Below, piece by piece: positions 1 to 64,000 of a stretch of DNA of 64,000 bases. Position numbers and translations under genes: made by a program. A model generated the notes under the pieces. That model did no database searches and was not told the DNA's origin. It saw only the letters and a list, made by a program, of their open reading frames with translations. The DNA lies in the NCBI GenBank assembly GCA_901472505.1, contig LR590468.1:620001-684000 (forward strand), given 5' to 3'. Each line of letters starts with the position of its first letter. The stretch's first letter is position 1. The DNA is from Proteus vulgaris (lineage in GTDB: Bacteria; Pseudomonadota; Gammaproteobacteria; Enterobacterales; Enterobacteriaceae).

Positions 1-1
1 A

Positions 2-646
2 AAACATGAAATTATTGGCATTGTAGGCACATCAGGCTCAGGAAAAAGTACCTTAGCACGACTGATTTCTGGTCTTTATACGCCACAATTAGGCTGTATA
101 AAACTCGATAATATTCCACTGCCACAACTACATTTAAATAGTGTGCGTCAACAAATTGGTTTTGTACTACAAGAAAACTTTTTATTTCATTTGACGATTT
201 TTGACAATATTAAACTGATGCAACCACACGCTTCTTTAGATGAGGTTATTGAAGTCGCCCAAATAGCAGGCGCTCATGAATTTATTTTAAAATTACCGTT
301 GGGGTATGACACTTTGATCACAGAAGGTGGAACCTCCTTATCAGGAGGGCAACGCCAGCGTATTGCTATTGCAAGAGCCTTATTAACATCACCTAAGATA
401 TTGATCTTTGATGAAGCGACCAGTGCTTTAGATGATGATTCTCAAGCGATTATTCAAAACAACCTTCCACTTATTACACAAAATAAAACTGTCATTATCA
501 TTGCCCATCGCCTTTCAACCATACGAAATTGTCATCGTATTGTTGTATTAAATAAGGGGCAAATTGTGGAGCAAGGAAAACATGAAACTTTAATTAAAAA
601 TAACGGCTATTACACTAAACTGTGGCAAATTCAACAAGGATGTTGA
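2..646 (+). CDS. Type I secretion ABC transporter, ATP-binding domain (5' end outside window)
   Basis: This is the C-terminal nucleotide-binding domain of an ABC exporter; the membrane part lies before the window. The frame is open from the first bases. Visible motifs are Walker A GTSGSGKST, the Q-loop region FVLQENFLF, signature LSGGQRQRIAIARALL, Walker B ILIFDEATSALD and the H-loop AHRLST. It closely resembles the ATPase domain encoded at 2029-4149. The HlyD-type adaptor begins two bases after its stop, so the two are probably translated together. A pair of ATPases around one adaptor is known for MARTX toxin exporters (RtxB, RtxD, RtxE), which would make this the RtxB-like subunit. That role is inferred from arrangement; the cargo is not visible. 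Confidence 0.9.
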   Translation, partial: KHEIIGIVGTSGSGKSTLARLISGLYTPQLGCIKLDNIPLPQLHLNSVRQQIGFVLQENFLFHLTIFDNIKLMQPHASLDEVIEVAQIAGAHEFILKLPLGYDTLITEGGTSLSGGQRQRIAIARALLTSPKILIFDEATSALDDDSQAIIQNNLPLITQNKTVIIIAHRLSTIRNCHRIVVLNKGQIVEQGKHETLIKNNGYYTKLWQIQQGC

Positions 647-648
647 GC

Positions 649-2010
649 ATGAAATTAAACATAAAACGGCTATTACTGACTATTTTTCAACGTAATAAAA
701 AGTCTTTCCATTATGATTTTTACCCTAATCATATAGCTCTTATTGAAAAACCATTAACGCCTTATAGTCGTTATATTGCATCTACCATTTCACTCAGTAT
801 TATTGCCTTTATTCTGTGGGTTTATTACGGAAAATTAGATGTACAATCCCCCGCAGTTGGTAAACTTGTCGTCACAGGACGTTCTCAAATAATTCAAATC
901 CATGAACCTAGCCGACTAGCCATTCTTCATGTAAAAGATGGGCAAAAAGTTAATCAAGGTGATGCTTTATTAACACTTGATATATTGGGAGTTGATGAAG
1001 AAATGGAGGGAATAAGAAAGAAAAGAGACAATTTACTCTTACTTAAAATTCGCTATCAAGCTTTGAGCCAAGAAGCATCACCTCAAAGCCTTTATCATTT
1101 TAACAAATTAGATGATAAAACAAAAAAAACAATTTTATTAAGCTATCAAAAAGAAAAAGATGAATTCGATAGTAATATAAAAGTATTAGAAACTGAAATT
1201 GAAATAAATAATAGAAACCAATCACTAATCTATAATGATTTATTATCATTAAAAAACATACAAGCAAATATAAAAAACCGATTTATTATTAGAAAGGAAC
1301 TTTACAATAAAAAAACAATTAGCAAAATGGAATATCTTGAAAGTGAGAAGGAACTATTAGAAATAAATCGTTCAATCACAATAAAAAACGCAGAATATCA
1401 TATTATTAAAAGCCAAAAAAAACAATTAAATAAAAAATTAAATCAACTAGAAAAAAAGAAAAAATTAGAATGGCATGATAAATATAAACAGTATGAAAAT
1501 GAGCTATTAATTTATGCTCAAAACCTTAATCACCTCCAAAAACGACAGCAACTCAAAACAATACGTTCACCTATCACTGGAACGATACAACAAGTTTCTG
1601 TTTATACACTCGGCAGTGTATTACAACCTGCTCAAAGTGTTATGACAGTCGTACCAGATAATCAAGTGAATATTGCAGAGGTTAATCTGCTAAATAGAGA
1701 TATTGGTTTTATTCACATAGGGCAAAAAGCAATGATAAAAATAGATGCTTTTCCTTATACACGTTATGGCACAATTGAAGGAGAAATTATTAATATCGCT
1801 AAAGATTCTGTTCAACATGAACAATTAGGTTTAGTTTATCCCGCTACAATTAAATTAAATACACAAACTATTGAAAAGAATAATCGGCAATATCAGCTTA
1901 CTCCCGGTATGTCTTTAGTCGCCGAAATAATTACGGATAAACGTCGTGTTATTGATTATGTTTTAAGCCCAATAGAGGTTTATCGACATAATTCACTGAC
2001 TGAAAAGTAA
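649..2010 (+). CDS. HlyD-family periplasmic adaptor of a type I secretion system
   Basis: Adaptor (membrane fusion protein) of about 453 residues that would link inner-membrane ABC exporters to an outer-membrane TolC-like channel. A short cytosolic N-terminus is followed by one membrane segment at about residues 42-61. A lipoyl-like hairpin half, a long lysine-rich and asparagine-rich coiled coil (about 115-305) and a second lipoyl half with a beta-barrel region (RSPITGTIQQVSVYTLGSVL onward) follow. The frame is open from 622, but the ATG at 649 has AGGA eight bases upstream and sits just after the stop of the preceding ATPase gene, so I chose it. The coiled-coil part is markedly AT-rich even for this genome, which could reflect transfer. 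Confidence 0.88.
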   Translation: MKLNIKRLLLTIFQRNKKSFHYDFYPNHIALIEKPLTPYSRYIASTISLSIIAFILWVYYGKLDVQSPAVGKLVVTGRSQIIQIHEPSRLAILHVKDGQKVNQGDALLTLDILGVDEEMEGIRKKRDNLLLLKIRYQALSQEASPQSLYHFNKLDDKTKKTILLSYQKEKDEFDSNIKVLETEIEINNRNQSLIYNDLLSLKNIQANIKNRFIIRKELYNKKTISKMEYLESEKELLEINRSITIKNAEYHIIKSQKKQLNKKLNQLEKKKKLEWHDKYKQYENELLIYAQNLNHLQKRQQLKTIRSPITGTIQQVSVYTLGSVLQPAQSVMTVVPDNQVNIAEVNLLNRDIGFIHIGQKAMIKIDAFPYTRYGTIEGEIINIAKDSVQHEQLGLVYPATIKLNTQTIEKNNRQYQLTPGMSLVAEIITDKRRVIDYVLSPIEVYRHNSLTEK

Positions 2011-2028
2011 AATCGGGTACTTAACACC

Positions 2029-4149
2029 ATGAAAAATAAAACTAACTTAATAAAAGAAAAACAATATCATTGTTCTATTATTGATGGTTTAATTTATTTT
2101 GCCAAAAAAAACAATGGAAATATAAAAAAAGAAAATGTCATCCATTTTATTGGCAAAGATAATTTATTTAACAAATGGAATATTTTAGATGCTGCACACT
2201 TACTTAATTTAAAATGTAAATTTGATATCCTTGACTACGAAAATAAAAACTCTCACCTCATAAATACTCTTATTGAAATAAACAATAAATGGTATATTTT
2301 AAAAGAAATAAGAAGTAAACTATTAATTATATTTGATATAAAAAATAATATTACCATTGAATATGAATTAGATAAAAATCAAAAACTAAATATAGCATTA
2401 TTTATTAATAAACAACATAATCCATTATGGAATAAATTTAATATCACTTGGTTTATTTCTACTATTTTAAAACAAAAAAAATCACTCTTATTGGTTTTTA
2501 TTTTATCATGCTGTAGCCAGCTCTTCGCATTAGTTAACCCTTTAATTTTTGAAACATTAATCGATAAGGTATTAACAGGAAGAAATTTATCAAACTTACA
2601 TTTACTGGGCTATTTATTGCTCTTAATTGCAATCACTGAACCTGTTTATCTTTTTCTTCGAGACAAATTGTATACATTTATTTCTTGTCAATTTAGTGCT
2701 GATTTTTCAGGAAAAATTTATCAGCATCTTATTCGCTTACCGAGTTCTTTTTTTAATCAACGACAATCAGGTCAAATAATTGCACGCATTCAAGAGCTTT
2801 CGCACATTCGTCAATTTATGACTGGTTCCGCATTGATGTTAGTGCTCGACCTCATTTTTATTATTGTGTTTCTTTCTGTAATGTTTACTTATTCAGCATC
2901 ATTAACTTGGATAACGTTAGGTGCATTAATTCTTTATTTTACACTTTGGCTGATCCTTGGCCCAATGATCCGTTATTGGGTTGAGCAGGAATATCAAGCA
3001 AATGCTGATAATACTAGTCTACTAACCGAAGCAATTAGCGGTATAGAAACTATCAAAATTACAGCAACAGAAAGCTATTTTATCGAAAAATGGCAATATA
3101 AGCTCACCGAGCATATTAACAAACGGTTTTCAGCAACCCAAAAAACCTTATTAGCTCAACAAGTAATATTCATCATTCATAAAATCACAACAGCGATTAT
3201 TCTGTGGCATGGTGTTAATTTAATTATTAATACACAAATGACGGTAGGTGAGCTTATTGCATTTAATCTCTTCATTGCGCATATAACACAACCAATTTTA
3301 CGCTTAGCACAATGCTGGCAAGATTTTCAGCAAACCACTATTTCTCTGCGCCGTATTGGCGAAATTTTAAATGCGCCGACAGAACACCAATATCATGGAT
3401 TAGCCACGGTGCCCCAAATTACAGGTAGTATTGATTTTTCAAATGTCTATTTTCGTTATACCCATCATACACAAGATGTTCTTGAAGCACTCTCGTTCTC
3501 TATTCCTGCTGGGCAATTTATTGGTATCACGGGTCGTTCAGGCTCAGGAAAAAGTACTATCACACGCTTAATTCAACGACTCTATACTCCTCAACAAGGA
3601 CAAATTTATATTGACGGCATGGATTTAGCTATCGCTGATCCTCTCTCTTTGCGCCAAAGTATCAGTATCGTTTTACAAGAAAGTTTTTTATTTAGTGGAT
3701 CTATTGTCGAAAATATTCGTTTATCAAAACCCAATGCGAATGAACAAGAGATAATAGAAGCATGCCAACTTGCAGGTGCTCTAGATTTTATTGAGCAACT
3801 TCCTTTGAGATTTAACACTCAAGTCGGAGAAAAAGGTGCCAATTTATCAGGAGGGCAACGCCAGCGTATTGCACTGGCAAGAGCTTTACTAACAAATCCA
3901 CGCATTCTTATTTTAGATGAAGCCACATCAGCATTAGATTACATCTCAGAAGCACAGATTTTGGCAAGTTTACCTCAGATTTGTCAAAACAGAACCGTCA
4001 TTAGTATTGCACATCGCCTCAATACATTAGCACATGCAGATTATATTTATGTTATAGACAAAGGACGGGTATTGGAAGAAGGAACTCATGTGGGTTTACT
4101 TGAAAATAACACACTTTATTACCAATTATGGAAACAGCAAATGCAATAA
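2029..4149 (+). CDS. Type I secretion ABC transporter with degenerate C39-like N-terminal domain
   Basis: Fused permease and ATPase of 706 residues. Residues 1 to about 130 resemble the C39-like domain of HlyB-type exporters; where a C39 peptidase has its catalytic histidine this protein reads NNKWYIL, so it probably binds rather than cleaves its substrate. The membrane domain covers about 140-420. The ATPase domain has Walker A GRSGSGKST near 502, signature LSGGQRQRIALARALL near 606, Walker B ILILDEATSALD near 626 and AHRL near 661. It follows the adaptor by 18 bases and is the second ATPase of the cluster, in the position of RtxE in MARTX exporters. No strong ribosome site precedes the ATG; translation may be coupled to the adaptor. 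Confidence 0.9.
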   Translation: MKNKTNLIKEKQYHCSIIDGLIYFAKKNNGNIKKENVIHFIGKDNLFNKWNILDAAHLLNLKCKFDILDYENKNSHLINTLIEINNKWYILKEIRSKLLIIFDIKNNITIEYELDKNQKLNIALFINKQHNPLWNKFNITWFISTILKQKKSLLLVFILSCCSQLFALVNPLIFETLIDKVLTGRNLSNLHLLGYLLLLIAITEPVYLFLRDKLYTFISCQFSADFSGKIYQHLIRLPSSFFNQRQSGQIIARIQELSHIRQFMTGSALMLVLDLIFIIVFLSVMFTYSASLTWITLGALILYFTLWLILGPMIRYWVEQEYQANADNTSLLTEAISGIETIKITATESYFIEKWQYKLTEHINKRFSATQKTLLAQQVIFIIHKITTAIILWHGVNLIINTQMTVGELIAFNLFIAHITQPILRLAQCWQDFQQTTISLRRIGEILNAPTEHQYHGLATVPQITGSIDFSNVYFRYTHHTQDVLEALSFSIPAGQFIGITGRSGSGKSTITRLIQRLYTPQQGQIYIDGMDLAIADPLSLRQSISIVLQESFLFSGSIVENIRLSKPNANEQEIIEACQLAGALDFIEQLPLRFNTQVGEKGANLSGGQRQRIALARALLTNPRILILDEATSALDYISEAQILASLPQICQNRTVISIAHRLNTLAHADYIYVIDKGRVLEEGTHVGLLENNTLYYQLWKQQMQ

Positions 4150-4168
4150 TAATGTTTAAAAAACAAGA

Positions 4169-4190
4169 AAGGCTCGAAATACCGAGCCTT
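4169..4190. terminator. Bidirectional terminator between the secretion locus and serA
   Basis: An 8-bp perfect stem, AAGGCTCG pairing with CGAGCCTT, with a 6-base loop. On the minus strand it is followed by TTCTTGTTTTTT, so it should end serA transcription, and it can also stop the secretion operon arriving from the other side. Confidence 0.75.
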
Positions 4191-4219
4191 CAAGATATTA
4201 CTGATAATTAGATCAATAA

Positions 4220-5470
4220 TTAGTAAAGCATACGAGCACGGATTGTTCCTGGTAATGCTTTGAGCTTTTGTAACACTAACTCAGCTTGAGCCTTCGTTTG
4301 TGTTGTAATATCAATCACAACATAACCTACGTTGCCAGAGGTACGTAAAAATTGTGCTGCCACGTTGATGTTTTCTTCAGTAAACACTTTGTTGATGCTA
4401 TTCATCATACCTGGTCGGTTCTCATGAATATGCAGTAAACGGTTTACATCATCACCATGGCTTGGTAACGATACTTCAGGGAAGTTAACTGCAGATAATG
4501 TAGAGCCGTTATCTGAATATTTCGCCAATTTACCTGCAACTTCATAACCAATATTTTCTTGTGCTTCTTGTGTTGAACCACCGATATGTGGCGTTAATAT
4601 CACATTATCGAACTTGATAAGTTCAGATACAAACGGATCGTTAGGATCGTTATTTGCACCAGGTTCAGATGGGAATACGTCAACCGCTGCACCAGATAAA
4701 TGCTTTGATTCTAACGCTTGTGCTAATGCAGGAATATCAACTACCGTACCACGAGAAGCGTTGATAAGAATTGAGCCTGGCTTCATGCGTTGAATTTCTT
4801 CATGCCCAATCATATTTTTTGTGGAAGGCGTTTCTGGCACATGTAAGCTGACAATATCACTCATATTCAATAGTTCAGATAAATGGCGAATTTGTGTTGC
4901 ATTACCCAGTGGTAGCTTGTTTTCAATATCGTAAAAATAGACATCTAAACCGACACTTTCAGCCAAAATACCTAACTGTGTACCAATGTGCCCATAACCT
5001 ATAATACCCAGTTTTTTACCACGAGCTTCAAAACAACCTTTGGCTTGCTTATCCCAAACTCCACGATGCGCTTTCGCATTTGCCTCAGGAATACGACGCA
5101 ATAATAACAGTAATTCACCTAACACCATCTCAGCCACGGAACGAGTGTTCGAGAAAGGCGCATTGAAGACAGGAATACCGCGACGAGCTGCTGCTTCTAA
5201 ATCAACCTGATTAGTCCCGATACAGAAGCATCCTACAGCAACTAATTTTTCTGCGGCTGCAAAAATTTCTTCTGTTAAATGAGTGCGGGAACGAAGACCA
5301 ACAAAACGCGCATCACGGATAGCTTCTTTTAATTCTTCGTCCGATAATGCACCTTTATGATATTCAATGTTGGTATAACCCGCAGCTCTTAAGTTTTCTA
5401 CTGCACTTTGGTGCACACCTTCAAGAAGTAGAAATTTTATTTTGTCTTTTTCCAAAGATACTTTGACCAT
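4220..5470 (-). CDS. serA: D-3-phosphoglycerate dehydrogenase
   Basis: Oxidises 3-phosphoglycerate with NAD+, the first step of serine synthesis in the cytosol. The 416 residues compare with 410 in E. coli. Seen are the NAD-binding glycine motif IIGYGHIGTQLGILAESVG, the catalytic-domain segment VGLRSRTHLT, the TPHIGGST segment carrying the active-site histidine, and a C-terminal ACT domain (about 340-416) that in this family binds serine for feedback inhibition. rpiA lies upstream on the same strand, as in E. coli, separated by a terminator. A CRP-like site lies about 200 bases upstream. Confidence 0.97.
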   Translation of the reverse strand: MVKVSLEKDKIKFLLLEGVHQSAVENLRAAGYTNIEYHKGALSDEELKEAIRDARFVGLRSRTHLTEEIFAAAEKLVAVGCFCIGTNQVDLEAAARRGIPVFNAPFSNTRSVAEMVLGELLLLLRRIPEANAKAHRGVWDKQAKGCFEARGKKLGIIGYGHIGTQLGILAESVGLDVYFYDIENKLPLGNATQIRHLSELLNMSDIVSLHVPETPSTKNMIGHEEIQRMKPGSILINASRGTVVDIPALAQALESKHLSGAAVDVFPSEPGANNDPNDPFVSELIKFDNVILTPHIGGSTQEAQENIGYEVAGKLAKYSDNGSTLSAVNFPEVSLPSHGDDVNRLLHIHENRPGMMNSINKVFTEENINVAAQFLRTSGNVGYVVIDITTQTKAQAELVLQKLKALPGTIRARMLY

Positions 5471-5663
5471 TTACCCTGCCCTATCGTTATTACATTTAAT
5501 GAAAAACAAAATCCTGTCTCATCAACATAACAAAAATAGAGTTTGTGGCAATACAACCGATTGCAGTGATGACAGAATAAGCGATAAAGAAAGCGATTTT
5601 CTACCGAGTAAAATGATTTTGACTTTGAAAAAGGCAGGATTTTAAAGAGAGATATAACTATGG

Positions 5664-5679
5664 TGTGATATATATCACT
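5664..5679. promoter_or_regulatory. Candidate CRP site upstream of serA
   Basis: TGTGA-TATATA-TCACT, one base short of the symmetric CRP consensus with the correct 6-base spacer. It lies about 195 bases upstream of the serA start. In E. coli serA has a CRP-activated second promoter, so a role there is plausible, but no transcript start can be seen. Confidence 0.5.
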
Positions 5680-5704
5680 GAATTGCATTTTCTAAAATAA
5701 TTTT

Positions 5705-5734
5705 AAAAAGAGGTCGCCATCGCCACCTCTTTTT
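5705..5734. terminator. Rho-independent terminator after rpiA
   Basis: A 10-bp perfect stem, AAAAAGAGGT with ACCTCTTTTT, around a 10-base loop. The arms supply A and T tracts on both strands, and it begins eight bases after the rpiA stop, separating rpiA from serA. Confidence 0.8.
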
Positions 5735-5741
5735 AGTCATC

Positions 5742-6397
5742 TTACTTAATAGTTTTAACTCCTTCAGACGTTCCCATTAAAACGACATTTGCACCACGAT
5801 TAGCAAATAATCCTACTGTAACCACGCCTGGAATACTGTTAATTTTATTTTCCAGTTCAATAGGGTTAAGAATCGTTAAGTTATGAACGTCTAAAATAAC
5901 GTTACCGTTATCTGTTACTACGTTTCACGATATTCAGGTAAGCCACCCAGTTTAACTAATTCACGAGCCACATAAGAGCGTGCCATTGGAATAACTTCGA
6001 CAGGTAGAGGGAATTTACCTAATACATCAACTTGTTTAGATTCATCAACGATACAGATAAATGTTTTTGCCACTCCCGCAATAATTTTTTCTCGCGTTAA
6101 TGCGGCACCGCCACCTTTGATCATTTGCATCTGGTGGTTAATTTCATCAGCACCATCCACATAGATATCTAAAGAATCGACTTCATTACAGTCAAAAACA
6201 GGAATACCATAACTTTTTAGCTTTGCCGTTGATGCTTCTGAACTTGAAACAGTACCTTCGATTTGACCTTTTATTGTCGCTAATGCGTCAATAAAATGAG
6301 AAGCCGTAGAGCCTGTTCCTACCCCCACGATAGTGCCAGGTTTCACATATTCAAGCGCCGCCCAACCTACTGCTTTTTTCAATTCATCCTGAGTCAT
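5742..6397 (-). CDS. rpiA: Ribose-5-phosphate isomerase A (one-base deletion near the 3' end)
   Basis: Interconverts ribose 5-phosphate and ribulose 5-phosphate in the pentose phosphate pathway. Motifs [17 protein letters not shown] and [11 protein letters not shown] mark the active site. The uninterrupted frame stops after 159 residues at GLPEYRET. Restoring one A in the run at 5923-5925 continues the frame as [12 protein letters not shown] to a normal C-terminus ending KTIK, giving 218 residues against 219 in E. coli. The break is therefore probably a sequence error. argP is divergent upstream. Confidence 0.93.
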
Positions 6398-6557
6398 TTA
6401 AAAAAACCTTATTTATCACATTAATGGACTAAGAATAGCATATTGCATTCAAAACTAGCACGAGACACATCAAAAACTGAGAAGCAACATTTTAACTCAT
6501 TACAACAAAAAATATGGCATAGTAAGCAACAGAACATAAATCAAAGAGAGTCTGTTA

Positions 6558-7457
6558 ATGAAACGCCCTGATTATCGAGCATTACAAGCCCTTGATGCCG
6601 TCATTCGCGAACGTGGTTTTGAAAGAGCTGCACAAAAGTTATGTATTACACAATCTGCCGTTTCACAACGCATTAAACAATTAGAAAACTTATTCGGGCA
6701 ACCGTTATTGGTGCGAACTGTTCCACCACAACCCACCGAGCAAGGGCAAAAACTACTGGCGTTATTGCATCAAGTAGAATTACTTGAAGAACAATGGTTA
6801 GGTGATGAAAATAGTGGCTCTACACCGCTTTTACTCTCTTTAGCGGTAAATGCCGATAGCTTAGCAACGTGGCTATTACCCGCTTTACACCCCGTATTAA
6901 CACAACTGCCTATTCGACTTAATATCCAAGTTGAAGACGAAACGCGAACACAAGAACGTTTAAGACGAGGCGAAGTAGTGGGTGCAATCAGTATTCAGCC
7001 ACAGGCATTACCAAGTTGCCTTGTTGATCAATTAGGCGCTCTTGATTACCTATTTGTAGCCTCTCCTGATTTTGCTCAACGCTATTTTGCAAACGGGGTC
7101 ACTAAATCGTCGCTATTAAAAGCCCCTGCTGTCGCATTTGACCATCTTGATGATATGCATCAGGCATTTTTACAACAAAACTTTGGTTTATCTCCGGGCA
7201 GTGTACCTTGCCATATCGTTAATTCTTCCGAGGCTTTTGTGCAATTAGCAAAACAAGGGTCGACATGTTGTATGATCCCTCATCTACAAATTGCTAATGA
7301 GCTAAAGAGTGGAGAGTTGGTTGATTTAACGCCAGGGCTTTACCAACGACGTATGCTTTATTGGCACCGCTTTGCGCCAGAAAGTAGAACTATGAGAAAA
7401 GTGACAGACGCACTGGTTGATTTTGGCCGTAAGGTTTTAAAACAAGGTGAAGAATAA
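6558..7457 (+). CDS. argP: LysR-type regulator ArgP (IciA)
   Basis: Transcription factor that in enterobacteria activates the arginine exporter gene argO and senses lysine and arginine. The 299 residues include an N-terminal winged helix-turn-helix ([33 protein letters not shown], given here by its boundaries of about residues 11-43) and a LysR effector domain. AGAGAG precedes the ATG at a suitable distance. Its known target argO lies 0.9 kb downstream on the opposite strand, beyond yggE, as in E. coli. Confidence 0.95.
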
Positions 7458-7484
7458 CACAACTATTTTCATCTTCTAACACAA

Positions 7485-7512
7485 AAAATAGGCTTCATAT
7501 GAAGCCTATTTT
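7485..7512. terminator. Bidirectional terminator between argP and yggE
   Basis: A 12-bp perfect stem, AAAATAGGCTTC with GAAGCCTATTTT, and a 4-base ATAT loop. T-rich DNA follows in both directions. It separates two convergent genes. Confidence 0.85.
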
Positions 7513-7530
7513 ATTTTTATAACAATAAGA

Positions 7531-8265
7531 TTATTGAGTACGTTTTAATTCAAAAACAACATCCACATAATCTTTAAATTCGATGCTTTGTTGTTCATAC
7601 GTTTCTTGCACCGCAGCTGGCGCTTGGGCTTTTAATGCCATCGCATCCATACGCACTTGTGTGATTGGATAAGGTGTCGCCTCTGGTGCACGATAGCTTA
7701 CGCTATAAACTGCACCTAAATCAGCACCAAAACCTTTCGCAACTGAGGTTGCTTGATCAATGGCATTTTTAATGGCCACTTCTCGAGCTTTTACTTTGTA
7801 TTGTTCTGGATTATTTACGCCAAACTCAACGTTATTAATTTCATTTAAACCCGCCGCTAATGCGCCATCAAGTAACGTATTAAGCTGTTCTAATTTCTTA
7901 ATTTTAACATTTACAGTACGTGTTGCGGTATAACCATTAATCACTGAACGCTCCGCTTTTTTATCATATTCATAGTTTGGTTGAGTACGAATATTAGCGG
8001 CCTCTATATCTTCCTTCACAACACCATTTTCTTTTAAGAAGGCAAAATATTTTGCAACACGCTCATCGACTTGTTTCTTAGCCTGAGCCGCATCTTTTGC
8101 TCTTTCGTTAACCTGAATATTTAATGTCGCCATATCAGGAGTGGCTTTAATTGTCGCATTACCAGATGTTGTAATATGTGGTCCTTCTGGTTCCGAAGCA
8201 GCTAGTGCAATGGAAGGTAATCCCAACGTAAACACGGATGCTAATACAATCGTTCTTAATTTCAC
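7531..8265 (-). CDS. yggE: YggE, SIMPL-domain periplasmic protein
   Basis: A 244-residue protein with an N-terminal signal peptide (MKLRTIVLASVFTLGLPSIALA) and a SIMPL (DUF541) domain over the rest. E. coli YggE is linked to oxidative stress defence, but its molecular action is not settled. The mature N-terminus SEPEGPHITTSGNATIKATPD is typical of the family. It lies 87 bases downstream of argO on the same strand and may share its transcript. Confidence 0.9.
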   Translation of the reverse strand: MKLRTIVLASVFTLGLPSIALAASEPEGPHITTSGNATIKATPDMATLNIQVNERAKDAAQAKKQVDERVAKYFAFLKENGVVKEDIEAANIRTQPNYEYDKKAERSVINGYTATRTVNVKIKKLEQLNTLLDGALAAGLNEINNVEFGVNNPEQYKVKAREVAIKNAIDQATSVAKGFGADLGAVYSVSYRAPEATPYPITQVRMDAMALKAQAPAAVQETYEQQSIEFKDYVDVVFELKRTQ

Positions 8266-8352
8266 AAAAAACCCCCTGACAAAATTAATTTTAATGTCCT
8301 GTTTTTAGGACTAAGAAGAACATTAGCATATATGATGTAAAGTTCTTTAAGA

Positions 8353-8976
8353 TTAAAAGAGAGTTTTCCATCCTTGTGCAGCTAATTGAACAGCAATAAA
8401 CCACATCACACATCCTACAAATAAATTAATAATGCGTTGAGAGCGTGTTTTGCTTAATATCGGCGAAAACCAAGCCGCAAGTAGTGATAACGCAAAAAAC
8501 CAACTGATAGAAGCCAATATCGCACCAATCGTAAACCAAGGGCGAAGCTCTGTGGTTAATTGTCCACCAATACTGCCTATCACAACAAAAGTATCTAAAT
8601 AAACATGAGGATTAAGCCAAGTTACGGCAATTAATGTCACAATCACACGCCAACGGCTTTTTACCTGATTTTCACTTTGTGACAATTCGATATCTTTTGA
8701 AAAAGCTGTTTTAAATGCATTCCAACCATACCAAAGTAAAAATGCCACTCCTCCCCATGTGATCAATAATAAAAGCGTTTCTGATTGACTAAGTAATGCA
8801 CTGCCACCAAAAACACCTGCTGTTATTAATACAATATCACTTAATGCGCATAAAAATGCACTCATTAAATGAAATTGTTTTTTACTTCCTTGCTGTAAAA
8901 CAAAAGCATTCTGAGCGCCTATAGGTAAAATCATGGCTGCACTTAATAAAAAACCCTGAAAAAAAGTTGTAAACAT
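8353..8976 (-). CDS. argO: Arginine exporter, LysE family
   Basis: A 207-residue inner-membrane protein with about six hydrophobic segments, of the LysE/ArgO family that exports arginine and canavanine. The N-terminal [16 protein letters not shown] segment is characteristic. E. coli ArgO has 211 residues and the same neighbours (argP, yggE, mscS). Regulation by ArgP is expected from the family; I could not identify the operator itself. Confidence 0.93.
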
Positions 8977-9285
8977 GCAAAATACCTTAATAATTATTCG
9001 TTAGATATTAGCTGAATAATAGAGGGATTTTGATATTAGAGGAAATGAATCATTCTTATTAATAATAAGAAAAACTAATGGTGATAAAATAAAGGGTTTG
9101 TAGGATTAATAAATATCTAATAGCCATATTCATTAATAGTATGAAGATAAAATAAGACCAAATAGTGACATTGGGAATTACTAAAAAATAAGATCGCCAA
9201 AACAAATACAATATAACTCTATCAAAATACTGAAAGAAAAAAGCCACGTTATTAACGTGGCTCTATGCTATCTATTTTTGTGAGA
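8977..9285. other. argO-mscS intergenic region
   Basis: About 310 AT-rich bases. The argO promoter should lie at the left end and the mscS terminator (9242-9262) lies at the right end. A 62-codon frame on the minus strand crosses the terminator and has no ribosome site or recognisable domain; I do not call it a gene. Confidence 0.6.
9242..9262 (-). terminator. Terminator after mscS
   Basis: A 9-bp perfect stem, AGCCACGTT with AACGTGGCT, and a 3-base loop, followed on the minus strand by TTTTTCTTTC. It begins 24 bases after the mscS stop. Confidence 0.85.
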
Positions 9286-10146
9286 CTATTCTGCTTTCAC
9301 AGTCGCACTTTGTGTTTGATGCATATAAACATCCATTTGTGGGAATGGAATACCGATATTATTTGCATCTAATGCACGTTTAAAATCTTCCATTAGATCC
9401 CAATAAACAGGCCATGCATCACCATTCGTTGTCCAAACACGGACCACAAAGTTTAATGAAGACGGTGCCATTTCATGTAAACGGATAGTCACACCTTGAT
9501 CATGTTGAATGCGTTTGTCTTTCGCAACAACATCACCCAATACTTGTTTTACTTTATCAATATCAGCATCATAAGCCACACCAACAATAATTTGTGTACG
9601 GCGGTTAGGCTCACGGCTTAAGTTGATCACTTCACTACTGATAATTTTGCTATTCGGAATAACGATAATTTTGTCATCTGCTGAACGTAATGTCGTAGAA
9701 AAAATCTGTACATCCTTTACCGTACCTTCTACTGAACCAATCATGACATATTCATCTGTACGGATTGGACGGAAGATAACAATCAATACGCCTGCAGCAA
9801 AGTTAGACAGAGAGCCTTGTAGAGCCAAACCAACAGCTAAACCGGCAGCACCTAATACCGCGATAACAGACGCTGTTTGAACCCCTAATCGTCCTAATAC
9901 CGCAATTAAGGTAAAAGCAACAACTGTGTAACGAACTAAAACAGATAAAAATGTCACAACAGTAGCATCAATATGGCGCAATGTGAGAACTCTTGCGACA
10001 CCTTTACTGATCATTTTTGCGATAAAAAGACCAATAAATAGGATCAAGAAAGCGGCGACAATATTCACAGCATATTGAATAAAGAGCTCCTGATTTGCGA
10101 CAAACCAACCTGTTGCTTCATCTAAACTAGCTGGTAATTCATTCAT
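9286..10146 (-). CDS. mscS: Small-conductance mechanosensitive channel MscS
   Basis: Inner-membrane channel that opens under membrane tension and protects against osmotic downshock. The 286 residues equal the E. coli length. Three membrane helices occupy about residues 20-125; the pore helix TM3 shows the glycine-alanine pattern [19 protein letters not shown]. The cytosolic beta domain follows ([17 protein letters not shown]). Its neighbours argO and yggE match the E. coli order. Confidence 0.96.
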
Positions 10147-10239
10147 TAGACCACCTATTAAATCTTAAAAATGTAATGAGAAGAATAGTCATACAGTAGT
10201 ATATTGTGGCATATTTCTTCCAAAAATATAGAGGATTTG

Positions 10240-10611
10240 TTAATTCCTTTTATTTTCCAGAATAAATAACCGATATTTCTGTAACATGGTAGCAAAATCA
10301 TCTAATCCACAAAATGAGATACTTTCGTTATCGTAGTAACTCATGCCTTCTTCCATTTCATCTGTTTCAAAATGCAGTGTATTGGCTCTTATCATTACTT
10401 CTTCATCATCAATAGAAAGGCTATATTCTTTACCAATTAATTCCCACTGCCTTTCACTGCCTTTAATACCTTCCATTTCTTCAAAAATTTGATCTATCAG
10501 ACTAATATCGCCCTGAATTTCATCATTCAACCAATAACCTATTGCTTCATGATCCATCGAAAAACGGGCTAGTATACCGCCAGTGAGATCTCGCTGAAAT
10601 TCATAATCCAT
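10240..10611 (-). CDS. yacL: YacL, UPF0231 family protein
   Basis: A 123-residue acidic protein of unknown function. It matches E. coli YacL from memory at its start MDYEF, at GSERxW, at EEVMIRANTLHFETDEMEEGMSYYD (about residues 70-94) and in the C-terminal CGLDDF. It lies immediately downstream of acnB on the same strand, as in E. coli, but a strong terminator separates the two. No catalytic motif is visible. Confidence 0.9.
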   Translation of the reverse strand: MDYEFQRDLTGGILARFSMDHEAIGYWLNDEIQGDISLIDQIFEEMEGIKGSERQWELIGKEYSLSIDDEEVMIRANTLHFETDEMEEGMSYYDNESISFCGLDDFATMLQKYRLFILENKRN

Positions 10612-10686
10612 GGTGTACGCCCCTTGATTAAGCTGTCGCTTATTGAATAAAAAACATCTTATTCTTATTATGACAAAAATAACAAA

Positions 10687-10712
10687 AAACGGGAGGCTAA
10701 TGCCTCCCGTTT
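10687..10712 (-). terminator. Terminator after acnB
   Basis: An 11-bp perfect GC-rich stem, AAACGGGAGGC with GCCTCCCGTTT, and a TAAT loop, followed on the minus strand by TTTGTTATTTTT. It lies between acnB and yacL. Confidence 0.9.
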
Positions 10713-10749
10713 GTTTATATAAAATACGTTTAAAGTAATAAATTAATCG

Positions 10750-13350
10750 TTATACCGTTGTTTGGAAAATAACTTGCTCCGCTTTGTCTGTATATTGTGC
10801 AAGTTGATCAAAGTTCAGATAACGATAAGTATCTTCTGCAGTTTCATCAACTTTATTAATGAAGTCCAGATACTCTTGTGGCTCAGGCAAACGACCTAAC
10901 AATGACGCCACTGCTGCAAGTTCCGCAGAAGCAAGATACACGTTGGCTCCTGTCCCTAAACGGTTAGGAAAGTTACGTGTCGAAGTTGAAACCACCGTTG
11001 CACCATCAGCAACACGTGCTTGATTCCCCATACAAAGTGAGCACCCTGGAACTTCGATACGAGCACCACTTTTGCCAAAGATGCTGTAATAGCCCTCTTC
11101 CGTTAATTGTGCTGCATCCATTTTCGTTGGTGGTGCAACCCATAAACGCGTTGGTAATTGGCCTTTGTATTGATCAAGTAATTTACCTGCTGCACGGAAG
11201 TGGCCAATATTAGTCATACAAGAACCAATGAACACTTCATCAATTTTACTGTTCGCTACTTCAGATAGCAGTCGTGCATCATCAGGATCATTAGGCGCAC
11301 ATAAAATTGGTTCTTTGATTTCATTTAGATCGATTTCGATCACAGCAGCATATTCAGCATCGGCATCTGCTTCAAGTAATTGAGGATCTTTCAGCCAATT
11401 TTCCATTGAAGTAATACGGCGTTCAATTGTACGACGATCACCATAACCTTCAGCAATCATCCATTTCAGTAAGATAATGTTAGATTGTAAATATTCAATG
11501 ATAGGTGCTTTATCCAATTTAATCGTACAACCAGCCGCTGAACGCTCTGCTGATGCATCAGCAAGTTCAAATGCTTGTTCTACTTTTAGTTCTGGTAAAC
11601 CTTCAATTTCAAGAATACGGCCAGAGAAAATGTTTTTCTTACCTTTTTTCTCTACAGTTAATAAACCATCTTGAATAGCGTAATAAGGAATAGCATGAAC
11701 TAAATCACGCAATGTCACACCTGGTTGCATTTTGCCTTTAAAACGCACTAGAACAGATTCTGGCATATCTAATGGCATTACCCCGGTAGCTGCAGCAAAA
11801 GCCACTAAACCAGAACCTGCTGGGAATGAGATACCAATAGGGAAACGAGTATGTGAGTCACCACCTGTACCGACGGTATCAGGTAACAACATACGGTTTA
11901 ACCATGAGTGGATAATACCATCGCCTGGACGCAAAGAGACACCACCACGGTTCATAATAAAATCAGGTAAGGTATGATGCGTTGTAACATCCACAGGCTT
12001 TGGATACGCAGCGGTATGACAGAACGATTGCATCACTAAATCAGCAGAGAAACCTAGACAGGCAAGGGTCTTTTAACTCATCACGCGTCATTGGACCTGT
12101 TGTATCCTGAGAGCCCACAGACGTCATTTTCGGCTCACAATATTCACCTGGACGGATACCAGCACGACCGCAAGCACGACCGACCATTTTCTGCGCTAAA
12201 GAGAAACCACGGTTACTGTCTTCAATAGTTTAGCATGACGGAACAACGTACTTGCAGGTAAACCTAATGATTCACGGGCTTTAGTGGTTAAACCACGGCC
12301 GATAATCAGAGGAATACGACCACCCTGCACGAACTTCATCAATTAATACGTCTGTTTTCAATTCAAAGGTTTCCAGTAACTCATTCGTTTCATGGCTACG
12401 GATTTCACCTTTATATGGGTAAATATCAATGACATCACCCATATTTAATTTAGAAACATCAACTTCGATAGGTAATGCCCCAGCATCTTCCATAGTATTA
12501 AAGAAGATAGGCGCAATTTTACCTCCGAGCACAACCCCCCCTCCCCGTTTATTAGGAACGAATGGAATATCATCCCCCCATAAACCAAAGTACAGAGTTG
12601 GTTGCTGATTTACGAGAAGAGCCAGTCCCTACAACGTCACCGACATAAGCCAGCGGGAAACCTTTTTTATTTAATGCTTCAATTTGTTTGATAGGGCCAA
12701 CGCTACCTGGTTGATCAGGTTCAATCCCTTCGCGCGCATTTTTTAACATCGCTAAAGCATGTAAAGGGATATCTGGACGAGACCAAGCATCAGGTGCGGG
12801 AGATAAGTCATCGGTATTGGTTTCACCAGTGACTTTAAATACGGTAACCGTAATTTTTTCTGCTAATTCTGGGCGCTCAGTAAAACCATTTTGCATCAGC
12901 CCAAGATTGCATAATTTGTTTAGCATACACATTGCCTGCTTTGGCTTTTTCTTCAACATCATAGAAGTTATCAAACATCAATAAGGTATGAGAAAGTGCT
13001 TTAGCTGCAATTGGAGCTAATTTATCGTTATCCAGAGATTCAATTAAAGCATGAATATTATAGCCACCTTGCATAGTACCTAATAATTCAACGGCTTTTT
13101 CTGGCGAGATAAGGGGTGATGTGGTTTCGCCTTTCGCGAGGGCAGTTAAAAAACCCGCCTTAACATAGGCAGCTTCATCAACTCCGGGTGGAACGCGGTT
13201 AACAATTAAATCAAGAAGGAATTCTTCTTCACCTTTAGGGGGATTTTTTAATAGCTCAACAAGTGCGGCTGTTTGTGTGGCATCGAGAGGTTTTGGAACG
13301 ACACCTTCAGCTGCACGCTCTGCTACGTGCTTACGGTATTCTTCTAGCAC
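10750..13350 (-). CDS. acnB: Aconitate hydratase B (five one-base indels)
   Basis: Bifunctional aconitase and 2-methylisocitrate dehydratase of the TCA cycle, with a 4Fe-4S cluster. The frame is broken at five places: extra bases in runs at 12892-12895, 12574-12579, 12323-12325 and 12066-12068, and a missing base at 12229-12231. Correcting these gives 865 residues, exactly the E. coli AcnB length, with continuous similarity. The N-terminal HEAT-like domain starts [16 protein letters not shown]; cluster cysteines appear in GSCMTNIGH and in [11 protein letters not shown]. Because every break is in a homopolymer and the rest is fully conserved, I read this as an intact gene with sequence errors, though a true pseudogene cannot be excluded from the sequence alone. 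Confidence 0.88.
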
Positions 13351-13849
13351 GACTGTCTCCTCGCTTCTTTGTCATTTTGTATAACCCGGCTGTCTGCACC
13401 CTGTCTATAGGATGCCAGGTCAGAGGATCTTTTGCTCGCATAAAACATAAGTGGTTGTGAAATTATGCCCAGCTAAGGGGTATCAGCATAGCAAATCTTC
13501 AACACGATGTTAATTCGTTCACATAAAAGTAACATTAATCAAATTCAAATATCCACTTATTCAGATTAAAACACTTAAACAAAAATATATAAGACGCATT
13601 TTTACCCAATTTTTTAGATAAAATACTATAAAGAATCTATGAAAATGAATAGGAATATGCGATTTATGATAAATTTTACGCAAAGAGTGACAAAAGATGA
13701 ATCATCCTATTACTCTGTCACCGTAATAGGCTTTTCTTATAGAAAATAGTGACCACCAATAAACCTAATCGTCTCTCACTTCAAAGAGGGATCTCATTTA
13801 AAGAGAAATAGGTAAGCCCTATTGAGTTAAAAGAATAAAAGAAAATATA
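13351..13849. other. acnB upstream region and cigR 3' flank
   Basis: About 500 bases without a convincing gene. The right-hand side of acnB should hold its promoter; no site was identified with confidence. An 8-bp perfect dyad, CCTATTAC with GTAATAGG, lies at 13706-13730 and is followed on the plus strand by CTTTTCTT. A weak 6-bp hairpin at 13807-13823 could end cigR transcription on the minus strand. Confidence 0.5.
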
Positions 13850-14326
13850 TTAATCAAACACATGGTTAATAACTGCTGCGATTATTGATGTTCCAATCGC
13901 GACCAATACTAAATCATTCCCTACTATTTTCCATTCATACCCTTGATAATAAGGTAACTGATTTAGCATATTACTTGGAATTGCTTTTTTCATGATCCCT
14001 GGAGGAAGCGGTTTTCCTCGAACTAAATTTTTAGCTATACCTGGGGGAAGAGACTGATAACCCACAATATTGTTTCTTATTGCTAGAGCCCTTGCGTCCT
14101 TATAGGTTAAAGAAACGGAAACAAGACCGTGACTATTAATTTTTATTTCTGACGAAAAACCGTCATTTTTATTAAAGTTTCTATCATTATCATTCTGATA
14201 ATGACGTCCTTTTTGATGCCCATTTCCATTTCCATTTCCATGAGGAGGATTAGCGAAAGAGCCTAAAGAAAATACCATCGTAAAAAATAATAGAAACAAG
14301 CGGAACGAAATGTGTTTACGCATCAT
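13850..14326 (-). CDS. CigR-family (anti-virulence regulator-like) secreted protein
   Basis: About 158 residues: a signal peptide ending near GSFA, a histidine, asparagine and glycine-rich low-complexity stretch (HGNGNGNGHQKGRH), then a conserved region with the paired motifs LPPGIAKNLVRGKPLPPGI and LPYYQGYEWKIVGNDLVLV. These motifs are those of the CigR family; Salmonella CigR is an anti-virulence factor, but the role in other bacteria is not known. Three ATGs are possible; the one at 14326 has TGGA eight bases upstream, whereas the first (14335) has no ribosome site. The C-terminal hydrophobic segment VLVAIGTSIIAAVI may insert in a membrane. Confidence 0.75.
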   Translation of the reverse strand: MMRKHISFRLFLLFFTMVFSLGSFANPPHGNGNGNGHQKGRHYQNDNDRNFNKNDGFSSEIKINSHGLVSVSLTYKDARALAIRNNIVGYQSLPPGIAKNLVRGKPLPPGIMKKAIPSNMLNQLPYYQGYEWKIVGNDLVLVAIGTSIIAAVINHVFD

Positions 14327-14454
14327 AGATATCATCCAAAAATGAAAGTCATAATGAAAATAGGAGAATTAGTGCGTAAGTACAATGTCTAATATTCCGA
14401 TAATATTTCAACCTAACGCATATAGCGAAAAACAACCTCATCTTAAATAAAAAA

Positions 14455-14482
14455 GAGCTAAGTCCTACAAAGAACTCAGCCC
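14455..14482 (-). terminator. Terminator after lpd
   Basis: On the minus strand GGGCTGAGT pairs with ACTTAGCTC (9 bp with two G-U pairs) around a 10-base loop, followed by TTTTTTATTT. It should end the pdhR-aceEF-lpd operon. Confidence 0.8.
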
Positions 14483-14529
14483 TTATCATTTAACCTGTTT
14501 TTATTAACTGTTTTCAGTAAATAAGCAGC

Positions 14530-15956
14530 TTATTTTTTCTTTTTCGCTTTTGGATTTGGCAGGTCAGTGATACTACCTTCAAATACTTCCGCAGCCATAC
14601 CAATTGATTCGTATAACGTTGGGTGAGCGTGGATAGTTAATGCGATATCTTCAGCATCACAACCCATTTCAATTGCCAGACCAATTTCACCTAACAGTTC
14701 ACCACCGTTAGAACCAACAATTGCACCACCGATAACACGATTAGTTTCTTTGTCGAAAATTAGTTTAGTCATACCATCAGCACAATCTGATGCGATTGCA
14801 CGACCTGATGCCGCCCATGGAAAGAAGCCACTTCATAGCTAACACCTTTCTCTTTCGCTTCTTTTTCTGTCATACCAACCCATGCAACTTCTGGTTCAGT
14901 ATAAGCGATTGATGGGATAACTTTAGGGTCGAAGTAATGTTTTTTACCAGAGATAACTTCAGCTGCAACGTGACCTTCATGAACACCTTTGTGAGCCAGC
15001 ATGGGTTGACCCACGATGTCTCCGATAGCAAAGATGTGAGGTACATTAGTACGCATTTGTTTATCAACATGGATAAAACCACGATCATCAACTTCAATGC
15101 CTGCTTTACCAGCGTCTAATAATTTACCGTTAGGTACACGACCGATAGCAACTAATACTGCATCGTAACGTTGTGGCTCTGCTGGGGCTTTTTTGCCTTC
15201 CATCGTTACGTAGATGCCATCTTCTTTTGCTTCAACCGCCGTCACTTTGGTTTCTAGCATCAGATTAAATTTCTTGCTGATACGTTTGGTAAATACTTTA
15301 ACCACGTCTTTGTCAGCAGCAGGAATAACCTGATCAAACATTTCAACCACGTCAATCTGAGAACCCAGAGAGTGATAAACCGTTCCCATTTCCAGACCGA
15401 TGATACCGCCACCCATAACCAGTAAACGTTCTGGTACGGTTTTCAGTTGCAGTGCATCTGTTGAATCCCATACTCGTGGGTCTTCATGTGGAATAAATGG
15501 TAATTCGATTGGACGTGAGCCGGCAGCAACGATTGCATTTTCAAAAGTGATGGTAGTTGTACCTTCACTACCTTCAACGGACAATGTGTGAGAACCAGTG
15601 AATCGTGCTTCACCATTAACAACAGTCACTTTACGGCCTTTAGCCATGCCCGCTAAGCCACCGGTTAATTGAGAAATAACTTTGTCTTTCCAGATGCGAA
15701 TTTTGTCGATATCGGTTTTTGGCGCATCAAAAACAACACCATGTTCAGATAATGCTTTCGCTTCTTCGATAACTTTAGCAACGTGGAGTAACGCTTTAGA
15801 AGGGATACAACCCACGTTCAGGCAAACACCACCTAAAGTAGAGTGACGTTCAACTAAAACTGTTTCTAAACCTAAGTCAGCGCAACGAAACGCTGCGGAA
15901 TAACCCGCAGGGCCTGCACCGAGAACCACTACCTGTGCTTTAATTTCAGTACTCAT
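14530..15956 (-). CDS. lpd: Dihydrolipoamide dehydrogenase (one-base deletion)
   Basis: E3 flavoprotein of the pyruvate and 2-oxoglutarate dehydrogenase complexes; reoxidises lipoyl groups with NAD+. The N-terminal FAD motif VVLGAGPAGYSAAFRC and the redox disulfide GGVCLNVGCIPSKALL are present, as is the NAD motif MGGGIIGLEMG. The C-terminal interface reads HAHPTLYES, carrying the catalytic histidine. The frame breaks at 14821-14823, where a run has three bases and needs four; correction restores SFPWAASGRAIASDCADGM and a 475-residue protein (474 in E. coli). Confidence 0.94.
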
Positions 15957-16128
15957 CGTGACCTCATTATTTATTTGTCCGGCGAGTCAGACGAAAATCC
16001 ATATTTAACACCGAGACTTACATACCGCATGCAGTTTACAGAAATGTTAATAAACTGAAAAGCGCTCTAACATGACGGATCTCACAACCTAAGATGTATG
16101 ACTGTAAAATCCATCATCGCAATCAGAG

Positions 16129-16151
16129 AAACCGGCGCTAAGCACCGGTTT
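16129..16151 (-). terminator. Weak hairpin between aceF and lpd
   Basis: AAACCGG pairs with CCGGTTT (7 bp, plus two inner pairs past a mismatch). The downstream minus-strand DNA is not T-rich, so it may attenuate or stabilise the message rather than stop transcription. lpd starts about 170 bases further on and may have its own promoter there. Confidence 0.4.
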
Positions 16152-16157
16152 AAATAA

Positions 16158-18017
16158 TTACATTACCAAACGACGTAAATCGCTCATGTACTGATTAATC
16201 AGAGTGATGAATCGAGCACCGTCAGCACCATCGATCACACGGTGATCGAAAGATAATGACATTGGTAGAATCAAGCGTGGTACGAATTCTTTACCATTCC
16301 ATACAGGTTTCATAGAAGAACGGGAAAGTCCCATAATCGCAACTTCTGGTGCGTTAACGATTGGTGCAAAACCGGTAGTACCAATACCACCAAGGCTAGA
16401 AATTGTGAAACATCCACCTTGCATATCCGCAGCTGTCAGTTTACCCGCACGTGCTTTCTTAGAGACTTCTGCTAACTCATAAGACAGTTCGATAATGCCT
16501 TTTTTGTTAACATCTTTGAAAACAGGAACAACTAAACCGTTAGGTGTATCTACAGCAATACCGATATTGATGTATTTTTTCAGGATCAGTTTCTGTCCAT
16601 CTTCAGAGATAGAGCTGTTAAAGCGTGGCATATCTGCCAGTGCTTTTGCTGCTGCTTTCATCACGAAGACTAACGGCGTGATCTTAACATCCAGTTTTTT
16701 CTTCTCTGCTTCTTTATTTTGCTGTTTACGGAATTCTTCAACCTCAGTGATATCTGCTTCATCAAACAGATTTACGTGAGGGATCATTACCCAGTTACGG
16801 CTTAAGTTAGCACCAGAGATTTTCTGGATACGGCTTAATTCAACTTCTTCAATTTCACCAAATTTACTGAAGTCAACTTTCGGCCAAGGTAACATGCCTG
16901 GTAATCCGCCACCTGCATTTGCAGGTGCTGATTCAGCACGTTTAATTAACTCTTTCACATAAGACTGAACGTCTTCACGTAAGATACGACCTTTACGACC
17001 CGTACCTTTCACTTTCGCCAAATTAACACCGAATTCGCGCGCTAAGCGACGAATAACAGGTGTTGCATGAACGTAAGCATCATTTTCAACAAACTCTTCT
17101 TTCGCTACTGGAGCAGTCGCTTGTGCTTTAGCAGGTGCTGCTGGGGCAGAACTTGCTGGCGCAGGCGCAGCCGGTGCTTGAGTAGCAGGTGCTGCACCCA
17201 CTACTTCAAAGGTCATGATCAGTGAGCCAGTTTTCACTTTGTCGCCCACTGCAATTTTGATCTCTTTAACCACACCTGCAAAAGGTGCTGGCACTTCCAT
17301 AGAAGCTTTGTCGCCTTCAACGGTGATCAGCGATTGTTCTTCAGTGATGGAATCACCTACTTTTACCATCACTTCAGTAACTTCAACTTCATCGCCACCG
17401 ATATCTGGAACATTCACGTCTTTTACCGCAGAGGCTGCGGGTGCAGATGCAGCTGGAGCTGGTGCTGCTTGAGCAACCGGCGCACTACCTGCAACTTCAA
17501 ATACCATGATAAGAGAGCCTGTGCTCACTTTATCACCGGTTGCAATTTTGATTTCTTTCACCACACCAGCAAATGGAGCTGGAACTTCCATAGAAGCTTT
17601 ATCGCCTTCTACAGTGATCAGTGATTGTTCTTCAGCAATGCTATCGCCTACTTTTACCATCACTTCGGTAACTTCAACTTCGTCACCGCCGATATCTGGA
17701 ACGTGAACTTCTTTCAGTGCGGCTGTTGCCGGCGTAGCAGCTGGTGCTGGTGTAGCTGCTTGTGCTGGTGCTGCTTGCGTGGCACCTTCTGCTTCAAAAA
17801 TCATGATAAGAGAACCTGTTTGGACTTTGTCGCCCACAGCAATCTTGATCTCTTTAACCACACCCGCTTGTGGTGATGGGACTTCCATAGAGGCTTTGTC
17901 GCCTTCTACAGTAATTAAGGACTGTTCTTCCTCAATACGGTCGCCCACTTTCACCATCACTTCGGTGACTTCAACTTCATCAGCACCGATATCTGGGACT
18001 TTAATTTCAATAGACAT
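16158..18017 (-). CDS. aceF: Pyruvate dehydrogenase E2, dihydrolipoyl acetyltransferase
   Basis: Core subunit of the pyruvate dehydrogenase complex that moves acetyl groups to CoA. The 619 residues contain three tandem lipoyl domains, each with the GDKASMEVP motif; the lipoyl lysines are K41, K140 and K237. Alanine-proline-rich linkers separate them. A peripheral subunit-binding domain follows at about 315-350 ([21 protein letters not shown]), then the catalytic domain with the HRVIDGADG motif near the C-terminus. It starts 12 bases after aceE. Confidence 0.97.
17240..18017 (-). repeat. Three tandem lipoyl-domain coding repeats inside aceF
   Basis: The segments encoding residues 1-77, about 101-176 and about 198-273 are near copies of one another, with a period of about 290-300 bases. 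Such in-gene repeats can recombine and change the number of lipoyl domains; three is the number in E. coli. Confidence 0.85.
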
Positions 18018-18029
18018 TCACTTTACCTC

Positions 18030-20697
18030 TTACGCCAGACGTGGGTTTACTTTTTCAGGGTTGATGTTGTATTTATTGATTGCTTCTTCAACAACCTTCA
18101 CATCAATCTCACCACGTTTAGCTAATTCACCTAATGCAGCAACAATCACATAAGAAGTATCAACTTCGAAGTGGTGACGCAGGTTTTCACGGCTATCAGA
18201 ACGACCGAAACCATCTGTACCTAATACGCGATAATCATCAGCTGGAACATAAGTACGAACTTGTTCAGCGAACAGTTTCATATAGTCAGTAGAGGCTACA
18301 GCTGGTGCATCATTCATAATTTGAGCGATGTAAGGTACACGTGGTGCTTCAGATGGGTGTAGCATGTTCCAACGTTCACAATCTTGACCATCACGAGCCA
18401 GTTCAGTGAATGAAGTTACGCTATAAACATCAGAACCAATACCGTATTCAGTAGACAAGATTTGTGCTGCTTCACGAACGTGGCGCAGAATAGAGCCTGA
18501 ACCCAGTAACTGAACTTTACCTTTCGCGCCTTCCAGTGATTCCAGTTTGTAGATACCTTTACGGATACCTTCTTCAACACCGGCTGGCATTGCTGGCATA
18601 TGGTAGTTTTCGTTGAGTGTAGTGATGTAGTAATAAACGTTTTCTTGTTTATCACCATACATACGCTCTAAACCGTCTTGCATGATAACAGCAACTTCAT
18701 AAGCGAATGCCGGATCATAAGAGATACAGTTAGGAATAGTCAGCGATTGAATATGGCTATGACCATCTTCATGCTGTAAGCCTTCGCCGTTCAGTGTTGT
18801 ACGACCTGACGTACCTCCGATTAAGAAACCACGCGCTTGTTGATCGCCTGCAGCCCAGCATAGGTCGCCAATACGTTGGAAACCAAACATTGAGTAGTAG
18901 ATATAGAATGGGATCATTGGCAGATTGTTAGTGCTGTAAGATGTTGCAGCAGCTAACCAAGATGCGCCTGCACCTAGCTCATTGATACCTTCTTGCAGAA
19001 TTTGACCTTTAACGTCTTCTTTATAGTAAGCAACTTGCTCACGATCTTGAGGCGTATATTGCTGACCATTCGGGCTGTAAATACCGATTTGACGGAACAG
19101 GCCTTCCATACCAAAAGTACGTGCTTCGTCGGCAATAATTGGCACTAAGCGATCTTTGATAGATTTATTTTTCAACATTACGTTCAGTGCGCGAACGAAA
19201 GCGATCGTTGTAGAAATCTCTTTAGATTGCTCTTCCAGTAATTGGCTGAAATCTTCCAGTGTCGGAATATCCAGTTTTTCTTCAAAACGTGGACGACGTG
19301 CTGGTAGGTAACCGCCTAAATCCTGACGACGTGCGTGCAGGTATTTATATTCTTCTGACTCTTTATCAAAAGTAATATAAGGCAGATCTTTGATCTGCTC
19401 ATCAGCAACAGGAATATTGAAACGATCACGGAAATGGTGAACGCCATCCATGTTCATTTTTTTAACTTGGTGAGCGATGTTTTTACCTTCTGCCGTTTCA
19501 CCCATACCATAACCTTTAATGGTTTGAGCTAAAATAACAGTTGGTTTGTTTTGAGTATCTTTTGCTTTTTGGAATGCGGCAAAGACTTTCTTCGGATCGT
19601 GCCCACCACGGTTTAATGCCCAGATCTCATCATCAGTCATATCTTTAACTAATGCGGCAGTTTCTGGGTAACGGTTGAAGAAGTGCTCACGAACATAAGC
19701 GCCATCACGAGATTTAAAGGTCTGGTAGTCACCATCCAGAGTTTCATTCATTAATTGAATGAGTTTACCTGAAGTGTCTTTACGCAGAAGCTCATCCCAA
19801 CGATCGCCCCACATTACTTTGATAACGTTCCAGCCAGCACCTGCAAAGATACCTTCTAGTTCATTAACAATTTTGCCGTTACCTGTAACAGGGCCATCAA
19901 GACGCTGTAAGTTACAGTTAACAACGAAGCACAGGTTATCTAATTTTTCGCGAACTGCGATGGTGATTGCACCTTTAGATTCTGGCTCGTCCATTTCGCC
20001 ATCGCCTAAGAACGCATAAACAGTTTGTTTAGTTGTGTCTTTTAAGCCACGGTGATTTAAATATTTCAAGAACTTAGCTTGATAAATCGCAGATAGAGGC
20101 CCCAGACCCATAGAAACTGTTGGGAACTGCCAGAATTCAGGCATTAATTTAGGATGTGGATAAGAAGATAAGCCTTTACCACCAATTTCTTGACGGAAGT
20201 TGTTTAATTGCTCTTCTGTTAAACGACCTTCTAAGAATGCACGTGCATAGATACCTGGGGAAATATGACCTTGGAAGTAAACCAAATCACCGCCATCAGT
20301 TTCATTTTTGCGCACGGAAGAAGTGATTAAAGCACACTTCATATAATGTTGCAGAAGATTGGAATGACGCCATGTGTCCGCCGAGTTCCAAATCTTTTTT
20401 GGATGCACGCAGAACCATCATTACTGCGTTCCAGCGAATAGCAGAACGAATACGACGCTCTAATTCCAGATTGCCAGGGTAAGCGGGTTCATCTTCAGCA
20501 GGAATGGTATTGATATAATCACTGTGTACAGAGCCACCTAAAGCAATATTAAGACCGCCATTACGGGCTTGTTTTAATACCTGATCAATCAGGAACTGTG
20601 CACGCTCAACACCTTCTTCACGGATGACCGAGTCGATCGCTTGTAACCAGTCGCGAGTTTCGATCGGATCCACGTCATTTTTCAGCATATCTGACAT
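18030..20697 (-). CDS. aceE: Pyruvate dehydrogenase E1 (one-base insertion)
   Basis: Homodimeric thiamine-diphosphate enzyme that decarboxylates pyruvate and acetylates E2. The N-terminus reads NDVDPIETRDWLQAIDSVIREEG, as in E. coli (about residues 7-29). The thiamine-diphosphate motif begins GDGEMDEPES and ends in the NCNLQRLDGPV segment. The frame breaks at 20305-20309, a five-base run that needs four; correction joins FFRAQ to NETDGGDLVYF and yields 888 residues (887 in E. coli). The gene is essential for aerobic growth on sugars without acetate, so the break is probably an error. Confidence 0.95.
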
Positions 20698-20741
20698 GGT
20701 GTATTCCTTATCTGTTATCTGTTTTTAATGGTTATGGGAGC

Positions 20742-20827
20742 CTATCTTCCCGTTATACCCATTTGATATGACGGGAAGATAGACCCTGCTGTTATTACCG
20801 CTATCCCTGAAAATGACAGGGAGATAG
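20742..20827 (-). promoter_or_regulatory. Two hairpins in the pdhR-aceE intergenic region
   Basis: A 12-bp perfect dyad, CTATCTTCCCGT with ACGGGAAGATAG (20742-20753 and 20771-20782), has a 17-base loop. Beside it a shorter stem pairs CCCTG with CAGGG at 20805-20821, with flanking CTAT and ATAG also able to pair. In RNA these could protect or attenuate the message between pdhR and aceE. No T tract follows either, so they are not ordinary terminators. Confidence 0.5.
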
Positions 20828-20860
20828 GTAGTACAGACTCAGCGGTCAGGATCTGTGCTA

Positions 20861-21632
20861 CTAAAATAAATCAGGGTGTTGTTGGAGCCGGCGCAAAGAG
20901 CGCTCACGGCGAGTATGTTCACGACTCATGTCCAACAAAACATCTTCAATAAAGGCTAAGTGACGATGTGAAGCTTCACGCGCGACCTCTGGCTCTCTAT
21001 TAATAATAGCCTGATAAATCTGACTACGATGCTCACTTACTGCCGTTAACATCTCTTTACGTGTGTAAAGAAACTCAAAATTCTGGCGGATATTTTGCTC
21101 AAGCATAGGCACCATGCATCGTAATAAATGCAATAAAACAACATTATGAGCCGCTTCAGTGACAATTAATTGATATTGCAATACGGCTTCAGACTCAGCG
21201 ACTAAATCACCCTTTTCATGAGCCTGCAAAATACAATCATGACTTGCTTTGATACGAGCGAGATCTTCATCAGTACCGCGTAATGCCGCATAATAAGCAG
21301 CAATACCTTCAAGGGCATGACGCGTTTCTAAGAGATCAAATTGAGATTCGGGATGTCCGCTAAGCAGTTGAGCTAAAGGATCACTAAAACTTTGCCAGAG
21401 ATTATGCTGAACAAAATGTTCCACCACCTTGGCGACGAAGTAAAAAACCTTTAGCTTCTAATTTTTGAATAGCTTCGCGCAATGAAGGGCGAGATACATC
21501 AAATTGTTTCGCCAGCTCACGCTCAGGTAAGAGTTTCTCTCCTGGACGCAGAGTGCCTTCTAAAATCAGATGCTCAAGCTGTTGCTCAATGACATCAGAA
21601 AGCTTAGGTTGGCGGATTTTTGTATAAGCCAT
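20861..21632 (-). CDS. pdhR: GntR-family pyruvate-responsive repressor PdhR (one-base insertion)
   Basis: Represses its own operon (pdhR-aceEF-lpd) and respiratory genes; pyruvate releases it. The N-terminal winged helix ([25 protein letters not shown] and [16 protein letters not shown], given by their ends) and a C-terminal FCD ligand domain are clear. The frame breaks at 21413-21416, a four-base run that needs three; correction gives [17 protein letters not shown] and 256 residues (254 in E. coli). The frame is open from 21647 but [14 protein letters not shown] at 21632 matches the family start. Confidence 0.93.
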
Positions 21633-21682
21633 ATTGCTGGAAACCATTATTGGATAACTATTACCTTTGTGATTGAGTTGTC

Positions 21683-21699
21683 AATTGGTAATACCAATT
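21683..21699. promoter_or_regulatory. PdhR operator
   Basis: AATTGGT-AAT-ACCAATT is a perfect 7+3+7 inverted repeat matching the known PdhR box (ATTGGTnnnACCAAT). It lies about 50 bases upstream of the pdhR start, as expected for autoregulation of the pyruvate dehydrogenase operon. Confidence 0.9.
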
Positions 21700-21836
21700 T
21701 AATATAACGGATAATAAAGTAACAAAGTATTCACTAACTGTCCATACAGTTGTTGAGCGAAATCATAAAAACCTGCAAAATTTAACAAATTATTTTAAAA
21801 ATTCATCAAAAGTGATAACTAGATCTCATTATCCAG

Positions 21837-21866
21837 AAACGTTAAAAAATATATTTTTTAACGTTT
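21837..21866. terminator. Perfect AT-rich dyad downstream of ampD
   Basis: AAACGTTAAAAAA pairs with TTTTTTAACGTTT (13 bp, loop TATA). It lies about 70 bases past the ampD stop and may end that transcript. The stem itself supplies the T tract; an operator function is also possible. Confidence 0.45.
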
Positions 21867-21933
21867 TTTAAACACATAAACAGTCAAACTGAAGCGTGAC
21901 AGCAATTATTAAATGAATAAAAATGCAATATAC

Positions 21934-22503
21934 TTACCTTTTCAACTCACTTTGGTGCTGTTGTTCTGTTAACAAACCTCGGAAATAATCCCAATCAAAA
22001 TGAGGCCCTGGATCTGTTTTTCGATTTGGTGCAACATCACTATGCCCTGTTATGTTCTCTTTAATCGCAGGATAAAGAGCAATAAGCGATTGCGTTATCT
22101 TGACTAATTGCTGATATTGTTTTGTTGTAAAATCACAATTATCAGTGCCTTCCAGCTCTATACCAATAGAGAAATCATTGCATTTTTCTCTACCTTTATA
22201 TAAAGAAACGCCTGCATGCCACGCTCTATCGGTAAAAGGCACATATTGCACAATTTCACCATCACGCCGAATAAGACAATGAGCTGACACCCTTAAATCG
22301 ATTATCTCGCTAAAAAAAGGGTGGTCTTGCTCGGATAACGTATTGGTAAATAGCTTATCAATATAAGGCCCACCAAATTCGCCTGGTGGCAAACTGATAT
22401 TATGAACAATCAGCAAAGAGGGAACTTCACCATCAGGCCTTTTATCATGATTCGGTGAAGGCACTTTTCTTGCATCAATAAGCCAACCTTGTTTAATTTT
22501 CAC
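21934..22503 (-). CDS. ampD: 1,6-anhydro-N-acetylmuramyl-L-alanine amidase
   Basis: Cytosolic zinc amidase that recycles cell-wall muropeptides; its loss derepresses AmpC beta-lactamase in other enterobacteria. About 189 residues from a GTG at 22503, preceded by GAGGG; E. coli AmpD has 183. Zinc and active-site motifs are VHNISLPPGEFGGPYID, AHCLIRRDGEIVQYVPF and GHSDVAPNRKTDPGP. The frame is open upstream to a TTG at 22638, adding 45 residues, but that start lacks a ribosome site and the added residues do not resemble the family. Confidence 0.92.
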   Translation of the reverse strand: MKIKQGWLIDARKVPSPNHDKRPDGEVPSLLIVHNISLPPGEFGGPYIDKLFTNTLSEQDHPFFSEIIDLRVSAHCLIRRDGEIVQYVPFTDRAWHAGVSLYKGREKCNDFSIGIELEGTDNCDFTTKQYQQLVKITQSLIALYPAIKENITGHSDVAPNRKTDPGPHFDWDYFRGLLTEQQHQSELKR

Positions 22504-22714
22504 ATCAACCCTCTTCTGCGGTGTTTTAGTTATTATCAATAATTTGTCTAAGTCATATTCATCACTAAATGCGAATTTACTCTCAATAATAAAGGCTAAA
22601 TGTGTATATCTCCGTTTTCTTTTCGATATTTTACTCAAAGCTTATTTTATCTATTCGCAAATAAAGTCCTTTTTTTTCATACTTCTAGTATCTATTAATC
22701 AAGGAGAATGCTAG

Positions 22715-23158
22715 ATGAACATACTTAATTATCACTCATCCGAAAATGGTTTCACCCTAATGGAACTCATGATCGTGATTGCCATTATTTCTATTTTAAG
22801 CTCTGTCGCGATCCCAGCTTATCAAGGTTATATCCAAAAAGCGGCTTTAACCGATATTTTGCAAACCCTCTCCCCTTATCGTTCTGCTGTTGAGTTATGT
22901 CGTTATGAAAACGAACCTCGGTATTGTAATTCTGACTCAACATTTATGCCGCCACAATTTCGAAGCCGATATCTTTCTGAAATAGCCGTATTAAATGGTG
23001 TCATTAATGCAACTGGCAAAGCACAACTTGAAGGCCTCTCCATTGTAATGTCTTTAGAAAAAAACGCGGATGATTATCTTCCTATATGGAAAACACAATG
23101 CTCGGCAAATAATCCTAAGTTACAAAAACAATGTACTGAAATATTCAAATCACATTAA
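22715..23158 (+). CDS. ppdD: Type IV prepilin, PpdD-like
   Basis: Pilin precursor of 147 residues. A short leader ends in glycine before FTLMELMIVIAIISILSSVA, the class A prepilin cleavage and methylation motif with glutamate at +5. Four cysteines in the C-terminal part could form disulfides. AAGGAGAATGCTAG precedes the ATG. It heads an operon with hofB and hofC, as in E. coli, and is divergent from ampD. No prepilin peptidase gene is in the window. Confidence 0.9.
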   Translation: MNILNYHSSENGFTLMELMIVIAIISILSSVAIPAYQGYIQKAALTDILQTLSPYRSAVELCRYENEPRYCNSDSTFMPPQFRSRYLSEIAVLNGVINATGKAQLEGLSIVMSLEKNADDYLPIWKTQCSANNPKLQKQCTEIFKSH

Positions 23159-23251
23159 TACGTTGTCGATATTAGGGAGCATTCACATTGAATGTTCCTT
23201 ACTCTAAACAACATAAGACAACACTAATAAAATAAATATAAAAGGTGAATA

Positions 23252-24352
23252 ATGGATATCACACACTCAGCAACAGAATTTATTGAACATCTATTACGCC
23301 ATAGCATTTTAATGCGTGTCTCTGATTTACATATTGAACCTCAACAATTCAATTTTAGAATTAGAGCCAGAATAGATAGCCATTTATATTTATTTTCTCC
23401 TCCTCCGAATGAGTTTTCGAAAGAAATAGTGACACGTTTAAAAATATTGGCTAACTTAAATATTGCAGAAAAACGCTTACCTCAAGATGGACAATTTAAT
23501 TGGTTTTATCATGAAAAAGAATACTCTATACGAATAGCAACACTCCCCACACTTTATGGTGAAAAAGTTGTTTTACGGATTATCAATAATTTACAGCAAC
23601 CCGAATTAAATCATTTAGGTTTTCAATCTTCTCACTTAGCTTTATTAAAAAAATATTTAAATTTACCGCAAGGAATGATCCTAGTTACAGGACCGACAGG
23701 AAGTGGAAAAACACTGACATTATATAGCTGCTTACACTATTTAAATAAAGATAACCGCAATATAAATAGTGTCGAAGATCCCATTGAATTACCGATAAAT
23801 GGGGTTAATCAAATTCAAATTTGTGAAAAAGCCGGGATCTCATTTACCACAATATTACGCGCACTTTTACGTCAAGATCCGGATATTATAATGGTGGGCG
23901 AAATTCGCGATCCATCAACTGCTGAAATGGCAATAAAAACAGCACAAACAGGCCACCTTGTTTTATCCACTTTGCACACTAATTCCGCCAGCGTCACTTT
24001 AATGCGATTACACAATTTAGGCATTGCAAAAGATCTTATTCACTCTTGTATCAGTTTGATTATTTCACAGCGATTAGTGCGTTGTTTATGTCCACATTGT
24101 AAAACCTGCTTACCCAATAAGAAACAGATTAATATCAAGGAAGAAATTATTGAATTACCGAACTGGCAAGCAATAGGTTGTCAACAATGTTGCTCTGGCT
24201 ATAAAGGCAGAACAGCAATCTATGACTGTTTTGAACCAACAAAACACACACATGCATCTCCCTATAATTTACTCTATTCAGGTCTTTTATTAATTAAACA
24301 AGGAATAACAACACTTGAGGAAGTTTATCAAACACTGGGAGATATTAAATGA
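23252..24352 (+). CDS. hofB: Type IV pilus / type II secretion assembly ATPase, HofB (PilB) family
   Basis: Assembly ATPase of 366 residues. It contains Walker A GPTGSGKT, an Asp box and Walker B region (EDPIELPINGVNQIQI and DPDIIMVGEIRD), a His box (TGHLVLSTLHTNSA) and paired zinc cysteines CPHC and CQQC near the C-terminus. It is shorter than E. coli HofB (461 residues); the missing part is the N-terminal MshEN-type domain, and the first residues already belong to the core N2 domain. No frameshift or lost start is evident upstream, where the intergenic DNA holds no continuation. Confidence 0.88.
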   Translation: MDITHSATEFIEHLLRHSILMRVSDLHIEPQQFNFRIRARIDSHLYLFSPPPNEFSKEIVTRLKILANLNIAEKRLPQDGQFNWFYHEKEYSIRIATLPTLYGEKVVLRIINNLQQPELNHLGFQSSHLALLKKYLNLPQGMILVTGPTGSGKTLTLYSCLHYLNKDNRNINSVEDPIELPINGVNQIQICEKAGISFTTILRALLRQDPDIIMVGEIRDPSTAEMAIKTAQTGHLVLSTLHTNSASVTLMRLHNLGIAKDLIHSCISLIISQRLVRCLCPHCKTCLPNKKQINIKEEIIELPNWQAIGCQQCCSGYKGRTAIYDCFEPTKHTHASPYNLLYSGLLLIKQGITTLEEVYQTLGDIK

Positions 24353-25548
24353 GATTACAGAAAATTTATTGTTACGATGCATTAAACTATCAACATGAAT
24401 GGTGCTCAGGAAACATTCTCGCATCATCAAGTAATGAAGCCTTTATTAAATTAACACAGCAACAAAAAACCCCCATAAGAATACGCTTATACAAAATCGT
24501 AATATTTCAAGAAAGTGATAAAAAATATCGTATTCAATTACTTGAACAACTCGCATTATTACTTCACTCCGGCTTAGCACTCCTGCCAGCTTTAACGCTA
24601 TTAAAAAATGAGTGTCGTTATACTCATTGGCAATGTGTGTTAGACGATATTATTTTTAACTTAATGCAAGGTGGCACATTTTCAAAACAATTAAGCCGTT
24701 ATCCTGTTTATTTCCCGCTTTCATTAGTACGTTTTATTTTTATTGGTGAAGAAAGCGGAAAACTAGATGAAGTCATTACACTTCAAATCGTACAATTAAA
24801 AAAGCGACAAGAGGTAATTAAAAAAATAAAAAAAGCGTTTAAATATCCATTTTTTTTACTCGTTATTTTATTTTCTATTACTAGTCTTATGTTGCTATAT
24901 GTTTTACCTGAATATCAATCTTTATACGGCGCATTTAATACAGAACTTCCCACTTTAACATTAGCACTAATTGCTTTCTCACAATGGTTTTCTAACTATA
25001 TTGTGATAATGGTCATTTTCTTTATTGGGCTAATGTTGTTTTATCATTTTATTCGCCATTATTCACCGCTCTTTTATTATTATGAACAAGCAACCTTTCT
25101 TCATCTACCTTATTTAGGTTCCCTATTAAAAAACCATCAACTCTATCTTATTTTTCAGATAATCAGTATTACACAACAAGCAGGGCTACCATTATTGCAA
25201 GGCTTAAAGATTATTATTGAGCAACTCACACATCCTATTTATAAACGCCTACTTTTACAAATGAGTGAGCATATTACACAAGGAAAGTCATTAAGTTCAT
25301 TTATGAATAACAAGCCTTACTTCCCCCCTATTTGCTATCAATTTATCATTTGTGCAGAGAATTCAGGGCAGTTACTCTATTTTTGTCAGCAATTAAGTGA
25401 TTGGTTTTATCAACAACTTGACGAGCAGTTAAATACAATCAGTACATGGTTAGAACCGCTACTAATGGCGATAATTGCATTGATTGTTGGTACATTAATC
25501 ATAGCAATGTATCTTCCTATATTACAGTTAGGTGATACTATACAATGA
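24349..25548 (+). CDS. hofC: Pilus assembly inner-membrane platform protein, HofC (PilC) family
   Basis: A 399-residue PilC/GspF protein with two copies of the GspF domain (about residues 65-190 and 265-390) and three membrane segments. The motifs LLHSGLALLPALTLL and ITQQAGLPLLQGLKII mark the two repeats. Its ATG overlaps the hofB stop in ATGA, showing translational coupling. With PpdD and HofB it would assemble a short type IV pilus or pseudopilus, provided a peptidase and secretin are encoded elsewhere. Confidence 0.9.
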   Translation: MRLQKIYCYDALNYQHEWCSGNILASSSNEAFIKLTQQQKTPIRIRLYKIVIFQESDKKYRIQLLEQLALLLHSGLALLPALTLLKNECRYTHWQCVLDDIIFNLMQGGTFSKQLSRYPVYFPLSLVRFIFIGEESGKLDEVITLQIVQLKKRQEVIKKIKKAFKYPFFLLVILFSITSLMLLYVLPEYQSLYGAFNTELPTLTLALIAFSQWFSNYIVIMVIFFIGLMLFYHFIRHYSPLFYYYEQATFLHLPYLGSLLKNHQLYLIFQIISITQQAGLPLLQGLKIIIEQLTHPIYKRLLLQMSEHITQGKSLSSFMNNKPYFPPICYQFIICAENSGQLLYFCQQLSDWFYQQLDEQLNTISTWLEPLLMAIIALIVGTLIIAMYLPILQLGDTIQ

Positions 25549-25781
25549 ATCACAAATTTTATGAGTAATATGCTATTGTGAGTTTTCTCGCTAAGTAATT
25601 GATTGATGATAATTCTCTTACTGATTATGAGCTAAGGTGTCAGGGTAGCAGAAAATCATCTATCATAATAACCGAATAAAACCTAAATATTGCGGTTATT
25701 ATCTTGCGATAAAAACAAATTTAGGCTTTAGAATACCCAGGCTAATAGTAAATTTTCATTCATTAAAAACAGATAAACACA

Positions 25782-26405
25782 ATGGCTTATACGGTTGCTC
25801 TTACAGGTGGAATAGGGAGTGGTAAAACCACTATTGCCAATGCTTTTGCCTCATTAGGTGTACCTCTTGTTGATGCGGATGTTATTGCTCGATTAGTGGT
25901 AGAGCCTCATTCTTTCGGGCTAAATGCATTGCACCAGCATTTTGGTGACAGTATTCTATTACCTGATGGCTCCTTAAACCGAGCCCATCTACGCCAGATT
26001 ATTTTTCAAAACGATGAAGAAAAAACCTGGGTCAATAATCTTCTTCACCCCTTGATACAGCAAGAGACCCAAAGGCAAATACAACAAATTAAAACTCCAT
26101 ATTTTATTTGGGTTGTTCCTTTATTAATTGAAAATAAATTAACTCACTTAGCCTCTCGTGTTCTTGTCGTTGATGTCACACAAGAAGAACAAATAGCAAG
26201 AACGATGAAACGAGATGGCGTAAGTCGGGAGCAAGTGCTCAATATTTTAAAAGCGCAAGCTCAAAGACAAGAACGATTAGCCGTCGCTGATGATATTATT
26301 GAAAATCACGATAATAGCCAAAATATAATTGGGAAAGTTAAGCAACTCCATCAGCATTACTTAGAATTAGCTCAACAAGCGTTACAGGACAACTGCCATG
26401 AGTGA
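25782..26405 (+). CDS. coaE: Dephospho-CoA kinase
   Basis: Last step of coenzyme A synthesis: phosphorylates the 3'-hydroxyl of dephospho-CoA. The 207 residues carry the P-loop [11 protein letters not shown] at the N-terminus, then DADVIAR and the lid region with [16 protein letters not shown]. The stop overlaps the start of zapD by eight bases. guaC, which lies upstream in E. coli, is absent. Confidence 0.95.
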
Positions 26406-27150
26406 TGACATCACAACAATCATCTTCGAACATCCCCTTAATGAAAAAATGCGTTCATGGCTTAGAATTGAAAACTCATTGATTCAAATTAACAGTTTTC
26501 ATGCAATTGATTCGTTACCCACTGCACTCTCTTTTTTCCGTGCGATATCAGAATTTATTGAAGTACTTGATCGTGGTGAAATTCGAGCTGAATTGCTTAA
26601 AGAATTAGAAAAAAGACAAAAAAAATTACAACAATGGCTTTCATTTCCAAATGTTGATAAAGAGATTGTAACTCAAATTATTAATGAATTGTCCGAAAAT
26701 GCCGCCGTCTTAAGTCAAGCTCCACGAATTGGCCAGCACTTAAAACAAGATAAAGTGATAAGTTTGGTAAAACAGCGCCTAAGTATTCCAGGCGGATGCT
26801 GTAATTTCGATGTGCCAGCATTACATTTGTGGTTAAGTTTGCCTCAAACCATCCGTGACGAAAAATTACACAGTTGGAAGGCAGGCTTATTACCATTACA
26901 AAATGCATTAAATAGCTTATTAACGCTCATTCGCCAATCAGATACATTTAAACCTGCATTAAGTCATCGTGGTTTTTACCAAGACAGTGCTGAAGAAGGC
27001 GAACTACTACGTATTAAGATAGCTATTGACCACCAGATTTATCCTCAAGTCTCTGGTCACAAAAATCGTTACGCGATCCGCTTCTTACCACTTGATAGTG
27101 AAAGTGGAACAATACCGCTAGAACTACCCTTTGAGATTGCTTGTTGCTAA
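26398..27150 (+). CDS. zapD: Cell division protein ZapD
   Basis: A 250-residue cytosolic protein that crosslinks FtsZ filaments at the division ring. Family features are the N-terminal [16 protein letters not shown] helix region and the C-terminal beta domain ([13 protein letters not shown]). Overlap with coaE and the following yacG reproduce the E. coli coaE-zapD-yacG operon. Confidence 0.94.
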
Positions 27151-27204
27151 CATTGCGCTTATTAATATGAACACCTATCGCGCCAATGAAATCTAGGAGA
27201 GATA

Positions 27205-27417
27205 ATGAGCGAAGAATTAATTGTGAAATGTCCAACCTGTCAAACAGAAGTTGTTTGGAATGAAAGTAGCCCTTATCGCCCTTTTTGTAGCAAACGTTGC
27301 CAACTGATTGATTTAGGTGAATGGGCTGACGAATCAAAGCGTATTCCAAGCCAAAGCGATATTAATGATAGCGATGACTGGAGTGAAACGCCGCAACCTG
27401 AACCTAAAGATTTTTAA
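27205..27417 (+). CDS. yacG: DNA gyrase inhibitor YacG
   Basis: A 70-residue zinc protein of the YacG family, which binds GyrB in E. coli. The four zinc cysteines lie in CPTC and CSKRC, followed by [18 protein letters not shown] precedes the ATG. It ends at a shared terminator. Confidence 0.94.
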
Positions 27418-27436
27418 TGCTCATTATGGACATAAA

Positions 27437-27466
27437 AAAATAGCCACTCCAATGAGTGGCTATTTT
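27437..27466. terminator. Bidirectional terminator between yacG and mutT
   Basis: A 13-bp perfect stem, AAAATAGCCACTC with GAGTGGCTATTTT, around a CAAT loop, with A and T tracts on both sides. It serves two convergent genes. Confidence 0.9.
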
Positions 27467-27494
27467 ATTTATAACTGCGTTAATTTATATACTT

Positions 27495-27887
27495 TTACTT
27501 TTGTAATAACGCCACAATAGTGCGGTTAGCAGGCGGAAAATCATCAGCATTTAATGAGGCAATAGACGTCCATTTTGAATCTTGCCCTTCTTTGCCATAG
27601 GGCGCATTATCCCATTGTGTCACTAAGAAAAAAGATAATGTAATGTGCCTATCTGGAAAATCATGCTCTACCGTTTTAAAAAGCGAGTACTGTGTTACAT
27701 CAATACCAATCTCTTCTTGTAATTCCCGCACTAACGCCTGCTCAGGGGTTTCTTTATCTTCTAATTTTCCACCTGGAAATTCCCAAAACCCCCCCATATG
27801 TGATTTTAAAGGGCGTTGAGTGATAAAGACATTATCGTGTTGATCACAAATAATACCCGCAGCAATATGTAGCTTTTTTTTATCCAT
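27495..27887 (-). CDS. mutT: 8-oxo-dGTP diphosphatase
   Basis: Cleans oxidised guanine nucleotides from the pool. The 130 residues contain a full Nudix box: GGKLEDKETPEQALVREL followed by QEEIGI. E. coli MutT has 129 residues. The frame is open from 27926, but MDKKKLHIAAGII at 27887 matches the family. In E. coli mutT follows secA directly; here more than 11 kb separates them. Confidence 0.95.
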   Translation of the reverse strand: MDKKKLHIAAGIICDQHDNVFITQRPLKSHMGGFWEFPGGKLEDKETPEQALVRELQEEIGIDVTQYSLFKTVEHDFPDRHITLSFFLVTQWDNAPYGKEGQDSKWTSIASLNADDFPPANRTIVALLQK

Positions 27888-27994
27888 TATAGACAACCTA
27901 TTGAATAGTCCAGTTATTATAACCACTTAATATTATTATAACGTATATCCAATAGCGCGACTCTGGTTTTCTTTTCCTTGATTATCTTGATAAA

Positions 27995-29245
27995 TTAACG
28001 ATAAATAGGTAAGAATCCAAACTGTGCTAATGTTTGGCAAATAATACCTACAGCACCAAAAGCGATAACAGCATAAATTAATCCTTTCCCCCCCCATACT
28101 TTAAAACCTGAGTTTGGAAATTTCTCACGCGCTTTCAGTGCCATCACTGCTGGGCAAATAATTGCCCATATACAAGCAGCCGTTCCCGCATAAGCAATCG
28201 CAATTAAGAAACCATTAGGGAAAAGTAAACATAATAGTAAAGGTGGAGTAAAACATAGAATACCCGATTTTAAGCGCCCTGTTTTGTTATCTTCAAATTT
28301 TAGTGACGCTAAAATATAGTCGAATAGACCAATCGCTACCCCTAAAAATGAACAGAATACGGCACTAATAGAAAACCATAATAAAAAACCTTCAATATAT
28401 TTACTATTTAATACAGTATATAAAGAATCGATAAAAGCATCTAAGTTACCGCCTTTTTGGATAATTGTAATAAATTGCTCTCGAGGCAAATTCCCCATTG
28501 TGCCAATCATCCAAAGTAAATAAATAACCAAAGCTAAGACACAACCAATAACACAACTTTTTACTACTTTTCTTTCATTTTCATGATAAAGCTTATAAAG
28601 ACTACAAACATTACCATGATAACCAAAAGAGGTAATAGCATAAGGAATAATGATAAAAATAAAGGGATAAAGATATAATTGACTTTTACCTTCAAAAGTT
28701 GCACTAAATAATAAATCACCTCTTGCTTTAAAGAACAATCCAGAAAATGCTAATACAAATAAAACAATCTTAATAAATAAAAATATTGAGGTTAAACGAC
28801 TTGCACAAGCCCCTCCCCACCATATTGTTGCACCAAGCACTATCGTAAATACAAAAAATATCACTCTAAGATTCAGATTAATGCCATACAATAATGAAGC
28901 TTCATGAATTATCGACCCTGCAGCAGAAATATAAGCATAAATTAATATATATAATACAAATATTAATGATGCATTAGCCAGATAACACGCCCATTTAGGT
29001 AATAATTCTTTCGATATATGAAAATAGTTTGTTCCTGTGCCATATTTCGATATACATTCAAGAATATAAATTCCAGAATGAAACATAAAGAAGCAGACAA
29101 TAAATAAAATAAAAAGTGAATTAATAAACCAAGCACCAGACATAATTGTTGGTAGGCTGAACATGCCTGCGCCAATCATGGCGCCACCCAACACAAATCC
29201 CCCTACAATAATTGAGGGTTCTTTATTTACCGACTTATTTTCCAT
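27995..29245 (-). CDS. tnaB: Tryptophan permease TnaB
   Basis: An 11-segment inner-membrane permease of 416 residues in the aromatic amino acid (HAAAP) family, nearly the E. coli TnaB length (415). The N-terminal GGFVLGGAMIGAGMFSLPTI motif is typical. It is the last gene of the tna operon, 73 bases after tnaA, and would import tryptophan for tryptophanase. Position and family distinguish it from Mtr and TyrP. Confidence 0.9.
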   Translation of the reverse strand: MENKSVNKEPSIIVGGFVLGGAMIGAGMFSLPTIMSGAWFINSLFILFIVCFFMFHSGIYILECISKYGTGTNYFHISKELLPKWACYLANASLIFVLYILIYAYISAAGSIIHEASLLYGINLNLRVIFFVFTIVLGATIWWGGACASRLTSIFLFIKIVLFVLAFSGLFFKARGDLLFSATFEGKSQLYLYPFIFIIIPYAITSFGYHGNVCSLYKLYHENERKVVKSCVIGCVLALVIYLLWMIGTMGNLPREQFITIIQKGGNLDAFIDSLYTVLNSKYIEGFLLWFSISAVFCSFLGVAIGLFDYILASLKFEDNKTGRLKSGILCFTPPLLLCLLFPNGFLIAIAYAGTAACIWAIICPAVMALKAREKFPNSGFKVWGGKGLIYAVIAFGAVGIICQTLAQFGFLPIYR

Positions 29246-29273
29246 TTTTTAGTCCTTACTGAAATAAGGATAG

Positions 29274-29296
29274 GGCTCTCGCATTGCACGAGAGCC
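29274..29296 (-). promoter_or_regulatory. Hairpin between tnaA and tnaB
   Basis: An 8-bp perfect stem, GGCTCTCG with CGAGAGCC, and a 7-base loop. There is no T tract, so it probably stabilises the upstream message or tunes tnaB expression rather than ending transcription. Confidence 0.5.
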
Positions 29297-29318
29297 ATTA
29301 TTATTGTGGAGTATTATT

Positions 29319-30722
29319 TTATTTGATTGGTTTTAATCTAGCAGTAAAGTGTCTTAATACAGGTGGTTCATATTCGAACTCAAGACCTTTAAGTGTTGCA
29401 AACTTCTCTTTTAAACCAATCAATGCGTCAGCAATATAATCCATGTGATCGTTTGTATAAACACGACGAGCAATCGTCAAACGCATAAATTCCATATCTG
29501 CATGTTTTTGCTCACCTGTCGCTGGGTCACGACCTAATAAGAACGAACCAATTTCAACAGCGCGAACACCAGACTCTAAGTAAAGCGCATTAATTACAGC
29601 TTGCGCTGGGAATTGATCACCAGGAATATGTGGCACTAATTTTTTACAATCGACAAAAACCGCATGGCCTCCTGTAGGATATTGAATTGGAATACCCGCT
29701 TCACGGAGGCGATCCCCCAAATATTGTACCTGACCAATACGATAGTGCAGATACTCTTCTTCTGTTCCCTCTTCTAAACCTTGCACCATTGCCGCCATAT
29801 CGCGGCCCGCCAGACCACCATATGTGACAAAGCCTTCCATCGGTACACAACGTTGTCTTGCTAACGTGAATATTTCTTCATTATCACGAATAGAAACTAA
29901 ACCACCAATATTTAACAATGGATCTTTTTTCGCTGACATGGTTAAAGCGTCAGCATATTTATACATGTCCAAAATAACTTCTTTGATGGTTGCATTTTTA
30001 TATTTAGGATCACGCTGTTTAATGAAATACGCATTTTCACAGAAACGCGCTGAGTCCATCACAACAAAAATACCGTGCTGTTTGGCAATTTCATAAACTT
30101 CTTTTAAATTATCCATTGCAACAGGCTGACCTCCAGCACTATTACAGGTCACTGTTGAAACAATAGCGACAATATTATCAGCACCATGTTTAGCTATATT
30201 TTCTTTTAATTTAGCAATATCAAAATTGCCTTTCCAGTCATCATAAGTTTCTGAATCAAACGCTTTTTCAGTTACAATATTAATGGCTTTACAGCCATTT
30301 AATTCAACGTGTGCAGCTGTTGTGTCAAAATGGAAGTTAGAAATAAAAACAGGGTTTTTCGCTTTTCCATCTTTTTGTTTATATTTTAATAATACTGGGA
30401 AAAGAATATTTTCAGCACCACGCCCTTGGTGAGCAGGAATAATATAATCGTAGTTAAATAACTCTTTGGCTTTGTCTTTTAAATCATAATAGTTTCTTGA
30501 GCCCGCATAAGCTTCATCACCTGTAATCATTGCTGCCCACTGATGATCACTCATTGCGTTAGTACCAGAGTCTGTTAATAAATCAATATAAACAGCATCG
30601 CTCGGTAATAGAAATGGGTTATATCCAGCTTCTTTTAATGCAGCTTCACGTTCTTCTCTTGATGGAACACGAATTTTTTCTACCATTTTAATACGGAATG
30701 GTTCTACGATTCTTTTAGCCAT
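29319..30722 (-). CDS. tnaA: Tryptophanase
   Basis: PLP enzyme that splits tryptophan into indole, pyruvate and ammonia; it accounts for the indole test. The 467 residues include the PLP lysine motif [12 protein letters not shown] and the N-terminal segment [17 protein letters not shown]. It follows the tnaC leader by about 110 bases and precedes tnaB. Its presence separates this organism from P. mirabilis, which is indole-negative. Confidence 0.97.
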
Positions 30723-30834
30723 GATAATACCTTTAATATATATTAAATTATAAAATTAAAAATAAATAAAATAGTCTTCCCATTTAAAAATGAGAAAAGA
30801 GTATTACTTTATTTTGGATAGATATAAAAAAGGA

Positions 30835-30939
30835 TTATTTTTCAGGAAAGAAGAAGGCGAGTTCAGAATCAATATTAAACCATTTCTTCAATCTGAAGAA
30901 ACCTCTTAATATTATCAAAACATTAAATGATGAGAACAT
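30835..30939 (-). CDS. tnaC: TnaC regulatory leader peptide
   Basis: A 34-codon frame, ATG at 30939, too short to be listed by ordinary ORF cut-offs. It contains W20, D24 and P32, spaced exactly as W12, D16 and P24 of E. coli TnaC, within the shared block KWFNID. Two codons (E, K) follow the proline. In the known mechanism free tryptophan stalls the ribosome at the end of tnaC and blocks Rho, allowing tnaA and tnaB to be transcribed. A TnaC leader has been described for the P. vulgaris tryptophanase operon. AAGGGTTAAAGT lies before the ATG. Confidence 0.92.
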   Translation of the reverse strand: MFSSFNVLIILRGFFRLKKWFNIDSELAFFFPEK

Positions 30940-31768
30940 ACTTTAACCCTTATCGTCAGGAAATAGTACAATTTACATGCTAATTTATATAACAGTTAAA
31001 CTAAATTAGTAATATAACAATAGTATATTTCGGACAATAATCACATTATTTACTTTTTCATTATGAATTAACGTGATCACAATCACTTCTTTAATTCGTC
31101 AATAAATTATTTTTTATAGTTTGTAATTTTTATTGATATCATTAAGTGTCAATACTTGTATTTAAATTACATATTCATAATCTTAAAATGAAAATTCAAT
31201 AAACTTACTTTTTATCATGATTAATCACTTAACAATAAAGACATGATATTTTTACTTTTATAAACCTTTTTTTATTCATTAAAATGAAATAATAATTCAT
31301 GAAATTTTTATTTCATAATACAACATCAATAAACTTATAAATAACAAATGAAAAGGGATTAACTTTTCATTTTCTATTTACTAGAACCTCCTCTCATTAT
31401 TTTTCTTTTCTTTATAAAAAATAAAAAACTGTGAATAAATATAGAAAAATTGATGTTAGTTTAGACAGGAGAAAAAATAACACTCTAGATTATAACCATG
31501 AAAATCAATACGGTAGGTAAAATTCAATTAAATCATTTGTTTGATTAATACTACTCCCAGCATTAATCATTTTAGTTATGTCGATATTTTATATTAAAAC
31601 CAATGGAAATTTATCTTTATTTCATCGATTTTTAATTTCTTTTCATATTGAGAGTGACCGGTATTTATTATTTTCAAATTAACGATAATATAAAAACATT
31701 AATTATTATCTTGCTATATTTAAGCCATATTATTTATATTTGAATTAATACCTTTATATTGAGGTAAA
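30940..31768. other. tna-hpm divergent intergenic region
   Basis: About 830 bases of very AT-rich DNA with no convincing gene. It should hold the tna promoter on the left (CRP-like site 31072-31087) and the hpmB promoter on the right. Just before hpmB the DNA reads TTGAGGTAAAATG, supplying the ribosome site. I could not identify an operator for hpmBA. Confidence 0.65.
31022..31087 (-). promoter_or_regulatory. Candidate CRP-dependent tna promoter
   Basis: CGTGA-TCACAA-TCACT (31072-31087) resembles a CRP site, and on the minus strand TATACT (31022-31027) could be the -10 box, with no good -35. The site would centre about 64 bases before the start, close to the usual position for CRP activation. 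This gives a leader of about 75 bases before tnaC. The motifs are visible; the function is inferred from known catabolite control of tna operons. Confidence 0.5.
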
Positions 31769-33454
31769 ATGAGAAAAAAAGTTATTTTATTAACACTATT
31801 AAGTGGGTTTTCAGCCAGTGGATTAACAGCAAATGATGCCAATTATTTAGGCTCAATGGGAGAATCGCGACGCGCGTTACAAGATAGCCAACGTGAAATA
31901 AATCAACTGATAGAACAAAATCGCTATCAACAACTCCAAGAAAACACATTAGATGCCTCACCCCCGCCTACACTTATTACTGAATCAGAGCATTGCTTAC
32001 CTATAAATGGTGTTTATGTTCAAGGCATTACTTTGCTTAATGATAAAGATCTTGATGCACTATCACCATTACCAGAGCAATGTATTAAAAGTGCTGACAT
32101 TAACCGTTTAGTCAAAGAGTTAACCCAACGCTACCTTCAACATGGTTATATCACTGCCAGAATACAATTTTTACGTCCTAATGAAGAGCAACAGCTTGGA
32201 TTGTATGTTATCGAGGGTTTCATTGAAAAAATACAAGGTGGTGACCGAGGCGTTAACACGACGTTACTGTTCCCTCAAGTTGAAGGCGAGCCTCTAAAGC
32301 TATCAAAACTTGATCAAGGTCTGGATCAAGCAAACCGTTTGCAATCCAATAAAGTTAAACTGGATATATTACCAGGTACACAATTGGGTGGATCTATTAT
32401 TCAGCTCACCAATCAACGCCAAGCACCGTGGCATTTGAATGTTTCGAGTGATAATTATGGACAGAAAAACTCAGGGCGCTGGTTAGTTCGTACTAATGCA
32501 AGCTTAGACAGTCCATTGGGATTATCCGATTTTGTCAGCGTCAATGCCAGCATCACCACAGACAACCCAAACACACGCTTTAACCGCGCTTACACTCTAC
32601 TCTATTCTTTACCTTATGGTGCATTGACATTCAGCACTTTTGGTAGCTATTCGGAGTATGAGTTTCATCAGGCATTACAAACACGCACCGTACGCTTATC
32701 CGGTAATACCACACAAGTGGGTTTAAGGGGGGATTACGCTTTTTATCGTAGTCAAAAACAGATAGATACCTTAAACATGCAGGTAACTCATAAACGGATA
32801 CGTAACTATTTCAGTCAAATACGTCTTGATCTAAGTAGCCCTGCACTCACAACTGTAGAGCTCGGTATCAACCATTTACACATTATCCCCAACGGCGTTG
32901 TGAGTGTTAATTTAAGTGCAGAAAAAGCCATTAGTTGGTTTGGTGCAGATGAATCACCACGTGTTGCTAATGGCAATGGTAATGACTATCGCTTTACAAA
33001 AGTTAAGCTTTTTGCCAATTGGCAACACCGTTTTTCATTGTCAGATTCTACATTTTTATTCAACAGCGCTTTCTTTGGTCAATATAGCCCTGACACCTTA
33101 CCCGGTGTTGAATGGCTCAGTTTAACCGATAAAAATGCGATCCGTGGTTTTGATCAAAGCACTCTTTCCGGGGATAACGGAGGTTATTTACGTAATACTC
33201 TTTCTTATCCTTATCGAATAAACACCTTTTCAATCACCCCTCGAATTGGCCTAGATGCAGGTCGTGTTCAACAACATGGCAACTATGAAGGATGGCGTAG
33301 TGGCTATGGGCTAAGTTCGGGCTTAAATCTTCAATATCAAAAAGCACAATTTGATATCGATGTCGCTAAGGGGCATTTGCTTTACAACCAAACGAATTCC
33401 AATAAAACCAAAGACCCTACTCAAGTGTTAGTTAGATTTTCATATTTATTTTGA
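31769..33454 (+). CDS. hpmB: Two-partner secretion transporter HpmB
   Basis: Outer-membrane TpsB protein that secretes and activates the haemolysin HpmA. The 561 residues equal the published HpmB length. A signal peptide ends near SGLTA; a coiled N-terminal helix, POTRA-type segments (about 75-160, including NGVYVQGITLLNDKDL and GYITARIQFL) and a 16-strand barrel follow, ending in VRFSYLF with a C-terminal aromatic residue. It precedes hpmA by 33 bases. Homologous to ShlB of Serratia. Confidence 0.94.
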   Translation: MRKKVILLTLLSGFSASGLTANDANYLGSMGESRRALQDSQREINQLIEQNRYQQLQENTLDASPPPTLITESEHCLPINGVYVQGITLLNDKDLDALSPLPEQCIKSADINRLVKELTQRYLQHGYITARIQFLRPNEEQQLGLYVIEGFIEKIQGGDRGVNTTLLFPQVEGEPLKLSKLDQGLDQANRLQSNKVKLDILPGTQLGGSIIQLTNQRQAPWHLNVSSDNYGQKNSGRWLVRTNASLDSPLGLSDFVSVNASITTDNPNTRFNRAYTLLYSLPYGALTFSTFGSYSEYEFHQALQTRTVRLSGNTTQVGLRGDYAFYRSQKQIDTLNMQVTHKRIRNYFSQIRLDLSSPALTTVELGINHLHIIPNGVVSVNLSAEKAISWFGADESPRVANGNGNDYRFTKVKLFANWQHRFSLSDSTFLFNSAFFGQYSPDTLPGVEWLSLTDKNAIRGFDQSTLSGDNGGYLRNTLSYPYRINTFSITPRIGLDAGRVQQHGNYEGWRSGYGLSSGLNLQYQKAQFDIDVAKGHLLYNQTNSNKTKDPTQVLVRFSYLF

Positions 33455-33487
33455 TCCACACTCATAGCAATAAACGGAGAAAACTCT

Positions 33488-36400
33488 ATGAACTCAAAAA
33501 ACTTCAAGCTCTCTCCTTCGGGTAGGCTTGCTGCATCTTTAGCGATTATTTTCGTCTCACTAAATGCATATGCTGGCGGTATTGTTCCTGATTCGGGCAA
33601 TCAAGGACCGAATGTTTCATCTGTCAATGGTGGCACTCAAGTCATTAATATCGTTACACCAAATAGTGAAGGTATTTCTCACAACCAATATCAAGATTTT
33701 AATGTAGGCAAACCTGGCGCTGTTTTTAATAACGCCTTAGAAGCTGGACAATCACAGCTAGCAGGGCAATTAAATGCCAATAGTAATTTAAATGGGCAAG
33801 CCGCCTCTTTAATTTTAAATGAAGTTGTTAGTCGTAACCCATCATTTTTACTAGGTCAACAAGAAGTCTTTGGTATTGCTGCGGAATATGTCCTTTCTAA
33901 CCCAAATGGCATCACCTGCGATGGTTGTGGATTTATTAATACCAGTCGCTCTTCTTTAGTCGTAGGTAATCCACTGTTTGAAAACGGTCAGTTGAAAGGA
34001 TATAGCACGCTTAATAACACGAATTTACTTTCTATTGGTAAAAACGGTTTATATGCACCAGGTCTTTTAGATCTAATTGCACCACGTATTGATAGCAAAG
34101 GAAAAATAACTGCTGCTGAAATTTCAGCGTTAACAGGACAAAACACCTTCTCTCAACGTTTTGATATTCTTTCATCACAAAAACCAACTTCTGCATTAGA
34201 TAGCTATTTCTTCGGAAGTATGCAATCTGGCCGTATTCGTATTATTAATACCGCAGAAGGAAGTGGTGTTAAATTAACGGGTAAATTTGTTGCTGATAAT
34301 GAACTAAGCGTAAAAGCTGATAATATTCAAACAGATAGCCAAGTTCGTTTCGATAATTTCGATAAAGATGGCAGTGAAAACTACCAAAATTACCGTGGTG
34401 GTATCGCAGTTAATAATAGTGGTTCAAGCCAAACTCTAACAAAAACAGAGTTAAAAGGTAAAAACATCACATTAGTGGCTGATAATAAAAATCAAATCAA
34501 AGCCTCTGATTTAATGGGTGATGATATTTTATTACAAGGCGCTCATTTAACTGTTGATGGAAAACAGCTACAACAAAAAGAGACTGATACCGACAATCGC
34601 TGGTTCTATTCTTGGCAGTATGATGTCACTAAAGAAAAAGAACTCGTACAACAAGTTGGTAGCCATATTGATGCCAAAAATAGTGCAACATTAACGGCAA
34701 CTCAAGGTGATGTAACACTTGAAGGGGCCAAAGTTAATGCGGGTAACACACTGGCAATTAATGCTAATCAAGATATTAATATCAACGGATTAGTTGAGAA
34801 AGAAAATCGCAGTGAAAATGGCTACAAGCGTAACCATACTTCTCGCTTAGAAACCGGTAGCTGGAGCAATAGCCATCAAACAGAAACCTTAAAAGGCAGT
34901 GAGTTGACTGCAGGTAAAACACTAGGTTTAAATGCTGAAGGCTCTGTTACTGCCCAAGGTGCAAAATTACATTCTAATGAGAATGTTATTGTTAATGCTA
35001 AAGAGAACATCAATCTTAATGTTCAAAATACCAATAATGATAAAACCGTAACTGACAATCATGTCGTTTGGGGTGGTATCGGCGGTGGTAATAATAAGAA
35101 CAATAACAATAAACAAGAAGTCAGCCATTCAACACAATTAACTGCAGATGGGCAACTGTTACTAGCCGCAGAGAATAGTGTCAAAATCACCGGAAGCCAA
35201 GTCAAAGGCAACCAAGGGGCATTTGTTAAAACGACCCAAGGTGATGTTGTTATTGATAATGCAATTAGCGAAACCATCACAAAAACTGATGAACGTACAG
35301 GTACAGCTTTTAACATTACTAAGAATTCTCACAAAAACGAGACTAATCAACAACTTTCAACCGGCAGTGAATTAGTGTCTGATGCACAGTTAACCGTTGT
35401 CAGTGGGAAAGATGTCAATGTCATCGGTAGCTTAATTAAAAGTGCTGAAGAATTAGGTATTGAATCTTTAGGTGATATCAACGTTAAATCAGCACAGCAA
35501 ACCACAAAAATCAATGATGAAAAAACATCCTTAGAAATCACTGGTCATGCGAAAGAAGTTGAAGATAAGCAATATAGTGCTGGTTTTCATATCACTCATA
35601 CATCCAATAAGAACAATAGTACAGAGACTGAACAAGTCGGCTCTACTCTTAGTGGTGGCAGTGTTAAAATTCAAGCAGATAAAGATGTCACTTTTGCTGG
35701 TTCTGATTTAAAAACAACGGCAGGTAATGCCACGGTGTCTGGTGATAATGTTGCTTTTGTTTCAACAGAAAACAAAAAAGAGACTGACAGTACAGATAGA
35801 ACCATTTCGGGTGGCTTTAGCTATACCGGTGGTGTCGATAAAATCGGTAGTAAAGCTGATTTCCAATATGACAAACAGCATACAACAACCGAAATCACCA
35901 AAAATAAAGGTAGCGAAACTCAAGTTGCAGGTGATTTAACAATTACAGCAAACAAAGATGTAACGCACCAAGGCGCATCACACAAAGTTGATGGTGCTTA
36001 TAAAGAATCGGGTGAAAATATCAATCACCTTGCCGTCAATGACAGTGCAATCTCTAAAACAGATACCTTAAATGTGGGTGTTGATGTAGGTGTTAATCTT
36101 GATTATAGCGGTGTCACTAAACCAATTAAGAAAGCCGTTGAAGATGGTGTTGATGTTACTAATCCAGACAGCAACAAAGGTATTGAGAAAAAAGTCAATT
36201 TTAAAGATGCCATTAGTAATCTTGCTAACTTAAGTAGCTTAGAAGCACCTAATGTAGGCGTTAACGTTGGTGTAAAAGGTGGAGGAAGCCAGAAGTCACA
36301 AAGCGATAGCCAAGCAGTTTCAACCTCTATTACTGCCGGAAAAATCAACACTGACAGCAATAACACCTTACATGACCAAGGAACTCATTATCAATCAACG

Positions 36401-38222
36401 CAAGGTGATGTTGCGCTAACAGCAAATACACATACCAGTAAAGCTACGCAAAACAAACACCAAGTATCTTTCCATGAAACAACTGGTGGTGGTCAAGTTG
36501 GTGTCAGCACCAAAACAGGCAATGACATTACTGTAGCCATTAAAGGTGAAGGTAAAACCACTGACACTAGCTTAACCATAGCAAAAGCCGAAGGTAGCCA
36601 AATTAACTCAGCGGGTCATATCAATATTAATGTGCGTGAAGATGCACATTATGAAGGTGCTAAGTTTGACGCTCAAAATGGTAAAACTGTCATTAACGCT
36701 GGGGGAGATTTAACGCTTGCACAAGCAACAGATACTCATACTGAAAGCCAGAATAGCGTAAATGGTAGTGCAAACCTAAAAGTAGGTACAACACCAGACA
36801 GTAAAGATTATGGTGGTGGCTTTAAAGCAGGTGGTGCAAATCATCAAAAAGATCAAACAACAGCACAAGCGGGATCTGTGAATGGTTCCCAAGGTATCGA
36901 GCTAAACTCAGGTCATAATCTGACGTTACAAGGTACTCATATTACCAGTGAAAACGATGTTGCTTTAACCGCAACTAACAAGGTTGATTTCCAAGCAACT
37001 GAATCTCAACGCACTGAAACAGGTAAAAATTTATCAGGTGGATTACAAGCGGGCTTTGGCCAGAAAGCAGGCGAAGAATCGTCTTCTATCAGTGGATTAG
37101 GTGGTGCTGAATTTGCTATCGGTAAACAAGATGAGAAAACAGTATCTCGTGAAGGTGGTACAATTACCAACCAAGGCAATTTAATAGTTAATGGTAGCTC
37201 TATTAATCTTCAAGGCACTAAAGTTAATAGTAAAGAGACACAATTAACCTCCCAATCTGGTGATACTACGCTGACATCAGCACAATCTACAGATTACAAA
37301 AATAATTGGAGTGTCGATATCGCCTTAAATGGCGAACAAACCAATACCACACCAAAAGAAGTGACTGAAGAAAATCCAACCTCTTCTATCCATAATATTG
37401 GTGGTAAAGTACTGGTAAATGTTGAAGATCAACAAAAATCCACACATCAAAACACGGTTATAGAAACAGGAACATTAACCGTAAACAGTGATAAAAAACC
37501 TCACTCTTTCGGGTGCTAATGTTTCTGCAGATAACGTAACAGGCCATGTTGGTGGTGACTTTACAGTGACTAGCCAAAAAGACAGCGATCGCCATGTCAG
37601 TGTTGATGTCAATGTAGGTTATAACCACAACAATGATCCTGAATCTAGCCAAGTTGATAAAACAGCAAAAGCGGGTGGATCATTATTAGAAAATACGATC
37701 AAAGAGACTATTGATTCAGGAATTAAATCTGCAACAGATGTTATTTCTGATAAATATAATTCACTCTCTTCAAGTATCGCAGATAAAACCGGTATCAGTG
37801 GCGAAACAAAAGCTAAAATTGACAACGGTGTTAACTATGTCGGTAATGGTATTAAAAATATTGTCACTGGCGCAGAAGGTCATACCGCCAATGCCGATAT
37901 CAAGGTCTCTCATATTGACAATGATGCAGTTACCGAAACTACAACCTTAACAAGCAAAAATGACATTTCATTAAATGTCAGTGGCACAACTAAACTTACA
38001 GGTGCTGAAGTAAAAAGCGAACAAGGCCAGATTGATTTAGGCAGTAGCAACGTTCAATTAAATAATATTGAAGGTCATCATTACGAAGCGGGTGCAGATC
38101 TTGATCTGAAATCATCAGCTGTTGATTTAGTGAAACAACTTTCAAGCGGTGATTTATCATTAAAATCACCGATTAAAGTCAATGAAACTGTAAACACAAA
38201 ATCCTCTATTTCTGAAAAATAA
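33488..38222 (+). CDS. hpmA: Secreted haemolysin HpmA (one-base insertion)
   Basis: TpsA exoprotein that lyses host cells. A 29-residue signal peptide ends at AYA; the TPS secretion domain contains NPNGI and the cysteine pair C144 and C147 (GITCDGCGFINTS). The rest is a long beta-helix of filamentous haemagglutinin type. The uninterrupted frame stops at 37519 after 1343 residues. The A run at 37493-37498 has six bases and needs five; with five, the frame continues as SDKNLTLSGANVS to 38222, giving exactly 1577 residues, the published HpmA length. GGAG lies eight bases before the ATG. Confidence 0.93.
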
Positions 38223-38264
38223 TAGATACTTTATGAAAGAGTAATGCCTATTCTTTTGTAAGCC

Positions 38265-38294
38265 ACCCCGCTTATTATAATAAGCGGGGTTTTT
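38265..38294 (+). terminator. Terminator after hpmA
   Basis: A 13-bp perfect dyad, ACCCCGCTTATTA with TAATAAGCGGGGT, followed by TTTT. It lies about 40 bases past the hpmA stop. Its core arms CCCGCTTA and TAAGCGGG recur in the terminator at 38922-38947. Confidence 0.9.
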
Positions 38295-38432
38295 ATCTCT
38301 CTATTTTAGTCTCTTCTTTTCCCATAAATTCACAATTTTTACATATTCTAAAAACACTCAAATAAACATAATTATTTGAATTAAAAGTAAAATAGCCATT
38401 AAAACTGTAAAAAATAAATTAATGCATAACCC

Positions 38433-38463
38433 TTGACCTTCCCCTAATGGTAAAGTTTAAGCT
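38433..38463 (+). promoter_or_regulatory. CueR-type copper promoter of the remnant locus
   Basis: TTGACC (-35), a 19-base spacer and TAAGCT (-10), with the operator ACCTT-N11-AAAGT across the spacer. The long spacer and the ACCTTCCCC half-site match copper promoters controlled by CueR, which twists the DNA to activate transcription when Cu(I) is bound; the right half-site deviates by one base (AAAGT for AAGGT). It drives the 55-codon remnant that follows. Confidence 0.8.
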
Positions 38464-38496
38464 TAATTTCATACCCTATTTAAGAGGAGAATTCTA

Positions 38497-38664
38497 ATGG
38501 ATACGAAGACAACGTTGTCCTCTGCCAACCGACTGAGTTTACCTGTAGAAGGAATGACATGTGCTTCATGTGGTACAATTAATAAAACAGGAGCTTTTAG
38601 CTTTAACGTCACTAAAGTCGGTTCAAATACCGTTTTGGCACAAATTATTCGCTTAGTGGGATAA
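38497..38664 (+). pseudogene. copA: copA remnant: short frame with HMA metal motif fused to part of the A-domain
   Basis: A 55-codon frame preceded by AGGAG. Its first part, [11 protein letters not shown], is the start of a copper-binding HMA domain of P1B ATPases. It then jumps directly to [19 protein letters not shown], followed by [10 protein letters not shown], a stretch that in CopA lies in the actuator domain several hundred residues later. The natural reading is an in-frame internal deletion of copA with the rest of the gene lost. No membrane helices or ATPase domain remain, so it cannot pump copper. The CueR-type promoter and the ribosome site are intact, so a CxxC-containing peptide may still be made. 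Confidence 0.8.
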
Positions 38665-38899
38665 CAGAGAACGCGCCAGTGCAGATGTGAAATCTATTGC
38701 GCTCTCCCATATTGAAGCGCTCAATTGTAAGATTGCAGAATTACAACAAATGACAAAAACATTAGAACATTTAGTCAAAGATTGCCAAGGTGATAACAAT
38801 CCTGATTGCCCCATTATTGCAGGATTAATCGAGCCCGGATCAGGATCTGAAAGTCAAAAAACAAAAACTCATCTCTCACATTTGCACTCTTCAATTTAG
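38657..38899 (+). pseudogene. cueR: cueR remnant: C-terminal third of a copper-responsive MerR-family regulator
   Basis: The frame opens at W and continues [11 protein letters not shown], then a dimerisation helix (LNCKIAELQQMTKTLEHLVKDC by its ends) and the metal loop CQGDNNPDCPI with both copper-ligand cysteines. This is the C-terminal part of CueR or HmrR. The helix-turn-helix and first half are missing; upstream lies the copA remnant in another frame. Neither a start codon with a ribosome site nor a DNA-binding domain is present, so it should not act as a regulator. Confidence 0.82.
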
Positions 38900-38921
38900 T
38901 TTTTTCCTATCAACAATAAAA

Positions 38922-38949
38922 AATCCCGCTTAATAATAAGCGGGATTTT
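38922..38949. terminator. Bidirectional terminator between the copper scar and secA
   Basis: AATCCCGCTTA pairs with TAAGCGGGATT (11 bp, loop ATAA), with A and T tracts on both sides. It ends the copper remnant and secA transcripts. Confidence 0.9.
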
Positions 38950-38994
38950 CTTATTCAACGAAAAGCTAAATAACCATTATTATCAACAGATAAA

Positions 38995-41703
38995 TTAACC
39001 TAATTGACCATGACAATGCTTAAATTTCTTACCCGATCCACAAGGGCATGGCTCATTACGTCCTACTTTTTTACCCGCCGCAACTTGACCATCTACCGCT
39101 GACATTTGAGACTCTTTTGTCACTTCATGGCTTAATTGCTGTTGTTTTGCTAGACGCTCGGCTTCTTCACGGCGACGACGTTCTAACTCTTCAACTTCTT
39201 CTGGTAAACGAACCTGGACTTTGCTTAGTGTGCTTATCACTTCATATTTCAGTGATTCCAACATGTTAGCAAACATAGCGAACGATTCACGTTTGTACTC
39301 TTGTTTCGGATCTTTTTGTGCATAACCACGTAAGTGGATACCTTGACGTAAATAATCCATCGCTGCCAAGTGCTCTTTCCACAGTGAATCCAGTGTTTGT
39401 AACATCACGCCTTTTTCAAAGTTACGCATCATTTCAGCACTAACGATTTCTTCTTTTGCTTTGTAAACTTCGATCGATTTTTCTAGGATACGTTCACGTA
39501 ATGTTTCTTCATGTAACTCAGGCTCTTTATCTAACCACTCTTTAATTGGTAAATTCAAATCAAAGTCTTTTTGTAGACATGCAGTTAACCCTTCAATATC
39601 CCACATTTCTTCCAGTGATTGAGGTGGAATATAGTTATCGATCATCGTAGTGAAGACATCTTGACGAATACTGTCGATAGTTTCACTGACGTCTGCTACA
39701 TCAAGTAATTCGTTACGTTGAGTATAAATTGCACGACGCTGATCATTAGCTACATCATCATATTCAAGTAATTGTTTACGAATATCAAAGTTGCGGTTTT
39801 CTACTTTACGTTGTGCATTGGCAATCGCTTTAGTTACCCAAGGGTGCTCAATCGCTTCGGTTTCATTCATACCTAATTTACGCATCATGCCAGATACTTT
39901 ATCTGAAGCAAAAATACGCATTAAAGAGTCTTCCATAGATAAATAGAAACGAGAAGAACCTTCATCACCTTGACGACCCGCACGACCACGTAACTGGTTA
40001 TCAATACGGCGTGACTCATGACGTTCAGTACCAATGATATGTAAACCACCTGAAGCTAATACTGCGTCATGGCGCTCTTTCCATTTCGCTTTGATTTCTT
40101 CAATTTGTTCTTCTGTTGGCTCATCAAGTTTAGCCACTTCAGTTTGCCAACTCCCCCCCAACACGATATCAGTACCACGACCTGCCATGTTAGTTGCAAT
40201 AGTCACGGCAGAAGGTAAACCTGCGTTAGCAATAATATCAGCTTCCATTGCGTGGAATTTCGCATTCAGCACATTATGGTGAACATTGGCCTTCGTTAAC
40301 GCATTAGAGATTTCTTCTGACTTTTCAATTGAGATAGTACCAACAAGTACAGGTTGGCCATTCTTGGTACGTTCACGAATATCTTCGATAATGGCAGCAA
40401 ATTTACCTTGTTCATTCATATAAACTAAGTCAGGGAGATCTTTACGTACCATTGGGCGGTTAGTTGGGATAACAATAGTTTCTAAGCGATAGATAGAGTT
40501 AAATTCAAACGCTTCAGTATCCGCAGTACCGGTCATCCCTGCTAATTTTTCGTATAAACGGAAATAATTTTGGAATGTGATTGACGCTAATGTTTGATTC
40601 TCATTTTGGATCTTCACACCTTCTTTGGCTTCAACCGCTTGGTGTAAACCATCAGACCAGCGACGACCTTGCATTGTACGACCAGTATGTTCGTCAACAA
40701 TAATAACTTCGCCATCTTTAACAATGTAGTCAACGTCTTTGGTAAACAGCGCATGAGCACGTAATGCAGCAGTCACATGGTGCATTAACATAATATTCGC
40801 CGGTGAGTATAAAGACTCACCTTCTTTCATCATGCCAGCATCTGCTAATAAGCCTTCAATTTTAACTAGGCCACGTTCTGTGATATTCACTTGACGTGTT
40901 TTTTCATCAACAGAGTAATCACCTTCACCTTGGAAAGTATCTGAGTCTTCTTTTTCTTGAGGAACCAAATGAGGGATCACTTTATTCATTTGGATATAAA
41001 GCTCAGAACTGTCTTCTGCTGGGCCTGAAATGATCAGTGGTGTTCGCGCTTCATCGATTAAGATTGAGTCAACCTCATCCACTAATGCATAGTGTAATTT
41101 ACGTTGAACACGCTCTTGTGGGCTAAATGCCATGTTGTCACGTAAGTAATCAAAACCAAATTCGTTGTTCGTACCGTAAGTAATGTCGGCATTATAGGCT
41201 TCGCGTTTTACTGGTGGCGCCATATTCGGCAAGTTGATACCAACGCTTAAACCTAAGAATTCAAACAGAGGACGGTTATTTTCGGCGTCACGTTGTGCCA
41301 AGTAATCATTGACGGTAACAACGTGAACCCCTTTACCTGATAGTGCATTTAAGTATGCAGGTAATGTTGCGGTTAATGTTTTACCTTCACCGGTACGCAT
41401 TTCTGCAATACAACGCTCATTCAGTACCATACCACCGATTAACTGTACATCGAAATGGCGCATACCAAAGACACGTTTACTGGCTTCACGCACAGTTGCA
41501 AACGCTTCGGGTAAAATATCTTCTTCTTTTTCACCCTTTTTTAAGCGCTCACGAAATTCGTTCGTTTTTGCTTTTAACTCATCATCTGTCAGTTTTTCAA
41601 ATTCTGGCTCAAGTTTATTAATTTCATTAACAACTTTGCGCATACGGCGGATAGTACGATCGTTACGGCTACCAAAAATCTTGGTTACAATTTTACCTAA
41701 CAT
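38995..41703 (-). CDS. secA: Preprotein translocase ATPase SecA
   Basis: Motor that pushes preproteins through SecYEG. The 902 residues (901 in E. coli) include Walker A MRTGEGKT, the [15 protein letters not shown]alker B region, the GRAGRQGD motif VI and the C-terminal zinc finger [14 protein letters not shown]. It follows secM by 100 bases, the arrangement that allows SecM stalling to expose the secA ribosome site. Confidence 0.98.
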
Positions 41704-41803
41704 AAATCTTTATTCTCATTTATGGCGTGAAAACGCCGAAAAAAGCCTCTGTTTTTATGTTTTAACAGAGATAATCATAATCTTATTAGATTATATGACT
41801 CAA

Positions 41804-42331
41804 TTAAGCCGTTAGGTAAGGTCCAGCGCGGATCCCGCGGATTTGTGCAAGCCATAATCCGGTATGATAGGAAGTGGTGCTCTGTGCTAAAGTATAGCCA
41901 GAAAGCGGTAAATGGGTTAATGCTGTTGAGGACGTGTCTGTCAATAAAGCATACAGAGTATCAAGCATGACCTCTGCAACATGAGAAACAGGAGACGGCT
42001 CATCTTTGGCCTTTACCATCAACTCAGGAGAATTAATAGTGAATGCAAAAGAAAGCTGTTTAATGACATTTTTTACTGCGTGCTGTTGCCAGTAATTAAA
42101 GGTGAAGGATGAGGCAGGATTCTGTACACTTTGACGTAAAAATAGGTTATCAAACGCAATAAGTGCCTGACTCTGGCGATTCTGTGAGGAAGGTGTATCT
42201 GTTTGTTGTGGATTTTCGGCATGGGCAGACAACAGCGAAGGTATTCCAATACCTGCTGCTACCATCCCTAAAAGCAGATGCGACCAAAAATATCGCCTGC
42301 CAAACTGTCGCCAAAAACTTATAATGCTCAT
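41804..42331 (-). CDS. secM: Secretion monitor SecM
   Basis: Exported leader protein whose translation stalls unless pulled by the Sec machinery, raising secA translation. The 175 residues include a long signal peptide (RRYFWSHLLLGMVAAGIG). The arrest motif aligns with E. coli: Y155 (F150), W160 (W155), L161 (I156) and then GIRAGP at 166-171, with a four-residue tail YLTA. The two substitutions are conservative. Confidence 0.94.
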   Translation of the reverse strand: MSIISFWRQFGRRYFWSHLLLGMVAAGIGIPSLLSAHAENPQQTDTPSSQNRQSQALIAFDNLFLRQSVQNPASSFTFNYWQQHAVKNVIKQLSFAFTINSPELMVKAKDEPSPVSHVAEVMLDTLYALLTDTSSTALTHLPLSGYTLAQSTTSYHTGLWLAQIRGIRAGPYLTA

Positions 42332-42376
42332 TAACCTTCGTTGCTCATTAATTTTTATTTTGTGGAGTCAAAATCT

Positions 42377-42892
42377 ATGCGGGATAGTTACCCACAATCA
42401 TTGGAAAAAATCTTCATCGAACTTGAAGGTTCCAATAAAAATACATTACAACTCATTCAACAGCGTGCAACGATTTTACTAAAATTAAATCGCGCCGTCA
42501 TGGGCCTTTTACCTATTCCTTTACAAGATAAATGCCGTGTCGCCAATTATCGCAACGCTATTTTAATTATTGAAGTCGCAAACGCAAGTTGGTTAACTCG
42601 ATTACGTTATGAGACGCCATCATTACTTTCTGCATTAAGACAAGAAATTTTACCATCCTTATCCTCAATAGACATCAAAATAAATCCGACTTTAGGAATA
42701 AAACCGGAAAAAAGATCTTTAATATCATCATTAAAAAAACAAGAGCCTACAAAGAGACGTCATTTAAGTTTAGAAAGTGCTCAATCATTAAAGTATTTAG
42801 CGCAGAAAAGCCCGAAGAAATTAAGAGAGAAATTAGAACGGTTGGCTGCACTTGCCGGAGAGAGTACAAGTGCAACCAAAGATGAACGTTAA
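42377..42892 (+). CDS. DciA-like DUF721 protein
   Basis: A protein of about 171 residues with a DUF721 domain over residues 15-105 (LIQQRATILLKLNRAVMGLLP, by its ends, and NYRNAILIIEVANASWLTRLRYE). DUF721 proteins related to DciA load the replicative helicase in bacteria lacking DnaC; enterobacterial members at this site, divergent from secM, are of uncertain role. GGAG ten bases before the ATG at 42377 supports that start over the upstream frame from 42341. The C-terminal half is basic. Confidence 0.75.
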   Translation: MRDSYPQSLEKIFIELEGSNKNTLQLIQQRATILLKLNRAVMGLLPIPLQDKCRVANYRNAILIIEVANASWLTRLRYETPSLLSALRQEILPSLSSIDIKINPTLGIKPEKRSLISSLKKQEPTKRRHLSLESAQSLKYLAQKSPKKLREKLERLAALAGESTSATKDER

Positions 42893-42925
42893 TTAGAGAT
42901 AATTAACGTACTTCCATCACTGGAA

Positions 42926-43876
<951 letters not shown>

Positions 43877-43941
43877 TCATTATACTTATAATTGGCAGGA
43901 CAGTTTAGCACAAAAAGCGGAGATGCCAATCTTTTTGGCGA

Positions 43942-45107
43942 TTAATCAGCCTGTTTTCTCAGGAACGCAGGGATATCTAAATAATCGGGCTCTTTATTCG
44001 CCTGAGTAGATTGTTCGTTAACGGCTTTTGCTGCTGGCTTGCTTTCTTCTACAGTTGAAAAAGAAGACATGCTATTTTGCATTTGCTGATAACGATTCTC
44101 CATTGCGCTTTGCTGATTTTGCTTATTCGTTACCAGCGTAATTTCTGGACGTTTGTCCATGCCGATACCTGTTGCAACGACAGTTACACGCAGTTCATCA
44201 TTCATTTCTGGATCAAGGGATGTACCGATAACCACAGTTGCGTTGTCTGATGCAAATGCACGAATGGTATTACCCACTGTTTCAAATTCATCAAGACGTA
44301 AATCAAAGCCTGCAGTAATATTGACTAATACACCACGCGCACCAGACAGGTCGATATCTTCCAATAATGGACTTGAAATCGCCATTTCTGCGGCTTCTTC
44401 AGCGCGATCTTCACCTTTAGCAGCACCAGAGCCCATCATGGCATAGCCCATCTCGGACATCACTGTTCTTACGTCGGCAAAGTCAACGTTCATTAAACCA
44501 GGGCGGGTAATTAGCTCTGCAATACCTTGGACTGCGCCTTTTTAACACATCATTAGCAGCACCAAACGCATCTAATAATGAAATACCACGGCCAATACTT
44601 TTAATAGTTTGTCATTAGGAATAGTGATTAATGAATCAACATGTTTTGATAACTCAGTAATACCTTGTTCCGCAAATGCCATCCGTTTTTTGCCTTCAAA
44701 ATTAAAAGGCTTAGTCACTACAGCAACGGTCAAAATACCTAATTCTTTAGCAACTTCAGCAACAACTGGCGCAGCACCAGTACCCGTACCGCCCCCCATA
44801 CCGGCTGCAATAAAGACCATATCGGCACCTTCAAGCGCTGCACGCAGCGCTTCACGGTCTTCTTCTGCGGCATTACGACCCACTTCAGGGTTTGCACCTG
44901 CACCTAAGCCTTTCGTAATGGCATTACCAATTTGGATAGTTTGTCCGACTGCTGTTTTACGTAACGCTTGAGCATCCGTATTGACTGCAAAGAAATCTAC
45001 ACCTTCAATACGTTCACGAACCATGTGCTCAACCGCATTACGCCGCCGCCACCAACGCCGATGACTTTAATCACCGCATCGTTGGTTAATTCCATAGGTT
45101 CAAACAT
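43942..45107 (-). CDS. ftsZ: Cell division GTPase FtsZ (three one-base indels)
   Basis: Tubulin-like GTPase that forms the division ring. The start [20 protein letters not shown] and the signature [10 protein letters not shown] are present, as is the C-terminal peptide [14 protein letters not shown] that binds FtsA and ZipA. The frame breaks at 45041 (one C missing in the plus-strand CC), at 44592-44593 (CC should be CCC) and at 44539-44543 (five Ts should be four). Corrected, the gene encodes 388 residues (383 in E. coli). Because ftsZ is essential, errors in the sequence are the likely cause. Confidence 0.95.
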
Positions 45108-45177
45108 AATTTCTCTCCGTTTTGTGCCTTCTTAGGGTCGCTTGCTCAAACGACCTCTTTTTAAATTTGTCTGATTA

Positions 45178-46434
45178 TTAAAACTCTCTTTTTAGCCAAC
45201 TGGTAAGTTTCTTAAACAAACCACTGACAGCAGAGCGTTTTTCGGTTTCTGTTTCCTCACCAAAGTGGGATTCTTTACCGTAATGCAAGAGCCCAACGGC
45301 TGTTGAGTAGTAGGGATCCTGCGCATAATCTGTTAGCCCGGTAATATTTAACGGTTTACCGATCCGTACTTGCGTGTGAAAAACACGTTGAGCACATTCA
45401 ACAAGTCCATCAATCTGTGCAGCACCACCTGTTAGCACAATACCTGCGGCTAAATGATGCTTAATCCCTTGCTGACGTAATTGTTCTTGAACTTTTAAAA
45501 TCTCTTCATTAACAAGATTGAGCAATTCGGTATAACGAGGCTCAATCACCTCCGCAAGGGTTTGTCGTTGCAGACTTCTTGGTGGCCTGCCTCCGACACT
45601 AGGAACTTCGACATTTTCATCTTTACCGACTAAAGAGCCTAATGCACAACCATGGCGAACTTTGATAGCTTCAGCATCATTTGGGGGTGTACCAAATGCA
45701 TAAGCGATATCACTCGTTACCACATTGCCAGCATAAGGAATAACGCGAGTATGTCTTAATGCCCCACCGGTATAAATTGCGATATCCATTGTACCGCCAC
45801 CAATATCAACAACACACACACCGAGTTCACGTTCATCTTCTGTCAATACAGCGAAACTTGAAGCCAATCCTGCAAAAATCAGTTGATCTACCTTTAACCC
45901 ACAGCGTTCAACTGCTTTTACAATATTCTTTGCCATATCGTTATGGCAGGTAATTAAATGAACTTTAGCTTGCATACGTACACCCGATAATCCAACAGGG
46001 TTTTTGATCCCTTCTTGATAATCAATGGCATACTCTTGCGGTATAACGTGTAAAACACGATGTTCATCTTTTACTTTGACGGATTTCGCAGTATGAACCA
46101 CGCTATCAACATCATCTTGAGTCACTTCTTCTTCTGAAATTGGCACCATACCAATCTCATTTTGGCAACTGATATGCTTACCTGATAACGCCAAATACAC
46201 TGAAGATATTTGACAATCAGCCATCAATTCAGCCTGATCTACCGCCCGTTGTACACATTTCACGACGGATTCAAGATCATTAACACCACCTTTATCCATG
46301 CCTCGAGATGGACAACTTCCCACCCCGATAATATTCACTACACCATCAGGCAGGATCTCACCGACAAGGGTGGCTACTTTGGCCGTACCAATCTCAAGAC
46401 CAACTACTAATTTTCTGTCCGTCGCTTTGATCAT
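45178..46434 (-). CDS. ftsA: Cell division protein FtsA
   Basis: Actin-like ATPase of 418 residues that tethers FtsZ to the membrane. The N-terminal KLVVGLEIGTAKV phosphate motif, VVDIGGGTMDIAIYTGG and the C-terminal amphipathic helix (LFKKLTSWLKREF) that binds the membrane are visible. It precedes ftsZ by about 70 bases. Confidence 0.97.
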   Translation of the reverse strand: MIKATDRKLVVGLEIGTAKVATLVGEILPDGVVNIIGVGSCPSRGMDKGGVNDLESVVKCVQRAVDQAELMADCQISSVYLALSGKHISCQNEIGMVPISEEEVTQDDVDSVVHTAKSVKVKDEHRVLHVIPQEYAIDYQEGIKNPVGLSGVRMQAKVHLITCHNDMAKNIVKAVERCGLKVDQLIFAGLASSFAVLTEDERELGVCVVDIGGGTMDIAIYTGGALRHTRVIPYAGNVVTSDIAYAFGTPPNDAEAIKVRHGCALGSLVGKDENVEVPSVGGRPPRSLQRQTLAEVIEPRYTELLNLVNEEILKVQEQLRQQGIKHHLAAGIVLTGGAAQIDGLVECAQRVFHTQVRIGKPLNITGLTDYAQDPYYSTAVGLLHYGKESHFGEETETEKRSAVSGLFKKLTSWLKREF

Positions 46435-46479
46435 TATTGTTCTGCCTTCGCCTTCATCGTGTCATCTGCCACGTCTTGT

Positions 46480-47265
46480 TTATTCATTCTCAAGTAATAA
46501 AGGAGCCCATCCGACTGCACCACCACTGTCATAACGCAGATCAACATAATCAACTCGTTTATCTGTTTGTTGTTGCAGTATCGGATACAACTCAATAAAG
46601 CGAGCGATCCGTTTTTCGTTATCCTTACGACCTAACTCCAATCGGACATCATTGTCTAAAACTAATTGCCATCCTTGACGAGCAGACATTGACGCTGCTT
46701 TTAAATTCAGGTTACTCGCAAGAAGTTGATCTCGCATTGCTACATAACCTGATAACACCATTTTTTCACTTCCTTGAGGGCCATATAACAAAGGGTAATT
46801 ACCTTTAGTTTCCAATTGCGTTGGCAGACTGAAAACACGCCCTTCTTTATCAAGAAAGTAAGTATCATTCCAGCGAGTAAAGGGAACATACTCTACCAGA
46901 TGGATTTTAAGTTCGTCTGGCCACTGTTTACGCACAGTGACTTGCCTAATCCATGGCATACGTTCAATTTGTTGCTGAATGATATTCACATCCTGTGTCA
47001 TAAATGTGCCAGGTTGTCCTAAAGATAAAATCGCCTGACGCACATCATCATTCGTTGTGTAATGCCGCTCGCCAGTTAATACAAGTTTTGAGATGGGAAG
47101 ACGATTTGCATCTTTCATCCAATTAACGACTTGTATTCCCCCCCAAACGATAGTGGCAATCACACATAAGAAAAAGATTAATCCTGATAAATAAGTACCA
47201 TTACTCGGCCTGTCAGAATGCTGTTTCTCTTTGTGCTCTTTTATATTTAGCGCTGCTTGTGACAT
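46480..47265 (-). CDS. ftsQ: Cell division protein FtsQ (C-terminal tail may be shifted)
   Basis: Bitopic divisome protein of 261 residues as read: a short cytosolic N-terminus, one membrane segment ([20 protein letters not shown]), a POTRA domain ([16 protein letters not shown]) and a beta domain ending [18 protein letters not shown]. coli FtsQ has 276 residues. After the stop, another frame continues [16 protein letters not shown] to a TAA overlapping the ftsA start at 46434, like the E. coli ftsQ-ftsA junction. One extra base near 46490 would restore that tail, so the end given may be an artefact. Confidence 0.93.
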
Positions 47266-47266
47266 A

Positions 47267-47623
47267 TTAACCCACTAACTCCTGAGCAACGTTTAAACAA
47301 GAGAATCGCCCACCCTTTTGTCCGATATTCCTTCGATTAATACTTTTCCTACATATATATACTTTATGAACACCTTTAGGTTTGATAATTAAATCACTAA
47401 ATTGTTCAATCTGTTGAGAATTATTTACTTTAAAAGAAGAAATTGCGAATTTTTCTGCGTTTTTCTTACTTTTTAACTGAAATTTTTTCTCAATACGGTT
47501 TTGAGCAAGCGAATTCTCGATCATTTTTTTCGCCAATACTGTGTTATTTTTCTCATAACATCTCATCATTACAGCGAGTTGATTACCCATTTCACCATAA
47601 ATGATGTTCACTTGCTCAAACAT
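47267..47623 (-). CDS. Unrecognised 118-codon frame in the ddlB position
   Basis: I do not recognise this gene. It starts five bases after the murC stop with AAGGCGG just before the ATG, and ends in TAATATG with ftsQ, the same junction that joins ddlB to ftsQ in E. coli. It is far shorter than DdlB (306 residues) and has none of its ATP-grasp motifs. The C-terminal [13 protein letters not shown] faintly resembles the DdlB end FSQLVVRILELAD. It is basic, rich in K, N and Q, with no signal or membrane segment. It may be a decayed ddlB remnant or a spacer gene keeping the operon coupled. Confidence 0.4.
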
Positions 47624-47628
47624 CCGCC

Positions 47629-49093
47629 TTAATCCTCGCTTAAAGATGGCTGTAATTTTGTATCTGCTAAGCGACGCGCTATTTTACCAATATTTCCAGC
47701 ACCTTGAACTAAAACAAGATCATTATCTGTTAATACGCCTGCTAATATTGATGAAATATTATCTACATCAGACACCCAGATAGGATCTAACTTGCCACGC
47801 TGGCGAATTGTTCGACAAAGTGAGCGACTATCTGCGCCTGCAATAGGGGGGTTCCCCTGCTGCGTAAACATCTGTTAATAATAAAATATCCACCTGATTG
47901 AGAACAGTAGCAAAGTCCTCATATAAATCACGTGTACGTGTGTAACGATGCGGTTGAAAAATCATAACTAGGCGCTTATCTGGCCAACCTGCTCTTGCTG
48001 CTTTAATCGTTGCATCAACTTCTGTTGGATGATGACCATAATCATCGACTAACATCACCTCACCTTCTTGACCATTAACATGCTCAAGACCGTAATTTCC
48101 TAAGAAGTCAAAACGGCGCCCCGTACCTTGGAAGTTAAGTAATGCAGCTAAAATATGTTCGTCTGCAATACCTTCTTCGGTAGCAACCGCTACTGCTGCT
48201 GTTGCATTTAACGCGTTATGACGACCTGGTGCATTTAATACAACTTGTAAATCCGGCATATCTTCACGAGAAATAGTGAAAAAACCTTGAGCACCTTTTT
48301 GTTCATAATGCGTAATACGAACATCAGCATCTTCACTAAATCCATAAGTCGTAATATAACGACCGACTTTAGGAATAATGGAACGGATAACATCATCATC
48401 AAGACACATCACTGCACGACCATAGAATGGTAAGTTGTGCAAAAAGGTAATAAAGGTCTCTTTTAGATTGTCAAAATTACCGTGATACGTATCCATATGG
48501 TCAGCTTCAATATTTGTAACCACTGCCACCATAGGTTGTAAATGTAAAAACGATGCATCGCTTTCATCAGCTTCAGCAATTAAATAGCGACTACACCCTA
48601 AACGTGCATGCGTGCCTGCTGATTTAACTAATCCACCATTCACAAACGTAGGATCTAATCCCGCTTGTGCATAAATATTTGAAATCATTGCTGTCGTAGT
48701 TGTTTTACCGTGCGTTCCTGCAATCGCCACACCGTGACGATAACGCATTAATTCAGCTAGCATTTCAGCACGACGAATAACCGGAATACGTGCTTCTCTC
48801 GCTGCAATAATTTCAGGATTTTCAGCACTAATTGCGGTCGAGACCACAACAACACTGGCACCACGAATATTTTCAGGGCGATGATTAAAATAAACAGTTG
48901 CACCCAAGGCAACAAGCTGTTGTGTAACAACATTTGGCGCTAAATCAGAACCGCTGATTTCATAGCCTTCATTCGCTAACACTTCAGCAATCCCCCCCAT
49001 ACCAGCACCACCGATGCCGATAAAGTGAATATGCTTAACTTTTCTCATTTCAGGCACAAACGATCTTAATTTTGCCAGTTGTTGTGTATTCAC
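47629..49093 (-). CDS. murC: UDP-N-acetylmuramate-L-alanine ligase (one-base insertion)
   Basis: Adds L-alanine to UDP-MurNAc, first of the Mur ligases. Seen are the Rossmann motif [18 protein letters not shown], the ATP loop [11 protein letters not shown] and GHHPTEV. The frame breaks in the G run at 47846-47851 (six, five expected); correction gives [17 protein letters not shown] and 487 residues (491 in E. coli). Confidence 0.95.
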
Positions 49094-49134
49094 TATTTAC
49101 TTCTTCACTCTAAGTTAATGGTTACAAGTTACGT

Positions 49135-50219
49135 TTATTTCTTTGCCACTTCGATTATTACATTCGCTACACGTTCTGTGGCATCCGTAATCGCAACACT
49201 TTTTGCTTTTTCTGCCATTGCTAACAATGTTTCTCTATCCCATTGTTTCAGGGTTTCAGCAATGACTTCAGGAGTTAAATCTTTTTGTTCGATAATTCGC
49301 GCTGCACCTGCTTTTTCTAACGGCAGTGCATTCCAATACTGTTGCCTATCTTTGTGCTGAAAGGGAACAAAAATAGCGGGTAATCCTGCTGCGGCAATTT
49401 CACTGACCGTTAATGCACCTGAACGGCATACGACAACATCAGCCCATTGGTAAGCTTGCGCTATATCATCAATAAATTCAGTAACTTTATATTCAGATTT
49501 AACTGAATTTTTAGCTAATTCGTTCTGATAGCGTGTTTTTGTATCACTTTCGCTACCTTTTCCTGCTTGATGCCAGATTGTAACATGCTCACCAAGCAAA
49601 CCTGCGACCACGGGCAAGGTATGATTTAAAATTCGCGCGCCTTGACTACCGCCAATAATCAACACACGAATAGGGCCACGTCTCTCTTTTAATCGTACCG
49701 ATGGCGTTTCAAGCGCTAATACATCTTTACGGACCGGATTTCCAACCACAGGCGCTTTAGGAAATGCCCCCGGAAAAGCCTGTAAAACACGTTTAGCCAT
49801 TTTGGATAACCAACGGTTTGTTAATCCAGCAATCCCATTTTGTTCATGTAAAATAACAGGAATACCACACATCCAAGCAGCAACTCCACCTGGGCCGGAA
49901 ACATATCCCCCCATACCAAGTACAGCATCAGGTTGATAGCGTTTCATAATGGCTCGTGCCTGAAAAATAGCTTTAATAATACGAATCGGCGCGACTATTA
50001 ATGCTTTAATACCTTTACCACGTAAGCCAGAGATGCGAATAAATTCAATTTCAATACCGTGTTTTGGGTACTAAATTAGCTTTCCATTCTATCCGCCGTT
50101 CCTAACCATCGGATTTCCCAACCTTGGGATTGTAGATAATGAGCAACAGCGAGCCCGGGGAATACATGTCCCCCTGTGCCACCGGCCATTACCATTAAAC
50201 GGCGTCTACGCTCGCTCAT
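49135..50219 (-). CDS. murG: MurG, lipid II-forming GlcNAc transferase (two one-base insertions)
   Basis: Membrane-associated glycosyltransferase that makes lipid II from lipid I. From ATG at 50219 the N-terminus reads [22 protein letters not shown], with the glycine loop. Two extra bases, at 50062-50065 and 50081-50083, break the frame; correction joins [21 protein letters not shown] to the long downstream frame and gives 360 residues (355 in E. coli). The C-terminal domain has [23 protein letters not shown] and [10 protein letters not shown], the UDP-GlcNAc site. Confidence 0.95.
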
Positions 50220-51409
50220 TTCGGGCTCCTTACAAACGCCTGAGCTTGTGCTAGACGTGTTTCATAATCTATTCGTAATAACATCACGATGGCCGTTGAC
50301 ATAATAATCAAGCTTGAACCACCATAACTAATAAGAGGAAGAGTTAATCCCTTCGTTGGCAACATACCTGCTGCTGCACCTACATTGACCAATGACTGGA
50401 ATGTAAACCAGATCCCGATTGAGCACGCTAAAAAGCCTGAAAAACGTTGATCAAGTATCAATGCGCGTCGCCCAATTTGCATCGCGCGAAAAGCGATGAA
50501 GAATACCATTAAAAGCACTAAAACCACACCGATATAACCAAGTTCTTCTGCCAAAATAGAGAAAATAAAGTCGGTATGTGCTTCTGGTAAATATTCCAGT
50601 TTTTGTACTGAGTTTCCTAACCCTTGTCCAAGCAAATCGCCTCGACCAAATGCCATCAAAGATTGCGTTAACTGGTAACCACTACCAAATGGATCTTCCC
50701 AAGGCTCTAAGAAAGAAGTAATACGACGAACACGATAAGGTTCAACGATGATCAACATAACCACTGCAGCAATACCAGAACCGATAATCGCTAAGAACTG
50801 CCAAATTTTAGCGCCCGCCAAAAATAAAAGTGCTAATGTAGTAACAAATAAAACAACCACAGTACCTAAGTCTGGTTGCAATAACAGTAAAACTGCCAGG
50901 ACTAACATAACGCCCATCGGCTTACAGAAACCCCAAAAGTTATTTCTGACTTCATCAACTTTTCGAACTAAATAGCTAGATAGATAACAAAATAGAGCTA
51001 GCTTTGATAATTCAGCCGGTTGGAAGTTTAATGGCCCGACAGCAATCCAACGTGAAGCACCATTAACAGAACTCCCGACCCCCAATACCAACAATAAAAG
51101 TATTATCGAACCGAAAAGCATTAAACTGCTATAACGTTGCCAAATTGCCATTGGAATACGCATAGTGACTAATGCTATACAAAATGCGACAACAATATAG
51201 ATGCCATCACGCTTAGCGAATAAGAAAGGATCTTCTGCAAGGCGTTGACCAACAGGCATTGAGGCTGACGTCACCATCACAAAGCCGATAACCGCTAATC
51301 CGAAAGTAAACCAGAGCAAAGTGCGATCATACGGCACAAACGCCGTATTCTCAGTTTGATAACTGCCCACTAGCCACTGTTTTAGTCTTCGCATTGCGAA
51401 TATGCTCAT
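50216..51409 (-). CDS. ftsW: FtsW, septal peptidoglycan glycosyltransferase
   Basis: A 397-residue SEDS-family polymerase with ten membrane segments that works with FtsI at the septum. The SEDS signatures LAEELGYIG and [15 protein letters not shown] are present. Its stop overlaps the murG start in ATGA and its ATG overlaps the corrected murD stop, so translation of the block is coupled. Confidence 0.97.
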
Positions 51410-52720
51410 TAGCCAAGCTCCCGCGCTAAGCGCGCAAATTCATCACCGCGTTGTTTCAAAACATTTAAACTGATCTAAGCTTGCGCAAGCAGGTGAAAGC
51501 AACACCATATCCCCTGATTTGACAGTAGGCGCTAATGCCCGCATTGCCTCTTCCATTGTGACCGTTAATAAAGAGACTTCCGGTCGTAAACGGGCTAATG
51601 CTTGTCCGTCTTGCCCAAAGCAATAGAGGCGAATATTGTCGCCACTAATATATGGCAATAAGGCAGTAAAATCGGCTGATTTACCATCACCACCTAATAA
51701 AAGGTGCAATGTACCTTCGACGTCTAATCCACGTAAGGCAGCTTCTGTGCTACCGACGTTAGTTGCTTTAGAATCATTTATCCAACGCACATTTTGATGT
51801 GAATAAACCAATTGAAAACGGTGAGCTAGACCATGATAGTTTTTCAGCACTTCCAAGCCCGCTTTACGAGAGATCCCCACAGCGTCAGCAAGTGCTAATG
51901 CAGCAAGTCCATTGGTATAATTATGCTGTCCAGAAAGATACATTTCGGACGTTGAAAGGATTTTTTCACCTTTTACTTTTAAGATGCGTTCTGTGTTATC
52001 AAGCTGATAATCGCCCTGTCCTACGCCAAAGCTAACACAACGCTCATTTTTACCCGCTAAAGGTAATGTAAGTCTGTCATCTTCGTTATAAACGCAAATG
52101 TTGGCATTATCATAGATACGTAATTTCGCTTCGCGGTATTGTTCCAATCCTAATGGATAGCGATTCATATGATCTTCGCTAATATTTAAGACTGTTGCCG
52201 CAGCTGCTTTTAAGCTATACGTGGTTTCTAGTTGGAAACTTGATAGTTCTAAGACATAAAGATCATGAGGCTCAGTTAGCAAAGTTAGAGCAGGAACACC
52301 AATATTCCCCCCAACACCAACGCGAATACCCTCCGCTTTTGCCATTTCACCCACAAGCATTGTGACTGTGCTTTTACCATTAGAGCCTGTGATAGCCACA
52401 ATAGGTGCTTGGGCTTCGCGGCAAAACAGCTCAATATCCCCCACAATTTCGACACCATGACTTGCTGCTTCAACGAGCTCGGGTGTCGAAAGGGCAATAC
52501 CAGGACTTGAAACAATTAAATCCGCATCGTTAAGCCATACTTGGTGAAAACTGCCTGTATGATATTCAACATCAACAGGAAGCTTATCTAAACCTCCTGG
52601 TTTTTGGCGCGTATCAATCACTTTAGGTGTAACACCTTGACGGATAAAAAAGTCAACACAGGAAAGACCTGTTATTCCAAGTCCAACAATAACGACTTTT
52701 TTCCCCTGATAATTTGCCAT
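51409..52720 (-). CDS. murD: UDP-N-acetylmuramoylalanine-D-glutamate ligase (one-base insertion)
   Basis: Adds D-glutamate to UDP-MurNAc-L-Ala. ATP loop GSNGKSTVT and the motif NDSKATN are visible. The frame stops early at 51443; an extra base in the run at 51454-51456 is responsible. Correcting it gives [19 protein letters not shown] and a stop overlapping the ftsW start, for 436 residues (438 in E. coli). Confidence 0.95.
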
Positions 52721-52721
52721 C

Positions 52722-53804
52722 TTAACGCACCTTTAACGTCGCCAGACCAATAAGCACTAACATCAGTGAAATAATCCAGAAACGGACAATAACACGAGGT
52801 TCAGGCCAGCCTTTTAATTCATAATGGTGATGAATTGGAGCCATACGAAAAATACGTTGACCACGTAATTTAAATGAACCAACTTGCAAAATAACGGAGA
52901 GTGTTTCAACAACAAACACACCCCCCATAATCACTAATAAAAACTCTTGGCGTAATAACACAGCAATAGTGCCTAACGCGCCACCTAATGCGAGAGAACC
53001 AACATCTCCCATAAAGACTTGTGCTGGGTAAGTATTAAACCAAAGGAAACCTAAACCAGCTCCCACTATCGCAGTACAGACAATGACTAACTCACCCGCA
53101 TGCATTAAATAAGGAATTTTCAAGTAGCTTGCAAAATTAACGTTACCTGTTGCCCATGCAACTAAAGCAAAACCGGCCGCCACAAAGACAGTTGGCATAA
53201 TGGCTAGACCGTCCAAACCATCCGTTAAGTTAACAGCGTTACTGGTTCCCACAATCACAAAATACGCCAATAAAATATAAAGCATGCCTAATTGAGGCAT
53301 AACATCTTTAAAGAATGGAACAACTAGCTGTGTTGCAGATGTATCTTTACCAATGGCATACATACTAAAGGCAACCACTAACGCCAGTACGGATTGCCAG
53401 AAATATTTCCAGCGTGCGATTAAACCACGCGTATCTTTACGCACAACTTTGCGATAATCATCAACAAAGCCGATAACACCATAACCAATTAAAACCAGCA
53501 ACACGCACCAAACATAAGGGTTATCTAATCTTGCCCAAAGTAGCGTGGAGATAGAGATAGAGAACAGGATCATAATCCCGCCCATTGTCGGTGTGCCACG
53601 TTTACTAAAATGAGACTCAGGCCCTTCACTACGAACCACTTGTCCAATTTGCATTCTTTGTAACCAAGCGATGAGATGAGGTCCCATCCACAAAGCAATA
53701 ATTAAAGCCGTCAATAAACCAACAATCGCCCTGAATGTCAGATAAGAAAACACATTAAAAAATGTATGGTATTTAACCAAATATTCGGCTAGCCAAACTA
53801 ACAT
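52722..53804 (-). CDS. mraY: Phospho-MurNAc-pentapeptide translocase MraY
   Basis: A 360-residue inner-membrane enzyme, equal to the E. coli length, with about ten helices; it makes lipid I by transferring phospho-MurNAc-pentapeptide to undecaprenyl phosphate. Catalytic motifs [17 protein letters not shown] and [13 protein letters not shown] are present. It overlaps murF by seven bases. Confidence 0.97.
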
Positions 53805-55180
53805 TCAAAGCACTCCTTTAATGCGTTCACGATATCTTCCATCGCGGAGCTTCGTGAACCTTTTACTAAAACTGAAACAACATCATGCTGCTGTAATAAT
53901 GGAATCAATTGAGCAAGTAAGTCGGCTTTAAATGTAAAATGCTGACCACCTTGGTTTTCATCACTAATAAAGTGGCTATGCTCCCCTACGGTAAAAACAC
54001 AATCAATCCCTGCATTGTGTGCAAAACGCCCTACATCACGGTGACATTTTTCTGAATCTTTACCTAACTCAGCCATATCTCCCGCAACAAAAATCTTATA
54101 TCCCGGCAATTGTGATAAAACTTGTAAGCCCGCGATCATCGAACCATCGTTCGCATTATAGGTATCATCTAACACCATTTTTCCTGTAGTTAACGCCACA
54201 GGATACAATCTTCCCGGTACTGCTTTTAATGTCGATAAACCAAGGCGAATTGTATCAAGCGTTGCGCCTGCTGAAAGAGCTAACGCACTAGCAGCTAAAG
54301 TATTGGCAATATTATGACGTCCAGGCAATGGGAGGGTGACTTCAACACAGCCTTCTGGTGTATGTAGGGTAAAGTTAGTGGCGAATTGCTTAACAACAAT
54401 ATCAGTGGGATAAAAATCAGCGTTGCTTTGCGCAGATAAAGAGAACGACCATTGCGTTTGACGCGCATTTAGATGGTGTTGCCATAGAGGTAAGTCATTA
54501 CTATCAAGATTAATAATGGCTGTACCTTGCTCTTTTAAATGAGTAAAAATTTCACCTTTCGCTTGAGCTATGCCTTCAAGTGAACCGAAACCTTCAATAT
54601 GTGCAGAAAAGAGATTATTTACCAAGGCACTATCTGGTTTAACCATATCCACGGTATAGGCAATTTCACCAATATGGTTAGCACCTAGCTCGATAACAGC
54701 AAAACGATGCTCTGGCGTTAAACGAAACAGTGTTAAAGGTACACCAATATCATTATTTAAATTACCGTAGGTATATAAAGTTTCACCGCAATGACGCAAA
54801 ATTGAAGCCGTCATTTCTTTGACGGACGTTTTTCCTGAAGATCCTGTCAATGCTACGATTTTTGCATTGCTTAGTGAACGAATATGAGTGGCAATCGCCC
54901 CCATTGCTAGACGAGTATCTTTCACAATGATTTGTGGGCAATCAATATCAATTTCACGATTAACCAATACAGCAACAGCGCCCTTTTCTTTGACATCAGC
55001 AATAAAGTCATGCGCATCAAAACGCTCACCTGCCAATGCAATAAAGAGGCAATATTCATCTATATTGCGACTATCCGTCGAAATTGACTTAATCGTTAAT
55101 TGATTCGCTTGGCTTTGAGCCATGTGGCTCAATTTACCATCAGTGACTTGTACAATGGTTTCTAGGGATAAAGGGATCAT
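53798..55180 (-). CDS. murF: UDP-MurNAc-tripeptide D-alanyl-D-alanine ligase
   Basis: Adds D-Ala-D-Ala to complete the pentapeptide. The 460 residues (452 in E. coli) carry ATP loop [11 protein letters not shown], the [10 protein letters not shown] motif and [11 protein letters not shown]. It overlaps murE by four bases. Its D-Ala-D-Ala substrate would have to come from a ligase encoded elsewhere, as no intact ddl gene is in the cluster. Confidence 0.97.
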
Positions 55181-56664
55181 GCAATCACCCCCAATAACCG
55201 TGCAACGGTTAATCTATCTGAATAGTCAAGGCGACGTGAACCAACTAACTGGTAATCTTCATGTCCTTTACCTGCGACTAAAATCATATCATTCGCGTCG
55301 GCTTGCATAATTACGTTAGTCACTGCTTCAGCACGACCTTCAATAGCAATTGCACGGCCGGGCTCCATTAGACCAGAAAGAATATCTTGAATAATAGCTT
55401 GTGGCTCTTCACTACGCGGATTGTCATCAGTGATAACAACTTTATCAGCCAATTCTTCTGCAACCGCTCCCATTAGTGGGCGCTTACCTTTATCTCGATC
55501 ACCCCCACACCCAAACACACACCACAATTTACCGCTACAGTGTAAGCGAGTAGCTTGAAGTGCTTTTTCTAGCGCATCAGGGGTATGAGCATAATCAACA
55601 ATAACGGTAGGGCGATTATCAGCACTAAATACTTCCATTCGCCCACAAACAGGAGTAAGTGCTGATGACGCGTTAATCACGGCATCTAGTGGATATTCCA
55701 AAACCAACAATGTTGCTAAAGCACATAAAAGGTTACTGACATTAAATGCCCCAATTAATGGACTTTCAATTTCCCCTTCCCCCCAGCTTGAACTAAAGCG
55801 AATGGTTGCCCCCTCATCGTGGTAATTAATGTTTGTTGTTTTAACAAAGCGACCTTGCCAATTTGCTGGCAATTTATTGTCCATTGTCACTGCAACAGCA
55901 TCTGGCACACGTGATAACCATTTTTGACCAACGGTATCATCAGCATTAATGATTTTTTCACCACTATGGTGTGTAGAGAAAAGTAACCATTTTGCCTCTT
56001 CATAATTTGCCATATCACCATGATAATCGAGATGGTCACGGCTTAAATTAGTAAATACGCTCGCCACAAAAGGTAAAGCACTAACGCGACCTTGTACTAA
56101 GCCATGAGAAGAGACTTCCATCGCGGTTAATGTCGCGCCTTGATTGAATAGTTGTTGTAACTCTAATTGAATATCAACTGCCGAGCCCGTGGTGTTCATA
56201 GCTGGAACAACGTGACCTAACAGTCCGTTACCGACTGTTCCCATCACAGCACTGGTTTCGCCTAATCCTTGAGCCCACTGCGCTAACAATTGTGTTGTTG
56301 TCGTTTTTCCGTTAGTCCCAGTAACACCTATTAATTTTAATTTTTCAGCGGGTTGATGATAGAAATGACCTGCTAATCTTGATAACTCTGCATTAAGATT
56401 ATCAATGTAAACAACAGGAACGCCGTGGCTTTCACGAATTTCCCCATGCGTTGCAACACCTTGTGCCTCCGCTAATACCGCTGAAACACCTTGAGCAATA
56501 GCTTGAGGAATATAGCGTCTACCATCAGTTTCATGACCTTTAATGGCGATAAAAAGATCACCGCTTGCCGCTTTTCGGCTATCGAGTGTCATGTCTTTGA
56601 GCATCAATGACGGTGCTTGTATCCCGAGTGCCCCTAATAGGTCACTTAAGTTAGGATCGGCCAC
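55177..56664 (-). CDS. murE: UDP-MurNAc-tripeptide synthetase (meso-diaminopimelate ligase)
   Basis: Adds meso-diaminopimelate to UDP-MurNAc-dipeptide. The 495 residues match E. coli. ATP loop [12 protein letters not shown] and DDNPRSEEP, the motif specific for diaminopimelate rather than lysine, are both present. It overlaps the ftsI end by 14 bases. Confidence 0.97.
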
Positions 56665-58447
56665 TTGTATCCTCTTCTTTTTTAATTACAAATTCATTTT
56701 TATCGTCTGGCATCAATGCATCAGGTTCTACGTTCATCGTTCGTAAAACCGCGCCCATAATTGTGCCAAACACCGGTGCAGATACTGCGCCCCCGTAATA
56801 TTTACCCGCTTTAGGTTCGTTGATTATCACAACCAACGCAAAACGTGGACGACTCGCAGGCGCAACACCCGCAGCATAAGAGATATATTGATTGATATAT
56901 TTTCCGTCTGGCCCTACTTTTTTCGCCGTACCCGTTTTAATCGCAATGCGATAACCTTTAATAGCCGCACTTACGCCACCGCCACCAGGCAATGCAACAC
57001 TTTCCATCATATGTACGACAGTTTTCATCACAGGCTCAGGGAATACGCGTGTTCCCGGTACAGGAGGGTCAACTTTCGTAATTGAGAGCGGACGATAAAT
57101 ACCAAAACTACCAATCGTTGCGTAGACACGCGCTAATTGTAACGGCGTTACCATAAGCCCATATCCGAATGAGAAGGTGGCCCTTTCAAGATCGGACCAC
57201 CGTTGTTTTTTTATTGGAAATATGCCACTACTTTCACCAACTAGCCCCAAGTTAGTTGGCTTCCCGAATCCAAAGCGTGAATAAACATCCACAAGTTCAG
57301 ATGCAGGCATCGCTAACGCCAGTCTTGAAACACCAACGTTACTCGATTTCTGTAATATTCCTGTTATCGACAGCTCATTATATCGCCCAACATCTTTGAT
57401 TTGATGCCCGTTAAGTCGATAAGGAACAGTATTAATAACACTATTTTCTTCAATAATATGATTGTTAAGTGCACTCATCACAACCATCGGTTTTACTGTA
57501 GAACCTGGCTCAAAAATATCGGTAATAGCGCGATTACGCATCGCATCTTTAGGCGTACCCGTTAAATTATTTGGGTTATAAGATGGGCTATTTGCCATCG
57601 CCAAAACTTCGCCTGTATTCACGTCAACTAAAACGGCTGTCCCAGATTCGGCTTTATTCTTGATAACGGCATTGGTTAATTCACGATAAACCACGGATTG
57701 CAGGCGCTCATCAATACTTAACATCAAGTTATGGGCAGCTTGACTATCCGTTTGAGCGATATTTTCAATGACACGGTTGAAACCATCTTTACGAACGACT
57801 CGCTCGCCAGGAGCCCCTGTCAGCCATTGATTAAAGCTTTTTTCAACACCTTCAATACCATCACCATCAATATTCGTTACACCAATTATGTGAGCAGTAA
57901 CTTCACCTGATGGATAATAACGTTTCGATTCTTGACGCATGTTAATCCCTGTAATTTTTAATTTACTGATGTAATCGCTAATTTCAGGGTTAACTTGACG
58001 GGCAAGATAGATAAAACGAGCAGAAGGCGCTGCGACAATTTTCTGTTCAATTTGATTCACGGAGATTTTTAGTGCATCAGCGAGGGCTAACCAACGTGAG
58101 TCGGTCATATCAGGGTTAGCATCTAGTACAACTTTAGGATCCGCCCAAATGGCATACACAGGAACACTGACTGCAAGAGGCCTACCCATTCTATCGCTGA
58201 TCATCCCCCTTGCTGTTGGGACTTTTTGCACACGTAGAGAACGCATATCCCCTTCACGAATAAGAGGATCTGGATTAATAATTTGTAAATAAGCAACACG
58301 GATTAATAGCGCGACTAAAGCGATACCAATACCAGTACAAAGCAACGCAAAACGCCAACTCACAAACCCTGTTTTTTCCTCAGGTTTGCGTAGTTTGGCA
58401 TTTGACTTTGTCTTTGCTTTCGCTTTTGCCGAACGTGAAAATTTCAT
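56651..58447 (-). CDS. ftsI: FtsI (PBP3), septal peptidoglycan transpeptidase
   Basis: A 598-residue class B penicillin-binding protein for division (588 in E. coli). One N-terminal membrane segment ([22 protein letters not shown] by its ends, about 30-51) anchors it. Transpeptidase motifs are STVK (SxxK), SSN and KTGTAKK. Its partner FtsW is encoded in the same cluster; ftsL lies immediately upstream. Confidence 0.97.
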
Positions 58448-58458
58448 ACTTACCTTAT

Positions 58459-58776
58459 TTATTTAGTAACCACGATGTTCTCTTTTGTTGGATCAACATG
58501 AATCATTCCCAAACTATCACTTGAAAAACGTTCTACTCGGCTATGATCAGCCAGTGCATTTTCTTCAAGAATGAGGTTACGCCATTCTATATCCAATACA
58601 TTTTTTTCTAGCACTAAGCGCTCTTTCTCTGCTGTCAATAAACGCGTCTTATGTGCTGTCGTCACGACATACACCGCAGAAATAATCACAGCAATCAGTA
58701 AACATACAGGTAATTTGCTATGACGCAGTAAATCCTGCCATATAACTCCTGGTAGTGTGTGTCGTTCTGTAGACAT
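58459..58776 (-). CDS. ftsL: Cell division protein FtsL
   Basis: A 105-residue bitopic protein (121 in E. coli). One membrane segment at about 23-40 ([17 protein letters not shown]) precedes a periplasmic leucine-zipper-like coiled coil that binds FtsB and FtsQ. Its ATG lies right after the rsmH stop. Confidence 0.93.
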
Positions 58777-59724
58777 TTATTCCTCAATACGTTGCGCGAC
58801 ACGTAATACAGAGCTTCGTGCTCGTGGATTTTCTTCCACTTCTATACCTGTCGGCTTCATCTTGTGAATACTCGATAAGCGAGCACTTCCTAACTCTTTT
58901 ATCTGAGCTTCTGTGAGTGGGATCCCCGCTGGAACCACAGGCCCTTTGCTCTCATTACGAATAAATCGTTTTACTAATCGGTCTTCTAACGAATGGAAGC
59001 TAATCACCGATAAGCGCCCTTCTGGCGCTAAAACTGAAACGGCACCTTTTAATGCTTTTTCAATTTCATCCAATTCGCTGTTGATATAGATTCGAATTGC
59101 TTGAAAACTTCGTGTTGCTGGATGCTTATGGCGTTCTTTTACAGGGCTTGCTTCACTAATTAAATCAGCCAATTGCTTAGTTCGAGTCAACGGCTCTTCT
59201 GTTTTATTACGAGCAACAATGGCGCGAGCAATACGTTTAGCAAAACGCTCTTCACCAAATGTTTTCAATACCCAAGTAATGTCATCTTCTGCTGCTGTCA
59301 TTAGCCATTGTGCTGCTGATTGGCCCGATGTTGGGTCCATCCGCATATCAAGAGGCCCGTCACGCATAAAAGAGAAACCACGTTCAGGATCATCCAGTTG
59401 AGGAGAAGACACTCCTAGATCCAGTAAAACACCATCAACTTTCCCCACTAAACCTAACTCATTGACATACTGTTCAATATTTGAAAAAGTCCCATGAACA
59501 ATAGAAAATCGTGCATCATCTATTTCTTTAGCAACTGCAATAGCTTGTGGATCTCTGTCTATCGCTATCAAGCGACCTTTCTCACCTAATTGCGATAAAA
59601 TTAAACGGGAGTGGCCTCCGCGACCAAATGTTCCGTCGATATAGATACCTGAAGATTTAATGTTCAGGCCATTCACTGCTTCATCCAGTAATACACTGGT
59701 ATGACTAAAATTATTTGTTGTCAT
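58777..59724 (-). CDS. rsmH: 16S rRNA (cytosine-1402 N4)-methyltransferase RsmH
   Basis: Methylates C1402 in the ribosomal P site using S-adenosylmethionine. The 315 residues have the SAM loop [37 protein letters not shown] and the C-terminal [14 protein letters not shown]. It follows mraZ by three bases. Confidence 0.97.
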
Positions 59725-59727
59725 TAT

Positions 59728-60186
59728 TTAAAGTGATAAGTCCAATAGTCGTGTCGATAACGGTTCCTGTGAGGTTTGCTCGGCAACAATGTCTTTTTCA
59801 ATCTGGTTATACCAGACCTGTTCATCCCACAATTCAAATTTATTGAATTGACCGACTAACATGACCTCTTTGGTTAGCCCGGCATGCTGTCTTAGCGTGC
59901 TAGCTAACAAAAGACGTCCTGCACTATCCATTTGGCATTCGCTGGCATGTCCTAATAACAAACGTTGAACTCGACGCTCAGACGGGTTCATGGAAGACAA
60001 AGCGGCCAATTTTAATTCAATCTTTTCCCATTCAGGCAGTGTATAAAGCAATAAACACGGCTGATTGAGATCAATGGTACAAACCATTTGACCTTCAGAA
60101 ATCTCACTCAGCGTTGTTCGATAACGGGAAGGAACTGTTATTCGCCCTTTGCTGTCAAGATTAACGAGTGTTGCTCCACGAAACAT
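59728..60186 (-). CDS. mraZ: Transcriptional regulator MraZ
   Basis: AbrB-fold repressor of the division cluster. From [16 protein letters not shown] at 60186 it has 152 residues, as in E. coli; two SpoVT-AbrB repeats carry the conserved DxKGR and DxAGR loops ([13 protein letters not shown] and [10 protein letters not shown]). The frame is open two codons earlier, but GGGGG is correctly spaced for the ATG at 60186. Its operator lies just upstream. Confidence 0.95.
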
Positions 60187-60214
60187 CCTCATTACCCCCA
60201 GCGTTATAATTTAC

Positions 60215-60239
60215 ACCACATTATCCCACAAATCCCCAC
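60215..60239 (-). promoter_or_regulatory. MraZ boxes upstream of mraZ
   Basis: On the minus strand GTGGG, GTGGG and GTGGT recur at an exact 10-base period, as in the GTGGG repeats bound by MraZ octamers in E. coli. They lie about 30-55 bases before the mraZ start and overlap the region expected for the cluster promoter. Confidence 0.85.
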
Positions 60240-60872
60240 AAATAGAGTTTACGGATGGTATGAAAACGTTGTCAAGCCAGATATAGGAAGCTTTATTTAT
60301 ATTTACAGTAATTTGATAGGCGTACCGAAATGTTTAAATTATCGACAAAGAGGAAAAGAGAAATATTAACATCATGATTAATAGAGGTTATTTTTCAATT
60401 TCTATTTTTAGTTACGAAAAGTAATTATTTATAACGATTACAAGGAAGAAAAACAGATAAAGAAATCATAATGAGTAAATAATAATTTTAATGATAAAAA
60501 ACTAATTTATTGCAGTTCATTTACCTTTAGCCAACATAATAATTTGGGGGTACTTTTATATAAATAAAAGCTGAACAATCTAAAAAAAACAATTCAATAT
60601 CATGAAGATAATTATTTGTTTTCTTCTTATCCCTCCAAAAATAAAATTACTTACTTATTAAATTTAAGCAATATCACTTATGGGTAAGTCAAAATTTAAT
60701 CTATTCACTTAATGAAATAAGAGAAATAGTAAAAAAAAGGCTTAAGATTAATCTCAAATTTAATATTCTCTAAGCTATTCGACATTCTTAAATCAAATAA
60801 AGCATCCCTGTTTTAATTTAATAAAACAGGGATGAGTATAAATGCAGATAATGGCCAACTAAGGGATATCAA
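60240..60872. other. mraZ-cra intergenic region
   Basis: About 630 very AT-rich bases. The right end holds the cra terminator. Apart from that I see no conserved gene, RNA gene or clear operator; a 93-codon frame on the plus strand begins inside mraZ and is not convincing. Confidence 0.6.
60803..60834 (-). terminator. Terminator after cra
   Basis: CATCCCTGTTTTA pairs with TAAAACAGGGATG (13 bp, loop ATTTAA), with CTTTATTTG following on the minus strand. It lies about 40 bases after the cra stop. Confidence 0.8.
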
Positions 60873-61880
60873 TTAACGCGCACGCCCCAAACTACCACGA
60901 CGACATAAGTCACGACGAATACGCGTAATACCTGCTTGTGGCTTTTGCTCTTCTTCAAGACTAGCAAGAACAAGTTCTAATACACGCTCTGCAATATCTC
61001 GATGTCGTTGAGCAACAGATAAAACAGGACATTCAAGGAAATCCAATAGTTCATGATCACCAAAAGTCGCAATAACCAATTGTGTTGGTAAACGGCCACT
61101 TCGTTGTAATGTCACATCCATAACTCCTTGCAACAAAGCAAAAGAAGTCGTGAATAATGCATCAGGCATTGGATTGTTGTTTAGCCATTCAGAAAAAGCA
61201 GCCGCGGCAGCTTCTCGTTCATAACTATTTGCATACAAGTAGGTTACTTCACGAGGATCATCTTTCCAAACCTGACGAAAACCTTGTTCACGTAAAAAAC
61301 TCACGGAAAGTTCAGGAAGAGCCCCTAAGTAGAGTACAGATTGCGAAGGAAAAGCATTTAGTTCAGTTGCCAACATTTTAGCATCTTCTAAGTCATCACC
61401 GACAACGCTGATGAAATGCTCACTTTCTAATGCCCTATCTAGCGCAATAATCGGTAACGAACGATTAGCCCAACGCTGGTAAAAAGGGTGTTCAGGTGGT
61501 AATGCTGTTGAAACAATAATAGCATCAACTTGGCGTTGTAATAAATGCTCAACACAACGAATTTCGTTGTCAGGTTGGTCTTCTGAACACGCAATCAGCA
61601 ACTGATAACCGCGTTGGCGTGCTTGTCGTTCAAGGTAATTTGCGATCCTGGTATAACTGGTGTTTTCCAAATCAGGAATAACCAAACCAATAGAACGCGT
61701 ACGACCAGCACGTAATCCCGCGGCAACAGCGTTCGGGTGGTAATTATGCTCTCTGACCACCGCCATCACTTTTTCAACAGTCTTGTCACTTACACGGTAC
61801 TGTTTCGCCTTACCATTAATGACATAACTTGCCGTTGTTCGTGAAACACCAGCCAAGCGGGCGATTTCATCCAGTTTCAC
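60873..61880 (-). CDS. cra: Catabolite repressor/activator Cra (FruR)
   Basis: LacI-family regulator of carbon flux that responds to fructose phosphates. The 335 residues start with the helix-turn-helix [20 protein letters not shown] and hinge ending [10 protein letters not shown], followed by a periplasmic-binding-protein-like effector domain. cra next to mraZ is also the E. coli order. Confidence 0.96.
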
Positions 61881-62065
61881 ATTAGCCTCTTTTAATTATT
61901 AAATGTGTTATTTATTACATATTGCTATGAATTTCAGTCATTATGCTGATCTGATTTTGCATTTTAACACAATTTACTGATAAAACCGTATGCGTCAACG
62001 TTTCCGTTTATGTCTTTTATCAATTATTTCAATCATCATTATCTATCAGCCAACGATTTTACAAG

Positions 62066-62092
62066 AAAAAAGCACCTCTGCGGTGCTTTTTT
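62066..62092. terminator. Bidirectional terminator after the acyl-CoA synthetase gene
   Basis: AAAAAAGCACC pairs with GGTGCTTTTTT (11 bp, 5-base loop), with T tracts on both strands. It lies 12 bases after the stop of the gene at 62104-63909. Confidence 0.88.
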
Positions 62093-62103
62093 ATCACTTA
62101 AAT

Positions 62104-63909
62104 TTAATCTTGATACATCAATTCGATTTCATTTCGATAGCGTTCTGAAATAATTTTACGACGAAGTTTTAATGTTGGTGTTAATTCACCAGATTCCATT
62201 GAAAAACCTTCAGGAAGTAATGTAAAGCGCTTCACTTGATGAAAACTTGAAAAGTTTTTTTGCATTTCACGTAAACGTTCATCAAACAGCTCTTTAATTT
62301 TGGTATGACGCAATAATTCGATACGATCTTGGTATTTTAGATTTAATGCACGAGCGTGCTCTTCTAGTGCATCAAAACAAGGCACAATGAGCGCTGAAAC
62401 AAACTTACGCGTATCAGCAATCACCGCAATATGCTCAATAAAACGGTCTTGTCCTAAAGTACCTTCAATCATTTGTGGCGCTATATATTTACCATTCGAC
62501 GTTTTCATTAAGTCTTTTAAACGTTCAGTAATAAATAGTACACCATCACTATCAAGTGCGCCGGCATCACCGGTACGTAACCAACCATCTTCTGTAAAAG
62601 CTGCGGCCGTATCTTCTGGCTTATTGAAATACCCTTTCATCACAATGCTGCCACGGACTTGGATTTCATTTTCAGCCCCAATCCGTACCTCAACACCAGG
62701 TAATGGTGTGCCAATAGAGCCTAACTTATACGTATTTTCTTCCCAGCATGAAACCGTGGCACAGGTTTCTGTCATGCCATAACCGTATTTAATATTAATG
62801 CCCGTTGCTAAAAAGAAACGAATAACCGTATCATCTAAACGTGCACCTGCCGCGGGTAAAAAGCGAACACGTCCACCTAAAATTTGACGTAATGGTTTTA
62901 AAATCTTCTTATCAGCAAAGCGATAACATAAGCGAGAAATAAAACCAAGCTTGCGCTGACTAAGCTGTGCTTCGCGCTGTTTCTCACCCTGTTTGATTGC
63001 CCATTTAAAGATAAATTGGCGCAACATTGAAGCCTGAGACACTTTGTCTTGAATTGCGCTATACACTTTTTCATAGAAACGCGGAACAGCACACATCACG
63101 GTAGGCTTAACGGTACTCATTGCTTCTCTAACAGCATGTGTATCCGTTAAATACACATTAACAGCCCCCGTGTGCATAACATAGAAGCTCCACGCACGTT
63201 CAAAAACATGAGAAAGTGGTAAGAAGCATAATGAAACGTCTTCATCTGATAACGAAAGGCGTTCGTCATGGAGATAGAGTTGAGATGCAAGGCTCGTATA
63301 ATCGAGCATTACACCTTTAGGTTCGCCAGTTGTTCCTGATGTATAAATCAAGGTAAACAGATCGTCTAAGTTACATTCATGAATACGTTGTGCTAACACG
63401 TCATCATGCTGATATTGTGTATTATTTATTAAACTATCGAGGTAACATGAAGGTGTATTTGCGTTTAATACAACATCAGAATTAAACACAATAATATGTT
63501 CAAGTTGAGGACATAACGCTAATAATGCAGAAGCGATATCGTATTGTTTTTGGTCACCAACAAAAAGAATGCGAATATTTGCATCATTTAAAATATAAGC
63601 GGCTTGTTCAACACTGCTTGTAGCATAAAGAGGAACCGTTACCGCACGCAATTGCAAAGAAGCAATATCAGCCAAAGACCAATCAATGGTATTTTGAGAA
63701 AAGATCCCAATATTTTCTTGAACACTCACACCCATTTCTAATAATGCATTTGAGAGCGCGCGTGTTTTCTTTTCAACCTCTTCCCATGACATTTCGATAT
63801 TGTGCTTAACATCCCACTGACGATAAGCAATATTATTCCCGCGGTGTAAAAACTGCATTTGCAATCTTCTAATTATATGATAATCATGAAGATTATTATT
63901 AGTTATCAT
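62104..63909 (-). CDS. AMP-forming long-chain acyl-CoA synthetase (FAA1-like)
   Basis: A 601-residue acyl-adenylate enzyme that would activate fatty acids with ATP and CoA at the inner membrane. P-loop YTSGTTGEPKGVML (near 190), YGMTETCATVSC (near 380) and GWLRTGDAG (near 440) are the adenylation motifs; the C-terminal lid domain is complete. Length and motifs fit the COG1022 (FAA1) branch rather than FadD (561 residues), so I give no symbol. It is transcribed toward cra with a terminator between. Confidence 0.88.
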   Translation of the reverse strand: MITNNNLHDYHIIRRLQMQFLHRGNNIAYRQWDVKHNIEMSWEEVEKKTRALSNALLEMGVSVQENIGIFSQNTIDWSLADIASLQLRAVTVPLYATSSVEQAAYILNDANIRILFVGDQKQYDIASALLALCPQLEHIIVFNSDVVLNANTPSCYLDSLINNTQYQHDDVLAQRIHECNLDDLFTLIYTSGTTGEPKGVMLDYTSLASQLYLHDERLSLSDEDVSLCFLPLSHVFERAWSFYVMHTGAVNVYLTDTHAVREAMSTVKPTVMCAVPRFYEKVYSAIQDKVSQASMLRQFIFKWAIKQGEKQREAQLSQRKLGFISRLCYRFADKKILKPLRQILGGRVRFLPAAGARLDDTVIRFFLATGINIKYGYGMTETCATVSCWEENTYKLGSIGTPLPGVEVRIGAENEIQVRGSIVMKGYFNKPEDTAAAFTEDGWLRTGDAGALDSDGVLFITERLKDLMKTSNGKYIAPQMIEGTLGQDRFIEHIAVIADTRKFVSALIVPCFDALEEHARALNLKYQDRIELLRHTKIKELFDERLREMQKNFSSFHQVKRFTLLPEGFSMESGELTPTLKLRRKIISERYRNEIELMYQD

Positions 63910-64000
63910 AATTTTCCTGCTATTTATGGAAAAGCGACCGTGTTATGAAACTGAAATGGGTAAAACACGCCACTTACAATTTCAGCTTACACATGTTCGC

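Follow-up and report, generated by a model that had tools for sequence, protein, structure and literature searches.

The 64,000-nucleotide stretch analyzed here (the window) covers positions 620001-684000 of a closed 3.92 Mb genome of the genus Proteus (G000). The site lies in the gap that separates an hpmA-like gene, which ends at 38222, from secA (minus strand, starting with 38995). A first-pass annotation described it as a collapsed copper locus with a 19-base-spacer promoter, an AGGAG ribosome site, a 55-codon frame and the C-terminal tail of CueR, and a sequence check located all of these parts as follows:

38433-38463, plus strand: CueR/HmrR-type promoter with a -35 element TTGACC (38433-38438), a 19-base spacer holding the operator and a -10 element TAAGCT (38458-38463), from sequence and alignment.
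38485-38489, plus strand: Shine-Dalgarno-like AGGAG, 7 bases 5' of the ATG; a similar G-rich stretch is present in relatives.
38497-38664 (stop included), plus strand: 55-codon frame with its ATG at 38497, from sequence.
38497-38571, plus strand: start of what used to be the ActP/CopA ATPase (codons 1-25), with CASC from its first metal-binding motif as the last residues and 96% identity to residues 1-25 of the ATPase of P. vulgaris PR00166 (G018).
38570-38575, plus strand: junction of deletion 1, where 1065 bp (355 codons) are missing in frame; the ends of the break match over 3 bases, judged by eye.
38572-38661, plus strand: 30 A-domain codons matching residues 381-410 of the G018 ATPase, 93% identity.
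38655-38664, plus strand: junction of deletion 2, where about 1.58 kb are missing, which held the 3' portion of the ATPase gene and codons 1-69 of the regulator (residue count by alignment).
38657-38899, plus strand: remaining C-terminal frame of what was the CueR/HmrR gene, with about 80 residues; the start and the DNA-binding domain are gone, and the earliest GTG is at 38687.
38918-38951, no strand assigned (listed on the minus strand): hairpin terminator that marks where the former operon ended, on the side towards secA, from a terminator scan.

The TAA stop of the 55-codon frame is supplied by the junction of deletion 2, and the regulator-tail frame carries the metal loop CQGDNNPDC. The neighboring hpmA-like gene (33488-38222) reads as two frames (1343 + 244 codons), against one frame of 1577-1580 codons in the eight relatives from which the complete gene was retrieved.

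The site was searched in 40 genomes, including its own, from genome collections that hold one genome per species. Matches were obtained in 13 of them: the own genome, 11 of 19 relatives of the same genus and one genome of another family. The match in the latter (G024; L018) is a 46-base stretch, 83% identical, over the remnant promoter region and is possibly another CueR-type promoter. In 10 of the 19 relatives, the same hpmA-secA gap contains a whole operon, in which an ATPase gene of 829-847 codons (called from the first start) is followed by a CueR-like gene of 135-150 codons, and the collapse of a copper locus is thus borne out. The three remnant pieces are collinear with the intact operon in these 10 relatives (72-90% DNA identity over the pieces), so chance resemblance can be ruled out; the common place and order argue for common descent. 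Only 25 + 30 of about 830 codons of a P1B-type ATPase are left, and the 55-residue frame matches a P-type ATPase profile weakly over residues 24-54 (20.4 bits, below the cut-off of 28.1). The regulator starts from about residue 70 and covers CueR profile positions 73-126 of 127, without the DNA-binding domain; its profile support is moderate, with 25.8 bits against 25.4 for Pfam MerR-DNA-bind and 69.8 bits for NCBIfam CueR, below the full-length cut-off of 147.4. Given the intact counterparts in relatives and the disabling changes at the remnant, the site qualifies as a pseudogene locus.

The loss of at least two segments, which had been deduced from the letters of this site, agrees with the two breaks mapped against the 10 intact relatives. 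Deletion 1 has the same length of 1065 bp, or 355 codons in frame, against all 10 of them. Deletion 2 amounts to about 1577-1582 bp in the same comparison, with a 3-5-base match at its ends (by eye), and took the last part of the ATPase gene together with the start and the DNA-binding domain of the regulator. Both occurred at short sequence matches and removed about 2.65 kb in total. The earlier identification of the operon stands as far as a copper ATPase/CueR-like pair is concerned, but the pair is a second one of the actP-hmrR type and not the main chromosomal copA/cueR of the genus.

Besides the remnant, other damaged or missing states of the operon were observed in the genus. In G001 (L037, about 1743-2435), the ATPase has been lost at the same site while the regulator gene is whole, which represents a separate loss. 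Both genes are absent from 8 of the 19 relatives, where a bare gap of 118-211 bases is found. On a tree built from 2.3 kb of secA, damage to the operon or its absence is seen at three or more positions. The first is G000, which stands on its own branch, the node parting it from the nearest groups being weak (ultrafast bootstrap 49). The second is G001, within the group of G018. The third comprises seven operon-less genomes inside a clade with intact copies, the grouping of these seven being weakly supported (16-31 at its deepest nodes). The absence of the operon in P. myxofaciens may be a loss or an original absence. On the best reading, Proteus has lost this actP-hmrR-type operon three times or more, the remnant being one of these cases. 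The hpmA-side (38265-38290) and operon-side (38918-38951) terminators have in common a 17-nt repeat, 94% alike, and recombination between these repeats could have cleanly removed the operon in the operon-less relatives.

The 55-residue sequence occurs in 142 database contigs as one distinct sequence (protein cluster), and a 50-residue allele, in which the frame is broken after residue 33, occurs in 23; these counts are read as contigs bearing the listed sequence. The shorter allele is reproduced by a 7-nt deletion at any of seven equivalent positions in the AGCTTTTAGCTTTA stretch, and residues 1-33, including GMTCASC with its CxxC, are kept in both alleles. The other six of the eight protein-database matches seem to be fragments of complete ATPases or of ATPase starts. 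The cluster of the 70-aa regulator tail contains 10 distinct sequences against one in the 55-aa cluster, and its representative has CQSD in the metal loop where the remnant has CQGD. This one-versus-ten contrast could mean constraint on the 55-aa frame, although it is confounded by clonality, gene calling and partial genes. Plasmid records searched for the site and viral contigs searched for the exact deletion junction gave no match. In the literature retrieved on Proteus copA/cueR/actP, on ActP/HmrR and on CueR/copA deletion, no listed title or abstract opening names the remnant.

Taken together, the site is very probably what remains, without function, of a spare operon for copper efflux that encoded an actP/copA-like ATPase and an hmrR/cueR-like regulator. 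Two deletions have left the promoter, the ribosome site, 55 codons, the regulator tail and the terminator. They presumably date from an ancestor of the scar-carrying strains and may have been tolerated because the genus also has its main copA/cueR system, the remnant now probably drifting. Its promoter is probably still responsive to copper through the intact CueR encoded elsewhere, and the outcome would be a short, useless transcript of some 0.5 kb, perhaps with an unstable peptide of 55 residues. The locus thereby provides a mapped case of the stepwise loss of a redundant metal-efflux operon in one genus, in which promoter and terminator outlast the genes.

The promoter combines a 19-base spacer with a CueR-type dyad. 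Compared with ACCTTCCC-(5)-TGGAAGGT, its operator agrees at 8 of 8 positions in the left half and 5 of 8 in the right half (hand count), and the left half-site is the same as that of the main copA promoter. A consensus promoter scan does not list it, since the scan allows spacers of 16-18 only. Twelve copies of the 24-mer starting at 38432 were found in the genus, 11 of them exact and one with two mismatches; in 8 of the 20 Proteus genomes nothing matches it within three mismatches. This core is identical in 10 of the 11 copies in relatives. Promoter and start are in place, as had been proposed. Also as proposed, CueR is encoded elsewhere: an intact gene lies at 814965-815342 of the genome (TIGR02044, 178 bits versus a cut-off of 147.4). 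Genome-wide, five CueR-box-like sites were found (at most three mismatches), preceding the main copA, the remnant and the genes for a DUF305 protein, a DUF411 protein and a multicopper oxidase, while a reversed control pattern gave none. Because the promoter core is unchanged and an intact CueR is present elsewhere, copper-induced transcription from the remnant promoter is plausible on sequence grounds.

In a first alternative, the scar frame could have been kept as a CueR-induced gene for a short Cu(I)-binding peptide that would buffer or deliver copper by analogy with CopA(Z), the short chaperone produced from copA in E. coli. The frame with its start, the ribosome site and the promoter are all in place, deletion 1 is in frame, GMTCASC is present in both alleles and a single 55-aa sequence recurs in the 142 contigs. 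Residues 9-31 also match NF041115, an NCBIfam family of small metal-binding proteins, but weakly (23.5 bits against a cut-off of 95). However, only the start of the HMA fold remains: the CxxC is present, whereas no match to the HMA domain (PF00403) was obtained in the peptide at E up to 0.1, so the peptide falls short of an HMA fold with CxxC as in CopZ/CopA(Z)-type chaperones. The single-sequence AlphaFold model is poor (mean pLDDT 49.4, pTM 0.28) and too weak for a fold search, and the frame is shifted in 23 contigs.

Substitutions do not set the frame apart from the tail. Against the 10 relatives, 52 of the 55 scar codons give a pN/pS of 0.03-0.15, a value set aside as evidence of function because the divergence may largely predate the breakage of the gene. 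Lineage-specific changes in these ATPase-derived codons comprise two non-synonymous and six synonymous ones, which would favor a kept peptide, but the pattern is not distinguishable from that of the regulator tail with three of each (Fisher p 0.58). Here the scar was compared over 52 codons with 10 relatives, G001 being left out since its ATPase is gone, and the tail over 53 of its about 80 codons with 11 relatives; junction codons and the variable C-terminus of the tail were excluded. In view of the partial metal-binding domain, the frameshifted allele, the substitution pattern and the poor model, the proposal that a functional CxxC peptide is still made is not supported. It is improbable that the scar frame serves as such a copper-inducible peptide, and correspondingly improbable that the double deletion made a fixed gene for a 33-55-residue CxxC peptide under the CueR encoded elsewhere. 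Production of a useful peptide, if it took place, would be a case of a regulated micropeptide born by deletion.

Two further alternatives concern the parts that outlasted the genes, and both are given very little probability. In the first, the promoter would be kept as a decoy that titrates CueR. The unchanged 24-base core and the left half-site shared with the main copA promoter are consistent with this, but the genome has four other CueR-box-like sites, so little titration of the regulator would be expected. The core is moreover dispensable, since 8 of the 20 Proteus genomes do without the 24-mer, and a recent loss of the operon would leave it unchanged anyway. In the second, the remaining unit would act as a copper-induced small RNA and not through a peptide, which is hardly to be expected either, even though a short transcript is plausible because promoter and terminator both remain.

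The main copA/cueR of the genome, located at about 814.9-818.4 kb, bears on how redundant the spare operon was. Intact copA and cueR had been suggested as targets of a genome search; cueR is intact, whereas the main copA (815477-818418) reads as two frames (349 + 633 codons), against one 980-codon frame in G018 and G019. The 349-aa half is found in a single contig of the protein database, and its break is therefore likely an assembly error or a strain-private change. Since the scar is carried by 142 contigs, the break of main copA is a matter of the strain and not of the scar. Should the break be genuine, it would be more difficult to regard the disappearance of the spare operon as harmless for this strain. 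Main copA is also cut short in G013 (taken as P. penneri; L157), with a 209-codon frame, and the ATPase query found no full-length main copA in this genome; in G006 (taken as Proteus sp. FME41; L156) it is split into 499 + 475 codons. Errors in the assembly studied here are possible, given the broken hpmA-like and main copA frames and the single-contig half of CopA, but collapse or sequencing error at the remnant site has a negligible probability and was rejected, as the same 55-aa sequence stands in 142 contigs and each break is a deletion on the kilobase scale between short matches.

Among known systems, CopA(Z)/CopZ copper chaperones are short products starting with a GMTCxxC stretch; the remnant peptide has this start in common with them but is without the rest of the fold. 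The main enterobacterial copA/cueR divergon comprises the same kind of pump, regulator and promoter as the pair of this site; however, it lies in another place in a divergent arrangement, and its proteins are 42-45% (ATPase) and 37-39% (regulator) identical to those of the intact pair found at the site in the genus. The closer likeness is with the actP-hmrR copper operon of rhizobia, named in PMC1526738. The rhizobial operon, like the Proteus site, has the ATPase gene followed by a MerR-type regulator gene on the same strand and a promoter with a 19-base spacer. Unlike it, the remnant has both genes broken and an operator whose right half departs from the published signal. Among the 15 records listed of 5000, the ATPase of the relatives is 68-71% identical to rhizobial plasmid proteins and 91% identical to two Proteus mirabilis records. 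On a plasmid of Ensifer canadensis, a CueR-like gene comes next after the ATPase (about 70% identity) in the same orientation, and in Sinorhizobium sojae a frame of about 370 codons sits between the two. Within Proteus, a table in PMC5701452 gives two such genes for P. mirabilis ATCC 29906, copA (984 aa) and actP1 (829 aa); judging from length, strain and contig, actP1 appears to be the intact counterpart at the site of the gene that has been deleted in the remnant genome.
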